In this document: one piece after another, positions 1 to 45,426 of the stretch
Position numbering within the stretch: the stretch's first letter is position 1
Layout of the letters: each line of letters starts with the position of its first letter
Assembly (NCBI GenBank): GCA_016218715.1
Contig: JACRDG010000008.1
Span: forward strand, 1 to 45,426
DNA: 45,426 nucleotides
Direction: 5' to 3'
From: Desulfomonile tiedjei
GTDB lineage: Bacteria > Desulfobacterota > Desulfomonilia > Desulfomonilales > Desulfomonilaceae
The notes under the pieces: generated by a model
Told to the model about the DNA's origin: nothing
Seen by the model: the letters and a program-made list of their open reading frames with translations, nothing else
Database searches by the model: none
Program-made: the position numbers and the translations under genes

Positions 1-33
1 CTCTTGGAAGAGAGGCGGACGGCCGGGGAAACT

Positions 34-90
34 AAGAGTTTTTGGAGAGGGGTCCGGGGAGAAACCTTTTTTCAAAAAGGTTTTCCACAG
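34..90. repeat. Dispersed-type hairpin element at window start
   Basis: A run reading gtttttggagaggggtccgg is followed by a perfect 9-bp inverted repeat: AAACCTTTT at 62-70 and AAAAGGTTT at 75-83, with loop TTCA. A short pyrimidine run follows. Elements of this look (G-rich lead-in, then an AAACCTTTTT hairpin) are common between genes in sulfate-reducing bacteria, and many act as transcription ends. No other copy is visible in this window, so its dispersed nature is inferred from general knowledge. Bases 91-217 hold no gene I can support. Confidence 0.5.
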
Positions 91-217
91 ATTACTCCTT
101 GGATTGCGACTTGGGAAGAGCGGCCGGCTCACGTTTCCATCGTTTCCACTGCTTGCGGAACGCTAGCAGTGGAGGATATCGCCAACAAGTGCCTCGCCGG
201 ATACGGAGGCATTCAGC

Positions 218-1474
218 ATGATTTTGTCGGAAACCATCATGGAGATCAGCACCACAGCCGCTTTGAAGAAACCGATGAACGACGTCCAGATCATTACCGC
301 CAATACAGCCGCGGCCATTGCCGCGCAGTTGTGTCGGGTGCAAGTGATCGCCGCGTACCCGATCACCCCTCAAACGCCTGTCACCGAAGAACTGGCTGAA
401 ATGGTGGAACGAGGGGCCCTTAAGGCGGAATACATCACCGTGGAGAGCGAGCACTCGGCCATGGCCTCCGTGGTGGCCGCGTCGCAGGTCGGCGCGCGGG
501 CCTTTACCGCGAGCAGCGCCAACGGCCTCCTCTACATGCACGAGATGCTCCACTGGGCCGCGGGGAGCCGCGTACCGGTTGTCCTGGCATGCGTCAACCG
601 CGGGGTCGGCGCGCCGTGGACTATCTTGAACGATCAGCAGGACTCAGTCTCCCAGAGAGACACCGGCTGGATCCAGATCTATTGCAGGAACCACCAGGAA
701 GTGCTCGACTCGATCATTCAGGCGTACCGGATAGCCGAGCAGGCATACTTGCCCGTTATGGTCTGTTACGACGGATTCACGTTGTCCCATGCCAGCACTG
801 CGGTAGAGATTCCCCTACAATCCGACGTGGACCGTTACCTTCCGCCGTATCGAGGCCCGATCGATCTCGACGAAGGCGGTTCCATGAACGTGAATCCGCT
901 CATCTTGAGCGAACCTCGTGAGGACGCGGAAGGCAATCTGAGACCGGGTTACATGGATCTGCGCTTCAGGCTCCAGAGGGATCTCCTCGCCTCGTTGCAC
1001 CTGATTGCCGATGCGGATCGGGACTTCGAATCGACCTTCCACCGCGGATGGGGCGGCGCAATATGGGAATACCGCATGGAAGACGCGGTCCATGCACTGG
1101 TAAGCATGGGATCGCTCGCTTCGGAATGCACGCTGGCGGTGGACGCGATGAGAGCCAACGGCCTCCGAGCCGGCGTGATCGGGGTGCGCGCGTACCGTCC
1201 TTTCCCGGCTGAAGCACTAGCGCGGGCACTCTCCCGCGTGAAGACTGTAACCGTGTTCGAGAAGGACGTGAGCTACGGCTACGCCGGCGCCCTTGCCAAT
1301 GACGTGAAGGCCGCGCTCTATGACGCGGACGTCAGGCCCAAGGTGCACTCCTTTGTGGCTGGACTCGGCGGACGCGACGTGCGACCCGAACAGATAGCGA
1401 CTGCAGCCGGCGATGCGGTCAACGGCGTCCCAGGCGACGCATGGCTCGATATTCACGGTTGGAGCACGGAGTAA
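218..1474 (+). CDS. porA: 2-oxoacid (pyruvate):ferredoxin oxidoreductase, alpha subunit
   Basis: Cytoplasmic alpha subunit of a thiamine-diphosphate enzyme that oxidatively decarboxylates a 2-oxoacid, probably pyruvate, to acyl-CoA and reduces ferredoxin. The 418-residue product has the family signature AYPITPQTP at residues 46-54 and VESEHSAM near 75-82. Its C-terminal half carries the transketolase-like core and ends in the usual GLGGRDV stretch. ATG 218 was chosen because GGAGG lies at 205-209, 8 bases upstream. ATG 239 and ATG 275 are also in frame, and the conserved part begins near residue 20, so a shorter protein is possible. The beta gene follows 128 bases downstream. No gamma or delta (ferredoxin) subunit lies in this window. 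Pyruvate as substrate is inferred from the family; other 2-oxoacids cannot be excluded. Confidence 0.9.
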   Translation: MILSETIMEISTTAALKKPMNDVQIITANTAAAIAAQLCRVQVIAAYPITPQTPVTEELAEMVERGALKAEYITVESEHSAMASVVAASQVGARAFTASSANGLLYMHEMLHWAAGSRVPVVLACVNRGVGAPWTILNDQQDSVSQRDTGWIQIYCRNHQEVLDSIIQAYRIAEQAYLPVMVCYDGFTLSHASTAVEIPLQSDVDRYLPPYRGPIDLDEGGSMNVNPLILSEPREDAEGNLRPGYMDLRFRLQRDLLASLHLIADADRDFESTFHRGWGGAIWEYRMEDAVHALVSMGSLASECTLAVDAMRANGLRAGVIGVRAYRPFPAEALARALSRVKTVTVFEKDVSYGYAGALANDVKAALYDADVRPKVHSFVAGLGGRDVRPEQIATAAGDAVNGVPGDAWLDIHGWSTE

Positions 1475-1516
1475 TCAGTCTTCGCTTTCTAAGGAGTAGA
1501 CCAGGAGGGAACTTCT

Positions 1517-1576
1517 GTGTGCAAAGGAGTTTCCCTCGGATTAGTTCCACCGCCAGTGCCGTATCGGGCAGTGTGA
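1517..1576 (+). other. Possible leader mini-ORF between porA and porB
   Basis: A strong ribosome-binding sequence AGGAGGG (1503-1509) stands 7 bases before GTG 1517, which opens a 19-codon frame ending at TGA 1574-1576. The encoded peptide is VCKGVSLGLVPPPVPYRAV. Its stop lies 26 bases before the porB ATG, so it could couple translation into porB. It could also be chance, or the remnant of a longer reading frame. No homology is recognised. Confidence 0.25.
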
Positions 1577-1602
1577 CGGTGAAAGAAACCAACAGGATCC
1601 AC

Positions 1603-2538
1603 ATGGCAACCAAGGCAGTCAGAGATTTACCGATTGAAGAGTTTATCCTTCCGGGGACCCGTTCGTGTGCCGCGTGCGGTCTCATGCTGACGTACCGGCA
1701 TGCGCTGAAAGCGCTCGAGCCTCAAAAGACCATCGTAGCCGTTCCCGCGAGCTGCATGACCGTGCTTCACGGGGTGTACCCGATCACACCGGTCAAGGTC
1801 GTCTGCATCAACAACCCCTTCGGTGCGACGGGCGCATCGGTTTCGGGACTCGTTGCAGGCCTGAAAGCCACCGGCAGGGATGACTATAACGTCGTGGCCT
1901 TCGCTGGCGACGGCGGAACGTACGACATCGGCATTCAGGCGCTCTCAGGAGCCCTGGAACGAGGAACAAACTTCCTGCACGTCTGCTACGACAACGAAGG
2001 ATACATGAACACCGGCACCCAGCGCTCCAGCGCGAGCCCGCTCGCAGCGGTGACCAGCACGACCCCGGTTCTTGCCAAGCTTCAGCACAAGAAAGACATG
2101 ATCGCGATCGTGGAGGCGCATCGGATTCCGTACGTCGCCACAGCCTCTCCCGCGTATCCGCTGGATCTATTTGACAAGGTGCGTACCGCCCGGGAGATAT
2201 ACGGACCGCGGTACATCGAGGTGCATGCGCCGTGCCCGCCTGGATGGGGTTTCCTCAACAAGGACCTGATCAAGATGGGAAAACTCGCGGTGGACACGGG
2301 GGTCCACGTACTCTTCGAGATCCGTGACGGCAAGTTTCGGCTCACTTCCCGTTCGTTGACCCTGGCTGAGAAGGGGCGGAAGAAGACGGTTGCGGACTAC
2401 GTCAAAGGCCAGACCCGGTTCAAGAAGATCACCCCCGAACAGATCGCGAGCTTGCAGGAATTCTTGGATCGGCGCTGGACTGAGCTCATGGAACGCCACA
2501 CGAGAGACAACGCCGCACAGTTGACGCAGGCCGAATAA
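1603..2538 (+). CDS. porB: 2-oxoacid (pyruvate):ferredoxin oxidoreductase, beta subunit
   Basis: Thiamine-diphosphate-binding beta subunit that pairs with the preceding alpha subunit. The 311-residue product shows the N-terminal CxxC (Cys22, Cys25) and Cys51, the usual ligands of the beta-chain 4Fe-4S cluster. It also has the ThDP/magnesium motif GDGGT at 102-106 followed by NEGYMNTG at about 131-138, which is typical of PorB. The frame is open upstream to 1441, inside porA, but those residues do not resemble the family, so ATG 1603 was preferred; GTG 1579 is the main alternative. The ribosome-binding site before 1603 is weak (aacagga). The porA-porB order and same strand imply one transcript. 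Electron output goes to ferredoxin. The missing gamma and delta subunits must lie outside the window or be encoded elsewhere. Confidence 0.9.
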   Translation: MATKAVRDLPIEEFILPGTRSCAACGLMLTYRHALKALEPQKTIVAVPASCMTVLHGVYPITPVKVVCINNPFGATGASVSGLVAGLKATGRDDYNVVAFAGDGGTYDIGIQALSGALERGTNFLHVCYDNEGYMNTGTQRSSASPLAAVTSTTPVLAKLQHKKDMIAIVEAHRIPYVATASPAYPLDLFDKVRTAREIYGPRYIEVHAPCPPGWGFLNKDLIKMGKLAVDTGVHVLFEIRDGKFRLTSRSLTLAEKGRKKTVADYVKGQTRFKKITPEQIASLQEFLDRRWTELMERHTRDNAAQLTQAE

Positions 2539-2869
2539 GTGGCAGCGGGAACGATCGCCTCGGTTCGCTGGTTTTTCCGGTCGAGCAGGCGCATGGTCAA
2601 GAATCGGCGTCGTTTTAACCCGCTCTGAGCTCTTGATTTGCACCGCGCGTCTTTCCGCGCGCAAAACCGCTCCGTTGGAACAGCCTCCACAACTCAGCGG
2701 ATGATTTCCGCAAGATTCCCCTCTGTCGGGTGCCACTGATGGCTTGTCCAGCAGTGCATGGTAAGAAAATACTGCTGGGCAAGTTAACCATGCCAAACGC
2801 GTGGCACCGAACCCACGATCCCGATATGCCGAAGGTCAAATCGCAAAAACAAGACTCTTGCCACCTGCC
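2539..2869. other. Intergenic stretch after porB
   Basis: No coding region is supported between porB and the small minus-strand gene. It holds a GC-rich inverted repeat (GCGCG-TCTTTC-CGCGC near 2645-2660) and the 30-bp hairpin repeat at 2728-2757. Confidence 0.5.
2728..2757. repeat. 30-bp hairpin repeat, copy A
   Basis: The sequence starts gggtgccactgatggc and ends ccagcagtgc. It folds as CACTGATGG / CCAGCAGTG around loop CTTGT with one mismatch. It matches the copy at 4842-4871 at 28 of 30 bases, in the same orientation. It looks like an intergenic REP-type element. Confidence 0.75.
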
Positions 2870-3076
2870 CTAATGCAGGCCGGGCCCGCAAAACGGCGAA
2901 TCCCGGAATTCCGGCGTGTTGCATATTATCGTGCGAATTTGATCGCCGTGAGTTGCCACCCAATCGGAGTAGTCTTCGTCTTCGGACCACCCTTCGACGG
3001 TCGGCCGGTTTTTCTCGCCGATCATTTGTGCTTCAAGACCATCGACAACCTCTTGCTCGAAATCCTCGCTCAACAT
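2870..3076 (-). CDS. Small acidic hypothetical protein (68 aa)
   Basis: I do not recognise a family. The 68-residue product begins MLSEDFEQEVVDGLEAQM and is rich in Asp and Glu, with two Cys near the C-terminus (IICNTPEF and SPFCGPG). It has no signal peptide or membrane segment. The start is well supported: GGAGG on the minus strand (3086-3090) lies 9 bases before ATG 3076. The reading frame stays open upstream to 3409, but that extension is arginine- and proline-rich and looks non-coding. The gene points away from the STAS gene beginning at 3368 and sits inside the segment bracketed by the two 30-bp hairpin repeats. A role with the neighbouring anti-sigma proteins is possible but is only positional inference. 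Confidence 0.6.
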   Translation of the reverse strand: MLSEDFEQEVVDGLEAQMIGEKNRPTVEGWSEDEDYSDWVATHGDQIRTIICNTPEFRDSPFCGPGLH

Positions 3077-3228
3077 AGCGCATATCCTCCATCCGGCCCG
3101 ATGGGACTCCCTCAATCGTACCCTTTGTCTTAAGCTAACGATGCGGAATAGGCCGATTGGTTTCGAAAGGACCTCGGTTGGCTCAGGGCTTTCGGAGAAG
3201 GGGACGCTTTCGCCGCTCGCGTTTTCCC

Positions 3229-3257
3229 TTGACGGCCCAGGGACCTGACATGATAAT
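3229..3257 (+). promoter_or_regulatory. Sigma-70-type promoter for the STAS gene
   Basis: TTGACG at 3229-3234 and GATAAT at 3252-3257 are separated by 17 bases. The site lies 110 bases upstream of the STAS start at 3368 and in the same direction. Five of six bases match consensus in each box. Confidence 0.55.
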
Positions 3258-3367
3258 GGTTTTACTGCTTGAGAAAGGGAAATCCGGGTCGGCGCTCCAG
3301 CCGAATGACCCGGAGGCAGCGGCCGAAGCCGAGTGCCTATGCAGCCGAATGCGGAAGGAGAAACAGT

Positions 3368-3712
3368 ATGGAATTGAAGATCGTTCGAAGTGACAACGCA
3401 CTGACTCATCTCGTGCTTGCCGGCAAGCTGGACGTGGACGGTGAACGGTCCATCGGCGACCAGTTCCGGGATCTCATCGCGTCAAGCAACACGTCGTTTC
3501 TGGTCGACATGAGCGGCGTGTCGTATCTGGCTTCATTGGGAATACGGCTCCTCTTTGCCGGGGCCAAGAGCCTGTCGGAGAACGGGAACAAACTGGTGGT
3601 GCTCAGCCCGCAACCAATGGTCGAAGAGACCCTATTAAACTCTGGCACCGTGAAGTTCATCCCGATAGCGCATGACGAAACCGAGGCCGCGCGGATCATC
3701 TCCGGAATGTAG
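3368..3712 (+). CDS. STAS-domain anti-sigma factor antagonist (RsbV/SpoIIAA type)
   Basis: A single-domain cytoplasmic STAS protein of 114 residues, the usual length for anti-anti-sigma factors. Such proteins bind and neutralise an RsbW-type kinase unless that kinase phosphorylates a conserved serine. The site is recognisable as SYLASLGIR, with Ser56 in the phosphorylated position. The usual preceding Asp is Ala and the following Ser/Thr is Leu, so the loop is atypical. AAGGAG at 3355-3360 places the start at ATG 3368; the open frame upstream to 3269 is not coding. An RsbW-like kinase follows about 260 bases downstream on the same strand, and a second STAS protein lies opposite it. The regulated target is unknown, because no sigma factor is in the window. 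Confidence 0.85.
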   Translation: MELKIVRSDNALTHLVLAGKLDVDGERSIGDQFRDLIASSNTSFLVDMSGVSYLASLGIRLLFAGAKSLSENGNKLVVLSPQPMVEETLLNSGTVKFIPIAHDETEAARIISGM

Positions 3713-3976
3713 AGGCCGAGACGAAGTGCTGCCGGGGGCATGGGGAATCTTCTTACTCTCGTTCTCCCATTCGGAGACGTCATTGGGTGCGATGCGGTTC
3801 CTCCCGAGGCGAGGTGCCCACATGCGACGGGACTGTCTCTGAACGGCCGTTGCCTGGTTGGGAACAGAAACCTCGACATGCGCGAGCACTGCTCAACCGG
3901 CCGCATCAACGTCGTGGCACCGCGTCTTGCGGCATTCATTTGTGGAGCGACTAAAAATTCGAGTGGTTGGGAATTA

Positions 3977-4402
3977 GTGGTGGCAGGTAGACTTCAGCTA
4001 TCCATACAGAACAACTATGAGGCATTGGCCCGGTTGATGGGGGAAGCGAACGAGTTCCTGGAAGACAGCGCCGTTCCTGAGACGGTCGTGTACAAAGCCA
4101 ACCTCATCCTGGAAGAGCTTCTTACGAATATCATTAAGTACGCGTTTGACGACGAGGGAGTGCACGAGATAAGCGTGGTTCTCACTCTGGCTGGTACCAC
4201 GCTGACCATCGAGTTTGTGGACGGCGGGCGAGAGTTCAGCCCACTCCTGGCTCCGCAGCCTGAAGCGTGTCATTCGATCCTGGATTGCACCATAGGCGGG
4301 CTCGGCATTCACCTGGTGAGAACCATGACGGAATCGGTCGAGTATCGCCGGGAGCAGGAAAAGAACTTTTTCGTGGCGAGGCTCAAGATCGATGCAGAGT
4401 GA
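3977..4402 (+). CDS. RsbW-like anti-sigma factor serine/threonine kinase (HATPase)
   Basis: A GHKL-type ATPase of about 141 residues. It would phosphorylate the STAS partner proteins and sequester a regulatory target, as RsbW and SpoIIAB do. The N-box is EELLTNIIKYAF (Glu47, Asn51 counted from GTG 3977). The G1 region is FVDGGREFSP and the G2 loop is GGLGIHLVRTM. The start is uncertain: the frame is open from ATG 3740, but the residues before about 3977 do not resemble the family and no strong ribosome-binding site precedes any candidate. GTG 3977 and GTG 3980 fit the usual RsbW N-terminus; ATG 3878 is another option. It follows the STAS gene on the same strand and converges on a second STAS gene that ends 48 bases away. 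Confidence 0.8.
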   Translation: MVAGRLQLSIQNNYEALARLMGEANEFLEDSAVPETVVYKANLILEELLTNIIKYAFDDEGVHEISVVLTLAGTTLTIEFVDGGREFSPLLAPQPEACHSILDCTIGGLGIHLVRTMTESVEYRREQEKNFFVARLKIDAE

Positions 4403-4450
4403 TGCCGGTTCGTACACTCCCGAATGTGAGTTCTCGCGCGGCAAGCTCGC

Positions 4451-4780
4451 TTATTCCTTGGCGGCATCGTCCGGGGAATCAAAGATACGGAGCAGCGAAC
4501 GAAAGCCGGAGATGTCGAAGACCTGCTTCACCATCCCTGACAGACCGCAGCAGGCAAGCTCCCCTCCGCTGGCCTTGGCATTCTTGCCTGCGGCGAGTAT
4601 GCAGCGCAGTCCGGCACTGCTGATATAATCGCACTTGGCCAGATCGACGAGGAATCGGTTGGAGCCCTGCGTCATCTGCTCGCGCATGCTCTTTTCGAAA
4701 TCGGGAGCACTGATGGTATCGATGCGACCTTGAACCGTCACCACGGTCCATTCGCCCCTCTTCGCAAAACTGATCTCCAT
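4451..4780 (-). CDS. STAS-domain anti-sigma factor antagonist (RsbV/SpoIIAA type)
   Basis: A second single-domain STAS protein (109 residues) in the cassette, a likely substrate and partner of the RsbW-like kinase on the other strand. The core reads VDLAKCDYISSAGLRCIL, with the predicted phosphorylated serine at Ser55. It is closer to the classic DSSG motif than the first STAS protein. On the minus strand GGAGGAG lies just upstream of ATG 4780, so the start is firm. The gene is convergent with the kinase gene, so the two antagonists are made from different transcripts and may sense different inputs. Which partner each binds cannot be told from sequence. Confidence 0.85.
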   Translation of the reverse strand: MEISFAKRGEWTVVTVQGRIDTISAPDFEKSMREQMTQGSNRFLVDLAKCDYISSAGLRCILAAGKNAKASGGELACCGLSGMVKQVFDISGFRSLLRIFDSPDDAAKE

Positions 4781-4841
4781 AGACTCCTCCGGCTTTTCCT
4801 GGACTAGAGCGGTTCTCGAAAGTAATCACGGGTTGGCTTCC

Positions 4842-4871
4842 GGGTGCCACCGCTGGCTTGTCCAGCAGTGC
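4842..4871. repeat. 30-bp hairpin repeat, copy B
   Basis: This copy matches 2728-2757 at 28 of 30 bases and has the same orientation. It folds as CACCGCTGG / CCAGCAGTG around CTTGT with one mismatch. It lies in the gap between the second STAS gene and the GNAT gene. Confidence 0.75.
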
Positions 4872-4961
4872 GATGCCCTTCCGACTGAACTTCTGAGAAT
4901 CGCTATGGGGATCAACCACCATTCATGCGAGATCGCTGTGAAACCGTGTGAAGCCCTCGAT

Positions 4962-5984
4962 TCATCCCTGCGCACGACGCCAATCGTTCCGGACGATTTC
5001 CAGGAATTCTCGCGCAGCCTCCGAATAGAGCCGAATCCCTTCAAAATCAGGGTCACAGACCAGTTTCTGCATGAGGAACCCGTCTCCGTCGAACCAGCGC
5101 GGCAGAAGCCCTCCGAAGAAATATCCTCTATTTCTGAGAATGTCTACCGCGCGGCTGACCCACGGATCGGTCAATGTTAGCCAGACCTGGAACACGGCTG
5201 TGTTCTCGTTCACCGCCTCGGTTTCGAGATTGTGAAGGAATGTTCCGAAATCCACCCCCGTGTGGTGCACGGCGATTCGCGCGACGCGCGCAAAGTCAAA
5301 CACGGTCATATCTGCTGCAGAGACTACGTCATGAGGCAAGGTCGCGTCGGAAACGTGCAACTCACGCCGGTCGTCGAGGCGTTCATAGATGTGTCGCAGT
5401 TCGGGTTCGTAGGCGGCCGGGAGGAACACGGTGTGCGGCTTGGGCCGGTAAGATCGAAATCCCAGCAATGCTGCGACCCGGCCCGAGGAGCTCTGTTCCT
5501 TGGCGTAGGCCCGAGCGGGCATTAGAGCCACTTCCAGGGCAGTTTCCACGTGTTTGTGAAGCACCATCTCCTTTTGATTGTGGACATGGTTGCACACCGC
5601 CTCCCCGAAAGTCTCCTCGATGCCATCGACTTTCGGCGCCCATTCCTCGAAAACAAAGCTGAACATTCGCTTGTTCACCCCGAGGCCTCGGTAATCCGGG
5701 AGCACGAGACCCGCCCCTAATTCGTAGAGTGCCTTGTACGGCGTCGAGCGAAACGCGTGCACCACCCCGATTACTTCTGCTGCCGCAGTTCTCGCGACAA
5801 TGGAATAGTAATCACCGTTGGCGTTGGCCTGCGTCAGGGCTTCCGGGTCGTAGAACAGTTTTACCGGGTACTCTTCTCCGTACACGGTCCTGAACAGGCG
5901 CGCAATGCCTGGGGCGTCCTCAGGGCGAAAAAGACCCACATCATTCGGTAAAGCTATCGGTTTGCCATCGAGCTGGTCGTCCAT
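4962..5984 (-). CDS. GNAT-family N-acetyltransferase, two-part protein
   Basis: Predicted cytoplasmic acetyl-CoA-dependent acyltransferase of 340 residues. The N-terminal 150 residues are a GNAT fold: LFRPEDAPGIARLF at 18-31 forms the first strand and helix, and LVLPDYRGLGVNKRMF at 93-108 gives the acetyl-CoA pyrophosphate loop. The remaining 190 residues form a second region ending LYSEAAREFLEIVRNDWR. I have seen this pattern in proteins linked to RsbW-type regulators, which agrees with the neighbouring STAS and kinase genes. It starts 33 bases after the MFS gene ends on the same strand, so it may be the last gene of the molybdenum-hydroxylase operon instead. The substrate is unknown. AAAGG precedes ATG 5984 at wide spacing. 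Confidence 0.75.
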   Translation of the reverse strand: MDDQLDGKPIALPNDVGLFRPEDAPGIARLFRTVYGEEYPVKLFYDPEALTQANANGDYYSIVARTAAAEVIGVVHAFRSTPYKALYELGAGLVLPDYRGLGVNKRMFSFVFEEWAPKVDGIEETFGEAVCNHVHNQKEMVLHKHVETALEVALMPARAYAKEQSSSGRVAALLGFRSYRPKPHTVFLPAAYEPELRHIYERLDDRRELHVSDATLPHDVVSAADMTVFDFARVARIAVHHTGVDFGTFLHNLETEAVNENTAVFQVWLTLTDPWVSRAVDILRNRGYFFGGLLPRWFDGDGFLMQKLVCDPDFEGIRLYSEAAREFLEIVRNDWRRAQG

Positions 5985-6017
5985 AACTTCTAGCCTTTCA
6001 TTTCAGTTACTCAGTTC

Positions 6018-7193
6018 CTACTCCGCCGTTCGCGACCTCACGATCAATAACAGAGAGGCCGCAACCCCCACAAGCATCAATCCACCGCAGACAAGATACA
6101 TAGCGGAATAACCCCAGTCGAGCAAGATGGCTCCTCCTATGATGGGTCCGAGAAAGAAACCCGCCTGGAACATCCACATGGCGAGATTCGTGTTCACCGC
6201 CCGGAACCGTGGCGCAGACACGTCAAAGATGAAACCGCTTACCACAGGCATTGCCACTCCCCAGCCCAGGCCGAAAACAAAGCCCAGCGAGTAAAACATT
6301 ATCGGCCCCTCGGCGTGGGCTAGGGCCAGGTATCCCAAAGTGAGCCATGCCAGGGAGATGCAGAGCAGTTTTGCCTTGTTCATGCGGTCGAACAGCGACC
6401 CGGCCACCACGCGTACGAGGATCTCCATGAGGGTCGAAAGGGTGAAAAACCACCCCGGGTTGACCGCTCCAACCTTCTGGCCGTACTCCTTCACAAAGTA
6501 GAACACCGGCGTGAACGCGGTCCAGAGCAGAAGGCATACAACGAGCAACAAGGCGATCCGCAGGTCCAGCAGATTCCTGAGAGTATCCGCGCCCGTCACG
6601 CGGCCGTCTGATGAGGTACCGGTTCCTGCGCGCTGCTCTTCAAGGAGCGAGAGCAACGGAAACGTCCCGAGCATCAGGAGAGCCGATGCCTCCATAACTC
6701 GGCCGAAGCCCCCGAACATCCGGACCAGTACATCCACCAGCGGCGGGAACACCGCGTACGGCAGCAACGTGATCACGGCAAACAGGCCGAAAGCCTGCCC
6801 GCTTCTATCCTGAGGTATTGCTGCGACCAGCCGGCTCAGCACAGCGGTGACCATGACTACGTATCCGGCGCCATGAAAGACCCGGAGAAGTGCCAGGCTC
6901 CACAAACCGTGGGCGTAATCGTAGAGGATAAGAGCCACGATGACCCAGCAGCAACTGACCGCTATCCATCGGCTCGCGTTACGGGGATGCAAGAAAGGGC
7001 TAATCATCGGCCTCACGGCCAGGACCGTCAATGAGAACAGGCCGATCAACAGCCCGAACCAGCGCGCATCGATAGGGAGCGTGCCGAGATACTCGTGAAA
7101 CTGGAAGAAAAGCGCAACGTTACAGTACGTAAGGAACATGATGACGTTCAGGACCAGGAAGTCCCGTGTCAGGAGCTTTTCGCGGTGCGCCAT
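6018..7193 (-). CDS. Major facilitator superfamily transporter
   Basis: An inner-membrane permease of 391 residues with about 12 hydrophobic segments, the normal MFS size. The cytoplasmic loop after helix 2 is short (RPMISPFLHPRNASRW), and the two halves are joined by a polar linker (EEQRAGTGTSSDGRVTGAD) near residues 206-224. The C-terminal half contains GSLFDRMNKAKLL, which matches the A-like motif repeated after helix 8. The gene follows the FAD subunit of the molybdenum hydroxylase by 77 bases and precedes the GNAT gene, all on the minus strand. It could bring in the hydroxylase substrate or export the product, but the substrate cannot be read from sequence. The ribosome-binding site is weak. 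Confidence 0.85.
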   Translation of the reverse strand: MAHREKLLTRDFLVLNVIMFLTYCNVALFFQFHEYLGTLPIDARWFGLLIGLFSLTVLAVRPMISPFLHPRNASRWIAVSCCWVIVALILYDYAHGLWSLALLRVFHGAGYVVMVTAVLSRLVAAIPQDRSGQAFGLFAVITLLPYAVFPPLVDVLVRMFGGFGRVMEASALLMLGTFPLLSLLEEQRAGTGTSSDGRVTGADTLRNLLDLRIALLLVVCLLLWTAFTPVFYFVKEYGQKVGAVNPGWFFTLSTLMEILVRVVAGSLFDRMNKAKLLCISLAWLTLGYLALAHAEGPIMFYSLGFVFGLGWGVAMPVVSGFIFDVSAPRFRAVNTNLAMWMFQAGFFLGPIIGGAILLDWGYSAMYLVCGGLMLVGVAASLLLIVRSRTAE

Positions 7194-7270
7194 AATCTCG
7201 TGCTATCCCGTGGTCATTATCGAGGCTACCTGAAAAGGAGCCGTGCTGGAAAACAACCCTCGTGTCCCGG

Positions 7271-8128
7271 TCAGGGGCCGCCCCAACGATATTGCTGGAG
7301 GCGCAGGAGCAATTGTCCGGCTACGATCCGGCGATATTCGGCACTCGCCCGGACGTCGTCAATAGGCGAAACGTTGTCACGGACGAGCGGTATCAGTCCC
7401 TTAAGTGTATCATGGGACAGAACCTCTCCGGTCAAAGCGTGTTCCACCTCTGTCAGGGTGACAACAGTCGGTCCGACGCTCCCCCACGCGAGTCTAGCCT
7501 CTTCCACGACCCCGGACGGGGACAACCTCAGGAGCGCTGCCAGGCTCGCGACCGCGCAAGCCTGCCCTTTCCTCAGCCCGACCTTTTCGTAATGGTGCAC
7601 GTTCTCGTTGGTCAGCTTCTTCACGCGTACCCCGGTCAGGATTTCTCCTTTTCCTAACAAAACCTCGCCCGGGCCAAAAATGAAATCTGCCAGAGGCATT
7701 CGCCGGACTTCGCGCCGCGAGGAAATCTCGATCTCCGCGTCGAGCACGTACAACGGCGGCAAGGTATCGCCCGCAGGAGAGGCGTTCACAATGTTGCCTC
7801 CTATCGTTCCCATGTGGCGGACAGGAGGTGACGCCAGAACAGCCAGGGCCTTGGCTAAGATGGGGAAATGCTCGACAGTAAGCGGGTGCGCCAGCAAAAA
7901 GCCGTGTGTGGTCGCGGCCCCGATGAACAGGAATTCCCCCTCGTCACGAACGCCTTTGATCTCGTTCAATCTCTCCAGGCACACCAGGCTCGGGGGAGCG
8001 ATCGATCCTGACCGGAGCCTTACGAAGAGGTCGGTACCACCCGCGTAGACCATGCTCTCGGGTCGCTGTTCCAGAGTATCCCACAGATCGTCCAGCGTTC
8101 GAGGCAGAAACACGTCTCTCAGCGGCAT
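7271..8128 (-). CDS. Molybdenum hydroxylase FAD-binding subunit (CoxM/XdhB family)
   Basis: Medium subunit of a xanthine-dehydrogenase-family enzyme. It passes electrons from the 2Fe-2S subunit through FAD to the acceptor. The 285-residue protein has YAGGTDLFVRLR near residues 30-41 and TIGGNIVNASPAGD near 108-121, the two FAD-contact motifs of the family, and a C-terminal CO-dehydrogenase flavoprotein domain. ATG 8128 fits the family N-terminus (MPLRDVFLPRTLDDLW) and has AAGGAC just upstream. A longer open frame to 8194 lies inside the previous gene. The start overlaps the end of the small subunit by 10 bases, which implies translational coupling. Confidence 0.9.
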   Translation of the reverse strand: MPLRDVFLPRTLDDLWDTLEQRPESMVYAGGTDLFVRLRSGSIAPPSLVCLERLNEIKGVRDEGEFLFIGAATTHGFLLAHPLTVEHFPILAKALAVLASPPVRHMGTIGGNIVNASPAGDTLPPLYVLDAEIEISSRREVRRMPLADFIFGPGEVLLGKGEILTGVRVKKLTNENVHHYEKVGLRKGQACAVASLAALLRLSPSGVVEEARLAWGSVGPTVVTLTEVEHALTGEVLSHDTLKGLIPLVRDNVSPIDDVRASAEYRRIVAGQLLLRLQQYRWGGP

Positions 8129-8595
8129 GGGTCGTCCTTGAGACACGCGGCAGCGTCTTCCACCGCGTCCACGATCTTGTGATAGCCGGTGCATCGGCAG
8201 AGGTTACCGCTCAATCCTTCCCTTATGTCGTGTCTGGTCGGTGTGGGGTTCCTTTTCAGAAGATCGACCGACGCGAGAATCATGCCGGGCACGCAGAAAC
8301 CGCATTGAACCGCGCCGCGTTCCACAAAGGCACTCTGGATGGGGTGAAGGGTTTCTTCGTCGGAAAGGCCTTCGATGGTCACGATCTCTCGTTCCTGGAG
8401 CTGTGCTGCGAGCATGAGGCAGGAAAGGCGGCTCTCACCATCCACGAGGATCGTACATGCGCCGCAATCGCCTGCACCGCATGATTCCTTTGTGCCGGTC
8501 AGGCCGAAATCCTCGCGGAGGAGATCTACGACGCGGCGGTCGGGTCTCACGTCAATTTCGACCTTCTCACCGTTCAGTCTGAAGCTGATATTCAC
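8119..8595 (-). CDS. Molybdenum hydroxylase 2Fe-2S subunit (CoxS/XdhC family)
   Basis: Small iron-sulfur subunit with two 2Fe-2S clusters that carry electrons from the molybdenum site to FAD. The N-terminal plant-ferredoxin fold has Cys39, Cys44, Cys47 and Cys59 (ESCGAGDCGAC). The C-terminal helical domain has QCGFC (Cys98, Cys101) and LCRC (Cys133, Cys135). GTG 8595 gives 158 residues and is preceded by GGAAGGAG at good spacing. The ATG at 8610 is in frame but overlaps that ribosome-binding site, so I prefer the GTG. The gene overlaps the large subunit upstream by 29 bases and the FAD subunit downstream by 10. All eight cluster ligands are present. Confidence 0.9.
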   Translation of the reverse strand: MNISFRLNGEKVEIDVRPDRRVVDLLREDFGLTGTKESCGAGDCGACTILVDGESRLSCLMLAAQLQEREIVTIEGLSDEETLHPIQSAFVERGAVQCGFCVPGMILASVDLLKRNPTPTRHDIREGLSGNLCRCTGYHKIVDAVEDAAACLKDDPCR

Positions 8596-10957
8596 GGCTC
8601 TCCTTCCCATGCTCTGCGGTTCGCATTCCCATGAGGACTCGTTCAGGCGTCAGCGGAAACCGGTCAAACCGCACGCCGCACGCGTCGGCTACTGCATTGG
8701 ACACCGCCGGCAATGGTCCATTGGTCGCGATCTCCCCGACGCCTTTCAAGCCGAAGGGTCCGGTGTGCTCGTGGATCTCCACAGCGATCGACTCAATGTC
8801 CTGGATGTCCGGCGCAGTGGGGATCAGGTATGTGGCGAAGTTGGGGGTACCCACGGCCCCTTCTGTAACCCGGAAGTCTTCCATTAGGACGTATCCCAGT
8901 CCCTGGGCCACACCGCCGTGAATCTGTTGCTCGTAGATCTGCGGGTTGATCACCGTGCCGCAGTCACTGACCGCCAGGTAGTCCTTCACCTCCACGTATC
9001 CGGTCAGCTCGTCGACCTCCACCCGCGTCACGTGTGCGCCATAGGAAAACAGCGTGTGGGGCATTCCGTGGAGTCTGAGATCGTCCGCCACCGCCAGCTT
9101 GTCAAGGGCCACAGGGGCCCGAAAATGATGAACGGCTACTCGTTCGGTTTCGTCCATTAAGCGAGCCATCCGCTCGAGAGACAGCTCCCTGCCGGTTCCC
9201 AGGCACCGGACTCTTCCAGGGACAAGAGCCAGCTGATCCGCACTTTGTGCCATAAGTAGATCTGCAGCACGTTGCAGAATGCGTCTCTTCAGGGTTTCAG
9301 CCGCTCCGATCAAGGCATTGCCGAAGGTGTAGCTGCACCGGCTCGCGGAAGCGGAACCGCTCGGAAGCGTCCGATCGGTATCCGGCAGGACCAATTCCAT
9401 CTCCTCGAGTGTCTGAGCGAGGATACTCCCTGCTATCTGGAGATTGGTGCTCGCGTTTCCTTGTCCCATGTCCACCACACCACAGTAGACGCGGATCTTG
9501 CCTTCCTGCGTTAACTCGACCTTTGCATTGGCATAATCCGGCACCACAGGCCCATAGCCCGAAGCTTGCATCACCGCTGACATCCCGACGCCGCGGCGCT
9601 TGAACGGGCCAGCGGCGGATTTCCACTCGTCGCGGTCGGTCCAGAAAGGATGCTTCGACACGACATCGAGGCACTCCATCAGGCCGGTCGAAGAAACGAG
9701 AGTCTTTCCCACACCGCTTCGATCGCCCCGCCTGAGTGCGTTCTTCATTCGTAGCTCCACGGGATCGATGGACAAGCGATGGGCCAGCATGTCCATCATC
9801 TGTTCGACAGCTCCCGTTACCTGCGGGACTCCGAACCCGCGGAACGCCCCGCCGACGGGATTGTTCGTGTAAACCGCGTACCCTTCGAGCTTGACGTTGG
9901 GAATGCGGTACGGCCCGCTCGCATGTTCCAGCGCCAGAGTGAGCACTACGCCGCCGAGGTGGTCGTATGGGCCGGTGTCGAAAAAAAGCTTCGCCTCGAG
10001 GAAATGCAGCGCCCCATCCCATTTCGCGCCGAGTCGATAGCGCATGCTCGCAGGGTGCCGCTTGGTCCCCGCTACGAAGGACTCTTCCCTTCCCCACCAC
10101 ATCTTTACCGGCCTGCCGCCTGAGTGGAGAGCGGCCAAACCCAACAGGGTTTGAACCGTCACACCGTCCTTGCCGCCGAATGCTCCCCCAGGGTACGGAG
10201 CGATTATTCTGACTGAGACCGGGTCCAGGCCCAGTGCTTCAGCGACCTCCATCCGATCGCGGAAAGGGGTTTGAGTGGAACAGACGATCGCCAATTTTCC
10301 CTCTTCGTCTTGTTGAGCCCAGCCGCATTCGGTTTCCAGGTAAGCGTGTTCCTGGTACGAGGTTTCGAAACAGCCTTCCAGGAGGACCTCGCACTCCGCC
10401 GCGGCAGCTTGGCCGATCCCTTTCTGCAACTCTCCCTTGAGGAGGGCATTACCGCCGGGATGATCCTCATGGACCAGCGGCGCGTTCTCTTCCAGGGCCT
10501 CTTCCGGGTCGAAGACGCCGGGCATAGGCTCCAAGTCCATGCTTACCATCGAGAGCGCCCGTTCCAGCGACTCCTTGTCTTCGGCCAGGACCAGGGCAAT
10601 CGCGTCACCGCAATGCCGCACCTTGTCGTCCGCAAGGACAGGCTGGTCTTTCCTGATCACACCTTGCCGGTTGGTACCCGCGACGTGCTCGTGGGTCAAG
10701 GCACAGATCACGCCGGGCGCCTCCCGGCAGCGCTTGAGGTCGATCCCCTCAATCCGCGCGTGCGGCACTCCGGCTCGCTTGACTCCAGCCCAGACCAGAT
10801 CGTCACCGTAATAATCTGCAGCGAATTTTTCGCGGCCGGTGACCTTGGCGTATGCGTCGATCCTGGGAACTCGCGTGCCGATGCTCAAGGGCCGGTCATA
10901 ACGATCGGGGGAGCGTTTCGAGGTCCGACTGTCTTTGTGGCCGGCTGGGTGTCTCAT
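8567..10957 (-). CDS. Molybdenum hydroxylase molybdopterin-binding large subunit
   Basis: Catalytic subunit of 796 residues that binds the molybdopterin cytosine dinucleotide form of the cofactor and hydroxylates its substrate with water-derived oxygen. The N-terminal a/b-hammerhead domain begins RPLSIGTRVPRIDAYAKVTG. Other family motifs are PYPGGAFGGKDG, the arginine motif GGAFRGFGVPQ, and near the C-terminus GPFGLKGVGEIA, where Glu742 is the conserved catalytic base. Substrate-pocket residues do not let me choose between purine, nicotinate-type, aldehyde or aromatic acyl-CoA substrates. It is not a CO dehydrogenase by obvious motif: I see no AYXCSFR active loop. It starts 35 bases after hisC on the same strand and overlaps the small subunit. 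No molybdenum cofactor maturation gene (xdhC-like chaperone) is nearby. Confidence 0.9.
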   Translation of the reverse strand: MRHPAGHKDSRTSKRSPDRYDRPLSIGTRVPRIDAYAKVTGREKFAADYYGDDLVWAGVKRAGVPHARIEGIDLKRCREAPGVICALTHEHVAGTNRQGVIRKDQPVLADDKVRHCGDAIALVLAEDKESLERALSMVSMDLEPMPGVFDPEEALEENAPLVHEDHPGGNALLKGELQKGIGQAAAAECEVLLEGCFETSYQEHAYLETECGWAQQDEEGKLAIVCSTQTPFRDRMEVAEALGLDPVSVRIIAPYPGGAFGGKDGVTVQTLLGLAALHSGGRPVKMWWGREESFVAGTKRHPASMRYRLGAKWDGALHFLEAKLFFDTGPYDHLGGVVLTLALEHASGPYRIPNVKLEGYAVYTNNPVGGAFRGFGVPQVTGAVEQMMDMLAHRLSIDPVELRMKNALRRGDRSGVGKTLVSSTGLMECLDVVSKHPFWTDRDEWKSAAGPFKRRGVGMSAVMQASGYGPVVPDYANAKVELTQEGKIRVYCGVVDMGQGNASTNLQIAGSILAQTLEEMELVLPDTDRTLPSGSASASRCSYTFGNALIGAAETLKRRILQRAADLLMAQSADQLALVPGRVRCLGTGRELSLERMARLMDETERVAVHHFRAPVALDKLAVADDLRLHGMPHTLFSYGAHVTRVEVDELTGYVEVKDYLAVSDCGTVINPQIYEQQIHGGVAQGLGYVLMEDFRVTEGAVGTPNFATYLIPTAPDIQDIESIAVEIHEHTGPFGLKGVGEIATNGPLPAVSNAVADACGVRFDRFPLTPERVLMGMRTAEHGKESREYQLQTER

Positions 10958-10992
10958 GCAGTGCGCTTCTTTCGGGCTGTGGGACTACACGG

Positions 10993-12108
10993 TCAGACCG
11001 ACCGGCGAAGGATAGTTTCCAGAGCCTCAATAAAGGCCTCCATGGCCTCCATGAACGATATGGTAACGCGGATGTGATTCGGAAAGCGGAAACCGGTCAT
11101 GCTGCGCACCATGACGCCCTGGGTCATGAGCTTCCGATATGCGAGGGTGTCGCTCATCGGCAGCTCGATCATTACGTAGTTCCCTTCTCTTGCCACGAAG
11201 GTGAGCCCGAGCCTCGTCAGTTCGCGCCTCAGGAAATCCTTTCCTTGCCGAACGAACTGCCTCGACCGTACGAGGTGCCCTTCGTCGCCGACCGCTGCCA
11301 GGGCGGCTTCCTGAGCCAGCGTATTCACGGAATAGACGACACAAGTGCGGCGAATCGCATCCACCACCGACAACTCACCTGCCAGATACCCGATTCTCAA
11401 GCCGGCCAGGCCGTACATTTTCGAGAACGTACGAAAAACCACCAGGTTCGGATAGCGGTCGATCAGAGACATGCAGTCCGGGTAATCGTCTGCTTCGACG
11501 AATTCGCAATACGCCTCGTCAATCACCACGATACGCCGGGAGTCTATGGCATCGAGAAAGCGCTCCAATCGCTCGCGGTTCCAATAGGTACCGGTCGGGT
11601 TGTTTGGGTTGCAGAGAAAGACGATCTTGGTCCGGTCATCGATGCAGTCCAGCATTCCCCGATCGTCGAATTCGTAGTCCTTCAAGGGGACCAGCCTCGC
11701 CTCGAAACCGGAAAACTCAGCCACCCATTCGTACACGGCAAAGGTCTTGTCCGCGGTCACGATGTTGTCACCACTCTCGCAGAACGCCTTGATGACGAAA
11801 CCGATCACCTCGTTGGCGCCGTTCCCTACGAGGAACTGATCCGGATGCTTGCTGAATTTCTCAGCCAACTTCTGGCGCAGATAGTACGCATCGCCACTCG
11901 GGTAGATCGCTGCCTTGGGTGGAAAGAAGTTCCTGATCACCTCCAGAGCCGCGTCCGGCGGTCCGAGAGGATTCTCGTTGTTGTTGAGCCGGTAGAGGCG
12001 GGAGCACCCGTAGAGCCGCATCAGCTCCGGGTCTGGCTTGCTCGGGATGTAGGCTTCGAACCGTTTGATGTACTCGGGTAACAGTCGTTCCAGTTGCAGG
12101 CAGCTCAT
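10993..12108 (-). CDS. hisC: Histidinol-phosphate aminotransferase-like enzyme (HisC family)
   Basis: A class I/II fold PLP aminotransferase of 371 residues. True HisC converts imidazole acetol phosphate and glutamate to histidinol phosphate. The protein shows LNNNENPLGPP near 41-51, NPNNPTGT at 167-174, IDEAYCEF near 196-203 and the PLP lysine in TFSKMYGLAGLRIGY (Lys230). These are the standard HisC motifs. No other histidine gene is in the window; the gene leads into the molybdenum-hydroxylase operon. The enzyme might therefore act on a related amino acid in that pathway rather than, or as well as, histidine synthesis. The ribosome-binding site before ATG 12108 is weak. Confidence 0.85.
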   Translation of the reverse strand: MSCLQLERLLPEYIKRFEAYIPSKPDPELMRLYGCSRLYRLNNNENPLGPPDAALEVIRNFFPPKAAIYPSGDAYYLRQKLAEKFSKHPDQFLVGNGANEVIGFVIKAFCESGDNIVTADKTFAVYEWVAEFSGFEARLVPLKDYEFDDRGMLDCIDDRTKIVFLCNPNNPTGTYWNRERLERFLDAIDSRRIVVIDEAYCEFVEADDYPDCMSLIDRYPNLVVFRTFSKMYGLAGLRIGYLAGELSVVDAIRRTCVVYSVNTLAQEAALAAVGDEGHLVRSRQFVRQGKDFLRRELTRLGLTFVAREGNYVMIELPMSDTLAYRKLMTQGVMVRSMTGFRFPNHIRVTISFMEAMEAFIEALETILRRSV

Positions 12109-12311
12109 GCTCGAAACAGCGCCCTCTCTGCCAAGGAATTCCAGCCCTGTCGAACTTAGAAGAAGGGGGGGGATTGGTCAAGGGAATAGTCAGCCTGCCG
12201 GGACCTCATGCCGTTTTGCATGCAAACAAGTAATCTGGATCGCGACCTGGTATGAGGTCTGCTAGTTGCCGGTGCTCCCGCGACCCGATGGAACTGAACG
12301 GGGATCGGTGC

Positions 12312-12740
12312 TTATTTTTGTCGAGGGACCACTTCGACCTTGAGCATGACCTCGCCGTACCCGAGGCAGTCCACCCCCGTGTCCGGGCAGCGCACCTGTC
12401 TCATGAAGTGGAAGTCGTTCGGGGCGAGACCTTCGCTCAACCGCTCGTTGACCAGGGCCACCGGGATGGTCAGTTGTGAAACAAGATATACGCACATCCG
12501 CTTGGGACAAAGCTTCGTGATGAAGTTGCCGTCCATGTCCAGCACGAAGCGTTGCCCTGGTGAGTGCCCCGAATTGCAATTGCGTGCCGCAACCACTTCG
12601 GCCACGATGGAATAGTGAGAAGCAGCCTCGGAGAGGCGTTCCACGTGCCTGACTCGGTGCCCGTTCTCCCGAAACGTCTTGAGTTCCTCATCGGAGTACT
12701 GAACTCGTTTCCCATATTCCTCGACGATATCGTCGGTCAT
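12312..12740 (-). CDS. TIGR04076 family protein
   Basis: A 142-residue cytoplasmic protein of unknown function. Its second half follows the TIGR04076 pattern: a beta region with a CxxGxxF-like turn (NSGHSPGQRFVLDMDGNF), a LCPK segment, and a closing CPDTGVDCLGYGEVMLKVEV strand. Five or six Cys residues are spread along it. Family members occur in anaerobes, often beside redox genes, but no activity is known. The start at ATG 12740 has GGAGGA upstream on the minus strand. The open frame extends to 12836 but that part is proline- and arginine-rich and not coding-like. The gene starts 136 bases after the L,D-transpeptidase ends on the same strand. Confidence 0.7.
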   Translation of the reverse strand: MTDDIVEEYGKRVQYSDEELKTFRENGHRVRHVERLSEAASHYSIVAEVVAARNCNSGHSPGQRFVLDMDGNFITKLCPKRMCVYLVSQLTIPVALVNERLSEGLAPNDFHFMRQVRCPDTGVDCLGYGEVMLKVEVVPRQK

Positions 12741-12876
12741 GTGCCTCGATCCTCCTCGATTGGGCCGCGCGGCGAACTTCCCCGGCCGCGAGTTCACAGG
12801 GTGGGGATCAAACGCCAAGGTCACACCGCGTCGCACTCCAATGCCTGACTTTGAATCTCGACTCCGTATCAGGCCG

Positions 12877-13512
12877 TCAGGGCAGGATTTTCACCGGGGT
12901 ACCCACCTCGACCATGTTGTACAATTCGATTGCGTTCGGGATGAACATGTGAATGCAACCGAACGATTTCTTCAATGCGCCGTTGAATAGCCTGCGATCC
13001 GCGTGTATGTGAATGCAGTCTCCCGTGTACCCCTTCAGCATTTCCGCCTCATTGGGATAGTTGATGCTGATCACCGTCGCCTGTTCACCGCCGTACGGAT
13101 CGCTCCACAGCTTTTCAAGCGCTGGTCCGGTGGCCGCGTTTACGAATCGGTTGTCTTTGCACCAGCTCCGCGGCTCGATGATTTTGTGCCCTTTTCCGCA
13201 GATGCGGGATGCCATCCACGAAACCTCGTAACACCCGACCGGGGTCTTGTGGTCTCCGCTCCTTCTCTTGCCAATCCCGCCGAGACCGGCCTCGATGGGG
13301 TACTCTCTGATCAACTCGGCATGTCGCCACAACTGTAGTACCCTGCTTGAACAATGGATCGCGATGCGGTATTCAGATGTCCGAGGAGCAGGACACTGAA
13401 GCAACTCCGCTCCGGCCTCCCAGGCCCCCGGCCAGAACAGGAACGTACAGATCAGCAGGAGGCCTACCGTCGCAGAGGACCGTGCTTTGGGCGAGGATTC
13501 GCTCGAGGGCAT
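12877..13512 (-). CDS. L,D-transpeptidase (YkuD domain), secreted
   Basis: An exported 211-residue protein that probably cross-links or modifies peptidoglycan, or anchors a protein to it. The N-terminus has a hydrophobic segment (VGLLLICTFLFW, residues 16-27) typical of a signal peptide or anchor. The YkuD core shows GDHKTPVG at 86-93, the first histidine in CIHIH (His168/His170) and the catalytic cysteine in SFGCIHM (Cys186). The usual motif is SHGC or TxGC; here the residue before Gly is Phe, an uncommon variant. AGGA lies 6 bases before ATG 13512. The gene is divergent from the TPR-protein gene. The catalytic Cys and His are kept, so activity is likely. Confidence 0.85.
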   Translation of the reverse strand: MPSSESSPKARSSATVGLLLICTFLFWPGAWEAGAELLQCPAPRTSEYRIAIHCSSRVLQLWRHAELIREYPIEAGLGGIGKRRSGDHKTPVGCYEVSWMASRICGKGHKIIEPRSWCKDNRFVNAATGPALEKLWSDPYGGEQATVISINYPNEAEMLKGYTGDCIHIHADRRLFNGALKKSFGCIHMFIPNAIELYNMVEVGTPVKILP

Positions 13513-13697
13513 GATTTCCTGGCTGATCTCAACTAGTTGGGGAATGCTTCTCCAACGGGTCGCGAAGCGTGAGCGCCACAGCCGACCGACCCATGGGCGT
13601 TCCCGGAGAAGGTTCGGAGGCGCCCCGGCTCGCGGCCGAAAGGGTGTCCCGAAAATCCTTCCGGGCCTCTCTGTATCACAAACGGGTGGTTTCGTCG

Positions 13698-14741
13698 ATG
13701 GCTGAAAGTATCAGGTCAATCTCGAGCATAGGTCGTCGGGTTCGAGTCTTCGTCGGCATAATCCTGCTGGTCGTGGGAGCGGTTTCCGGGACACCGGGCC
13801 TTGGAGACGAGCGGGCCGCAGCGCAGGAGCCGGCAGCCCAGTCAGCGCCCCGCGACTTCTTGGCCGAGGCGGAGCAGGCTTTCCGGCAGGGCCGGTTCCA
13901 TGAGTCGATTCAGCTCTATGGCCTCGCCGAGAAGACTGCGCCTGGCGTCAGCGCCGTTTATCTTGGCAAAGGCATGGCGTATGAGGCGTTGAACGAGGAT
14001 GGAAAGGCCATTGCAGCATACGAGAAGGCCCTGGCGATCGATCCGGGAGACTATCGGTCGATGGAGAACCTCGGTGCAGTTTACGAACGCCAGGGAACTC
14101 GTATGCAGGAGGCCGCAGCCCTGTACAGGAAAGCGCAGAAGCTCGACCCTCGAACCGAGTGGCAGGAGAACCTGTCCGTTTGGGCTGCGATGCTGGAAAG
14201 CAGGTCCCGGCCCGAAGATACCCACGCGGTCGGGTGTTGGCACCTCGGCAACGCGAGAATGGAAAAAGGGGACGCTGAAGCCGCCGAATCGTATTACTCG
14301 AAGGCCGTTGAACTGGACCCGCTGATGTTCCAGGCGTACCATTCCCGTGGTCTGATCCGCTTGAAAAAGGGCAAACTCAAAGAAGCGCTCGCGGACTTCG
14401 AGCAGACCGTCCAACTGGCGCCGACTCTCCCGGACGGGTTCCTGCATCGAGGTCTTGCCCTGGAACTGCTCGGAAATCGTGCCGAAGCCCGCCAGGATGT
14501 GGAGCAGGCCCTGAAGATGGCGCCGAAAGATCCGCGAGCTCTTTACCATCACGCCAGGATGACCGACGACGAAGGGGATTTCGAATCGGCCCGGAGATTC
14601 TACGATGAGGCGCTTCGGCGACGCCCTACACCGGACCTGAGTTCCCTTATCCGGGAGCGGTTGAGCGGACTCGGTTCGTCCAAGAGAAGGCGGGGGGCCG
14701 ATGCACAGCCTCGGCAACCGGAGGGGAAGACGTGGTGGTGA
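13698..14741 (+). CDS. TPR-repeat protein with N-terminal membrane anchor
   Basis: A 347-residue protein with a hydrophobic segment at residues 15-31 (VFVGIILLVVGAVSG region) that acts as a signal or anchor, so the repeats lie in the periplasm. About six to seven tetratricopeptide units follow, with clear examples AVYLGKGMAYEALNEDGKAI, AYHSRGLIRLKKGKLKEAL and FLHRGLALELLGNRAEARQ, each ending in a LDP or APxxP turn. TPR proteins serve as docking scaffolds; the partner is not visible here. The C-terminus is basic (SSKRRRGADAQ). ATG 13698 was chosen because it places the hydrophobic segment at the N-terminus. The frame is open to 13569, with ATG 13593 as an alternative. No good ribosome-binding site precedes any of them. 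Confidence 0.7.
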   Translation: MAESIRSISSIGRRVRVFVGIILLVVGAVSGTPGLGDERAAAQEPAAQSAPRDFLAEAEQAFRQGRFHESIQLYGLAEKTAPGVSAVYLGKGMAYEALNEDGKAIAAYEKALAIDPGDYRSMENLGAVYERQGTRMQEAAALYRKAQKLDPRTEWQENLSVWAAMLESRSRPEDTHAVGCWHLGNARMEKGDAEAAESYYSKAVELDPLMFQAYHSRGLIRLKKGKLKEALADFEQTVQLAPTLPDGFLHRGLALELLGNRAEARQDVEQALKMAPKDPRALYHHARMTDDEGDFESARRFYDEALRRRPTPDLSSLIRERLSGLGSSKRRRGADAQPRQPEGKTWW

Positions 14742-14801
14742 CTGGCCGCGTGCAAAACCCGACGCACTCTCCCCTTGCACCTTAGAACGCATGGCGAAAG
14801 A

Positions 14802-14830
14802 TTGACTTCCGAGGTCAAAATCTGTAGGAT
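14802..14830 (+). promoter_or_regulatory. Sigma-70-type promoter for tRNA-His
   Basis: TTGACT (14802-14807) and TAGGAT (14825-14830) are 17 bases apart. The -10 box ends 11 bases before the mature tRNA 5' end, a usual layout for tRNA promoters. Confidence 0.7.
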
Positions 14831-14841
14831 GGGGCCGATAT

Positions 14842-14918
14842 GGAGGGCGTAGCTCAGTTGGCGGAGCACAGGGTTGTGGCCCCTGAGGCCGTGGGTTCGA
14901 GTCCCACCGCTCTCCCCA
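14842..14918 (+). tRNA. tRNA-His (GTG anticodon)
   Basis: The sequence folds as a full cloverleaf. The extra 5' G (14842) pairs opposite C73 (14915), the histidine identity feature. The acceptor stem is GAGGGCG with CGCTCTC, the D stem GCTC/GAGC, and the anticodon stem CAGGG/CCCTG with loop TTGTGGC (anticodon GTG at 14876-14878). The T stem is GTGGG/CCCAC around TTCGAGT. The CCA end is encoded (14916-14918). A promoter sits just upstream and tRNA-Arg follows 129 bases later. Confidence 0.95.
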
Positions 14919-15047
14919 CCACCGCTCAGCGTCACGGACGGTCTTCGTGTTCCCCGGGGTTCAGGAGGCCGTTTCTGCTCTTCCGGCCATTCCGCAGTCA
15001 CAGAAGAGTCCTGACCGATGAGCGGCCACGATTGGTTTCCCTGTTCT

Positions 15048-15124
<77 letters not shown>

Positions 15125-15612
15125 AAAAAACGTCAACCATGCCGGAAGGTTAGCATGAGCTGATCCCGGCTTTCTCTTTTTCTCACTATCACCCGAGCGG
15201 CAGTTCTGTGAGGTTTTCGAGGTTTGCTGCTTACCTGAGGAAAGTCCGGTCGCTCGGTTGCCTGTAGGTCGGCTCGTGGGGTTACCGTGCAGGCCTTGGG
15301 GACCGACCCGGCGCCTCCACGGGGCCGAACAGGGAAATCATGGAGACAACCCCAGCTTGTATGTGTGAGGGTCCATTTGGAGTCACAGAGCCGCGAGCGT
15401 CGATATCGATGGGTAGCCCGCACTTCCGGTCTCAGCCTTGTGGCCTGTTCCGCCAGCCCGCAGGCGCCACTTGAAGGCAACCTATTCGGCCGCCGGCCCA
15501 TGTCACGAGTCGACTCTTTCCGGGTTCGGCTCGTGCCCCGTAGAATTGAATCCATAATGGGACGCTTAGCATGGATTCGACCCGGAAGGTCCCCGGCCCT
15601 CGCAAACCTTGT
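15125..15612. other. 488-base stretch without a supported gene
   Basis: No open frame here has coding character or a ribosome-binding site. A 13-base match to the conserved GAGGAAAGTCCGG of RNase P RNA occurs at 15237-15249, but the rest of that RNA is missing (see rejected items). Nothing else is recognised. Confidence 0.4.
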
Positions 15613-17592
15613 CTAGAAGTCAACTAGAAACCCGCTCTGAATAGCTACAAGAGCATCGATTGTCCTTCCAGGATTGCAGTACCGACCGCCGCTAAAACTA
15701 ATCGGTTCAGCGGGCCTTGATACATCTTGGTAGGCCCATTTGAACCAGTTCCCCGGCTGCCAGTGAGAAAACAAGAATCTGAAGGTAAGGTTCTCCAAGA
15801 GCCTCCAATCCATACCAAAACCCAGCTCCAACCCCAGGTCATTGTCAGGAACGCGGACTGGGCCGAACCGCTCTTCAAATGGCAAGTTGGGGTACACAGC
15901 CATATCGCGGTCCCGGAGAAAGATTCCGCTGTACATGCCTTTAATTGATCCAGTGTTGCTCGCCCTCTGCGCCCGCATCACCGTACCAAATAGGTTCAAG
16001 TTTGCGGCAACCGCGTAGTCTACGCGAAGGGCGTAAGACAGGAAATCCTGAAACGTGCAGTTACCTGCGCTGTTGTAAGAATTGTTCCCTCCTCCATACA
16101 AAGGCAGGAGAAAGCTGTACGGAGCCATGGGAGCTTGGCCTCCCCCCCACCGAGTGAGGAAGAAGTTCCAGCGATCATGTGATCGAAAGATCCTGCCCGG
16201 TTCTTCGGGGCGTGTGAAGGCACCCGTGCGTGAAACCGGATCAAAAGTCCCCCCGCGCACATCATGACCGCTACGATAGAAATGGGCCAGCGACAGTTTG
16301 AGCGGCCCCCCCCACGCGCCGGCCTCGATCGCCCACGCTTGCGGCCAGCCGCTAATCGGACGTGCTCCTTTTCGCCGAATTTCGACATTCTGGAGACCGT
16401 ACTCTGCATTCAGGAAAAATCGTCCATCTGTATACTTGAGATAGGCAGTGGCCAGAAGGAAGAACATGTCTCCATACACTGGTATCCTGAGGTCACCCAC
16501 CTGGCGTGCGAAATCGCCCATGAACCCACCGAACTGGCCAACGTTCGCGGCGCCGGTTGTTCGAACCATGCGAAAGAGGTTCGGATATAACGCATCGTCC
16601 CGCAGCGAACCTAGAGGAACTATCTGTCCGGTGTCCAGAGTCACGTAGTTGTAGGTGAGGCCATGTACATTGCTCCAACGCATGACGCGAACCATGGAGC
16701 CCATATCGAAATTGCCACTCTGGTATGTCAGAGCCGCTGCCTGATTCCAGTCCGCAACCTTGTTCTGATCCACCGCGGAGGATGTGGTGATCGGCCACTC
16801 GTTCTGAAAGGGAACGTAGTTCAAGAATCGGTCAAACACATTGGCGTCATTGTTGGGATCCGTGTCCTCTCCAGCGTCATGAAGATACTGGCTGATGGAG
16901 AATCTGAGCGCACCATAGGGAACCACAATCGAGAAGCCGGTGGCATAATTGTCTTTCTCGTGACTCACCCACCCCATGCCGAACCCTGCCGGGCGTCGGC
17001 CGTACACGAGGAAACCCCACGGGCTCTGAATTGTTATCCACAGGGCATTCAAGGTGGGGACCGCTATCGGGACACCGGCCACAACGTCCCGACTTTCGGG
17101 CATGATCCAGCCACTGTAGTGAGGGTTAGTCGCCCAATTCTCGCTCGGACCAATGTAGTATCCGCCTCGATCTAGTAAATCACGATTCTGACGCTCGGGT
17201 GAGTACAATCTGCCGAAGTTGCCATTGAGATTGCCCTGAAAGGAAATATGCCCTCTGAGAGTTATCGCGGGATTGATCGCAACTCTTGGATACACCCAGA
17301 GGCGCATCTCGTGATACGCCGCGTCGGCGCCCTTGGAGGAATACCCTTCCGCCTGGACGTACCGGTTATTGGGCCCCGCCAGTCCTATAGATGATTGGCG
17401 AAAAAGATTAGTTACTGTCACGTGAGTTTGGGCATAGTCCGCGTTGCCGAAAAGATCGTTCGGTCCTGTCCTGCTAATGTACCGATACCGCATCTCGTAC
17501 TCAGACTGCACTGAGAACTCCCACGCCATACTTGACAACGGTATGGCCGTGAGAACCAGAACGAGCGAGAGAACTGCTCCAGCCCCCTTCAT
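15613..17592 (-). CDS. Outer-membrane beta-barrel protein, function unknown
   Basis: A 659-residue exported protein. The signal peptide (hydrophobic VLSLVLVLTAIPLSSMA) ends near residue 23. The rest is rich in aromatic residues and short alternating polar/hydrophobic stretches such as FSVQSEYEMRYRYI and LRVDYAVAANLNLFGTVM, and it ends in phenylalanine, the usual signal of outer-membrane barrels. The final strands (LGLELGFGMDWRLLENLTFRF) look like closing barrel strands. I do not recognise a named porin family, and no partner gene is adjacent. A passive pore or an assembly-type barrel are both possible. A strong promoter lies about 140 bases upstream on the same strand. Confidence 0.8.
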   Translation of the reverse strand: MKGAGAVLSLVLVLTAIPLSSMAWEFSVQSEYEMRYRYISRTGPNDLFGNADYAQTHVTVTNLFRQSSIGLAGPNNRYVQAEGYSSKGADAAYHEMRLWVYPRVAINPAITLRGHISFQGNLNGNFGRLYSPERQNRDLLDRGGYYIGPSENWATNPHYSGWIMPESRDVVAGVPIAVPTLNALWITIQSPWGFLVYGRRPAGFGMGWVSHEKDNYATGFSIVVPYGALRFSISQYLHDAGEDTDPNNDANVFDRFLNYVPFQNEWPITTSSAVDQNKVADWNQAAALTYQSGNFDMGSMVRVMRWSNVHGLTYNYVTLDTGQIVPLGSLRDDALYPNLFRMVRTTGAANVGQFGGFMGDFARQVGDLRIPVYGDMFFLLATAYLKYTDGRFFLNAEYGLQNVEIRRKGARPISGWPQAWAIEAGAWGGPLKLSLAHFYRSGHDVRGGTFDPVSRTGAFTRPEEPGRIFRSHDRWNFFLTRWGGGQAPMAPYSFLLPLYGGGNNSYNSAGNCTFQDFLSYALRVDYAVAANLNLFGTVMRAQRASNTGSIKGMYSGIFLRDRDMAVYPNLPFEERFGPVRVPDNDLGLELGFGMDWRLLENLTFRFLFSHWQPGNWFKWAYQDVSRPAEPISFSGGRYCNPGRTIDALVAIQSGFLVDF

Positions 17593-17995
17593 GCCACGCT
17601 CTCTTTCACACCGACACGAAGTCCCCCAAAACGGCCGAAAAGCGAAAACTTAAACACGCAGGCCGTCCGACGAGAGCGAGGCTGCCGATGTTTGATGCTA
17701 TAAGAGAAGTAAGTCTAAGGATTACCGAATCTCATACCCGATCCGCGCCGGCCTGTCAAGCCCCAAGATGGTCTTGAACCTTGTCATCCTGGATTTTGCC
17801 GGAGCCTGTCTTGGTCTTCCTCAGGCCACGGAACTCGACACGATCTGCATGACTCTTCCGTGGGTACCAAGACCGTGATAGTATCTGTTCGTTACTCTTG
17901 CCAAATTCCTTCCAGGCGTGATATAGGCCACTTCTTGCCCTAGAGATAGAGCGGCTCGTCGGTTCTGCCGGATTCCGTGACGGAACCTATTTCGG
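17593..17995. other. 403-base intergenic region upstream of the barrel gene
   Basis: No gene is supported. It contains the minus-strand promoter at 17731-17759. The remainder shows nothing I can name. Confidence 0.5.
17731..17759 (-). promoter_or_regulatory. Sigma-70-type promoter for the outer-membrane protein gene
   Basis: Read on the minus strand, TTGACA (17759-17754) and TATGAG (17736-17731) are 17 bases apart. It points at the barrel gene, which starts at 17592, leaving a leader of about 130 bases. Confidence 0.65.
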
Positions 17996-18610
17996 ATGAA
18001 GGAGGTGGATGTCAGAAAGGGGGCAATCATTGGAGTTACGTTGTTGTTGCTGGTCGGCACCCCCGGGGGTGCAGCGTCCTTCATGCTGATCAGTCCTCAG
18101 GTAGGTGAGGGTGGAAGTCTCGGACCGGACCAGGTCATTTCCGGTTGTGGCTGCTCCGGCAAGAACATCTCCCCGGTTGTGGAATGGAAGGACTGGACGA
18201 AGGGCACCAAGTGTTTCGCCGTCACCGTCTACGACCCGGGTGCCCCCATCGGCAGGGGCTGGTAGCATTGGCAGTATTTCAACATCCCCTCAGGTGTTCA
18301 CGCTCTTCCTGCCAACGCCGGAGCCGTTGCTGCCGGCTTGGCACCGAAAGGCAGCATTCCGAACATGACCGATTTCGGGAAACGCGGCTTTGGCGGAGCC
18401 TGTCCACCGAAGGGCCACAAACCTCATCGTTCTCAGTTCACGGTCTTTGCCCTCTGTGTCGACAAGCTCCCTCTTGATGCTTCCGCGCCCGCAGCCATGG
18501 TAGGATTATTTCTAAACCAGCATACCCTGGGGAGAGCGACCTTGACCGGGTACTTCTCCCGCGGGGAGGGAACCCGGTCTGGAACGGATACCGGCGCCCG
18601 CTGGCGATGA
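17996..18610 (+). pseudogene. PEBP / YbhB-YbcL (Raf kinase inhibitor-like) gene with one in-frame amber codon
   Basis: The frame encodes a complete exported PEBP-family protein of about 204 residues, but TAG at 18263-18265 interrupts it. The N-terminal part has a hydrophobic signal (GAIIGVTLLLLVGTPGGAAS) and the core motifs NISPVVEW and VTVYDPGAPIGRGW. After the TAG the same frame continues HWQYFNIPSG, then NMTDFGKRGFGGACPPKG and a normal C-terminus. In the family this spot reads GWWHW, so the TAG stands where the second Trp (TGG) is expected: a single G-to-A change. No frameshift is needed. It could be a recent pseudogene, a read-through gene or a sequencing error. The perfect ribosome-binding sequence AAGGAGGTGG (17999-18008) lies inside the first codons, so the true start is unclear. 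Confidence 0.8.
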
Positions 18611-18649
18611 ACCTTATTCACGGCACAAGGGTTTAAAGAGGAGAGGCTC

Positions 18650-18964
18650 ATGATTACGGCACTTGTTCAGTTCAAACTCCCGGAAGTGGTTACCCGAGAC
18701 AAAGCGCGGGAGGTGTTTTCAGGCACCGCCCCCAGGTATCGGGAGGTGCCGGGACTTATCCGAAAGTATTACCTCCTGTCCGAAGACGGCCGAACTGCGG
18801 GAGGCGTGTACTTGTGGAAGTCTCGCGAGGATGCTCAACGCCTGTACACGGGCGAATGGAAGAAATTTATTTTGGACAAATACGGCGCGGAGCCGTCCGT
18901 CACGTATTTCGAAACGCCCGTAATCGTTGATAACCTGGCCGGTGAAATCATAGCGGACGAATGA
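18650..18964 (+). CDS. YdhR-like putative monooxygenase, small dimeric alpha/beta barrel protein
   Basis: A 104-residue cytoplasmic protein. The pattern MITALVQFKLP, then VPGLIRKYYLLSEDG, then AGGVYLWKSREDAQRLYTGEW matches the YdhR/antibiotic-biosynthesis-monooxygenase-like ferredoxin fold that forms dimers. Relatives have been proposed to be cofactor-free monooxygenases, but for most no activity has been shown. GAGGAGAGG lies upstream of ATG 18650, so the start is firm. It lies 39 bases after the PEBP frame and probably shares its transcript. Function is inferred from fold only. Confidence 0.75.
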   Translation: MITALVQFKLPEVVTRDKAREVFSGTAPRYREVPGLIRKYYLLSEDGRTAGGVYLWKSREDAQRLYTGEWKKFILDKYGAEPSVTYFETPVIVDNLAGEIIADE

Positions 18965-19056
18965 TGCCGATTCGTGTGCAAGCAATCTGGGCAGGAGCTC
19001 CTTGAAAAAAGGATTCTCGCCGGATTACTTCTTTGAAAGCGAGTCGGTATGCACCC

Positions 19057-20487
19057 TCACTTTGCATGCGGTTCGTTCATGAACAGGTACTGGCCCACGT
19101 AGTGCACGCCGTGAAACAGGCGTCTGAAGTCCTCCAGGTTGGTAAGCGCTCCTCTTAGTTGACGGAGAATGGTCGCGGGCCGCAGGTAGTAGGTTCTCCA
19201 GGCCTGGTGGGTCAAGCGGTTGATCTCGTCTGCGGAAAGCTCGGGATAGTCATAGCGTGCGGTCAGGTGCCCGGTTGAGGTGATGCCGGTCTCACGGTGG
19301 AGGAATCCCTCGTCCCGAAGATAATCGTTGAAAGCGGTACCCTCGTACGCCGACGCAATGGCAAACTGGACGGTATCGGGCGCCAGTTCCAGCGCATAGT
19401 CCAAAGTTTGTTTGGCAGTCTCCTTCGTTTCCCCCGGTAATCCGAAGACGAAACAGCCATGCACCCGCAGCCCGGCCCGACGGCAGTCGTCCCGGAACGC
19501 ACGGGCGCGCTGCGTGCGCACTCCTTTGCGGGCTCGCTGAAGAATCTCGTTACTCCCGGATTCGAACCCCACCACCAGATTCCGCGCACCGGATTGCTTC
19601 ATGGCGTGCAACACATCTGCGCGCAGTTCGGGCCGAGCACAACACGACCACGTGATGTCTCTCCCCCGAAGCGCGTCGCAGAGTTCGAGGACACGACCGG
19701 GATCGCAGGTAAACGTATCGTCTTCGATCTGAATCTCGCGCACCTGCGGCAGCATGGTGTGTATCCAGATCATCTCTTCGGCCACATCCGCGATCGACCG
19801 GGTGCGGTACCGATGTCCCGAGATGGTCTGCGGCCACAAGCAGTAACAGCACCGGCCCGGGCACCCTCTTCCCGACAAGATGGAAATGTACGGGTAGTTG
19901 AGGTACGGGATCCTGTAGCGAAGCAGCGGCAAATCCCGCCTGATGATGCGGGAAACCCAGGGGAGGGAATCCAGATCGTCCAGTTTGGCAGCCTCGCCAT
20001 TGTGTACGATGCGATCTCCTTCTTTCCACGAGAGCCCACTGATGTCCCGGAGCGGCCAATCGTCGCACAACGCGCGAAGCGCCTCTTCCACCTCGCCCCG
20101 GATGACCACGTCCACCCCTTGCTCGGCAAGAACTCTCTCAGGGAGCACAGTACTGTACGGCCCGGCAAAGGCAATGAGCGAGCGCTTCTTGGAATCATGC
20201 AGGAGCCGCGCGGTCTCCTGGTCGTACCCGATGGTCTCCTGGTTGGCGTAGAAGACGTAGATGTCGTAGTCGGGAACCGAGCGAAGGAACTCCTCGCGGG
20301 AGAGGCCTTCCACGTTGCAGTCCATGGCCCGAGCGGTGGGGACGGAACCGGCCGCGTAGCATATCCAGATCGGTATCCAGTGACTGGCTCGTCTACCGTC
20401 CGCGTTATACGTTGCCTGAAAGCGCCCTCCTGCTACCGAGTCCATGCTGGGGATATTCGGAGGAACCAATACAAGGGCGCTCTTCAT
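19057..20487 (-). CDS. B12-binding-domain radical SAM protein (HpnJ-like)
   Basis: A 476-residue enzyme. The N-terminal 150 residues form a cobalamin-binding-like Rossmann domain. A radical SAM domain follows, with the cluster motif Cys209-xxx-Cys213-xx-Cys216 in GCPGRCCYCLWPQ. The run CLWPQTISGHRYRTRS is very like HpnJ, a hopanoid-associated radical SAM enzyme, and GFESGSNEIL is the glycine-rich SAM contact. HpnJ itself helps make the bacteriohopanetetrol side chain, but no other hopanoid gene is in this window, so the precise reaction is unknown. It begins 15 bases after prfA ends, on the same strand, in the place where prmC is often found. Confidence 0.8.
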   Translation of the reverse strand: MKSALVLVPPNIPSMDSVAGGRFQATYNADGRRASHWIPIWICYAAGSVPTARAMDCNVEGLSREEFLRSVPDYDIYVFYANQETIGYDQETARLLHDSKKRSLIAFAGPYSTVLPERVLAEQGVDVVIRGEVEEALRALCDDWPLRDISGLSWKEGDRIVHNGEAAKLDDLDSLPWVSRIIRRDLPLLRYRIPYLNYPYISILSGRGCPGRCCYCLWPQTISGHRYRTRSIADVAEEMIWIHTMLPQVREIQIEDDTFTCDPGRVLELCDALRGRDITWSCCARPELRADVLHAMKQSGARNLVVGFESGSNEILQRARKGVRTQRARAFRDDCRRAGLRVHGCFVFGLPGETKETAKQTLDYALELAPDTVQFAIASAYEGTAFNDYLRDEGFLHRETGITSTGHLTARYDYPELSADEINRLTHQAWRTYYLRPATILRQLRGALTNLEDFRRLFHGVHYVGQYLFMNEPHAK

Positions 20488-20502
20488 CGTTCTCGTCTTT
20501 CG

Positions 20503-21579
20503 TTATGAGAGGCTTTCAGCCATGGCCTGGGTCTGGAAGTGAATGGCAAGAGGGTCGATGATGTCGTCCAGTTCCCCTTCCAGGACGCTCTCCAGCCGGT
20601 AAATCGTAAGATTGATGCGGTGGTCGGTGACCCGATTCTGCGGAAAATTGTAAGTCCTGATACGCTCGGAACGGTCCCCTGAGCCGACCTGGCTCTTGCG
20701 TTCCCTGCTGATCTTGGCCTGGCGTTCATCTTCCATCAGTGCGAGCAACCGCGCGCGCAGGATCTTGATAGCTTTGGCCTTGTTCTTGTGCTGGGACTTC
20801 TCGTCCTGGCACGTAACCACGATATTGGTCGGAATATGGGTCACCCGCACGGCGGAGTCAGTCGTGTTGACGCTTTGCCCACCCGGTCCTGAGGAGCGAT
20901 AGACGTCGATCTTCAGGTCCTTCGGGTCGATCTCCACATCCACATCTTCGGCTTCGGGGAGAACCGCCACGGTCACCGCGGAGGTGTGTATACGGCCCTG
21001 GGACTCGGTGGACGGGACTCGCTGCACCCGATGAACCCCTCGTTCGTACTTCAATCGGGAGTATGCGCCGCGACCGTGTACCAGCGCCACGACCTCTTTG
21101 ATTCCTCCCGCGGAAGCCATGGACGACGACATCATCTCCACGCGCCAGCCCCTGGATTCTGCATACTTTCCGTATGCCCTGAACAGATCCGCGGCAAAGA
21201 GCGCAGCCTCTTCGCCGCCGGTGCCGGCACGAATTTCGAGGAACGTGTTCTTCGCGTCGTTGGGATCTTTGGGCAGAAGGAGCACCGAGAGCGATTTCTC
21301 GAGCTTGGCCCGCTTCTCCTGCAGCACGAGGAGATCTTCCCGCGCAAGCTCCACGAGCTCGCCGTCCGCATCGTCCGCGATGATCGTTTCCAGTTCTTCG
21401 GTTTCTCGCAGGACCTCGCTGAGATCGCGATATACCTTGACAATTTCGTCCAGGTCCGACTGCTCTTTGGAAAGCTTCCTGAGCTTGTCCAGATCGGTCT
21501 GGACTTCCGGCCGCGCCAATTCTGTGTCGAGCTCTTCGTAGCGGCGACTAATTTCTTCTAATTTTGCGAGCACTTGCAT
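20503..21579 (-). CDS. prfA: Peptide chain release factor 1
   Basis: Recognises UAA and UAG stop codons in the ribosome and triggers peptide release. The 358-residue product is of normal RF1 length. It has the codon-recognition tripeptide PST (189-191) in [14 protein letters not shown] and the catalytic GGQ at 233-235 in [12 protein letters not shown]. The tail ending [12 protein letters not shown] is also typical. The gene follows the DUF1385 gene by 9 bases and precedes the radical SAM gene by 15 bases. The N5-glutamine methyltransferase gene prmC, which modifies the GGQ and commonly follows prfA, is absent here. No clear ribosome-binding site precedes ATG 21579, so translation may depend on coupling. 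Confidence 0.97.
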
Positions 21580-21588
21580 GAGTTCACA

Positions 21589-22557
21589 TCAGGCCGAGGA
21601 TTCGCTCCCGCCCCAAATCTCCTCTTTTTCCAACGTCTTCTTCAGAGCGATGAGCGCCACCTCTATCTGGTCGTCACTGGGCTCCCTGGTCGTCAGTTTC
21701 TGCAGCCACAATCCGGGGAGCAGCACAGCGTTGAGGAGTGGATTATTCACTTTGTCAGCAATTCGTATGATCTCGTAAGACATGCCGGCGATCGGTAGGA
21801 GCAGCAGGATTTTTATCCCAATGTACAATGCGTTCGTCGCGATCCTGCTGTCGAAGAGATCCTTTGGAAGCAGGGGAAAGACCGCGGTAAACAGAAAAAT
21901 ACTCAGGACGAGCACCAGCAAGAGAAAAGCCGTCCCGCACCTCGCGTGGAGTGTCGGGTACTTGCGCGCGTTCTCTACGGTCAGATCTTCGCCTTTCTCG
22001 TACGCATGGATCGACTTGTGTTCAGCTCCGTGGTACTGGAAGACCCGCCGGATGTCCTGCATCAGCGAGATGGCGAGGATGTACCCCACAAAGATCGCCA
22101 CTTTGATGACGCCGTCAATCACGTGAAACCACAAGCTACGAACCCCGAGTTCCGTTCCGAAAAGCATTCCCACGCCGAGTGTGGCCACATGCGGCACCAC
22201 CACGAAGAGGAGAATTGCCCCACCCAACGCGAAGGCTATCGTGCCGGCCAGTGTCCAGGGCCCGAGTTTCTCTTCTTCCTCGCCCATGGCCTCCTGAGCC
22301 GAGAACATGAGCGCCTGAATCCCATTGAATAGGGCCTCGTACAGCACCACGCTCCCGCGCAACAGCGGTTTCTTCAGCAGCGGCCACTTTTCCATGGGGG
22401 AGTGCCATCGGTCTTCCCTCACGGCGAGTTGGCCGTCAGGTCTGCGCACCACAACGGTGAAGGTACGGGGAGCCCGCATCATGATCCCTTCGATCACTGC
22501 CTGACCGCCGACCTTGACCTGCTTGCTCTGTTCCGATTGACGAGCCGTGACTAACAT
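21589..22557 (-). CDS. DUF1385 membrane protein (YqhQ-like)
   Basis: An inner-membrane protein of 322 residues with about five to six hydrophobic segments. The signature motifs are GGQAVIEGIMMRAP at 17-30, FQYHGAEHKSIHAYE in the middle and TLHARCGTAFLLL after it. The family is widespread in bacteria, and the gene is often found between rpmE and prfA, exactly as here. Its function is not established. The His/Glu/Cys-rich motifs suggest a metal or lipid-related site, but that is inference. GGAG lies 4 bases before ATG 22557. Confidence 0.9.
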   Translation of the reverse strand: MLVTARQSEQSKQVKVGGQAVIEGIMMRAPRTFTVVVRRPDGQLAVREDRWHSPMEKWPLLKKPLLRGSVVLYEALFNGIQALMFSAQEAMGEEEEKLGPWTLAGTIAFALGGAILLFVVVPHVATLGVGMLFGTELGVRSLWFHVIDGVIKVAIFVGYILAISLMQDIRRVFQYHGAEHKSIHAYEKGEDLTVENARKYPTLHARCGTAFLLLVLVLSIFLFTAVFPLLPKDLFDSRIATNALYIGIKILLLLPIAGMSYEIIRIADKVNNPLLNAVLLPGLWLQKLTTREPSDDQIEVALIALKKTLEKEEIWGGSESSA

Positions 22558-22651
22558 GGAACTCCATTCGTCAGGACCGTTCCCCGGGGAGTGTGTTTCG
22601 GACCGATCACCCCGTTCGGGCCCCGACTGGTGTCACCCGGAATCGGTGTAG

Positions 22652-22975
22652 TTACTTCTTGTCCCCTGCCGTCTTCGTCTTCGCTGCGGGCGCCTTGACC
22701 TTTTTCACGGGAACAACCGGCTTGCGAGCAGCGGCCTTCTTCACCGCCTTTGCCGGCTTCTTCCCCGTGGCGATCTGCGCTTCCCCGTACTTCTTCATGA
22801 AGCGTTCAACTCTCCCGGCGCTGTCGACGAGTTTCTGTTTGCCGGTGAAGAACGGGTGGCAATTGGAGCAGATCTCGAGTTTGTACTCGGGCTTGGTCGA
22901 GCGCGTTCGGATTTCCGCGCCGCAGGCGCACAGGAAGACGGTTTCCTGATATTGTGGGTGGATATCCTTTTTCAT
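22652..22975 (-). CDS. rpmE: 50S ribosomal protein L31 with extended basic C-terminus
   Basis: A large-subunit ribosomal protein. Residues 1-70 are a normal zinc-ribbon L31: [16 protein letters not shown], then CAC and CSNC ligand pairs and [20 protein letters not shown]. The remaining 37 or so residues are a lysine/alanine/proline tail (for example [14 protein letters not shown]) that standard L31 proteins lack. GGAGG on the minus strand just before ATG 22975 fixes the start; the ten residues upstream in the frame are not used. It lies between rho and the DUF1385 gene, a conserved order. The tail resembles disordered nucleic-acid-binding extensions. Confidence 0.93.
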
Positions 22976-23199
22976 GCTGTAGCCTCCGAAGATAACCATA
23001 ATCAAATAATGTTATCAGAAATCCTCACGAAAAAGAAGGAAAAATGGCTGCGCCCACGAAAAGCCTCTCCCCGTCCGACTCCTCTCGGCTCAATCTCGCG
23101 ACAAGGCCACCGAGGAAACCCATGAGGCGGGCTTCTCCCGGGGGCCGGTACCGGGTTCATTGCCGTAACGTCGGCCGGTGGCGACTCCGGGCGCAGGTC

Positions 23200-24453
23200 C
23201 TATTTGTTCATTATTTCGAGGAACTCCCGGTTGGAATCTGTCTGCATGATCTTGTCGAGCAAGAATTCCATCGCATCCACTGAATTCATGTCAGCGAGCA
23301 ATTTTCTGAGCAGCCACATCCTCTGAAGGTCTTGTTGGCTGACCAGCAGTTCCTCTTTTCGGGTACCAGACCGGTTGATATCAATACAGGGGAAGATTCT
23401 CCGTTCCAGCAGTCGGCGATCCAGATGGATCTCCATGTTGCCGGTTCCCTTGAATTCTTCATAGATGACCTCGTCCATCTTGCTCCCCGTGTCGATAAGC
23501 GCGGTCGCGATGATGGTGAGGCTGCCACCTTCTTCGACGTTTCGAGCAGCGCCGAAGAAGCGCTTCGGCCGGTGCAGGGCGTTGGAATCGACACCACCGG
23601 AAAGGATCTTCCCACTGGGCGGCACCACCGTGTTGTGCGCCCTGGCGAGCCGCGTGATGCTGTCCAGGAGGATCACCACATCGCGCTTGTGCTCCACGAG
23701 CCTCTTGGCCTTTTCGATGACCATGTCGGCCACCTGGACATGCCGTTGTGCCGGTTCGTCAAAGGTGGAGGAAATCACCTCTCCTTTGACGGATCGCTGC
23801 ATGTCCGTGACCTCTTCCGGCCGCTCGTCGATCAGCAGCACGATGAGGTACACCTCGGGGTGGTTACGGGTGAGGCTGTTGGCAATCTGCTGAAGCAGGA
23901 CCGTCTTGCCGGCTTTGGGCGGAGAGACGATCAGACCGCGCTGTCCTTTGCCGATGGGCGTCAGCAGGTCCATGACCCTCATGGAGTAGTGTCTGGGGTC
24001 GGTTTCCAGCTTGAGCCGTTCTTCCGGATAGAGGGGCGTGAGGTTGTCGAACAGGACCTTGTCCCTGCCCGCCTCCGGATCCTGACCGTTGATCGTCTCC
24101 ACCTTCAAGAGCGCGAAGTAACGTTCCGTATCCTTCGGGGGTCGGATATAGCCCGAAATTGTGTCTCCGGTTCTGAGGTTGAACCGCCGGATCTGGCTCG
24201 GGGAGACGTAAATATCATCCGGTCCCGGGAGGTAGTTGTAATCGGGCGCCCTGAGAAACCCGAATCCGTCAGGAAGGCACTCGAGAACCCCTATCCCCCG
24301 TATGGGCATCTCCTTCTCGGTCTGTTGTTGGGCCTGAAGGATCGCGAAGATCAGCTCCTGCTTGCGCATGCTGTTGGCCCCGTCGACCTGAAGGGAGTTA
24401 GCAATGGCTAACAGTTCGCTGACCTTTTTTTCTTTCAATTCTACGACGTCCAT
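23200..24453 (-). CDS. rho: Transcription termination factor Rho
   Basis: A hexameric RNA-dependent ATPase that ends transcription at C-rich sites. The 417-residue protein has the N-terminal Rho helix bundle (1-45) and a cold-shock-like RNA-binding domain with PDGFGFLR at 61-68. The Walker A is SPPKAGKT at 177-184, the Walker B is near [15 protein letters not shown], and the Q-loop and R-loop region is [17 protein letters not shown]. Length is normal and no insertion is present. AGGAG lies 6 bases before ATG 24453. Two tandem promoters sit upstream, and Rho genes usually have long leaders for self-regulation. Confidence 0.98.
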
Positions 24454-24521
24454 GACATCTCCTGGGGTTCCTATAAGCTGATTGGGACTATGAAGTTTTG
24501 TTTGGATGCTCTCTGCGGCTA

Positions 24522-24549
24522 TTCATAAGGCGGGGCAGGCAAGTGTCAA
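24522..24549 (-). promoter_or_regulatory. Proximal rho promoter
   Basis: On the minus strand TTGACA (24549-24544) and TATGAA (24527-24522) are separated by 16 bases, about 70 bases upstream of the rho start. Confidence 0.6.
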
Positions 24550-24640
24550 CCACCGTTCCATCTCCCCTGCCCTTGGGAAGTGATTATTGCCTCGGATGGA
24601 AATGTACTCCTGGGAGGGTGATCTCAATCTGGCTATTACT

Positions 24641-24669
24641 TAATTAAGGCCCGCTGCGCTGTCTGTCAA
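24641..24669 (-). promoter_or_regulatory. Distal rho promoter
   Basis: On the minus strand TTGACA (24669-24664) and TAATTA (24646-24641) are 17 bases apart. A start here would give a leader of roughly 180 bases before rho, long enough for self-controlled termination. Confidence 0.55.
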
Positions 24670-24729
24670 GTCTTTTGTTCTCTCACGACCTGATTGATCA
24701 TTCCGCGCGTCCGTCATAGAATAGAGTCC

Positions 24730-25464
24730 ATGAACCAGTTGGTCCTTACGTTGAACGTGGCCCCACGCTTCACCTTTGACAACCTCATTGTACATGAGGG
24801 GATCGAGGCTGCCGTTTCTGCGGTCCGCTCGGTTTACGAGGAGCCGGAACGCCCCCTTCCGCCGTTATTCCTCTTCGGCGGGCCCGGCACCGGAAAGACG
24901 CATATCCTCAAGGCAACGGCATCCCTGGTCGACAGCGCTCGAGGTCAGCGCGATGGAGCCTCCCGCTTCTTTTCGCTCGGAGGCACGAGTGAGGAAGGGA
25001 CCAGTCTCGACACCTTTGCCGCTCAGGCCGACAACGAATCGGCGCGATTCTGCTGCGTGGCTGTAGATGACATCCACCTGCTGAGCCCCGAGCAGTCGGC
25101 TCATTTGTGGGGCCTCTCCAACAAGGCCACCCGGCGAGGTTCCCCCTTGCTGTTGGCGTCAGGCCTGTCGATACAGGAAGTGTTCAGAGACAATCCGCAC
25201 ATGGAATCCCGAGTAAAGGCCGGACTCGTCTTCCAGCTTGCCCCGCCCGAAGACAACGTGCGGATGCTCATTCTGGACAAAATGGCCCGAGACCGGAATG
25301 TCCGGGTGTCCCGCGACGTCTGCAGTTACCTGGTGACGAGAAAGTCCCGCAATTTGAGGGAATTGAGTAGACTCCTCGAAATCCTGGATCATGAGTCGCT
25401 GGTGCAGAAGAGACGCATCACGCTTCCCCTCATCAAGACCCTGGAACGCGACGGCTTCGTGTGA
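24730..25464 (+). CDS. DnaA/Hda-like AAA+ ATPase
   Basis: A 244-residue AAA+ protein resembling the ATPase domain of DnaA without its DNA-binding domain IV, which matches Hda and related proteins. The Walker A is GGPGTGKTH (50-58) and the Walker B is VAVDDIHLL (110-118). Sensor-type regions include LLASGLSIQEVF and ESRVKAGLVFQLAPP, the DnaA-like arginine region. In E. coli Hda helps inactivate DnaA after initiation; a similar or a loader-type role is inferred. ATG 24730 gives the expected N-terminus (MNQLVLTLNVAPRFTFDNLIV). The TTG at 24694 is less likely. It lacks the beta-clamp motif QLxLF in exact form; QLVLTL at residues 3-8 may stand in for it. Confidence 0.8.
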   Translation: MNQLVLTLNVAPRFTFDNLIVHEGIEAAVSAVRSVYEEPERPLPPLFLFGGPGTGKTHILKATASLVDSARGQRDGASRFFSLGGTSEEGTSLDTFAAQADNESARFCCVAVDDIHLLSPEQSAHLWGLSNKATRRGSPLLLASGLSIQEVFRDNPHMESRVKAGLVFQLAPPEDNVRMLILDKMARDRNVRVSRDVCSYLVTRKSRNLRELSRLLEILDHESLVQKRRITLPLIKTLERDGFV

Positions 25465-25704
25465 TTCTCGGCGCGTGGATCGGCCCCTCCCCGCCGCAAC
25501 GCGGTATCATCACAAAAAAGGTTGCCCTCCGGGCAGGCCTTCCCCTATATAGCAGTTGCCGAGAAACACGTCCGTTGGGAAGTCCGAGGATCTGCCCGAA
25601 GGCCATCGCGACCAATGCGAACTCCGCGGACATTATGTAATCCCGGACCTCTGCCGGCGTCGGCCCCGGACCTGTTGCCGGCCAACGAAATCGGGAAGGT
25701 TGAT

Positions 25705-27105
25705 ATGAATCGGGCCGCACTGTTCCAGAAACATTCGTTCTCCTGTTTTGCCCTGGTATTGATGGTGAGCTTCCTCCCTTTCCTGCAAAAGCCGAAGATA
25801 GAAGACCCCAACGAGGCCATCAACCGGTTCGCCACACTGTTTGTTTCTCAGGACGCTCAGGGGCTCCTCAAAATCATTCAACCCGACATGATAAACGACA
25901 AAGAGATCAAGGCAGCAGAAGTAGAGGCCTTCCTCAAGCGATATCGCAGTAAGTCCTTGACCCTCGAGGGATTTCACATCGACAACCGCTTCAAGTCGGA
26001 AGACGGCGAGGCTGAGAGGATACAGGTGACCGTGAACTTTCGGGCTCCTGCCCTCAGCCCTAGCTATTCCTCCCCCGCAATGCTGACCATGTCTCTTCTG
26101 TGGGTTGCTGAGAAGGAGAAGTGGTGGCTCGAACGGCCTCTGTACGTCAACTACGTCGTGACGTCCAACGACTCGTATCCCACCGACGCGCAACGAGATC
26201 TCGCGTCACGGTTTGAAGCGACTACAAGGGTCCTGGACAAGCTCGGTCTTCCCGGGACCGAGGATCTTGAAGTGCTGAGCGCACCGATTGCCGGAACGGG
26301 CGTGGACAAGTACCGCGAACTGGATAAGCTCTACGAACAGGAAAGAAGCCCCAAAGGGATCGACCCCCGGGCTCGCGGAGTCCAGGTGATGCTCGACGGG
26401 GCCCGTCACAAGAAAGGTGGCCTGCTCCAGATCTACCTTGCCGACTTCGAGGCCGCTGACCAGTGCGGCCGACGATCGGTCCCTTGGGACATGTTTCGGG
26501 ATTACGCCCAAGCCGCGGTGAAGTCAGGTAAGTCCCTGGAACTCAACAGCTTCCCAGATCAAGCCGAAGCAATCTATCGGAGGATCATGAGTCTCGGCAG
26601 GCAATTTCTGAATGAGGGGGGCGGACTCCAGTTTACCTTTTGGGGACTTACTTTCCAGAAGCAGGGGGCCGAAGAGCTGGCACGGCTGCTCGATTCCAAG
26701 GGGGACAAGAAAAAGGCCGCCACTATGAGAACGCTGGCGAGCCTGGCGGGGAGACGTATCGATTTGCTCCAGACTGCGCTGAACTGCCTCGACGACATGG
26801 CCGATTATAAATCCCTCATGGCCGCTACCATAGCCGCGGGGCGAGAGGGAGACATGGTATTCCGGCCGTGGGGAATCAATACGCTGACCATACTGGCCCT
26901 GAAAGGAGCGCCTGCCGCTCCGGAAGCGGTGAACTCGGCCGGGGGGATGGTTATGGTGGAGAATCCGGCGATGAGGAAGGCCGCATGGGAAGTGCTCGAG
27001 AAATTGACTTCGGGAGACTCGGGCACCCTCAAGACCTTCATCGAACGCCAGAAAGAATGGGTCACTCACCATCAGGTGTATGGATCGATTCGGGATTTCA
27101 GGTAG
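25705..27105 (+). CDS. Secreted hypothetical protein (466 aa)
   Basis: I do not recognise the family. The 466-residue product starts with a hydrophobic segment (FSCFALVLMVSFLPFL, residues 11-26) that acts as signal peptide or anchor. A region resembling a nuclear-transport-factor-2-like fold follows: EAINRFATLFVSQDAQGLL at 37-55 and a strand pair later (VTVNFRAP, LLWVAEKEKWWLERPLYVN). The C-terminal half is helical and repeat-like, with segments around AEAIYRRIMSLGRQF and KKKAATMRTLASLAG. GAAGG precedes ATG 25705 at good spacing. The longer open frame from 25522 is not used. It lies between the DnaA-like gene and recO on the same strand. Confidence 0.65.
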   Translation: MNRAALFQKHSFSCFALVLMVSFLPFLQKPKIEDPNEAINRFATLFVSQDAQGLLKIIQPDMINDKEIKAAEVEAFLKRYRSKSLTLEGFHIDNRFKSEDGEAERIQVTVNFRAPALSPSYSSPAMLTMSLLWVAEKEKWWLERPLYVNYVVTSNDSYPTDAQRDLASRFEATTRVLDKLGLPGTEDLEVLSAPIAGTGVDKYRELDKLYEQERSPKGIDPRARGVQVMLDGARHKKGGLLQIYLADFEAADQCGRRSVPWDMFRDYAQAAVKSGKSLELNSFPDQAEAIYRRIMSLGRQFLNEGGGLQFTFWGLTFQKQGAEELARLLDSKGDKKKAATMRTLASLAGRRIDLLQTALNCLDDMADYKSLMAATIAAGREGDMVFRPWGINTLTILALKGAPAAPEAVNSAGGMVMVENPAMRKAAWEVLEKLTSGDSGTLKTFIERQKEWVTHHQVYGSIRDFR

Positions 27106-27169
27106 AGCATGGGCCTCATCCCCAGACCCGCGAGAACTCAGGGATCCTCACCACTCTGAGGCCGGATAG

Positions 27170-27922
27170 TTGCCTGCAGTACGCTCCATCATCCTCAAGA
27201 AGCTAGACCGCGGAGAAGCGGACGAACTCGTGAAGTTCTTCAGTTTGGAGTTGGGATGGCTAACGGGGGTGGCGAAAAACGCCAAGAAGAGCCGCATTCG
27301 CTTCGGCGGTCATCTAGAGCCGCTTTCCCTCGTGGACATGACCCTTCGCGCCCGGAAAAAGGACGACATGGTCTGGATCGACGAGTCCCAAGTGATTCGC
27401 GGCTTCATGACCGTCCGGCAGCACGTGGGGAAGGTCGCCAGGGCAGCCTACTTCCTCGAGTTGGCATCGGTGTTTCTCCCGGAAGGTCAGCCTGACGAAG
27501 CAGTGTTTACCTTTGTGCTGAACTTCCTGGAGACGCTTGAGGAGTCGGACCTCAATCCTTTTCTCCTGCTCCGCGAGGAGATCCTGCTCCTGGGTCTCCT
27601 CGGATATGCACCGCGCTTCGACCTCTGCCCGGCATGCGGCAAGGCCATCGAATCTGGCCAGGATGCCCTGTTTTCGGTAAGCCTCGGTGGCGCGTGCCAT
27701 CCCGCGTGTCTCAGAGGTGAAGGCGAGAAGAGACTTGTCCTCTCGCCGGACACCCTGGCAGTGATGCGCCGAGGGCTCAAGGTGGAGCGGGACGTGGCTC
27801 ACCGACTCCGACTCCACAGGAAAGGTATCGTGGAGCTGCGGCAGGCACTCTCTGCCTTCGTGAGGTACCTGAGAGGCGAGCAGATAAATTCGTTACTCTT
27901 CCTAGAAAATATGGGGCTGTAA
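27170..27922 (+). CDS. recO: DNA repair protein RecO
   Basis: A recombination mediator that helps load RecA onto SSB-coated DNA in the RecFOR pathway. The 250-residue product has the N-terminal OB fold starting AVRSIILKKLDRGEADELV. A central helical domain follows, then the C-terminal zinc site with Cys153, Cys156, Cys176 and Cys180 (CPACGK and ACHPAC). Length is normal. The start is TTG 27170, because it matches the family N-terminus and GAGG lies about 9 bases upstream. No ATG fits. It ends 4 bases before the end of the convergent lipoprotein gene, so the two transcripts overlap at their tails. Confidence 0.9.
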   Translation: MPAVRSIILKKLDRGEADELVKFFSLELGWLTGVAKNAKKSRIRFGGHLEPLSLVDMTLRARKKDDMVWIDESQVIRGFMTVRQHVGKVARAAYFLELASVFLPEGQPDEAVFTFVLNFLETLEESDLNPFLLLREEILLLGLLGYAPRFDLCPACGKAIESGQDALFSVSLGGACHPACLRGEGEKRLVLSPDTLAVMRRGLKVERDVAHRLRLHRKGIVELRQALSAFVRYLRGEQINSLLFLENMGL

Positions 27923-27926
27923 GTTA

Positions 27927-28931
27927 TCAGTAGAGCGACTGCTTGGGGCGACGGGATTTCTTCGACATTGGCCGCTCGATAAGGCGATCCACAGTGGAAG
28001 GTCCTTCTTCTTCCGGCGGTTCGGCCGCCTTCAAGCGCGACTGGAGGTCAGCCACCTGGGCCTGCAGGGTCTTGACCGATTCCGACGCAGCTTGGGCGTC
28101 GGCTCGGAACTGATCCGCGGCTTCCTGGTACCGAGCCACGAGGTCCCGGCACTCAGAATCTCGCTCGTGACACTGCTCGATTTCTTGTTTCGCCTGCTGA
28201 ACGATCTTCTCCGCGGCTTGCAGCCTCGCGGTCACTTTGTCCAGCTCCACACGCAGGTTCTGGGCTTCCTGTTCCGTCTGCGTCTTCAGTTTGGTGCAAT
28301 CATTGGCTGAACTCTTCAACGTCGCGAGGAGTTCGCTCTTCTCCTTCAGGTCTTCCTTGAGTCGGTCCACGTCGGAGGATCGTGCTGACAGTTCCTTGGA
28401 AATATTTTCCATGCGGCTGGTGACCTCTGCGGTCCGTTTCTGATCTTCTTGCTGCAATTGCTGGATCTTGGCGGTGAGCTGGGCTACTTCTTCGTCCTTC
28501 TGTTTGGCATTCTGCCGGATCTTGACCAGCTCTTGCTCTTTTGCATCAAGGTCTTTGGTCAGTTTGTCGAGGCGCTGACTCAACTGTGTAGCCTTGAACT
28601 CGGCAATCGCTTTGGCGCCGAGGAGTCGCACCTTCGTGTCCGGCTCCAATGCGCCCCCTTCCGGCTCTTCGGTCGGACGCGACGCAGCCGATTTCTGAGC
28701 CTCCGCTGCCTGCTCTTTCAAGGATGCTACTTCCGCGGCAAGCGTGGTGCTCTTCTCCTTCTCTTTAGCCACTTGATCGCGCGCTGCTGCCAAAGCCGAT
28801 TGCATTTGGGACAGCTTTGCCTGATTCTGGTCTGAGGATACAGCGGGTTTCTTCGCGGGTTTCTCGCCACACCCCTGCAACACCAGTCCTGTAAGAGCTA
28901 GGATTATCAGGCAGAGGCGGAAAAGGTTCAT
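27927..28931 (-). CDS. Coiled-coil lipoprotein
   Basis: A 334-residue protein anchored in a membrane by lipid. The signal peptide carries a lipobox LQGC (Cys21). Most of the rest is long alpha-helical coiled coil with heptads rich in Lys, Glu, Gln and Ala, broken by a proline-containing stretch (RPTEEPEGGALEPDTK). The C-terminus is basic (MSKKSRRPKQSLY). I do not recognise a family. Such proteins span periplasm or act as scaffolds. AAAGGAGA lies before ATG 28931, so the start is firm; the upstream frame to 29006 is not used. A near-perfect promoter precedes it. Confidence 0.8.
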   Translation of the reverse strand: MNLFRLCLIILALTGLVLQGCGEKPAKKPAVSSDQNQAKLSQMQSALAAARDQVAKEKEKSTTLAAEVASLKEQAAEAQKSAASRPTEEPEGGALEPDTKVRLLGAKAIAEFKATQLSQRLDKLTKDLDAKEQELVKIRQNAKQKDEEVAQLTAKIQQLQQEDQKRTAEVTSRMENISKELSARSSDVDRLKEDLKEKSELLATLKSSANDCTKLKTQTEQEAQNLRVELDKVTARLQAAEKIVQQAKQEIEQCHERDSECRDLVARYQEAADQFRADAQAASESVKTLQAQVADLQSRLKAAEPPEEEGPSTVDRLIERPMSKKSRRPKQSLY

Positions 28932-29044
28932 ATGAAGGTCTCCTTTTGGGCAAAGAGCGAGAGGACTCTCCGGCCATCGGAAAGCGGAACGACAAGATGC
29001 GTGCATGGGCCTCGCTGTACCTTGACGGAGAATAATCAGACCGC

Positions 29045-29074
29045 ATTATAAGCGAAAAATAACCGTTTTGTCAA
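29045..29074 (-). promoter_or_regulatory. Consensus sigma-70 promoter for the lipoprotein gene
   Basis: On the minus strand TTGACA (29074-29069) and TATAAT (29050-29045) match consensus at all 12 bases with an 18-base spacer. The lipoprotein start lies about 110 bases downstream. Confidence 0.75.
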
Positions 29075-29149
29075 TGAATAACCGGAGCTAACCGTGAAGC
29101 TTTCGTGATCCTCTTGTGTTTTGGGTTAATCACTTCGAGAATAAACTGG

Positions 29150-29294
29150 AATTAAGCGCGCAGCAACGCGACTCTAGAAAACTGGAGGACAAGGGAATCC
29201 GGTGGGAAGCCGGCTGTACGATCCGGCCGCTGCAGACCGGATGTCTCCCCCGCTGAACATCTGCACTTCACGGAATCGCGGCCAGGCATTCGGC
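29150..29294 (+). promoter_or_regulatory. Candidate cobalamin-riboswitch-like element
   Basis: The stretch 29191-29240 reads AAGGGAATCCGGTGGGAAGC, then CCGG, then GGCCGCTGCAGACCGG. This follows the order of the conserved B12 box (AAGGGAA, GGTG-GA--CC, CGC-ACTG-GACCGG). Further on, GGAATCGCGGCCAGGCATTC (29272-29291) resembles the conserved GGAAG...GCCAGGA segment near the 3' end of such switches. The stem ATCCGG (29197-29202) can pair with CCGGAT (29237-29242), or CCGG with CCGG locally. Against it, the 5' half is poorly matched and a strong promoter starts right after it. This is pattern reading by eye, without a covariance model. Confidence 0.3.
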
Positions 29295-29324
29295 TTGACA
29301 ACGAAACCACCCTTCTGCTATTAA
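29295..29324 (+). promoter_or_regulatory. Sigma-70-type promoter for the acyl-CoA dehydrogenase gene
   Basis: TTGACA (29295-29300) and TATTAA (29319-29324) are 18 bases apart, within an AT-rich patch ending attatacg. The acyl-CoA dehydrogenase starts about 230 bases downstream, leaving a long leader with no recognised element. Confidence 0.6.
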
Positions 29325-29557
29325 TTATACGTTAAGTCGGAAGCTTATCTTTCCAAACTCGGCGTCACACATCAGTACGTCAGCTAGTCTTTTCAGGTGG
29401 TTATCCGTGCGCGGGATTGATCCCTGTCGGGCAAGTCGCCCTTCAATCAGTTCACTGGGGACGACCCAAAGACGATTGACTCGTCGAGGTACCCTGCTCT
29501 TCAGGTGTCCTACAAGTTTTCGTATGTTTTTCCAACATGGCAGAAGGGAGTCTGAGA

Positions 29558-30727
29558 ATGTCCTTGAACTTTGATCTTCCCAAGGATGCTGAACTGACCA
29601 GGAAGGTCGTCAGGGAGTTTGCAGAGAAGGAGATCGCACCTATCGCCCAGGAATTGGACGACAAGGAAGAGTTCTCGTACAGTCTAACACGCAAGATGGG
29701 CGAGCTGGACTTTTTCGGACCGTTCGTCTCGGAAGAATACGGGGGGAGCGAGGTCGGCTATCTCAACTACATCATCATCGTCGAGGAGGTAGCGCGAATA
29801 GACGGCTCCCAGGCCGCGACGATCGCTGCAGGAAATTCGCTGGGAATAGCCCCGATCTACTACTTCGGAACGGAAGAGCAGAAGCAGAAATGGCTTCCCG
29901 ACCTCTGCAAAGGAAAAATCCTCGCCTCCTTCGGCCTGACCGAGCCCGATGCAGGCTCGGACGCAGGCGCATCCCAGACGACCGCGGTGCTCGACGGCAA
30001 TGAGTGGGTCATTAACGGGAACAAGATCTTCATAACCAACTCTGCCACGGATATGAGTGCCGTATGCATCGTGCAGTGCGTCACCGACTTCTCGAACCCG
30101 AACAAGCCGGAGGTGAGCTGCATCCTCGTGGAGAACGGAACGCCCGGCTTCACCGCGGAAGCCATGCACCACAAGATGTGCTGGCGAGCTTCCAACACGG
30201 GCGAGCTTACCTTTCAGGACTGCCGGGTTCCCAAAGAGAACCTGCTGGGGAAGAGAGGCGAAGGCTTTCACCAGATGTTGAAAACCCTCGACGGCGGTCG
30301 GCTCTCAATCGGCGCGATGGGACTGGGCGGTGCTCAAGGTGCCTTTGAGTTGGCCCTGGACTACTCGAAGAAACGGAAACAATTTGGCAGACCCATCGGC
30401 TCGTTCCAGATCAATGCATTCAAACTCGCAGACATGGCCACGGAAATCGAGATGGCCAGGCTCCTCCTGTACAAAGCATGCTGGCTCGCGGACAACCACC
30501 GGGTTACCCCGAGAGAATCCGCCATGGCCAAGCTGGTTTGCTCCGAGACTTACTACCGCTGCGCCAATCATGCAGTTCAGCTCCACGGAGGGTACGGCCT
30601 GATGAAGGACTACGCGGTGGAACGTCATTACCGGAACCAGAAGTTGCTCGACATCGGCGAAGGAACGTCCGAAGTTCAGAGGATCGTCATTGCCCGAAAC
30701 ATAGGGGTACCTGGAAGATCGATGTAA
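29558..30727 (+). CDS. Acyl-CoA dehydrogenase
   Basis: A cytoplasmic FAD enzyme that oxidises an acyl-CoA to the trans-2-enoyl-CoA and gives its electrons to EtfAB. The 389-residue product has all family regions: FGLTEPDAGSDAG at 125-137, WVINGNKIFITN at 150-161, RKQFGRPIGSFQ at 273-284, QLHGGYGLMKDY at 341-352 and LLDIGEGTSEVQR at 363-375. Glu368 sits where the catalytic base of short/medium-chain enzymes lies (usual text IYEGT; here IGEGT). Substrate chain length cannot be told. ATG 29558 has GGGAG 8 bases upstream; ATG 29537 has none. It heads a run with a regulator, the EMO protein and etfBA. Confidence 0.93.
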   Translation: MSLNFDLPKDAELTRKVVREFAEKEIAPIAQELDDKEEFSYSLTRKMGELDFFGPFVSEEYGGSEVGYLNYIIIVEEVARIDGSQAATIAAGNSLGIAPIYYFGTEEQKQKWLPDLCKGKILASFGLTEPDAGSDAGASQTTAVLDGNEWVINGNKIFITNSATDMSAVCIVQCVTDFSNPNKPEVSCILVENGTPGFTAEAMHHKMCWRASNTGELTFQDCRVPKENLLGKRGEGFHQMLKTLDGGRLSIGAMGLGGAQGAFELALDYSKKRKQFGRPIGSFQINAFKLADMATEIEMARLLLYKACWLADNHRVTPRESAMAKLVCSETYYRCANHAVQLHGGYGLMKDYAVERHYRNQKLLDIGEGTSEVQRIVIARNIGVPGRSM

Positions 30728-30788
30728 ACGTTTCCTGATCCGATGATGGAACCCCGGTGGGTGCCTGAAGAGACCGAAAGGATCGACC

Positions 30789-31475
30789 ATGGATGAAGAA
30801 AAGAAAGAGATTGCGTACGAGTCTTTTCGAGAGACTGTTGACGAATACTCGGGACATAAAGGACAAGACCTTCTGACCGACCCTGACGCCCTCGCGGTTG
30901 CCAAAGAAAAGATCGCGGGAGAGGTGGCGGCCACGCCTGGCGACAAACTCCGGGCAGCCCGGGAAGCGCGCGGCTTTACCATCCCCGAGCTCGCGGAACT
31001 CACCGGCATCGAACCCGCGTTGCTGGCTCAATCTGAAGCCGGGGAAGCGCTGCTTCCCCTCGGTCAGTTGATCAAGTTGAGTAAGGCCTTATCGCTCAAG
31101 ATGTCGGACGTGATCTCCGCGGGGGAAGAACCATTCACCATCGTTCGTTCGGGTCAACGCCGCGTCATCAGCCGGTTTGGAAAATCCAAGGAAGCCCGCC
31201 ACGGGTACGAATACGTGTCGCTGGCTCCAGGCAAGAAAGGCCGCCTCATGGAGCCGTTTATCGTTACGCTGCATCCGTCGGCCGCGGACGAACCGTCCTC
31301 TCACGACGGCCAGGAGTTCATCTACGTCCTCGAGGGCGAGATGGAAGTGCTGATCAACGACAACCGTGAGGTGCTCCAGCCCGGAGATTCGGTGTATTAC
31401 GATTCGACCACGGTTCATCTCGTCCGGGCTTATGGCGATAAGCCGGCAAAGATACTGGCGGTTCTTATAAGCTAA
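30789..31475 (+). CDS. XRE-family regulator with C-terminal cupin domain
   Basis: A 228-residue protein. An acidic N-terminal extension (residues 1-50) precedes a helix-turn-helix (GDKLRAAREARGFTIPELAELTGIE, about 51-75, given in parts: DKLRAAREARGF and IPELAELTGI). A cupin barrel follows, with SSHDGQEFIYVLEGEMEV and LQPGDSVYYDSTTVH. This layout is that of the XRE-cupin transcription factors that sense a small ligand or metal in the cupin. The cupin keeps a His/Glu pattern (H-D-G-Q-E-F, and final H). GAAAGGA precedes ATG 30789. It lies between the dehydrogenase and the EMO gene and so probably controls this fatty-acid oxidation operon, which is inference from position. Confidence 0.85.
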   Translation: MDEEKKEIAYESFRETVDEYSGHKGQDLLTDPDALAVAKEKIAGEVAATPGDKLRAAREARGFTIPELAELTGIEPALLAQSEAGEALLPLGQLIKLSKALSLKMSDVISAGEEPFTIVRSGQRRVISRFGKSKEARHGYEYVSLAPGKKGRLMEPFIVTLHPSAADEPSSHDGQEFIYVLEGEMEVLINDNREVLQPGDSVYYDSTTVHLVRAYGDKPAKILAVLIS

Positions 31476-31590
31476 ACTCGGCCTGTAATAGTTCCCCAAC
31501 GTGATGCCAGCCGGCTGGGCCTGTCCCGGCGAACTATTACTTTGGCCTTCTTCGCAAAGCCCTAGATGCCCCCTGTTGAGGTTTTCGCCC

Positions 31591-33624
31591 ATGACAATAC
31601 AAGAGCCGGCAAACGTCGCACTCGCCGGCATTCCTGCTCCCGGTCTGGCATTTGTCATCCTCGTCGCGGCCCTGTGCCTGTTCGCCTACATCATGAACCG
31701 TCGGATCGACCTCCTCAGAAAGGCAATGCCTGACCCGAGATTCGACGACATCGGGGAACGGATTCGCCTTGCGCTGGTGTATGGTTTCGGCCAGTGGAAA
31801 CAGCCGCGCTACCTGGTGGGCGGGATCATTCATATCCTGCTCTTCGCCGGGTTCATGATCCTGTCGCTCCGATCTCTGACGCTGATCGGCCGGGGCTTTT
31901 CTGCTGAGTTCAATCTTCCCGGGCTGACCGGTTCCGTGGGGATGGCCTATGAGGTGCTCAAGGACTATGCAGTCTTGATGGTGCTCGTGGTCTGCATCGT
32001 GGCCATCATCCGCCGCGCGGTATTCAAGCCCGCGCGCTACGCCCACGCTCCGGGACAGGGACACGAAGCTGAAGCGTACGTGATTCTTGGAATGGTCAGC
32101 GCCCTGATGCTCACCGACATGATATACGACGGGAGTCACCTGGCTGCCACCGGCCACACCGACGCGGGGCTCCTGCCTGCGGCTACAGTTGCCTCTCTGT
32201 TTATGGCCGGATCGAGCCCCGCGGCATTGAACGCCCTGCACATCGGCGGGTACTGGGCTCATATCCTGATCTTCTTCGGCTTCCTGAACTACCTGCCGAT
32301 GTCCAAGCATTTCCACGTGATAACGGCAATCCCCAACGTCTTCTTCGCCAATGTGGATAAGGGGCGGATCAAGCCCGTCCGTCACGGCGTGGACGAGTGG
32401 ATGGACCTGGACGAATGTGGGATCACTCGCTTCGAGTCGTTCACGTGGAAACACGTGCTTGACTTTTATTCCTGCGCAGACTGCGGCCGGTGCACGGACA
32501 ACTGCCCTGCCAACGCAGTCGGCCGGAGCCTCTCACCGCGGATGATCAGCATCAAGGCGCGGGACTATGCGTACAAGTACTATCCCGTGTTCGGAACCGC
32601 TCCCGACCCCGGAGATATCAAGTTCGTCGGCGATGTGATTACCGAAAGCGAGATCTGGGCGTGCACGACCTGCGGAGCGTGTGAGAACGAATGTCCGATC
32701 CTCATCGAGTATATCGACAAGATCGTGGACATGCGGCGATATCTCGTCGATCAGGGGCAGGTGCCGCAATCGCTTCAGAAGCCGATGCAGGCGATCAAGA
32801 AGAAAGGGAACGCGTACGGCGGGGCCAAAGGAAAACGAGCCGCGTGGACCAAGGAGCTGGACGGGATAGAAGTCAAGGAACTGAAAGCGGGGGACGCGAC
32901 GGACCTGCTGTTTTTTGTGGATAGTTGCGGATCGTTCGACCCGAGAATCCAGGAGCTTTCCCGTTCTCTGGCTCGGATATTGGCGAAGTCGTCCACGGAT
33001 TTCGGTATTCTCGGTCAGGACGAGACCGACTCGGGGAACGAGATCCGCCGGCTCGGCGAAGAAGGCCTGTTCGAGCAGCTCGCGCAAAAGAACATCGCTG
33101 CATTCCAGGACAGGCAGTTCAAGGAGATCGTTGCGTTCGATCCTCATGCGTTCAATGCGATCAAAAACGACTATCCCGAGCGTTTCCCCATCGTTCACGC
33201 CAGTCAGGTGATAGACCGGCTGATCAAGGCTGGACGCATACGTCTTTCGAGCGACTACCTCGCGGGCCGCGTGGTCACCTACCACGACCCATGCTACCTG
33301 GGACGGCACAACCAGATCTATTACGAGCCGCGACAGGTGATTCAAGCCGTACCGGGAGTTCGATTCCGCGACATGGAACGCTCGTTCGACCGGAGCTTCT
33401 GTTGCAGCGGCGGAGGGGTTATGCTCTGGTACGAAAGCGAGGAAGAAAAGGAACGTATGGGTGAACGCCGGGTCCGCATGGCCGAGCAGATCGGCGCGCA
33501 AGTGATCGTGACCGGCTGCCCATTCTGCCTGATCAACCTGGAAGACGCGGTAAAGACCACCGGCAACGAAGGGAAAATCGAAGTGATAGACCTCGTGGAA
33601 TTGGTCGACCGCAGCCTGGTCTGA
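31591..33624 (+). CDS. EMO-type membrane EtfAB:quinone oxidoreductase (HdrD-like Fe-S protein)
   Basis: A 677-residue membrane protein that would take electrons from EtfAB and reduce menaquinone. The N-terminal third has about six membrane segments with histidines (His81, His183, His217, His224, His240) suited to b-haem binding, like NarI. Two 4Fe-4S motifs follow: Cys295, Cys298, Cys301, Cys305 and Cys358, Cys361, Cys364, Cys368. The C-terminal part is HdrD-like with two CCG-type domains. The second is intact (HDPC at 568, CCSGGG at 604-605, CPFC at 643-646). The first has Cys446 but reads TDSGNEIRRLGEE where a Cys-Cys-Gly is expected. ATG 31591 fits with GTTGAGG upstream; the frame is open to 31501. 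It is followed by etfB and etfA. Confidence 0.9.
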   Translation: MTIQEPANVALAGIPAPGLAFVILVAALCLFAYIMNRRIDLLRKAMPDPRFDDIGERIRLALVYGFGQWKQPRYLVGGIIHILLFAGFMILSLRSLTLIGRGFSAEFNLPGLTGSVGMAYEVLKDYAVLMVLVVCIVAIIRRAVFKPARYAHAPGQGHEAEAYVILGMVSALMLTDMIYDGSHLAATGHTDAGLLPAATVASLFMAGSSPAALNALHIGGYWAHILIFFGFLNYLPMSKHFHVITAIPNVFFANVDKGRIKPVRHGVDEWMDLDECGITRFESFTWKHVLDFYSCADCGRCTDNCPANAVGRSLSPRMISIKARDYAYKYYPVFGTAPDPGDIKFVGDVITESEIWACTTCGACENECPILIEYIDKIVDMRRYLVDQGQVPQSLQKPMQAIKKKGNAYGGAKGKRAAWTKELDGIEVKELKAGDATDLLFFVDSCGSFDPRIQELSRSLARILAKSSTDFGILGQDETDSGNEIRRLGEEGLFEQLAQKNIAAFQDRQFKEIVAFDPHAFNAIKNDYPERFPIVHASQVIDRLIKAGRIRLSSDYLAGRVVTYHDPCYLGRHNQIYYEPRQVIQAVPGVRFRDMERSFDRSFCCSGGGVMLWYESEEEKERMGERRVRMAEQIGAQVIVTGCPFCLINLEDAVKTTGNEGKIEVIDLVELVDRSLV

Positions 33625-33647
33625 TCCTTTCAAAATCGGGAGGAGCA

Positions 33648-34442
33648 ATGGATATCATTGTTTGCATGAAATGGACGCCTGACACTTCCGAGGCGGACCT
33701 GACGGTAGACAAAGAGGGGAAGGACATCCGGAAGGATGACCTCGATTTCGATATGAACGACTGGGACCGCTTCGCAATCGAGGAGGCGGTGCAGCTCAAG
33801 GAGAAGGTCGGCGGCAAGGTCACAGCCGTTGCGGTAGCGCCGGAGGACGCGGAGGGGATGCTTCGCGAATGCCTTGCCAGAGGAGCCGACGAGGCCTATC
33901 AACTCTGGGATGATGCGTTCGAGGGGTCTGACGGATACGCGGTTGCAGCTATCCTGGCCAAGTTTATCAAGGATCGCCCGCACGACCTCGTGCTCACCGG
34001 GACGTTGGCCGACGACGACTGCGGCGGACAGATCGGTGGCATGGTGGCTGCCATGCTGGATATACCCGGTTCGACGCTGGTGTCGAAGATCCAGATCTCG
34101 GACGGGAAGCTGACCTGCCACCGGGAACTCGAAGGCGGGCTGTACGAGTCCATCGAAATGGACCTCCCAGCGGTCTTGTCGGTGGCAACCGGTCTAAACG
34201 AGCCTCGCTTCGTCTCTGTACGAGCGGTCCGGAAAGTTGCGGCCCTGGAGATCCCCACGCTGGAATTGGGCGATCTGGGACTCGAAGCATCGGCCGTAGG
34301 ATCCGATGGTTCCCGTATCCGGATTGAATTAATGGAACTCCCCCCGGAAGGCGAAGGCGCGGAAATCATCACGGGGAAGGCAGAAGAAGCCGCGGCAAAG
34401 CTTGCGGAGATCCTCAAGGAGAAGGGGGGCATCGGGTCATGA
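33648..34442 (+). CDS. etfB: Electron transfer flavoprotein, beta subunit
   Basis: The beta subunit of the EtfAB heterodimer, which carries electrons from acyl-CoA dehydrogenases. The 264-residue product starts MDIIVCMKWTPDTSEADL, with the AMP-site region and the signature LTGTLADDDCGGQIGGMVAAML near 124-145, given here as LADDDCGGQIGG. The recognition loop for dehydrogenases lies near 180-200. GGGAGGAG stands just before ATG 33648. The stop overlaps the etfA start by 4 bases (ATGA), which couples their translation. The protein does not show the extra FAD-site features of bifurcating Etfs that I could name, so a plain electron carrier is more likely, but this is not proven. Confidence 0.93.
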   Translation: MDIIVCMKWTPDTSEADLTVDKEGKDIRKDDLDFDMNDWDRFAIEEAVQLKEKVGGKVTAVAVAPEDAEGMLRECLARGADEAYQLWDDAFEGSDGYAVAAILAKFIKDRPHDLVLTGTLADDDCGGQIGGMVAAMLDIPGSTLVSKIQISDGKLTCHRELEGGLYESIEMDLPAVLSVATGLNEPRFVSVRAVRKVAALEIPTLELGDLGLEASAVGSDGSRIRIELMELPPEGEGAEIITGKAEEAAAKLAEILKEKGGIGS

Positions 34443-35416
34443 AAGAGATCTTTGTTCTTGCCGAGCATCGCAAGCAGCAACTGCGGGATACCACATGGGA
34501 AGCCCTTGCCGCGGGCCGGAAGCTCGCCGAGGATCTGGGCGCGGAACTCACCTGCCTCCTGCTGGGCAGCAATGTGGACGCCATGGCGGACGCTCTCGCC
34601 AAAGAAGCACCCCGAGTTCTCGTTGTGGAAGACCCGCGTTTGGAGCCGTTCCATCCCGACGCGTGCATGCAGACCCTGAAGGCAATCCTGGCCGACCGCG
34701 GTCCGTTTATGCTGGTCATGGGCAACTCCAATGCGCTCCTCGACCTTGCGCCCGGCCTCTCCGTAACGTTGGATGCGGCCCTGGCCACCGACTGCTTCAA
34801 GTTCGAAGTGCGTGACGGCAAGCCGCTCGCGTGGCGGCAGATGTACAGCTACAAGGTGAACACGCTGGTCTCGTTCAAGGATGCTGAAAGGATCGTGGCG
34901 ACGTTGCGGGGTGGAGCGTTCGCGTTTACCCCGTCAGGAGCGGCCGTGGCAACGGTTGAGAAGGTGGCTTCGCCTCTGGGCGGAACGACCTTTCGCCGGC
35001 GATTCGTCGGGTACGTGGAAGCCGAAAAGGGTGACGTGGACGTGGCATCCGCGGATATCATCGTCTCAGTCGGCCGCGGGATCGGGGATGAGCCGGACAT
35101 GGAAATGTTCGAATCCCTCGCGGAGGCGATGGGCGGAGTGCTCGCGTGCTCGAGACCCATCGTGGACAAGAATCTGCTCCCGAAATACCATCAGGTTGGA
35201 ACCTCGGGGGTCGAAGTGAAGCCCAAGGTCTACCTGGCGCTCGGTATCAGCGGAGCGTTCCAACACGTGGGCGGCATCAAAGGGTCTCCTCTGCTTGTCG
35301 CGGTCAACAAGGACCCGAGAGCGCCGATCTTTCGCGTGGCCCAGTACGGCATCGTGGCCGACCTCAACCAGGTCGTGCCCGCGCTCACCGACAAGATCAA
35401 ACAACTCAAAGGGTAA
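34439..35416 (+). CDS. etfA: Electron transfer flavoprotein, alpha subunit
   Basis: The FAD-binding alpha subunit of EtfAB, 325 residues, normal length. The N-terminal domain begins MKEIFVLAEHRKQQLRD. The C-terminal FAD domain shows SVGRGIGDEPDMEM, then CSRPIVDKNLLPKY, then YLALGISGAFQHVGG and VNKDPRAPIFRVAQYGIV, the classic ETF alpha signature. It overlaps etfB by 4 bases. Together with the upstream acyl-CoA dehydrogenase and the EMO protein it completes a route from acyl-CoA to menaquinone. A terminator-like hairpin lies just after the gene. Confidence 0.95.
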   Translation: MKEIFVLAEHRKQQLRDTTWEALAAGRKLAEDLGAELTCLLLGSNVDAMADALAKEAPRVLVVEDPRLEPFHPDACMQTLKAILADRGPFMLVMGNSNALLDLAPGLSVTLDAALATDCFKFEVRDGKPLAWRQMYSYKVNTLVSFKDAERIVATLRGGAFAFTPSGAAVATVEKVASPLGGTTFRRRFVGYVEAEKGDVDVASADIIVSVGRGIGDEPDMEMFESLAEAMGGVLACSRPIVDKNLLPKYHQVGTSGVEVKPKVYLALGISGAFQHVGGIKGSPLLVAVNKDPRAPIFRVAQYGIVADLNQVVPALTDKIKQLKG

Positions 35417-35440
35417 AACCCGAAGCGAACGGTCAGGTAT

Positions 35441-35475
35441 CCCCCTCGGAACTCTTCACCGGAGAGTTCCGGGGG
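35441..35475 (+). terminator. Hairpin after etfA, likely transcription end
   Basis: GGAACTCT (35448-35455) pairs with AGAGTTCC (35463-35470), and outer CCCCC pairs with GGGGG (35471-35475) after a 2-base bulge. The loop is TCACCGG. There is no clear T-run after it, so it may protect the mRNA 3' end rather than terminate by itself. Confidence 0.6.
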
Positions 35476-35640
35476 CAATCCTCGACACTGATGAGCTGCT
35501 CTCTTCCGAGAATCATTTCCCCTGAAGAATCCTCCTCACCTCACCCGCATCCTAATAGATGACAGGCCCGGACCGATGAAAAAGACTGTGTCACCGACCG
35601 GTTCCGAGTTCTCGAAACAAATCGACGGAGGAGGTGGCCA

Positions 35641-36321
35641 ATGGTCTCCACTCAATCGACCGAAAGCATTGCGAAGGTAGTTCTGGCTGTGACTGTGGTC
35701 CTCGCCGCGTGGCTGGGACTCGTGTTTATCCTCGGCGCGCGCGGTGCGTTTGTCACGGTGCCCGGAGCGGTTCCGCTGCCGATCCTCATCGGGGCCCTGA
35801 CACCCATCATCCTTTTCCTTCTTGCGTTTTGGGTGTCCCGGGCATTCCGGGAGTTGGTCATGTCGCTTGACCTTCGTCTCTTGGCCGGCATACAGGCTTG
35901 GCGATTCGCCGGCCTGGGGTTTGTCGCTTTGTATGCACACGGAGTGCTTCCCGGCCTGTTCGCCTGGCCGGCCGGACTCGGCGACATCGCCATCGGAATC
36001 ACAGCGCCTTGGATCGCGCTCGCGCTGATCCGCAAGCCAAGCTTTGCAGCCAGCAAGACTTTCCTGGTTTGGAATCTGCTCGGGATACTGGATCTGGTCG
36101 TGGCTGTCGGCACCGGTGCAGTCGGTTCCGGCCTTGCTCTCGGCGTGGCCGGGGAACTGACCACCCGCCCGATGGCGATGCTGCCCCTCGTGCTGATTCC
36201 AGCCTACTTCGTGCCGCTGTTTATCATGCTTCACCTCGCGGCGCTCTTCCAAGCACGACGTCTGGCAGTGTTCGGAGAGTCTGCCGAGTGGACTTTATGC
36301 GCGTGCCCCCAGAAGGTTTAG
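35641..36321 (+). CDS. Hypothetical integral membrane protein
   Basis: A 226-residue protein with about six to seven hydrophobic segments: residues 11-33, 42-65, 85-106, 108-127, 141-158 and 175-204. I do not recognise a family. No conserved charged or metal motif stands out between the helices. The gene has the very strong ribosome-binding sequence GGAGGAGG before ATG 35641. It lies after the etfA terminator-like hairpin, so it is likely a separate transcription unit, and it converges with the acyl-CoA ligase gene. Confidence 0.7.
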   Translation: MVSTQSTESIAKVVLAVTVVLAAWLGLVFILGARGAFVTVPGAVPLPILIGALTPIILFLLAFWVSRAFRELVMSLDLRLLAGIQAWRFAGLGFVALYAHGVLPGLFAWPAGLGDIAIGITAPWIALALIRKPSFAASKTFLVWNLLGILDLVVAVGTGAVGSGLALGVAGELTTRPMAMLPLVLIPAYFVPLFIMLHLAALFQARRLAVFGESAEWTLCACPQKV

Positions 36322-36433
36322 GACAGACGCCCGAGGTTGTGACCGAGGTGGAGAGGGAACGCCATCGAGCCGGGCCGCGATTCAGAAACGTGCTCCAGGC
36401 AAAGCGAACAATGCCCGTGTTGCTCGGACACCC

Positions 36434-38101
36434 TTAAATCTTGATGAAAGCGTCGATCCCTTCCCTGATGGTCTTCTTGTCCATTTTGCCCACGCTCGTC
36501 TTGGGGATGTAATCCACCAGGTGAAAGCTGTCCGGAACACCCCATTTGGGGATCACCCCTTTTTCCACAAACCGCGAAAAAAAGGCTCTCAGCTCGTCGG
36601 CAGAAACCTTCTCCTCGTACCCGGACTTGAGCACCACCAGTGCGGCGGGCCTCTCGCCCCACTTCTCGTGCGGCACGCCGATCACCGCTGCCTCAGCGAC
36701 AGCCTCGTGCTGGCTCAGCACGCTTTCGAGCAGCAGAGACGAGATCCACTCACCACCAGTCTTGATCGCGTCCTTCAATCGATCGGTTATCTGGACGTAC
36801 CCCTCCTCGTCCTGCTGCGCCACGTCTCCTGAATGGAGGTACCCGTCCTTCCAGAGTTCTTCGGACCTTTCGGGATCCTTGAAATAGCCCTGGGTGCACC
36901 ACGGAGTTCTCACGGTGATCTCGCCGTAGGATTTGCCGTCTCGCGGAACGGCTCGACCGGTTTCGTCCACGATTTTCAAATCGACCAGCGGAAGCGGGAA
37001 ACCGGTTTTGGTCCTGATATCCAACTGCCGTTCCCTGTCCCACTGCATCATGCGAGGTTTCAGGTGGGCCAGGGTCAAGATCGGGCAGGTTTCGGACATG
37101 CCGTAGCCGTGGAAGATTTCGATCCCTTTTTCCAGAGCTCTCTGAGCCAGCCCTCTCGGCAGGGCCATCCCGCCTGTGTTTACCTTCCAGCCACGCAAGT
37201 CGATCTCCTTCGCGACCGGATGGTCGAGCAGCATGGTCAGGATCGTGGGGACTCCGTGAGAGAACGTGACCTTCTCTCGCCGGATCAACCGCAAGATCGT
37301 TTCCGGATCGTACTTACCGGGATAGACCTGTTTCGCGGCGAGCAAGGTCGCCACGTACGGAAATCCCCAGGCATGAACGTGAAACATCGGGGTGAAGGGC
37401 ATGTACACATCCCCCGATTGAAACCGTCCCGGAGCGGTCAGTCCTGCGGTCGCAAGCCCCACCGACAGCGTGTGCAGAACGAGTTGCCGGTGGCTGAAGT
37501 AGACCCCCTTCGGGTCCCCGGTGGTGCCGGTGGTGTAGAAGGTCGTGGCCATGGCCTCTTCGCCGAACTCGGGAAACTCATAGCGATCGCTGGAACGAGC
37601 CAGCAGCACTTCGTATTCCGCGACCACCGGCAAAGAAGTCGCTGGCTTCGTCTCGCTGTCGGTGACGAGCACTACCGTCCGAACCGTCTCGATCCTGTCG
37701 TAGATCTGTTCGAGCATCGGCACGAAATCCTCGTGCACGAGGACCGTGTGGTCTTCCGCGTGGTTCATCGTGTACAGAATCTGGTCCGGGGAGAGTCTCA
37801 CATTGACCGTGTGCAGGACCGCACCCATCATGGGAACCGCGAAGAAACACTCGAGGTAACGGTGCGAATCCCAGTCGAGCACTGCGACCGTGTCGCCGGG
37901 TCCCACTCCCAGTTCGGCGAGCCCCGACGCCAGTCGATGAATGCGTCGCTCGAATTCACGGTACGAGTGCCGCACGCCATCCCGGTACACGATCTCCTGG
38001 TCGGGAGCGTACAGGAGCGGCGTATGCAGCAGATGCTTGATCAGCAGAGGATAGGCATAAGCAGAGGGGGTTTGAGGTATCATGCGAGGTGTCTTGGTCA
38101 C
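36434..38101 (-). CDS. AMP-forming fatty-acyl-CoA ligase
   Basis: Activates a carboxylic acid to its CoA thioester using ATP, via an acyl-adenylate. The 555-residue protein has the P-loop TTFYTTGTTGDPKG (186-199), GYGMSETCP (A5-like), YLHSGDVAQQDEEGY, the hinge ITDRLKDAIKTGGEWIS and the C-terminal catalytic lysine in SVGKMDKK (Lys539). It resembles medium/long-chain fatty acid ligases (AlkK/FadD type). The start is GTG 38101, since AGGAGGAC lies 8 bases upstream; ATG 38083 is an alternative. It is 1 kb downstream of etfA on the opposite strand and could feed the acyl-CoA dehydrogenase. The natural acid is not known. Confidence 0.9.
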   Translation of the reverse strand: MTKTPRMIPQTPSAYAYPLLIKHLLHTPLLYAPDQEIVYRDGVRHSYREFERRIHRLASGLAELGVGPGDTVAVLDWDSHRYLECFFAVPMMGAVLHTVNVRLSPDQILYTMNHAEDHTVLVHEDFVPMLEQIYDRIETVRTVVLVTDSETKPATSLPVVAEYEVLLARSSDRYEFPEFGEEAMATTFYTTGTTGDPKGVYFSHRQLVLHTLSVGLATAGLTAPGRFQSGDVYMPFTPMFHVHAWGFPYVATLLAAKQVYPGKYDPETILRLIRREKVTFSHGVPTILTMLLDHPVAKEIDLRGWKVNTGGMALPRGLAQRALEKGIEIFHGYGMSETCPILTLAHLKPRMMQWDRERQLDIRTKTGFPLPLVDLKIVDETGRAVPRDGKSYGEITVRTPWCTQGYFKDPERSEELWKDGYLHSGDVAQQDEEGYVQITDRLKDAIKTGGEWISSLLLESVLSQHEAVAEAAVIGVPHEKWGERPAALVVLKSGYEEKVSADELRAFFSRFVEKGVIPKWGVPDSFHLVDYIPKTSVGKMDKKTIREGIDAFIKI

Positions 38102-38348
38102 AGATGCGTCCTCCTGAGGGAATAAAGGATCGCTTGGTACCCGTCTTCGCTCATACGGTGTCGGTCAACTCCCCGAGAGGAGATTGCTTCGTTTCGTTCG
38201 CAATGATGAACCCGCGACCCGTCATAGCTGAGGAATGAAGTGAAGCGGGCTTCTTGCGTGCTTCCCGGCTCTGCCGTTCGTATACCGAAGGGTGCTTGGG
38301 AACCCGTTTGTCCTCTCACGTGAGGAATCGTTCTCCGGGCCGTCCCTG
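38102..38348. other. 247-base gap with a hairpin repeat
   Basis: No gene is supported here. It holds an inverted repeat around agattgcttcgtttcgttcg (38181-38200) closing with gcaat (38200-38204). This type of interspersed sequence turns up in many bacterial genomes and explains the chance frame with CERNEAIS on the minus strand. Confidence 0.5.
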
Positions 38349-39635
38349 CTATCCGAACGCGAGACGGTATGCGGCGAACACTGCGAACGTCCACGCAAGG
38401 CAGAGTATCGCCGGTTTCCACATGAGTCGATAGCCCGCCAGCGGCTGAGCACAGAAGTATTCGCTGCTCACGAGGAGGCATAGGTGAATCGGCGACAGCA
38501 TCATGCCCAGAAAACCGCAGCCGTATGCGAGCGTCGCGAGTGCGATAGGCGAATGGCCCTCGGGGATGAGCGACACCACGAGAGGTAGCGCGGTACCCAC
38601 GAACGCGACGGCTATACCGGTCACCAGCGCGGCCATGAACGGCAGCAGGGCTGCCACGGCCCAAGGCGCGACATGAGCCGCGTCCAGTTCTGATCTCACC
38701 TGGCTAATGGCATGGGATTCGATCAAACATCCCTTGAATGCCATGATGCCGAATACGATCATCATCATGGAGGTCACGCCGCGATTGAAGCAAGCCCTAC
38801 GCAAGTCACCGAAGCGAAGGGAATTCTGCAGCATGACGGCTCCAATGGTGATCGCGAGTGCCGGAGCGAAGCTCATGTGTAGCGGCCGGTTTCTCAGCGC
38901 CGGCACGAATTCGCCCAATGCGGTCACCAGTCCCTGTATGCCGAAGAGCAGCACCACCAGCATAATGATGGGCCTGACCTCGGACAGGAACCTCCGAACC
39001 GCCGGCCATGACGCCTTGGTCTTCGTGTCGGGGAACCTCGGGAGATGGGGCAGAATGAAGAGCACGCCTCCACATATCGCGCCGAGAGTGAGCGGCCACT
39101 GGATGAGTATCCACTCCCATGTGGGAAGCCCGAACAGCGATACAGCGAGGATCACTCCGGGGTAGAGGGGCCACCAGGGCTCCCAGATGTGGCGGAACCA
39201 GTAATTGACCACCACTTTGAGTTCCGGCGCGATGCGGGCGTCTCCAGCCGCGGTCGCCACCATGGGCGCGGAAAAGAGGGCTCCGCCCGGCATGGGCAGC
39301 AGGCCGATGAGCGCGGGCATCGCGATGAGCGTGAATCGCGAGCCGGGGGATATGGCTTGGAAGGTGGCCACGATACGTTCAAGCTGTCCGCTCTTGGCAA
39401 GGAGTTCGCTCAGGGCGATGATCAGGCTCACCACCAGTGCGAGCCACAGGCATGCGCCGGACGAGACCTCTTGGAGGATCGTGAGCAGCACGCGAAGAGG
39501 CTCCATACCCATCCAGAGCCCAACAATGAGGCTTCCTGCGAAAAGACCCGCATACAGAGGGACGAACCTGCTCAGAATGAGAATCACGACAAACGTGAGC
39601 AGAATCTTGATCAGCGCGGGGAGAGCAAAAAGCAT
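38349..39635 (-). CDS. DUF401 family permease
   Basis: An integral inner-membrane protein of 428 residues with about ten to twelve hydrophobic segments. It has the DUF401 pattern MPGGALFSAPMVATAA near residues 113-128 and HIWEPWWPLYPGVILA after it, and a second gly-rich re-entrant stretch AYGCGFLGMMLSPIHLCLLVSSEYF near the C-terminus (cited here as GFLGMMLSPIHLCLL). The fold is like GntP/arsenite-type ion transporters; a substrate has not been established for this family. ATG 39635 has GGAAGGA 6 bases upstream; the TTG one codon earlier is not used. It is not close to a gene that suggests its cargo. Confidence 0.85.
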   Translation of the reverse strand: MLFALPALIKILLTFVVILILSRFVPLYAGLFAGSLIVGLWMGMEPLRVLLTILQEVSSGACLWLALVVSLIIALSELLAKSGQLERIVATFQAISPGSRFTLIAMPALIGLLPMPGGALFSAPMVATAAGDARIAPELKVVVNYWFRHIWEPWWPLYPGVILAVSLFGLPTWEWILIQWPLTLGAICGGVLFILPHLPRFPDTKTKASWPAVRRFLSEVRPIIMLVVLLFGIQGLVTALGEFVPALRNRPLHMSFAPALAITIGAVMLQNSLRFGDLRRACFNRGVTSMMMIVFGIMAFKGCLIESHAISQVRSELDAAHVAPWAVAALLPFMAALVTGIAVAFVGTALPLVVSLIPEGHSPIALATLAYGCGFLGMMLSPIHLCLLVSSEYFCAQPLAGYRLMWKPAILCLAWTFAVFAAYRLAFG

Positions 39636-39903
39636 CAATCATCCTTCCTGGCCGGCACCGGTGAAACCAAAGGTTTGTAACTGTAACACTTTCAGCAGCC
39701 CCGATCAACGAGCGGCGGGCCAAGGTAGTGGGTCGCCTTGAATCCTTCCCACACTCAATTCCCCTGCCCCCGTCAAGATCTCTCCCACGGTGCGCCCTTG
39801 TGGAATACGGCAAAGTGTGGCATACGTTCTGGTCACGCAGCGGGTTTCTCGCAAACCGCCCACGTTTTCAAAGGGCGCATGAGCGCCGACAGAGCCGTCG
39901 ATC

Positions 39904-40737
39904 ATGGACAATCTGTACGAACACGTTCACGATGCCGCAGAGGATTTGCGCCGCAAGATAGCCTTCAAACCAGAAGCCGCTCTGATTTTGGGCACCGGCC
40001 TTGGCGGGCCGGTGAATCGAATCGAGGTAACGGCTCGGATTCCGTACGGAGACATCGTTCATATGCCCTGCTCCACTGTGCAAGAGCACCAGGGAGATCT
40101 GGTTTTCGGCGCTTTTGCGGGCAGGGATGTCGTGGTGATGCAGGGCCGACTGCACTTTTACGAAGGGTACTCGCTCCAACAGATTACACTGCCGGTCAGG
40201 ATCATGCGGGAACTGGGCGCGGAGATCCTTATTGTGAACAGCGCCGCGGGCGGCTTGAATCCGCTCTTCCAGGCAGCGGACGTCATGATCGTGACCGATC
40301 ACCTCAACCTCCTGGGAGCCAATCCATTGCGTGGGATCTGCGATGAACGTCTCGGGGATCGTTTTCCCGACATGACCCGACCGTACGACCCGCTCCTGAT
40401 TGAAACGGCCGGCCAGGCTGCCCTGGACCTGAAGATTCCGGTCAGGCACGGCGTCTACGCGGCTGTCGCCGGCCCGTCTCTGGAAACCCGTGCGGAAACC
40501 AGGATGCTGAGACTGCTCGGCGCTGACGCGGTCGGCATGAGCACAGTTCCGGAGGTGATTGTCGCGACTCAGGTTGGGTTCAGGACGCTCGCGCTCGCCG
40601 CGGTGACCAACGTCAATCTGCCTGATTGCATGGAAGCGGTCTCGGTGGAACGAGTCGTGGCCAACGCGAAGATTGCGGAACCGAAACTGGCCGCCATCCT
40701 GGAAGAGACCCTGCGGCGAGACAAGATACGTGGCTGA
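39904..40737 (+). CDS. Purine nucleoside phosphorylase (trimeric type)
   Basis: Splits purine nucleosides with phosphate into base and ribose-1-phosphate. The 277-residue protein has LILGTGLGG (27-35), QGRLHFYEGYS with the conserved His and Tyr, LIVNSAAGGLNP, VAGPSLETRAETRMLR and VGMSTVPEVI, the PNP/MTAP family motifs. Near the C-terminus TNVNLPD has Asn where the 6-oxopurine-specific enzymes have Asn (TNK...D in many). It is followed by an MtaD-type deaminase, so its substrate might be the inosine or methylthioinosine made by that enzyme. The ribosome-binding site before ATG 39904 is weak. Confidence 0.88.
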   Translation: MDNLYEHVHDAAEDLRRKIAFKPEAALILGTGLGGPVNRIEVTARIPYGDIVHMPCSTVQEHQGDLVFGAFAGRDVVVMQGRLHFYEGYSLQQITLPVRIMRELGAEILIVNSAAGGLNPLFQAADVMIVTDHLNLLGANPLRGICDERLGDRFPDMTRPYDPLLIETAGQAALDLKIPVRHGVYAAVAGPSLETRAETRMLRLLGADAVGMSTVPEVIVATQVGFRTLALAAVTNVNLPDCMEAVSVERVVANAKIAEPKLAAILEETLRRDKIRG

Positions 40738-40746
40738 ACGCCGCAT

Positions 40747-40903
40747 GGCCGGCAAGATGCCGGCCCCACTGAAAGTTGCGGCGGATCGGCTCGTTTCCGG
40801 TGGAGACTAAGACCTTTTCGCGAGTTCGGCCACGCCGTTCGAGGAGCACGGTGGGACAGGCATCTTGCCTGTCCATCGAGAAATGACAGGCGTCTCGCCT
40901 GTC
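40747..40903. repeat. Three short GC-rich hairpins between the phosphorylase and mtaD
   Basis: Three perfect hairpins stand in the 227-base gap. The first is GGCCGGC-AAGAT-GCCGGCC at 40747-40765. The second is GGACAGGC-ATCTT-GCCTGTCC at 40854-40874. The third is GACAGGC-GTCTC-GCCTGTC at 40885-40903. The last two are near copies placed in tandem, 11 bases apart. They look like REP-type intergenic elements and may act as mRNA 3'-end structures for the upstream gene. Confidence 0.75.
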
Positions 40904-40964
40904 CCTCATCGCGTGCAGGCAAGTGGGCAAGGTCCCGGCCGCCGCGCTTCGATCGTGTAGCCGC

Positions 40965-42311
40965 ATGAACATTGGGATAGTGCTTGCAGGAGGCCTCATC
41001 CTCGCGGACCCGGCATCGCCCGAAGTGGTTCCCCACGGGACCACGGTGATTTCGGGAAACCGGCTCGTGCTGGTCAACGCGCCGATCCATTCTCAGCCCC
41101 CCTCGGACCTGGTGATCGATTGTTCAGGCTGCCTCATTATGCCGGGCCTGGTCAATGCGCACACCCATGCGGCAATGAGCCTGCTGAGAGGAATTGCGGA
41201 CGACCTTCCTCTCGATGAATGGCTGAACAAGTACATCTTCCCGTCTGAAGCCAAACACGTTGCACCGGATTTCGTCTATCTGGGGACGAAGCTCTCGGCA
41301 GCGGAGATGGCCCTTGGGGGAATCACCACCTTCGCAGATGGTTACTTTTACATGGAGGAGGCTGCGCGGGCTTCCATCGAAGTAGGATTGCGAGCCGTGA
41401 TTGCCCAGGGGATTCTGGATGTTCCCGTGCCCGACGCTCCCCTTCCCGGCTCGTGGCGGGAACGGGCCCGTGCATTCCTAGCAGCATGTCCCGCGGACGA
41501 TCTCATCACCCCTGCCCTTTTCTGTCACTCACCGTACCTGTGTTCTCCCGAGACGTTTCAGGGCGCGTACGAAATGGCCCGCGCAGCGCACAGCCCGCTC
41601 TTTTCCCACGTTTCGGAGACGGCCCGGGAAGTGCAGGAAATCAAGAGCCGATACGGCGTTTCGCCGGTGGAGCATCTCCGGGGGCTGGGGATCCTCGGCG
41701 AGGCATTTGTCGCGATTCATGGGGTGCATTTGTCGGAAAGCGAGATGGATCTGCTCGCGGAATCGGGGACCGGCGTGGTACACTGTCCTGAAAGCAATAT
41801 GAAGCTGAGCTCGGGAGCTGCGGACCTCAGAGGGCTCCAGTCCAGGGGTGTCACGATAGCACTCGGGACCGACGGAGCTGCCAGCAACAATAACCTCGAC
41901 CTGTTCGAGGAGATGCGTTCCGCTTCGCTCATGGCCAAGCTCGTGACGGGCGATCCCGAAGCGCTCGACGCGCGAACAGCGATCAGGATGGCGACGCTCG
42001 ATGGAGCTCGTGTCCTCGGCCTGGACGCTCAAATCGGTTCGATCGAGCTTGGGAAACTCGGAGACCTGATCGTGGTGGACCTCGACCGCTTGCATTTAAC
42101 CCCTGTGTACGATCCGCTGTCGCACCTTGTTTATGCAGCCAAGGGGTCTGACGTGCGTCATGTGATCGTCAACGGCAAGCTCGTAGTCCACGACCGCTGC
42201 ATCCTCACCGTGGATGAACGGAAACTCAAGAACGCGGTTCACGCCAAAGCAGATGAGATCGCTGAGGATCTCGGCATCACAGCCTATGGAGTCGGCACGG
42301 GAGATGACTGA
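40965..42311 (+). CDS. mtaD: Amidohydrolase, MtaD-type adenosine/methylthioadenosine/SAH deaminase
   Basis: A metal-dependent hydrolase of 448 residues that removes ammonia from an adenosine-type nucleoside, in MtaD from 5'-methylthioadenosine or S-adenosylhomocysteine. It has the first metal motif NAHTHAAMS (His66, His68), then LFCHSPYLCSP, SHVSETAREV, IHGVHLS and the metal aspartate in LGTDGAASNNNLD. The C-terminal beta strands complete the composite sandwich. ATG 40965 gives the family N-terminus; GTG 40923 extends into the hairpin region. Neither has a strong ribosome-binding site. It overlaps purM by 8 bases and follows the phosphorylase, so all three likely serve purine salvage and synthesis. 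Substrate choice is by homology only. Confidence 0.85.
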   Translation: MNIGIVLAGGLILADPASPEVVPHGTTVISGNRLVLVNAPIHSQPPSDLVIDCSGCLIMPGLVNAHTHAAMSLLRGIADDLPLDEWLNKYIFPSEAKHVAPDFVYLGTKLSAAEMALGGITTFADGYFYMEEAARASIEVGLRAVIAQGILDVPVPDAPLPGSWRERARAFLAACPADDLITPALFCHSPYLCSPETFQGAYEMARAAHSPLFSHVSETAREVQEIKSRYGVSPVEHLRGLGILGEAFVAIHGVHLSESEMDLLAESGTGVVHCPESNMKLSSGAADLRGLQSRGVTIALGTDGAASNNNLDLFEEMRSASLMAKLVTGDPEALDARTAIRMATLDGARVLGLDAQIGSIELGKLGDLIVVDLDRLHLTPVYDPLSHLVYAAKGSDVRHVIVNGKLVVHDRCILTVDERKLKNAVHAKADEIAEDLGITAYGVGTGDD

Positions 42312-43350
42312 AAAGATCACGTACAAGGACGCAGGAGTTGACGTAGAACTGGCCGACCGGGTGATCGGCTCGTTGGCGGATCGTATGAAGGCCACGTTCA
42401 GGCCGGAAGTCATCGGGAAAATGGGAGGGTTCGCGGCCATGTTTCGGCCGCAGTGGAGCCGGTATCAGGACCCGGTTCTCGTTTCCGCGACGGACGGCGT
42501 GGGGACCAAGTTGAAGATAGCCTTCCTGACCGGCATCCACGACACCGTGGGGATAGACCTGGTTGCCATGAACGTGAACGACCTGCTCGTCACCGGGGCA
42601 GAGCCGCTGTTCTTCCTGGATTACTTTGCCACGGGTGCCATCCAGCCCGAAACAGTGACTGCGGTGATCTCCGGCATCGCGAATGGGTGTGAACAGGCCG
42701 GATGCGCGCTCATCGGGGGCGAAACCGCGGAGATGCCGGATTTTTACGCTCCCGGTGAGTACGACCTCGCGGGCTTCTCCGTCGGGATCTTGGACAGAAC
42801 GGCCGCCGTGGACGGGTCGAAGATGAAACCCGGCGACGCAGTGATCGGGATCGCGTCCTCGGGGCTCCACAGCAACGGATTCAGCCTCGTCAGGAAGGTT
42901 CTCCTCGAACACAAAGGCTATGCCCTGGACACGCGCTTTCCCGAGTTGGGGAAGACACTCGGAGAAGAGTTGCTCACCCCAACTGCCATCTACGTGAAGC
43001 CGGTGCTGGATTTGTGCCGGAAGGTGTCGATCTCCGGGATGGCCCATATCACCGGCGGCGGCTTCATCGGCAACATCCCGCGGGTGGTGCCCCCATCGTG
43101 CACGGTTTCGATTTGCAAGGGTTCGTGGGAAGTGCCCGGCATCTTCGATCTACTCCGCCGGGACGCGGGACTCGACGACGAAGAGATGCACCGCACCTTC
43201 AACATGGGAGTCGGCTTCGTACTGACCGTCCGCAGAGATCAGAGCGACGCAGCGACGAAATGCCTCTTCGACGCGGGGCTGCGTTCCTGGGTCATCGGGG
43301 AGGTGACAGCTCGTTCGGCCGCGGGGGACGCTCTGTGCCTGGTACCGTAG
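42304..43350 (+). CDS. purM: Phosphoribosylformylglycinamidine cyclo-ligase (AIR synthetase)
   Basis: Step five of de novo purine synthesis: closes the imidazole ring to make aminoimidazole ribonucleotide, using ATP. The 348-residue protein has KDAGVDVELADRV at its start, SATDGVGTKLKIAF, GIDLVAMNVNDLLV, GAEPLFFLDYFATG, GGETAEMPDFY and SSGLHSNGFSLVRK, all PurM hallmarks. Length is the same as in E. coli. ATG 42304 gives the family N-terminus (MTEKITYKDAG); ATG 42286 adds six residues. It overlaps mtaD upstream and the DUF523 gene downstream, so all are probably one transcript. Confidence 0.95.
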   Translation: MTEKITYKDAGVDVELADRVIGSLADRMKATFRPEVIGKMGGFAAMFRPQWSRYQDPVLVSATDGVGTKLKIAFLTGIHDTVGIDLVAMNVNDLLVTGAEPLFFLDYFATGAIQPETVTAVISGIANGCEQAGCALIGGETAEMPDFYAPGEYDLAGFSVGILDRTAAVDGSKMKPGDAVIGIASSGLHSNGFSLVRKVLLEHKGYALDTRFPELGKTLGEELLTPTAIYVKPVLDLCRKVSISGMAHITGGGFIGNIPRVVPPSCTVSICKGSWEVPGIFDLLRRDAGLDDEEMHRTFNMGVGFVLTVRRDQSDAATKCLFDAGLRSWVIGEVTARSAAGDALCLVP

Positions 43351-43796
43351 TCATCAGCGGGTGTTTGGCAGGGCTCCACGTACGCTATGATAGTGCTTCC
43401 CGGCCGCATCCTGCCTTGGCAGAATTGTCGGCTCGCGCGATTCTCGTGCCTGTATGCCCGGAGATCCTGGGCGGCCTGGGCATTCCCCGGTTACGATGCC
43501 GTTTTTTCGGCGGGGACGGAGCTGCGGTGCTGCTTGGCCGTGCCAAAGTCGTGGACGAAACGGGAGTCGACCGCACAGCGGCCTTTCTCACAGGAGCGGA
43601 AGAGGTGCTCCGCATCGTGGAACTCGTTTCGCCGTCACTGATCGTATTCAAAGAAGGGAGCCCTTCCTGCGGCCTGAGAAGGGTAGATATAGCGGGAACC
43701 AGGCAGCGCGGCCGCGGAGTGGTGGCCGCCCGATTGAAAGCCTATTCGATCCCCATGATTTCCGAGGAAGATCCGCTGCCGGACTGGTTAACTTAG
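43335..43796 (+). CDS. DUF523 family protein
   Basis: A 153-residue cytoplasmic protein of unknown function. It shows the DUF523 layout: SGCLAGLHVRYD near the N-terminus, LVPVCPEILGGLGIPR in the middle, TAAFLTGAEEVLRIVE and the closing FKEGSPSCG. Three conserved cysteines suggest a metal or Fe-S site, by inference. The start is GTG 43335, with GGGGGAC upstream; it lies within the last 16 bases of purM. Similar stand-alone genes occur widely in anaerobes. No function follows from its position beside purine genes. Confidence 0.8.
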   Translation: MPGTVVISGCLAGLHVRYDSASRPHPALAELSARAILVPVCPEILGGLGIPRLRCRFFGGDGAAVLLGRAKVVDETGVDRTAAFLTGAEEVLRIVELVSPSLIVFKEGSPSCGLRRVDIAGTRQRGRGVVAARLKAYSIPMISEEDPLPDWLT

Positions 43797-44090
43797 TGCA
43801 CTATGGCTCAAATACGGTAACGGATTGTTGGGAGCAGGTGTAGGATGCGGTGACCAACGGAAACCGCATCGTTCGAGGTTTTCTCTCGACGGATGCGATT
43901 CGCTTCGCTCACCACATCATACGGAACCTGCCATGCCAGCGACCGACCTCCGTGCCGGTTCAAGATGGCCCGGCAGGGCCGCCGGGCACTACCGAACGGC
44001 ACAGGACCTTCCCTCGGGTTTTCCCAAAGCGGCGGTGCTGCACCGGTCAGAAGATTTGGCAGCCGCTGCAAGCTGAGTTACCATTCTCCC
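43797..44090. other. 294-base gap before glnE
   Basis: No gene is supported. The glnE frame stays open upstream to about 43888 without a stop, but those codons are Arg/Gly-rich and unlike the family, so I leave them non-coding. Confidence 0.4.
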
Positions 44091-45426
44091 ATGGAATTAG
44101 ACGATCTCACCCTCTATTTGAATCGCAACTGCTCCAAGCTGACGGAACTTCTCCATCAGTTCCCGGATGAGACGCGGGTGCGTCTCCTGTGGGAATTCCT
44201 GGATTCGACCAATCCCAGGGCAACGGCCGGTCGGATTGAAGATCTGCTCGACATCGCATCCTCAGAGACGGTCGCTTCCATTCTGGAAGACCGGGACCTC
44301 AGCCCGCCGTTTCTGACGGCCGTCTCGGGCTCACGTTTTCTCGCCTCGATCCTCATACGAAATCCCGCCCTGCTGGAGCCCTTTTTCCTCGGCGGTGGGT
44401 ACCTCGTTCGCAAGACCCGCCAGGTCAAAGAGAACGAGCTGGCGCTTCGAACTGCTGCAGCCGCCAGGACCGAGGATCTCGATCGGATTCTCCGGCTCTA
44501 CAAAGAGGAGGAGTACCTCCGCATTGGGACCGGCGACCTGGTGGGGGTGGCGGACGTCCAGCAGGTCATGGGTGAGCTTTCGGATCTGGCTGCCGCGTGC
44601 ACGGCTACGGCTGTGAGGTTTCACTGGAAACGCCTGCTTGAAAAGCATGGTCTTCCTCCTTTGGAACGCGATGGGATCGGTTTTGTCGTCATGGGCATGG
44701 GGAAGGTCTCGGGCCGGGAGCTAAACTTCTCTTCAGACCTGGATCTGATCTTCCTGCGGGAGCCGGAAGAAGGACGGACCGGCGGACCGGAGAGCGTCAC
44801 CGTGGTAAAGTTCTACGAGACACTGGCCAGGTCCGTGACGCGGTCCCTCTCGGACATCACCGAGGACGGCTTCGTGTTGAGGGTAGACCTGCGTCTCAGG
44901 CCGGAAGGAGACAAAGGCGAACTCGTTCCCTCTCTCAGCAATGCCGTCGATTACTATCTCGGTTGGGGCCGAACCTGGGAACGCGCGGCACTGATGAAGG
45001 CCGTGCCCTTGGCCGGCGATATCGAGCTTGGGAACGCATTTCTCGAAGAGTTGGAGCCCTTCATCTATAGGAAGTACCTGGATTATTCGACCATCGAAGA
45101 CATGAGGGGCATGAAAGCTCAAATAGAAAGCCAACTGAAGAGGAAGCCCGGGGTGGACATCAAGTTGGGCCAGGGTGGAATCAGAGAGATCGAATTCTTC
45201 GTCCAAACCTTGCAGCTCATCAATGCCGGACGGACGCCGCGGGTTCGGTCCGCAAGCACTCTGGAGGCCCTGGCACTGCTTCGGGACACGGACCTGCTCG
45301 ATAACGCTACCGTTGCACAATTGCGCAGCGCCTACCTGTTTTTCCGCACTACCGAACACCGGATTCAGATCACACACCAGGTGCAGACTCACGAATTGCC
45401 CCGCACCCAAGAAGACCAGGAGGAAC
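44091..45426 (+). CDS. glnE: Glutamine synthetase adenylyltransferase/deadenylase, N-terminal part (cut by window end)
   Basis: Bifunctional enzyme that adenylylates and deadenylylates glutamine synthetase according to nitrogen status. The window holds 445 codons from ATG 44091 and no stop; the full protein is usually 900-1000 residues. The first nucleotidyltransferase domain is clear: GMGKVSGRELNFSSDLDLIF at about 203-222, with the two metal aspartates in SSDLD. Further on, LRVDLRLRPEGDKG and GGIREIEFFVQTLQL are GlnE hallmarks. No ribosome-binding site precedes ATG 44091, so the true start may differ. The N-terminal segment before the catalytic domain is about 200 residues. Confidence 0.9.
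   Translation, partial: MELDDLTLYLNRNCSKLTELLHQFPDETRVRLLWEFLDSTNPRATAGRIEDLLDIASSETVASILEDRDLSPPFLTAVSGSRFLASILIRNPALLEPFFLGGGYLVRKTRQVKENELALRTAAAARTEDLDRILRLYKEEEYLRIGTGDLVGVADVQQVMGELSDLAAACTATAVRFHWKRLLEKHGLPPLERDGIGFVVMGMGKVSGRELNFSSDLDLIFLREPEEGRTGGPESVTVVKFYETLARSVTRSLSDITEDGFVLRVDLRLRPEGDKGELVPSLSNAVDYYLGWGRTWERAALMKAVPLAGDIELGNAFLEELEPFIYRKYLDYSTIEDMRGMKAQIESQLKRKPGVDIKLGQGGIREIEFFVQTLQLINAGRTPRVRSASTLEALALLRDTDLLDNATVAQLRSAYLFFRTTEHRIQITHQVQTHELPRTQEDQEE

Follow-up and report, generated by a model that had tools for sequence, protein, structure and literature searches.

A YbcL-like PEBP gene of Desulfomonile tiedjei with an in-frame amber codon: a probable pseudogene in progress

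An interrupted PEBP gene and its surroundings

The stretch of DNA analyzed here (the window, 45,426 nt) corresponds to the entire contig C26 of a genome assembly of 5,553,262 bases in 124 contigs (99.99% complete, 3.71% contamination). As listed in Table 1, it carries on the forward strand a PEBP reading frame (17996–18610) which extends from an ATG to a TGA at 18608–18610 and is interrupted solely by a TAG at codon 90 of 205. No other stop or frameshift falls within the PEBP domain, frame and length being otherwise retained, and reading through the TAG yields a product of 204 residues.

This read-through product scored above the cut-offs of PF01161 (E 3.6e-30, 105.5 bits, cut-off 24) and of TIGR00481 (YbhB/YbcL; 113.8 bits, cut-off 57.75), and Escherichia coli YbcL (1fux) aligned to its residues 27–186 (E 3.2e-46); in this alignment the TAG faces the second W of the GWWHW block. 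These matches are far above chance. We take the structure chains 1fux and 1fjj to be YbcL and YbhB, respectively; the structure listing assigns YbhB to 1vi3. Likeness to YbcL further includes the GGACPPKG motif, and YbhB (1vi3) shares the GWWHW block over aligned residues 28–191. The window gene differs from both by the TAG within GWWHW, by DPGAP in place of DPDAP, by additional C-terminal residues, and by HRS in place of HRY (HHY in 1fux itself). A first-pass annotation of this DNA had described a full-length PEBP gene with one amber codon at a tryptophan position, on which reading frame, profiles and the 1fux alignment agree; the locus nonetheless lacks the unbroken reading frame of a PEBP family member.

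The true 5' end of the gene is unsure, since the best Shine-Dalgarno-like stretch (AAGGAGGTG) lies within the frame and the ATG that follows it, at 18009, is out of the PEBP frame. This arrangement may represent another lesion or may be meaningless.

Table 1. Features in and around the interrupted PEBP gene (window coordinates)
Feature	Position	Strand	Basis
ORF of 659 residues, no Pfam/NCBIfam match at E<=0.001	15613–17592		Profile searches
PEBP (YbcL-like) gene, 5' part: putative signal peptide and start of domain, codons 1–89	17996–18262	+	Frame, profiles, 1fux alignment; signal peptide by eye
Shine-Dalgarno-like stretch, within the frame just 3' of ATG 17996	17999–18007	+	Sequence inspection
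Codon 68 ACG, Thr; Pro in 40/40 homologues (P68T)	18197–18199	+	Column comparison
Codon 82 GGT, Gly; Asp in 40/40, second D of DPDAP (D82G)	18239–18241	+	Column comparison; PMC8793217 for family role
Amber codon TAG, in frame, opposite second W of GWWHW	18263–18265	+	Sequence and alignments
PEBP gene, 3' part, frame unchanged, up to TGA	18266–18610	+	Frame and alignments
Codon 146 TCT, Ser; Tyr in 40/40 homologues, HRY (Y146S)	18431–18433	+	Column comparison
C-terminal overrun beyond usual family end, from residue 190	18563–18607	+	Alignments, tail counts
Small ORF directly 3' of broken gene, YdhR-like monooxygenase	18650–18964		PF08803 32.6 bits, cut-off 27.1
Dispersed intergenic repeat family, ~70 bases	18981–19051		Recurrence in genome
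B12-binding radical SAM protein, nearest HpnJ	19057–20487		448.8 bits, below 577.6 cut-off
prfA, release factor 1 (RF1)	20503–21579	-	TIGR00019 533.7 bits, cut-off 423.25

The block formed by rho, DUF1385, prfA and the radical-SAM gene is also present in a relative (G003; 72–93% protein identity), without a PEBP hit on its 17-kb stretch or on three other stretches compared, and the PEBP protein found no match anywhere in G003. The contig thus fits its lineage, with the PEBP gene at a site where G003 has none. Across the class, a homologue at E<=1e-35 was found in one of 41 other genomes (G032, with W at the column of codon 90), and four of 17 relatives of the same family gave any PEBP-like match at E<=0.001 (best E-values 3e-15 to 4e-18); across the phylum, eight of 395 genomes, the source genome included, matched at E<=1e-30. 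The TAG-bearing gene is the sole PF01161 match in its genome, and no intact second PEBP copy was found there, the protein likewise giving one match. Sparse distribution in class and phylum, together with the G003 block devoid of PEBP, point to a patchy accessory gene, probably of a kind that is easily lost.

Several features of the neighbourhood were recorded alongside. Homologues of the YdhR-like ORF occur in two relatives (63% in G004 and 69% in G017), the stretches compared being without a PEBP hit. Pieces of the intergenic repeat (37–68 bases) recur at eight other places in the genome with 81–89% identity, and at four places in the relative G005 with 78–96% identity. The radical SAM gene adjoins prfA both in the window and in G003. 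Beside YbcL-like genes of plasmids and a phage, an AraC-type or helix-turn-helix regulator gene was present in six of the 13 regions fetched (L090, L091, L092, L095, L096 and L101), two of the 13 being without annotated features.

Residues and branch lengths compared with homologues

Two alignment sets were compared with the window gene: 22 YbcL-like homologues, of which one belongs to the same class, seven come from the phylum and one from the genome_contigs set, 11 are plasmid and two are phage sequences (these last 13 rows being hand-picked from 211 and seven matching records), and a wider set of 40 which adds 18 PEBP sequences from the class. Both sets are small and their rows are not independent of each other.

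A stop at the column of codon 90 was found in none of the 22 and in none of the 40, so that the TAG is premature relative to all homologues compared. The residue at this column is W in 19, V in two and R in one of the YbcL-like homologues, and 21 members of the wider set of 40 carry Val, Thr or Arg. The tryptophan described as conserved by the first-pass annotation is therefore a feature of the subfamily and not invariant in the family. In four of the 22 YbcL-like rows the first-matched piece did contain a stop, always C-terminal, where the match had overrun the natural stop. Of the 31 matches to the protein among 40 relatives, none of them from the same genus, 19 were read at the TAG column, as were all seven further matches from the phylum search; every one of these has a residue at the column, and the same TAG, which had been proposed as a check, was not seen.

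The TAG is real in the assembly, and the remainder of the gene is not intact. Within the core (residues 51–188), 12 columns are invariant among the 40 homologues when codon 90 is left out and gaps are ignored; the window gene alters three of these, whereas 38 homologues alter none and two alter one. Leave-one-out counts, in which a gap was scored as a deviation, put the window gene at three of 19 invariant columns in the 22-homologue set, where no homologue exceeds two of 21, and at five of 34 compared to at most three of 37 in a closer set of 15 from which seven divergent rows had been dropped. These substitutions do not accord with the earlier statement that all family motifs are kept, as the gene carries DPGAP for DPDAP, HRS for HRY, and Thr for an invariant Pro.

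One of the substitutions concerns a position treated in a review of the family. PMC8793217 describes five nearly invariant polar residues of PEBPs (D71, D73, H87, H118 and R119 in Arabidopsis FT), a D73–R119 salt bridge in FT, and substitutions in this quintet as exceedingly rare. Judged by the motifs, the five residues would correspond to D80, D82, H91, H144 and R145 of the window gene. In its read-through frame D80, H91, H144 and R145 are kept and D82 is replaced by Gly, so that the complete Asp/His/Arg quintet is absent. The same review reports multiple replacements in two family groups, which counts against reading the change as decay, and the substitutions could belong to a diverged yet functional protein.

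The C-terminal end also departs from the family. Beyond the residue 188 column, the window gene has a tail of 16 residues compared to 0–7 in 39 homologues, 35 of which have two residues or fewer; tails were counted from DNA in 39 of the 40 homologues, with L020, cut by a contig end, omitted. Thus, of the earlier description of one frame running through to a normal end, the open frame up to the TGA stands and the normal end does not.

The window gene further sits on a long branch within its group. In a tree including divergent rows, its terminal branch measures 0.80 vs 0.36, 0.12 and 0.31 for its three group mates, and divergent intact rows reach up to 2.06. In a core-domain tree of 17 rows (six divergent rows dropped, codon 90 masked), the branch of the window gene (0.83) is the longest of the 17 (group mates 0.32, 0.079 and 0.24), two intact rows outside the group have branches of 0.73 and 0.77, and support for the group is modest (86/96). 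With the half before the stop, its branch is again the longest of the 17 (1.0) and the gene is not placed with its group; with the half after the stop it measures 0.68, and two intact rows are longer (up to 0.87). No relative close enough for dN/dS was found, the genome_contigs scan having returned one locus at 39% identity, and searches with the DNA around the gene gave no match among plasmids and phages. Signs of relaxed constraint are thus present as indirect indicators, namely the three of 12 columns, the overrun and the long within-group branch.

Altogether, the earlier statement that the rest of the gene has not decayed is contradicted by P68T, D82G, Y146S, the long within-group branch and the 16-residue overrun. 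The first-pass annotation had named further damage in related strains, a sign of simple pseudogenisation, as a refuting observation; damage of this kind is present within the window gene itself.

The reading of TAG in this genome

An in-frame TAG in an otherwise open frame may be decoded as an amino acid, by pyrrolysine insertion or by an amber-suppressor tRNA. A PylS-model search of the genome gave best matches of 24 and 20.4 bits (cut-off 178.15), both of which fall in the genes of threonine- and lysine-tRNA ligases (ThrRS, LysRS), and a PylD-model search reached 18.5 bits (cut-off 150.05); each of the two models did exceed its cut-off in one of the 14 genomes used as controls. The tRNA model matched 43 times, with 40 matches above the gathering score, 39 of which were named by ARAGORN; the one left, truncated where its contig ends, reads as a tRNA-Thr (GGT) by eye, and the three weaker matches comprise one tRNA-Sec and two without a tRNA call. 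No CUA anticodon is present among the 40, and the sole named tRNA-Trp has CCA. As no tRNA-Asp or tRNA-Ile is found among the named tRNAs, the recovered list is incomplete, and the finding that PylS, PylD and a CUA tRNA of a pyrrolysine-decoding system are missing is to be read with this incomplete tRNA set in mind.

RF1 is the factor that terminates translation at TAG, and its gene lies in the window itself. In a sample of 445,426 bases, TAG is the terminator of 71 of 294 predicted genes, which were called by codon scores and not taken from annotation, and it ends 28 of the 129 long frames used to train these calls. PylS and PylD models below cut-off, the absence of a CUA tRNA, the presence of prfA and the common use of TAG as a terminator make it very unlikely that TAG is a sense codon here, and the suppressor or pyrrolysine reading, already considered unlikely in the first-pass annotation, was rejected. 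Besides the in-frame TAG itself, nothing but a recovered tRNA set without Asp or Ile leaves room for a decoded TAG, the probability of which we regard as very small.

The tRNA-Sec (G000 C59:15423–15516) scored 71.3 bits (cut-off 47). Selenoproteins may hence be present, and UGA codons of the organism merit care in annotation.

A codon-score scan for other broken genes over the same 445,426 bases (a 400-kb sample plus the window) returned seven candidates (five TGA, two TAG). Upon examination by eye, five of these resemble boundaries between neighbouring genes and one resembles an antisense shadow; the remaining candidate falls where the DUF1385 gene ends, next to prfA. The scan missed the PEBP TAG, with scores of 4.9 before and -0.6 after the codon (threshold 8); given this insensitivity, it provides nothing strong on how rare such stops are.

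Decay of the gene and competing readings

In all likelihood, the locus is a YbcL-like PEBP pseudogene in progress, that is, an accessory gene in mid-decay. Translation from the 5' end would halt at the TAG through the action of RF1 and release an 89-residue fragment from which the two signature histidines and the arginine are missing; the 3' part would remain untranslated or be translated at background readthrough only. Since D82 is Gly and termination at codon 90 removes H91, H144 and R145, the truncated product would lack four residues of the quintet. Substitutions of residues kept by all homologues compared occur before as well as after the stop, which suggests that selection on the gene has been relaxed. 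Decay would not be far advanced, as the identity shared with homologues differs little between the two sides of the TAG (for instance, 35/60 before and 59/99 after with L083). A lack of function in the fragment is our inference, as is the sequence in which events occurred.

A function of the fragment itself would be consistent with the plausible signal peptide, assigned by eye, which it retains. Such a product would, however, end within the domain, before H91, H144 and R145, and would carry P68T and D82G, and we consider this possibility exceedingly faint.

A sequencing or assembly error, in which case the cell would have a sense codon and a whole gene, is unlikely. The assembly is split into 124 contigs and a single base suffices to explain the TAG, but the TAG is a substitution outside any homopolymer, and it plays no part in the losses at invariant columns, the overrun or the long branch, which an error at this base would leave unexplained.

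A further reading holds that leaky or regulated readthrough supplies a low level of useful full-length protein. PMC7918605 proposes useful readthrough in some bacterial genes carrying in-frame stops, and the window gene resembles these genes in having a single stop flanked by open frame; the retained frame and the comparable identity of the two halves to homologues are in line with this. According to the same paper, many of those genes are under purifying selection, whereas the window gene has lost residues that are otherwise invariant. Three residues would be missing from a full-length product, namely D82, which belongs to the nearly invariant quintet, P68 and Y146, and a stop at this position is absent from all 40 homologues. 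With the overrun and the long branch in addition, read-through would not yield a standard PEBP protein. We regard this reading as quite improbable. There is a similarly slim, if anything slimmer, chance that readthrough yields small amounts of a complete PEBP variant which lacks the usual Asp and Tyr and has taken on a new role, with the stop setting its level.

Taken together, the in-frame stop and the loss of three residues kept by every homologue compared argue for an ordinary dying gene rather than unusual decoding. What appeared as a possible lead to recoding is hence settled as, most likely, ordinary gene decay. A gene with a single stop that looks pristine by eye can carry losses of invariant residues which are revealed by column-by-column comparison, and caution is warranted against annotating this locus as recoded or as encoding a functional PEBP.
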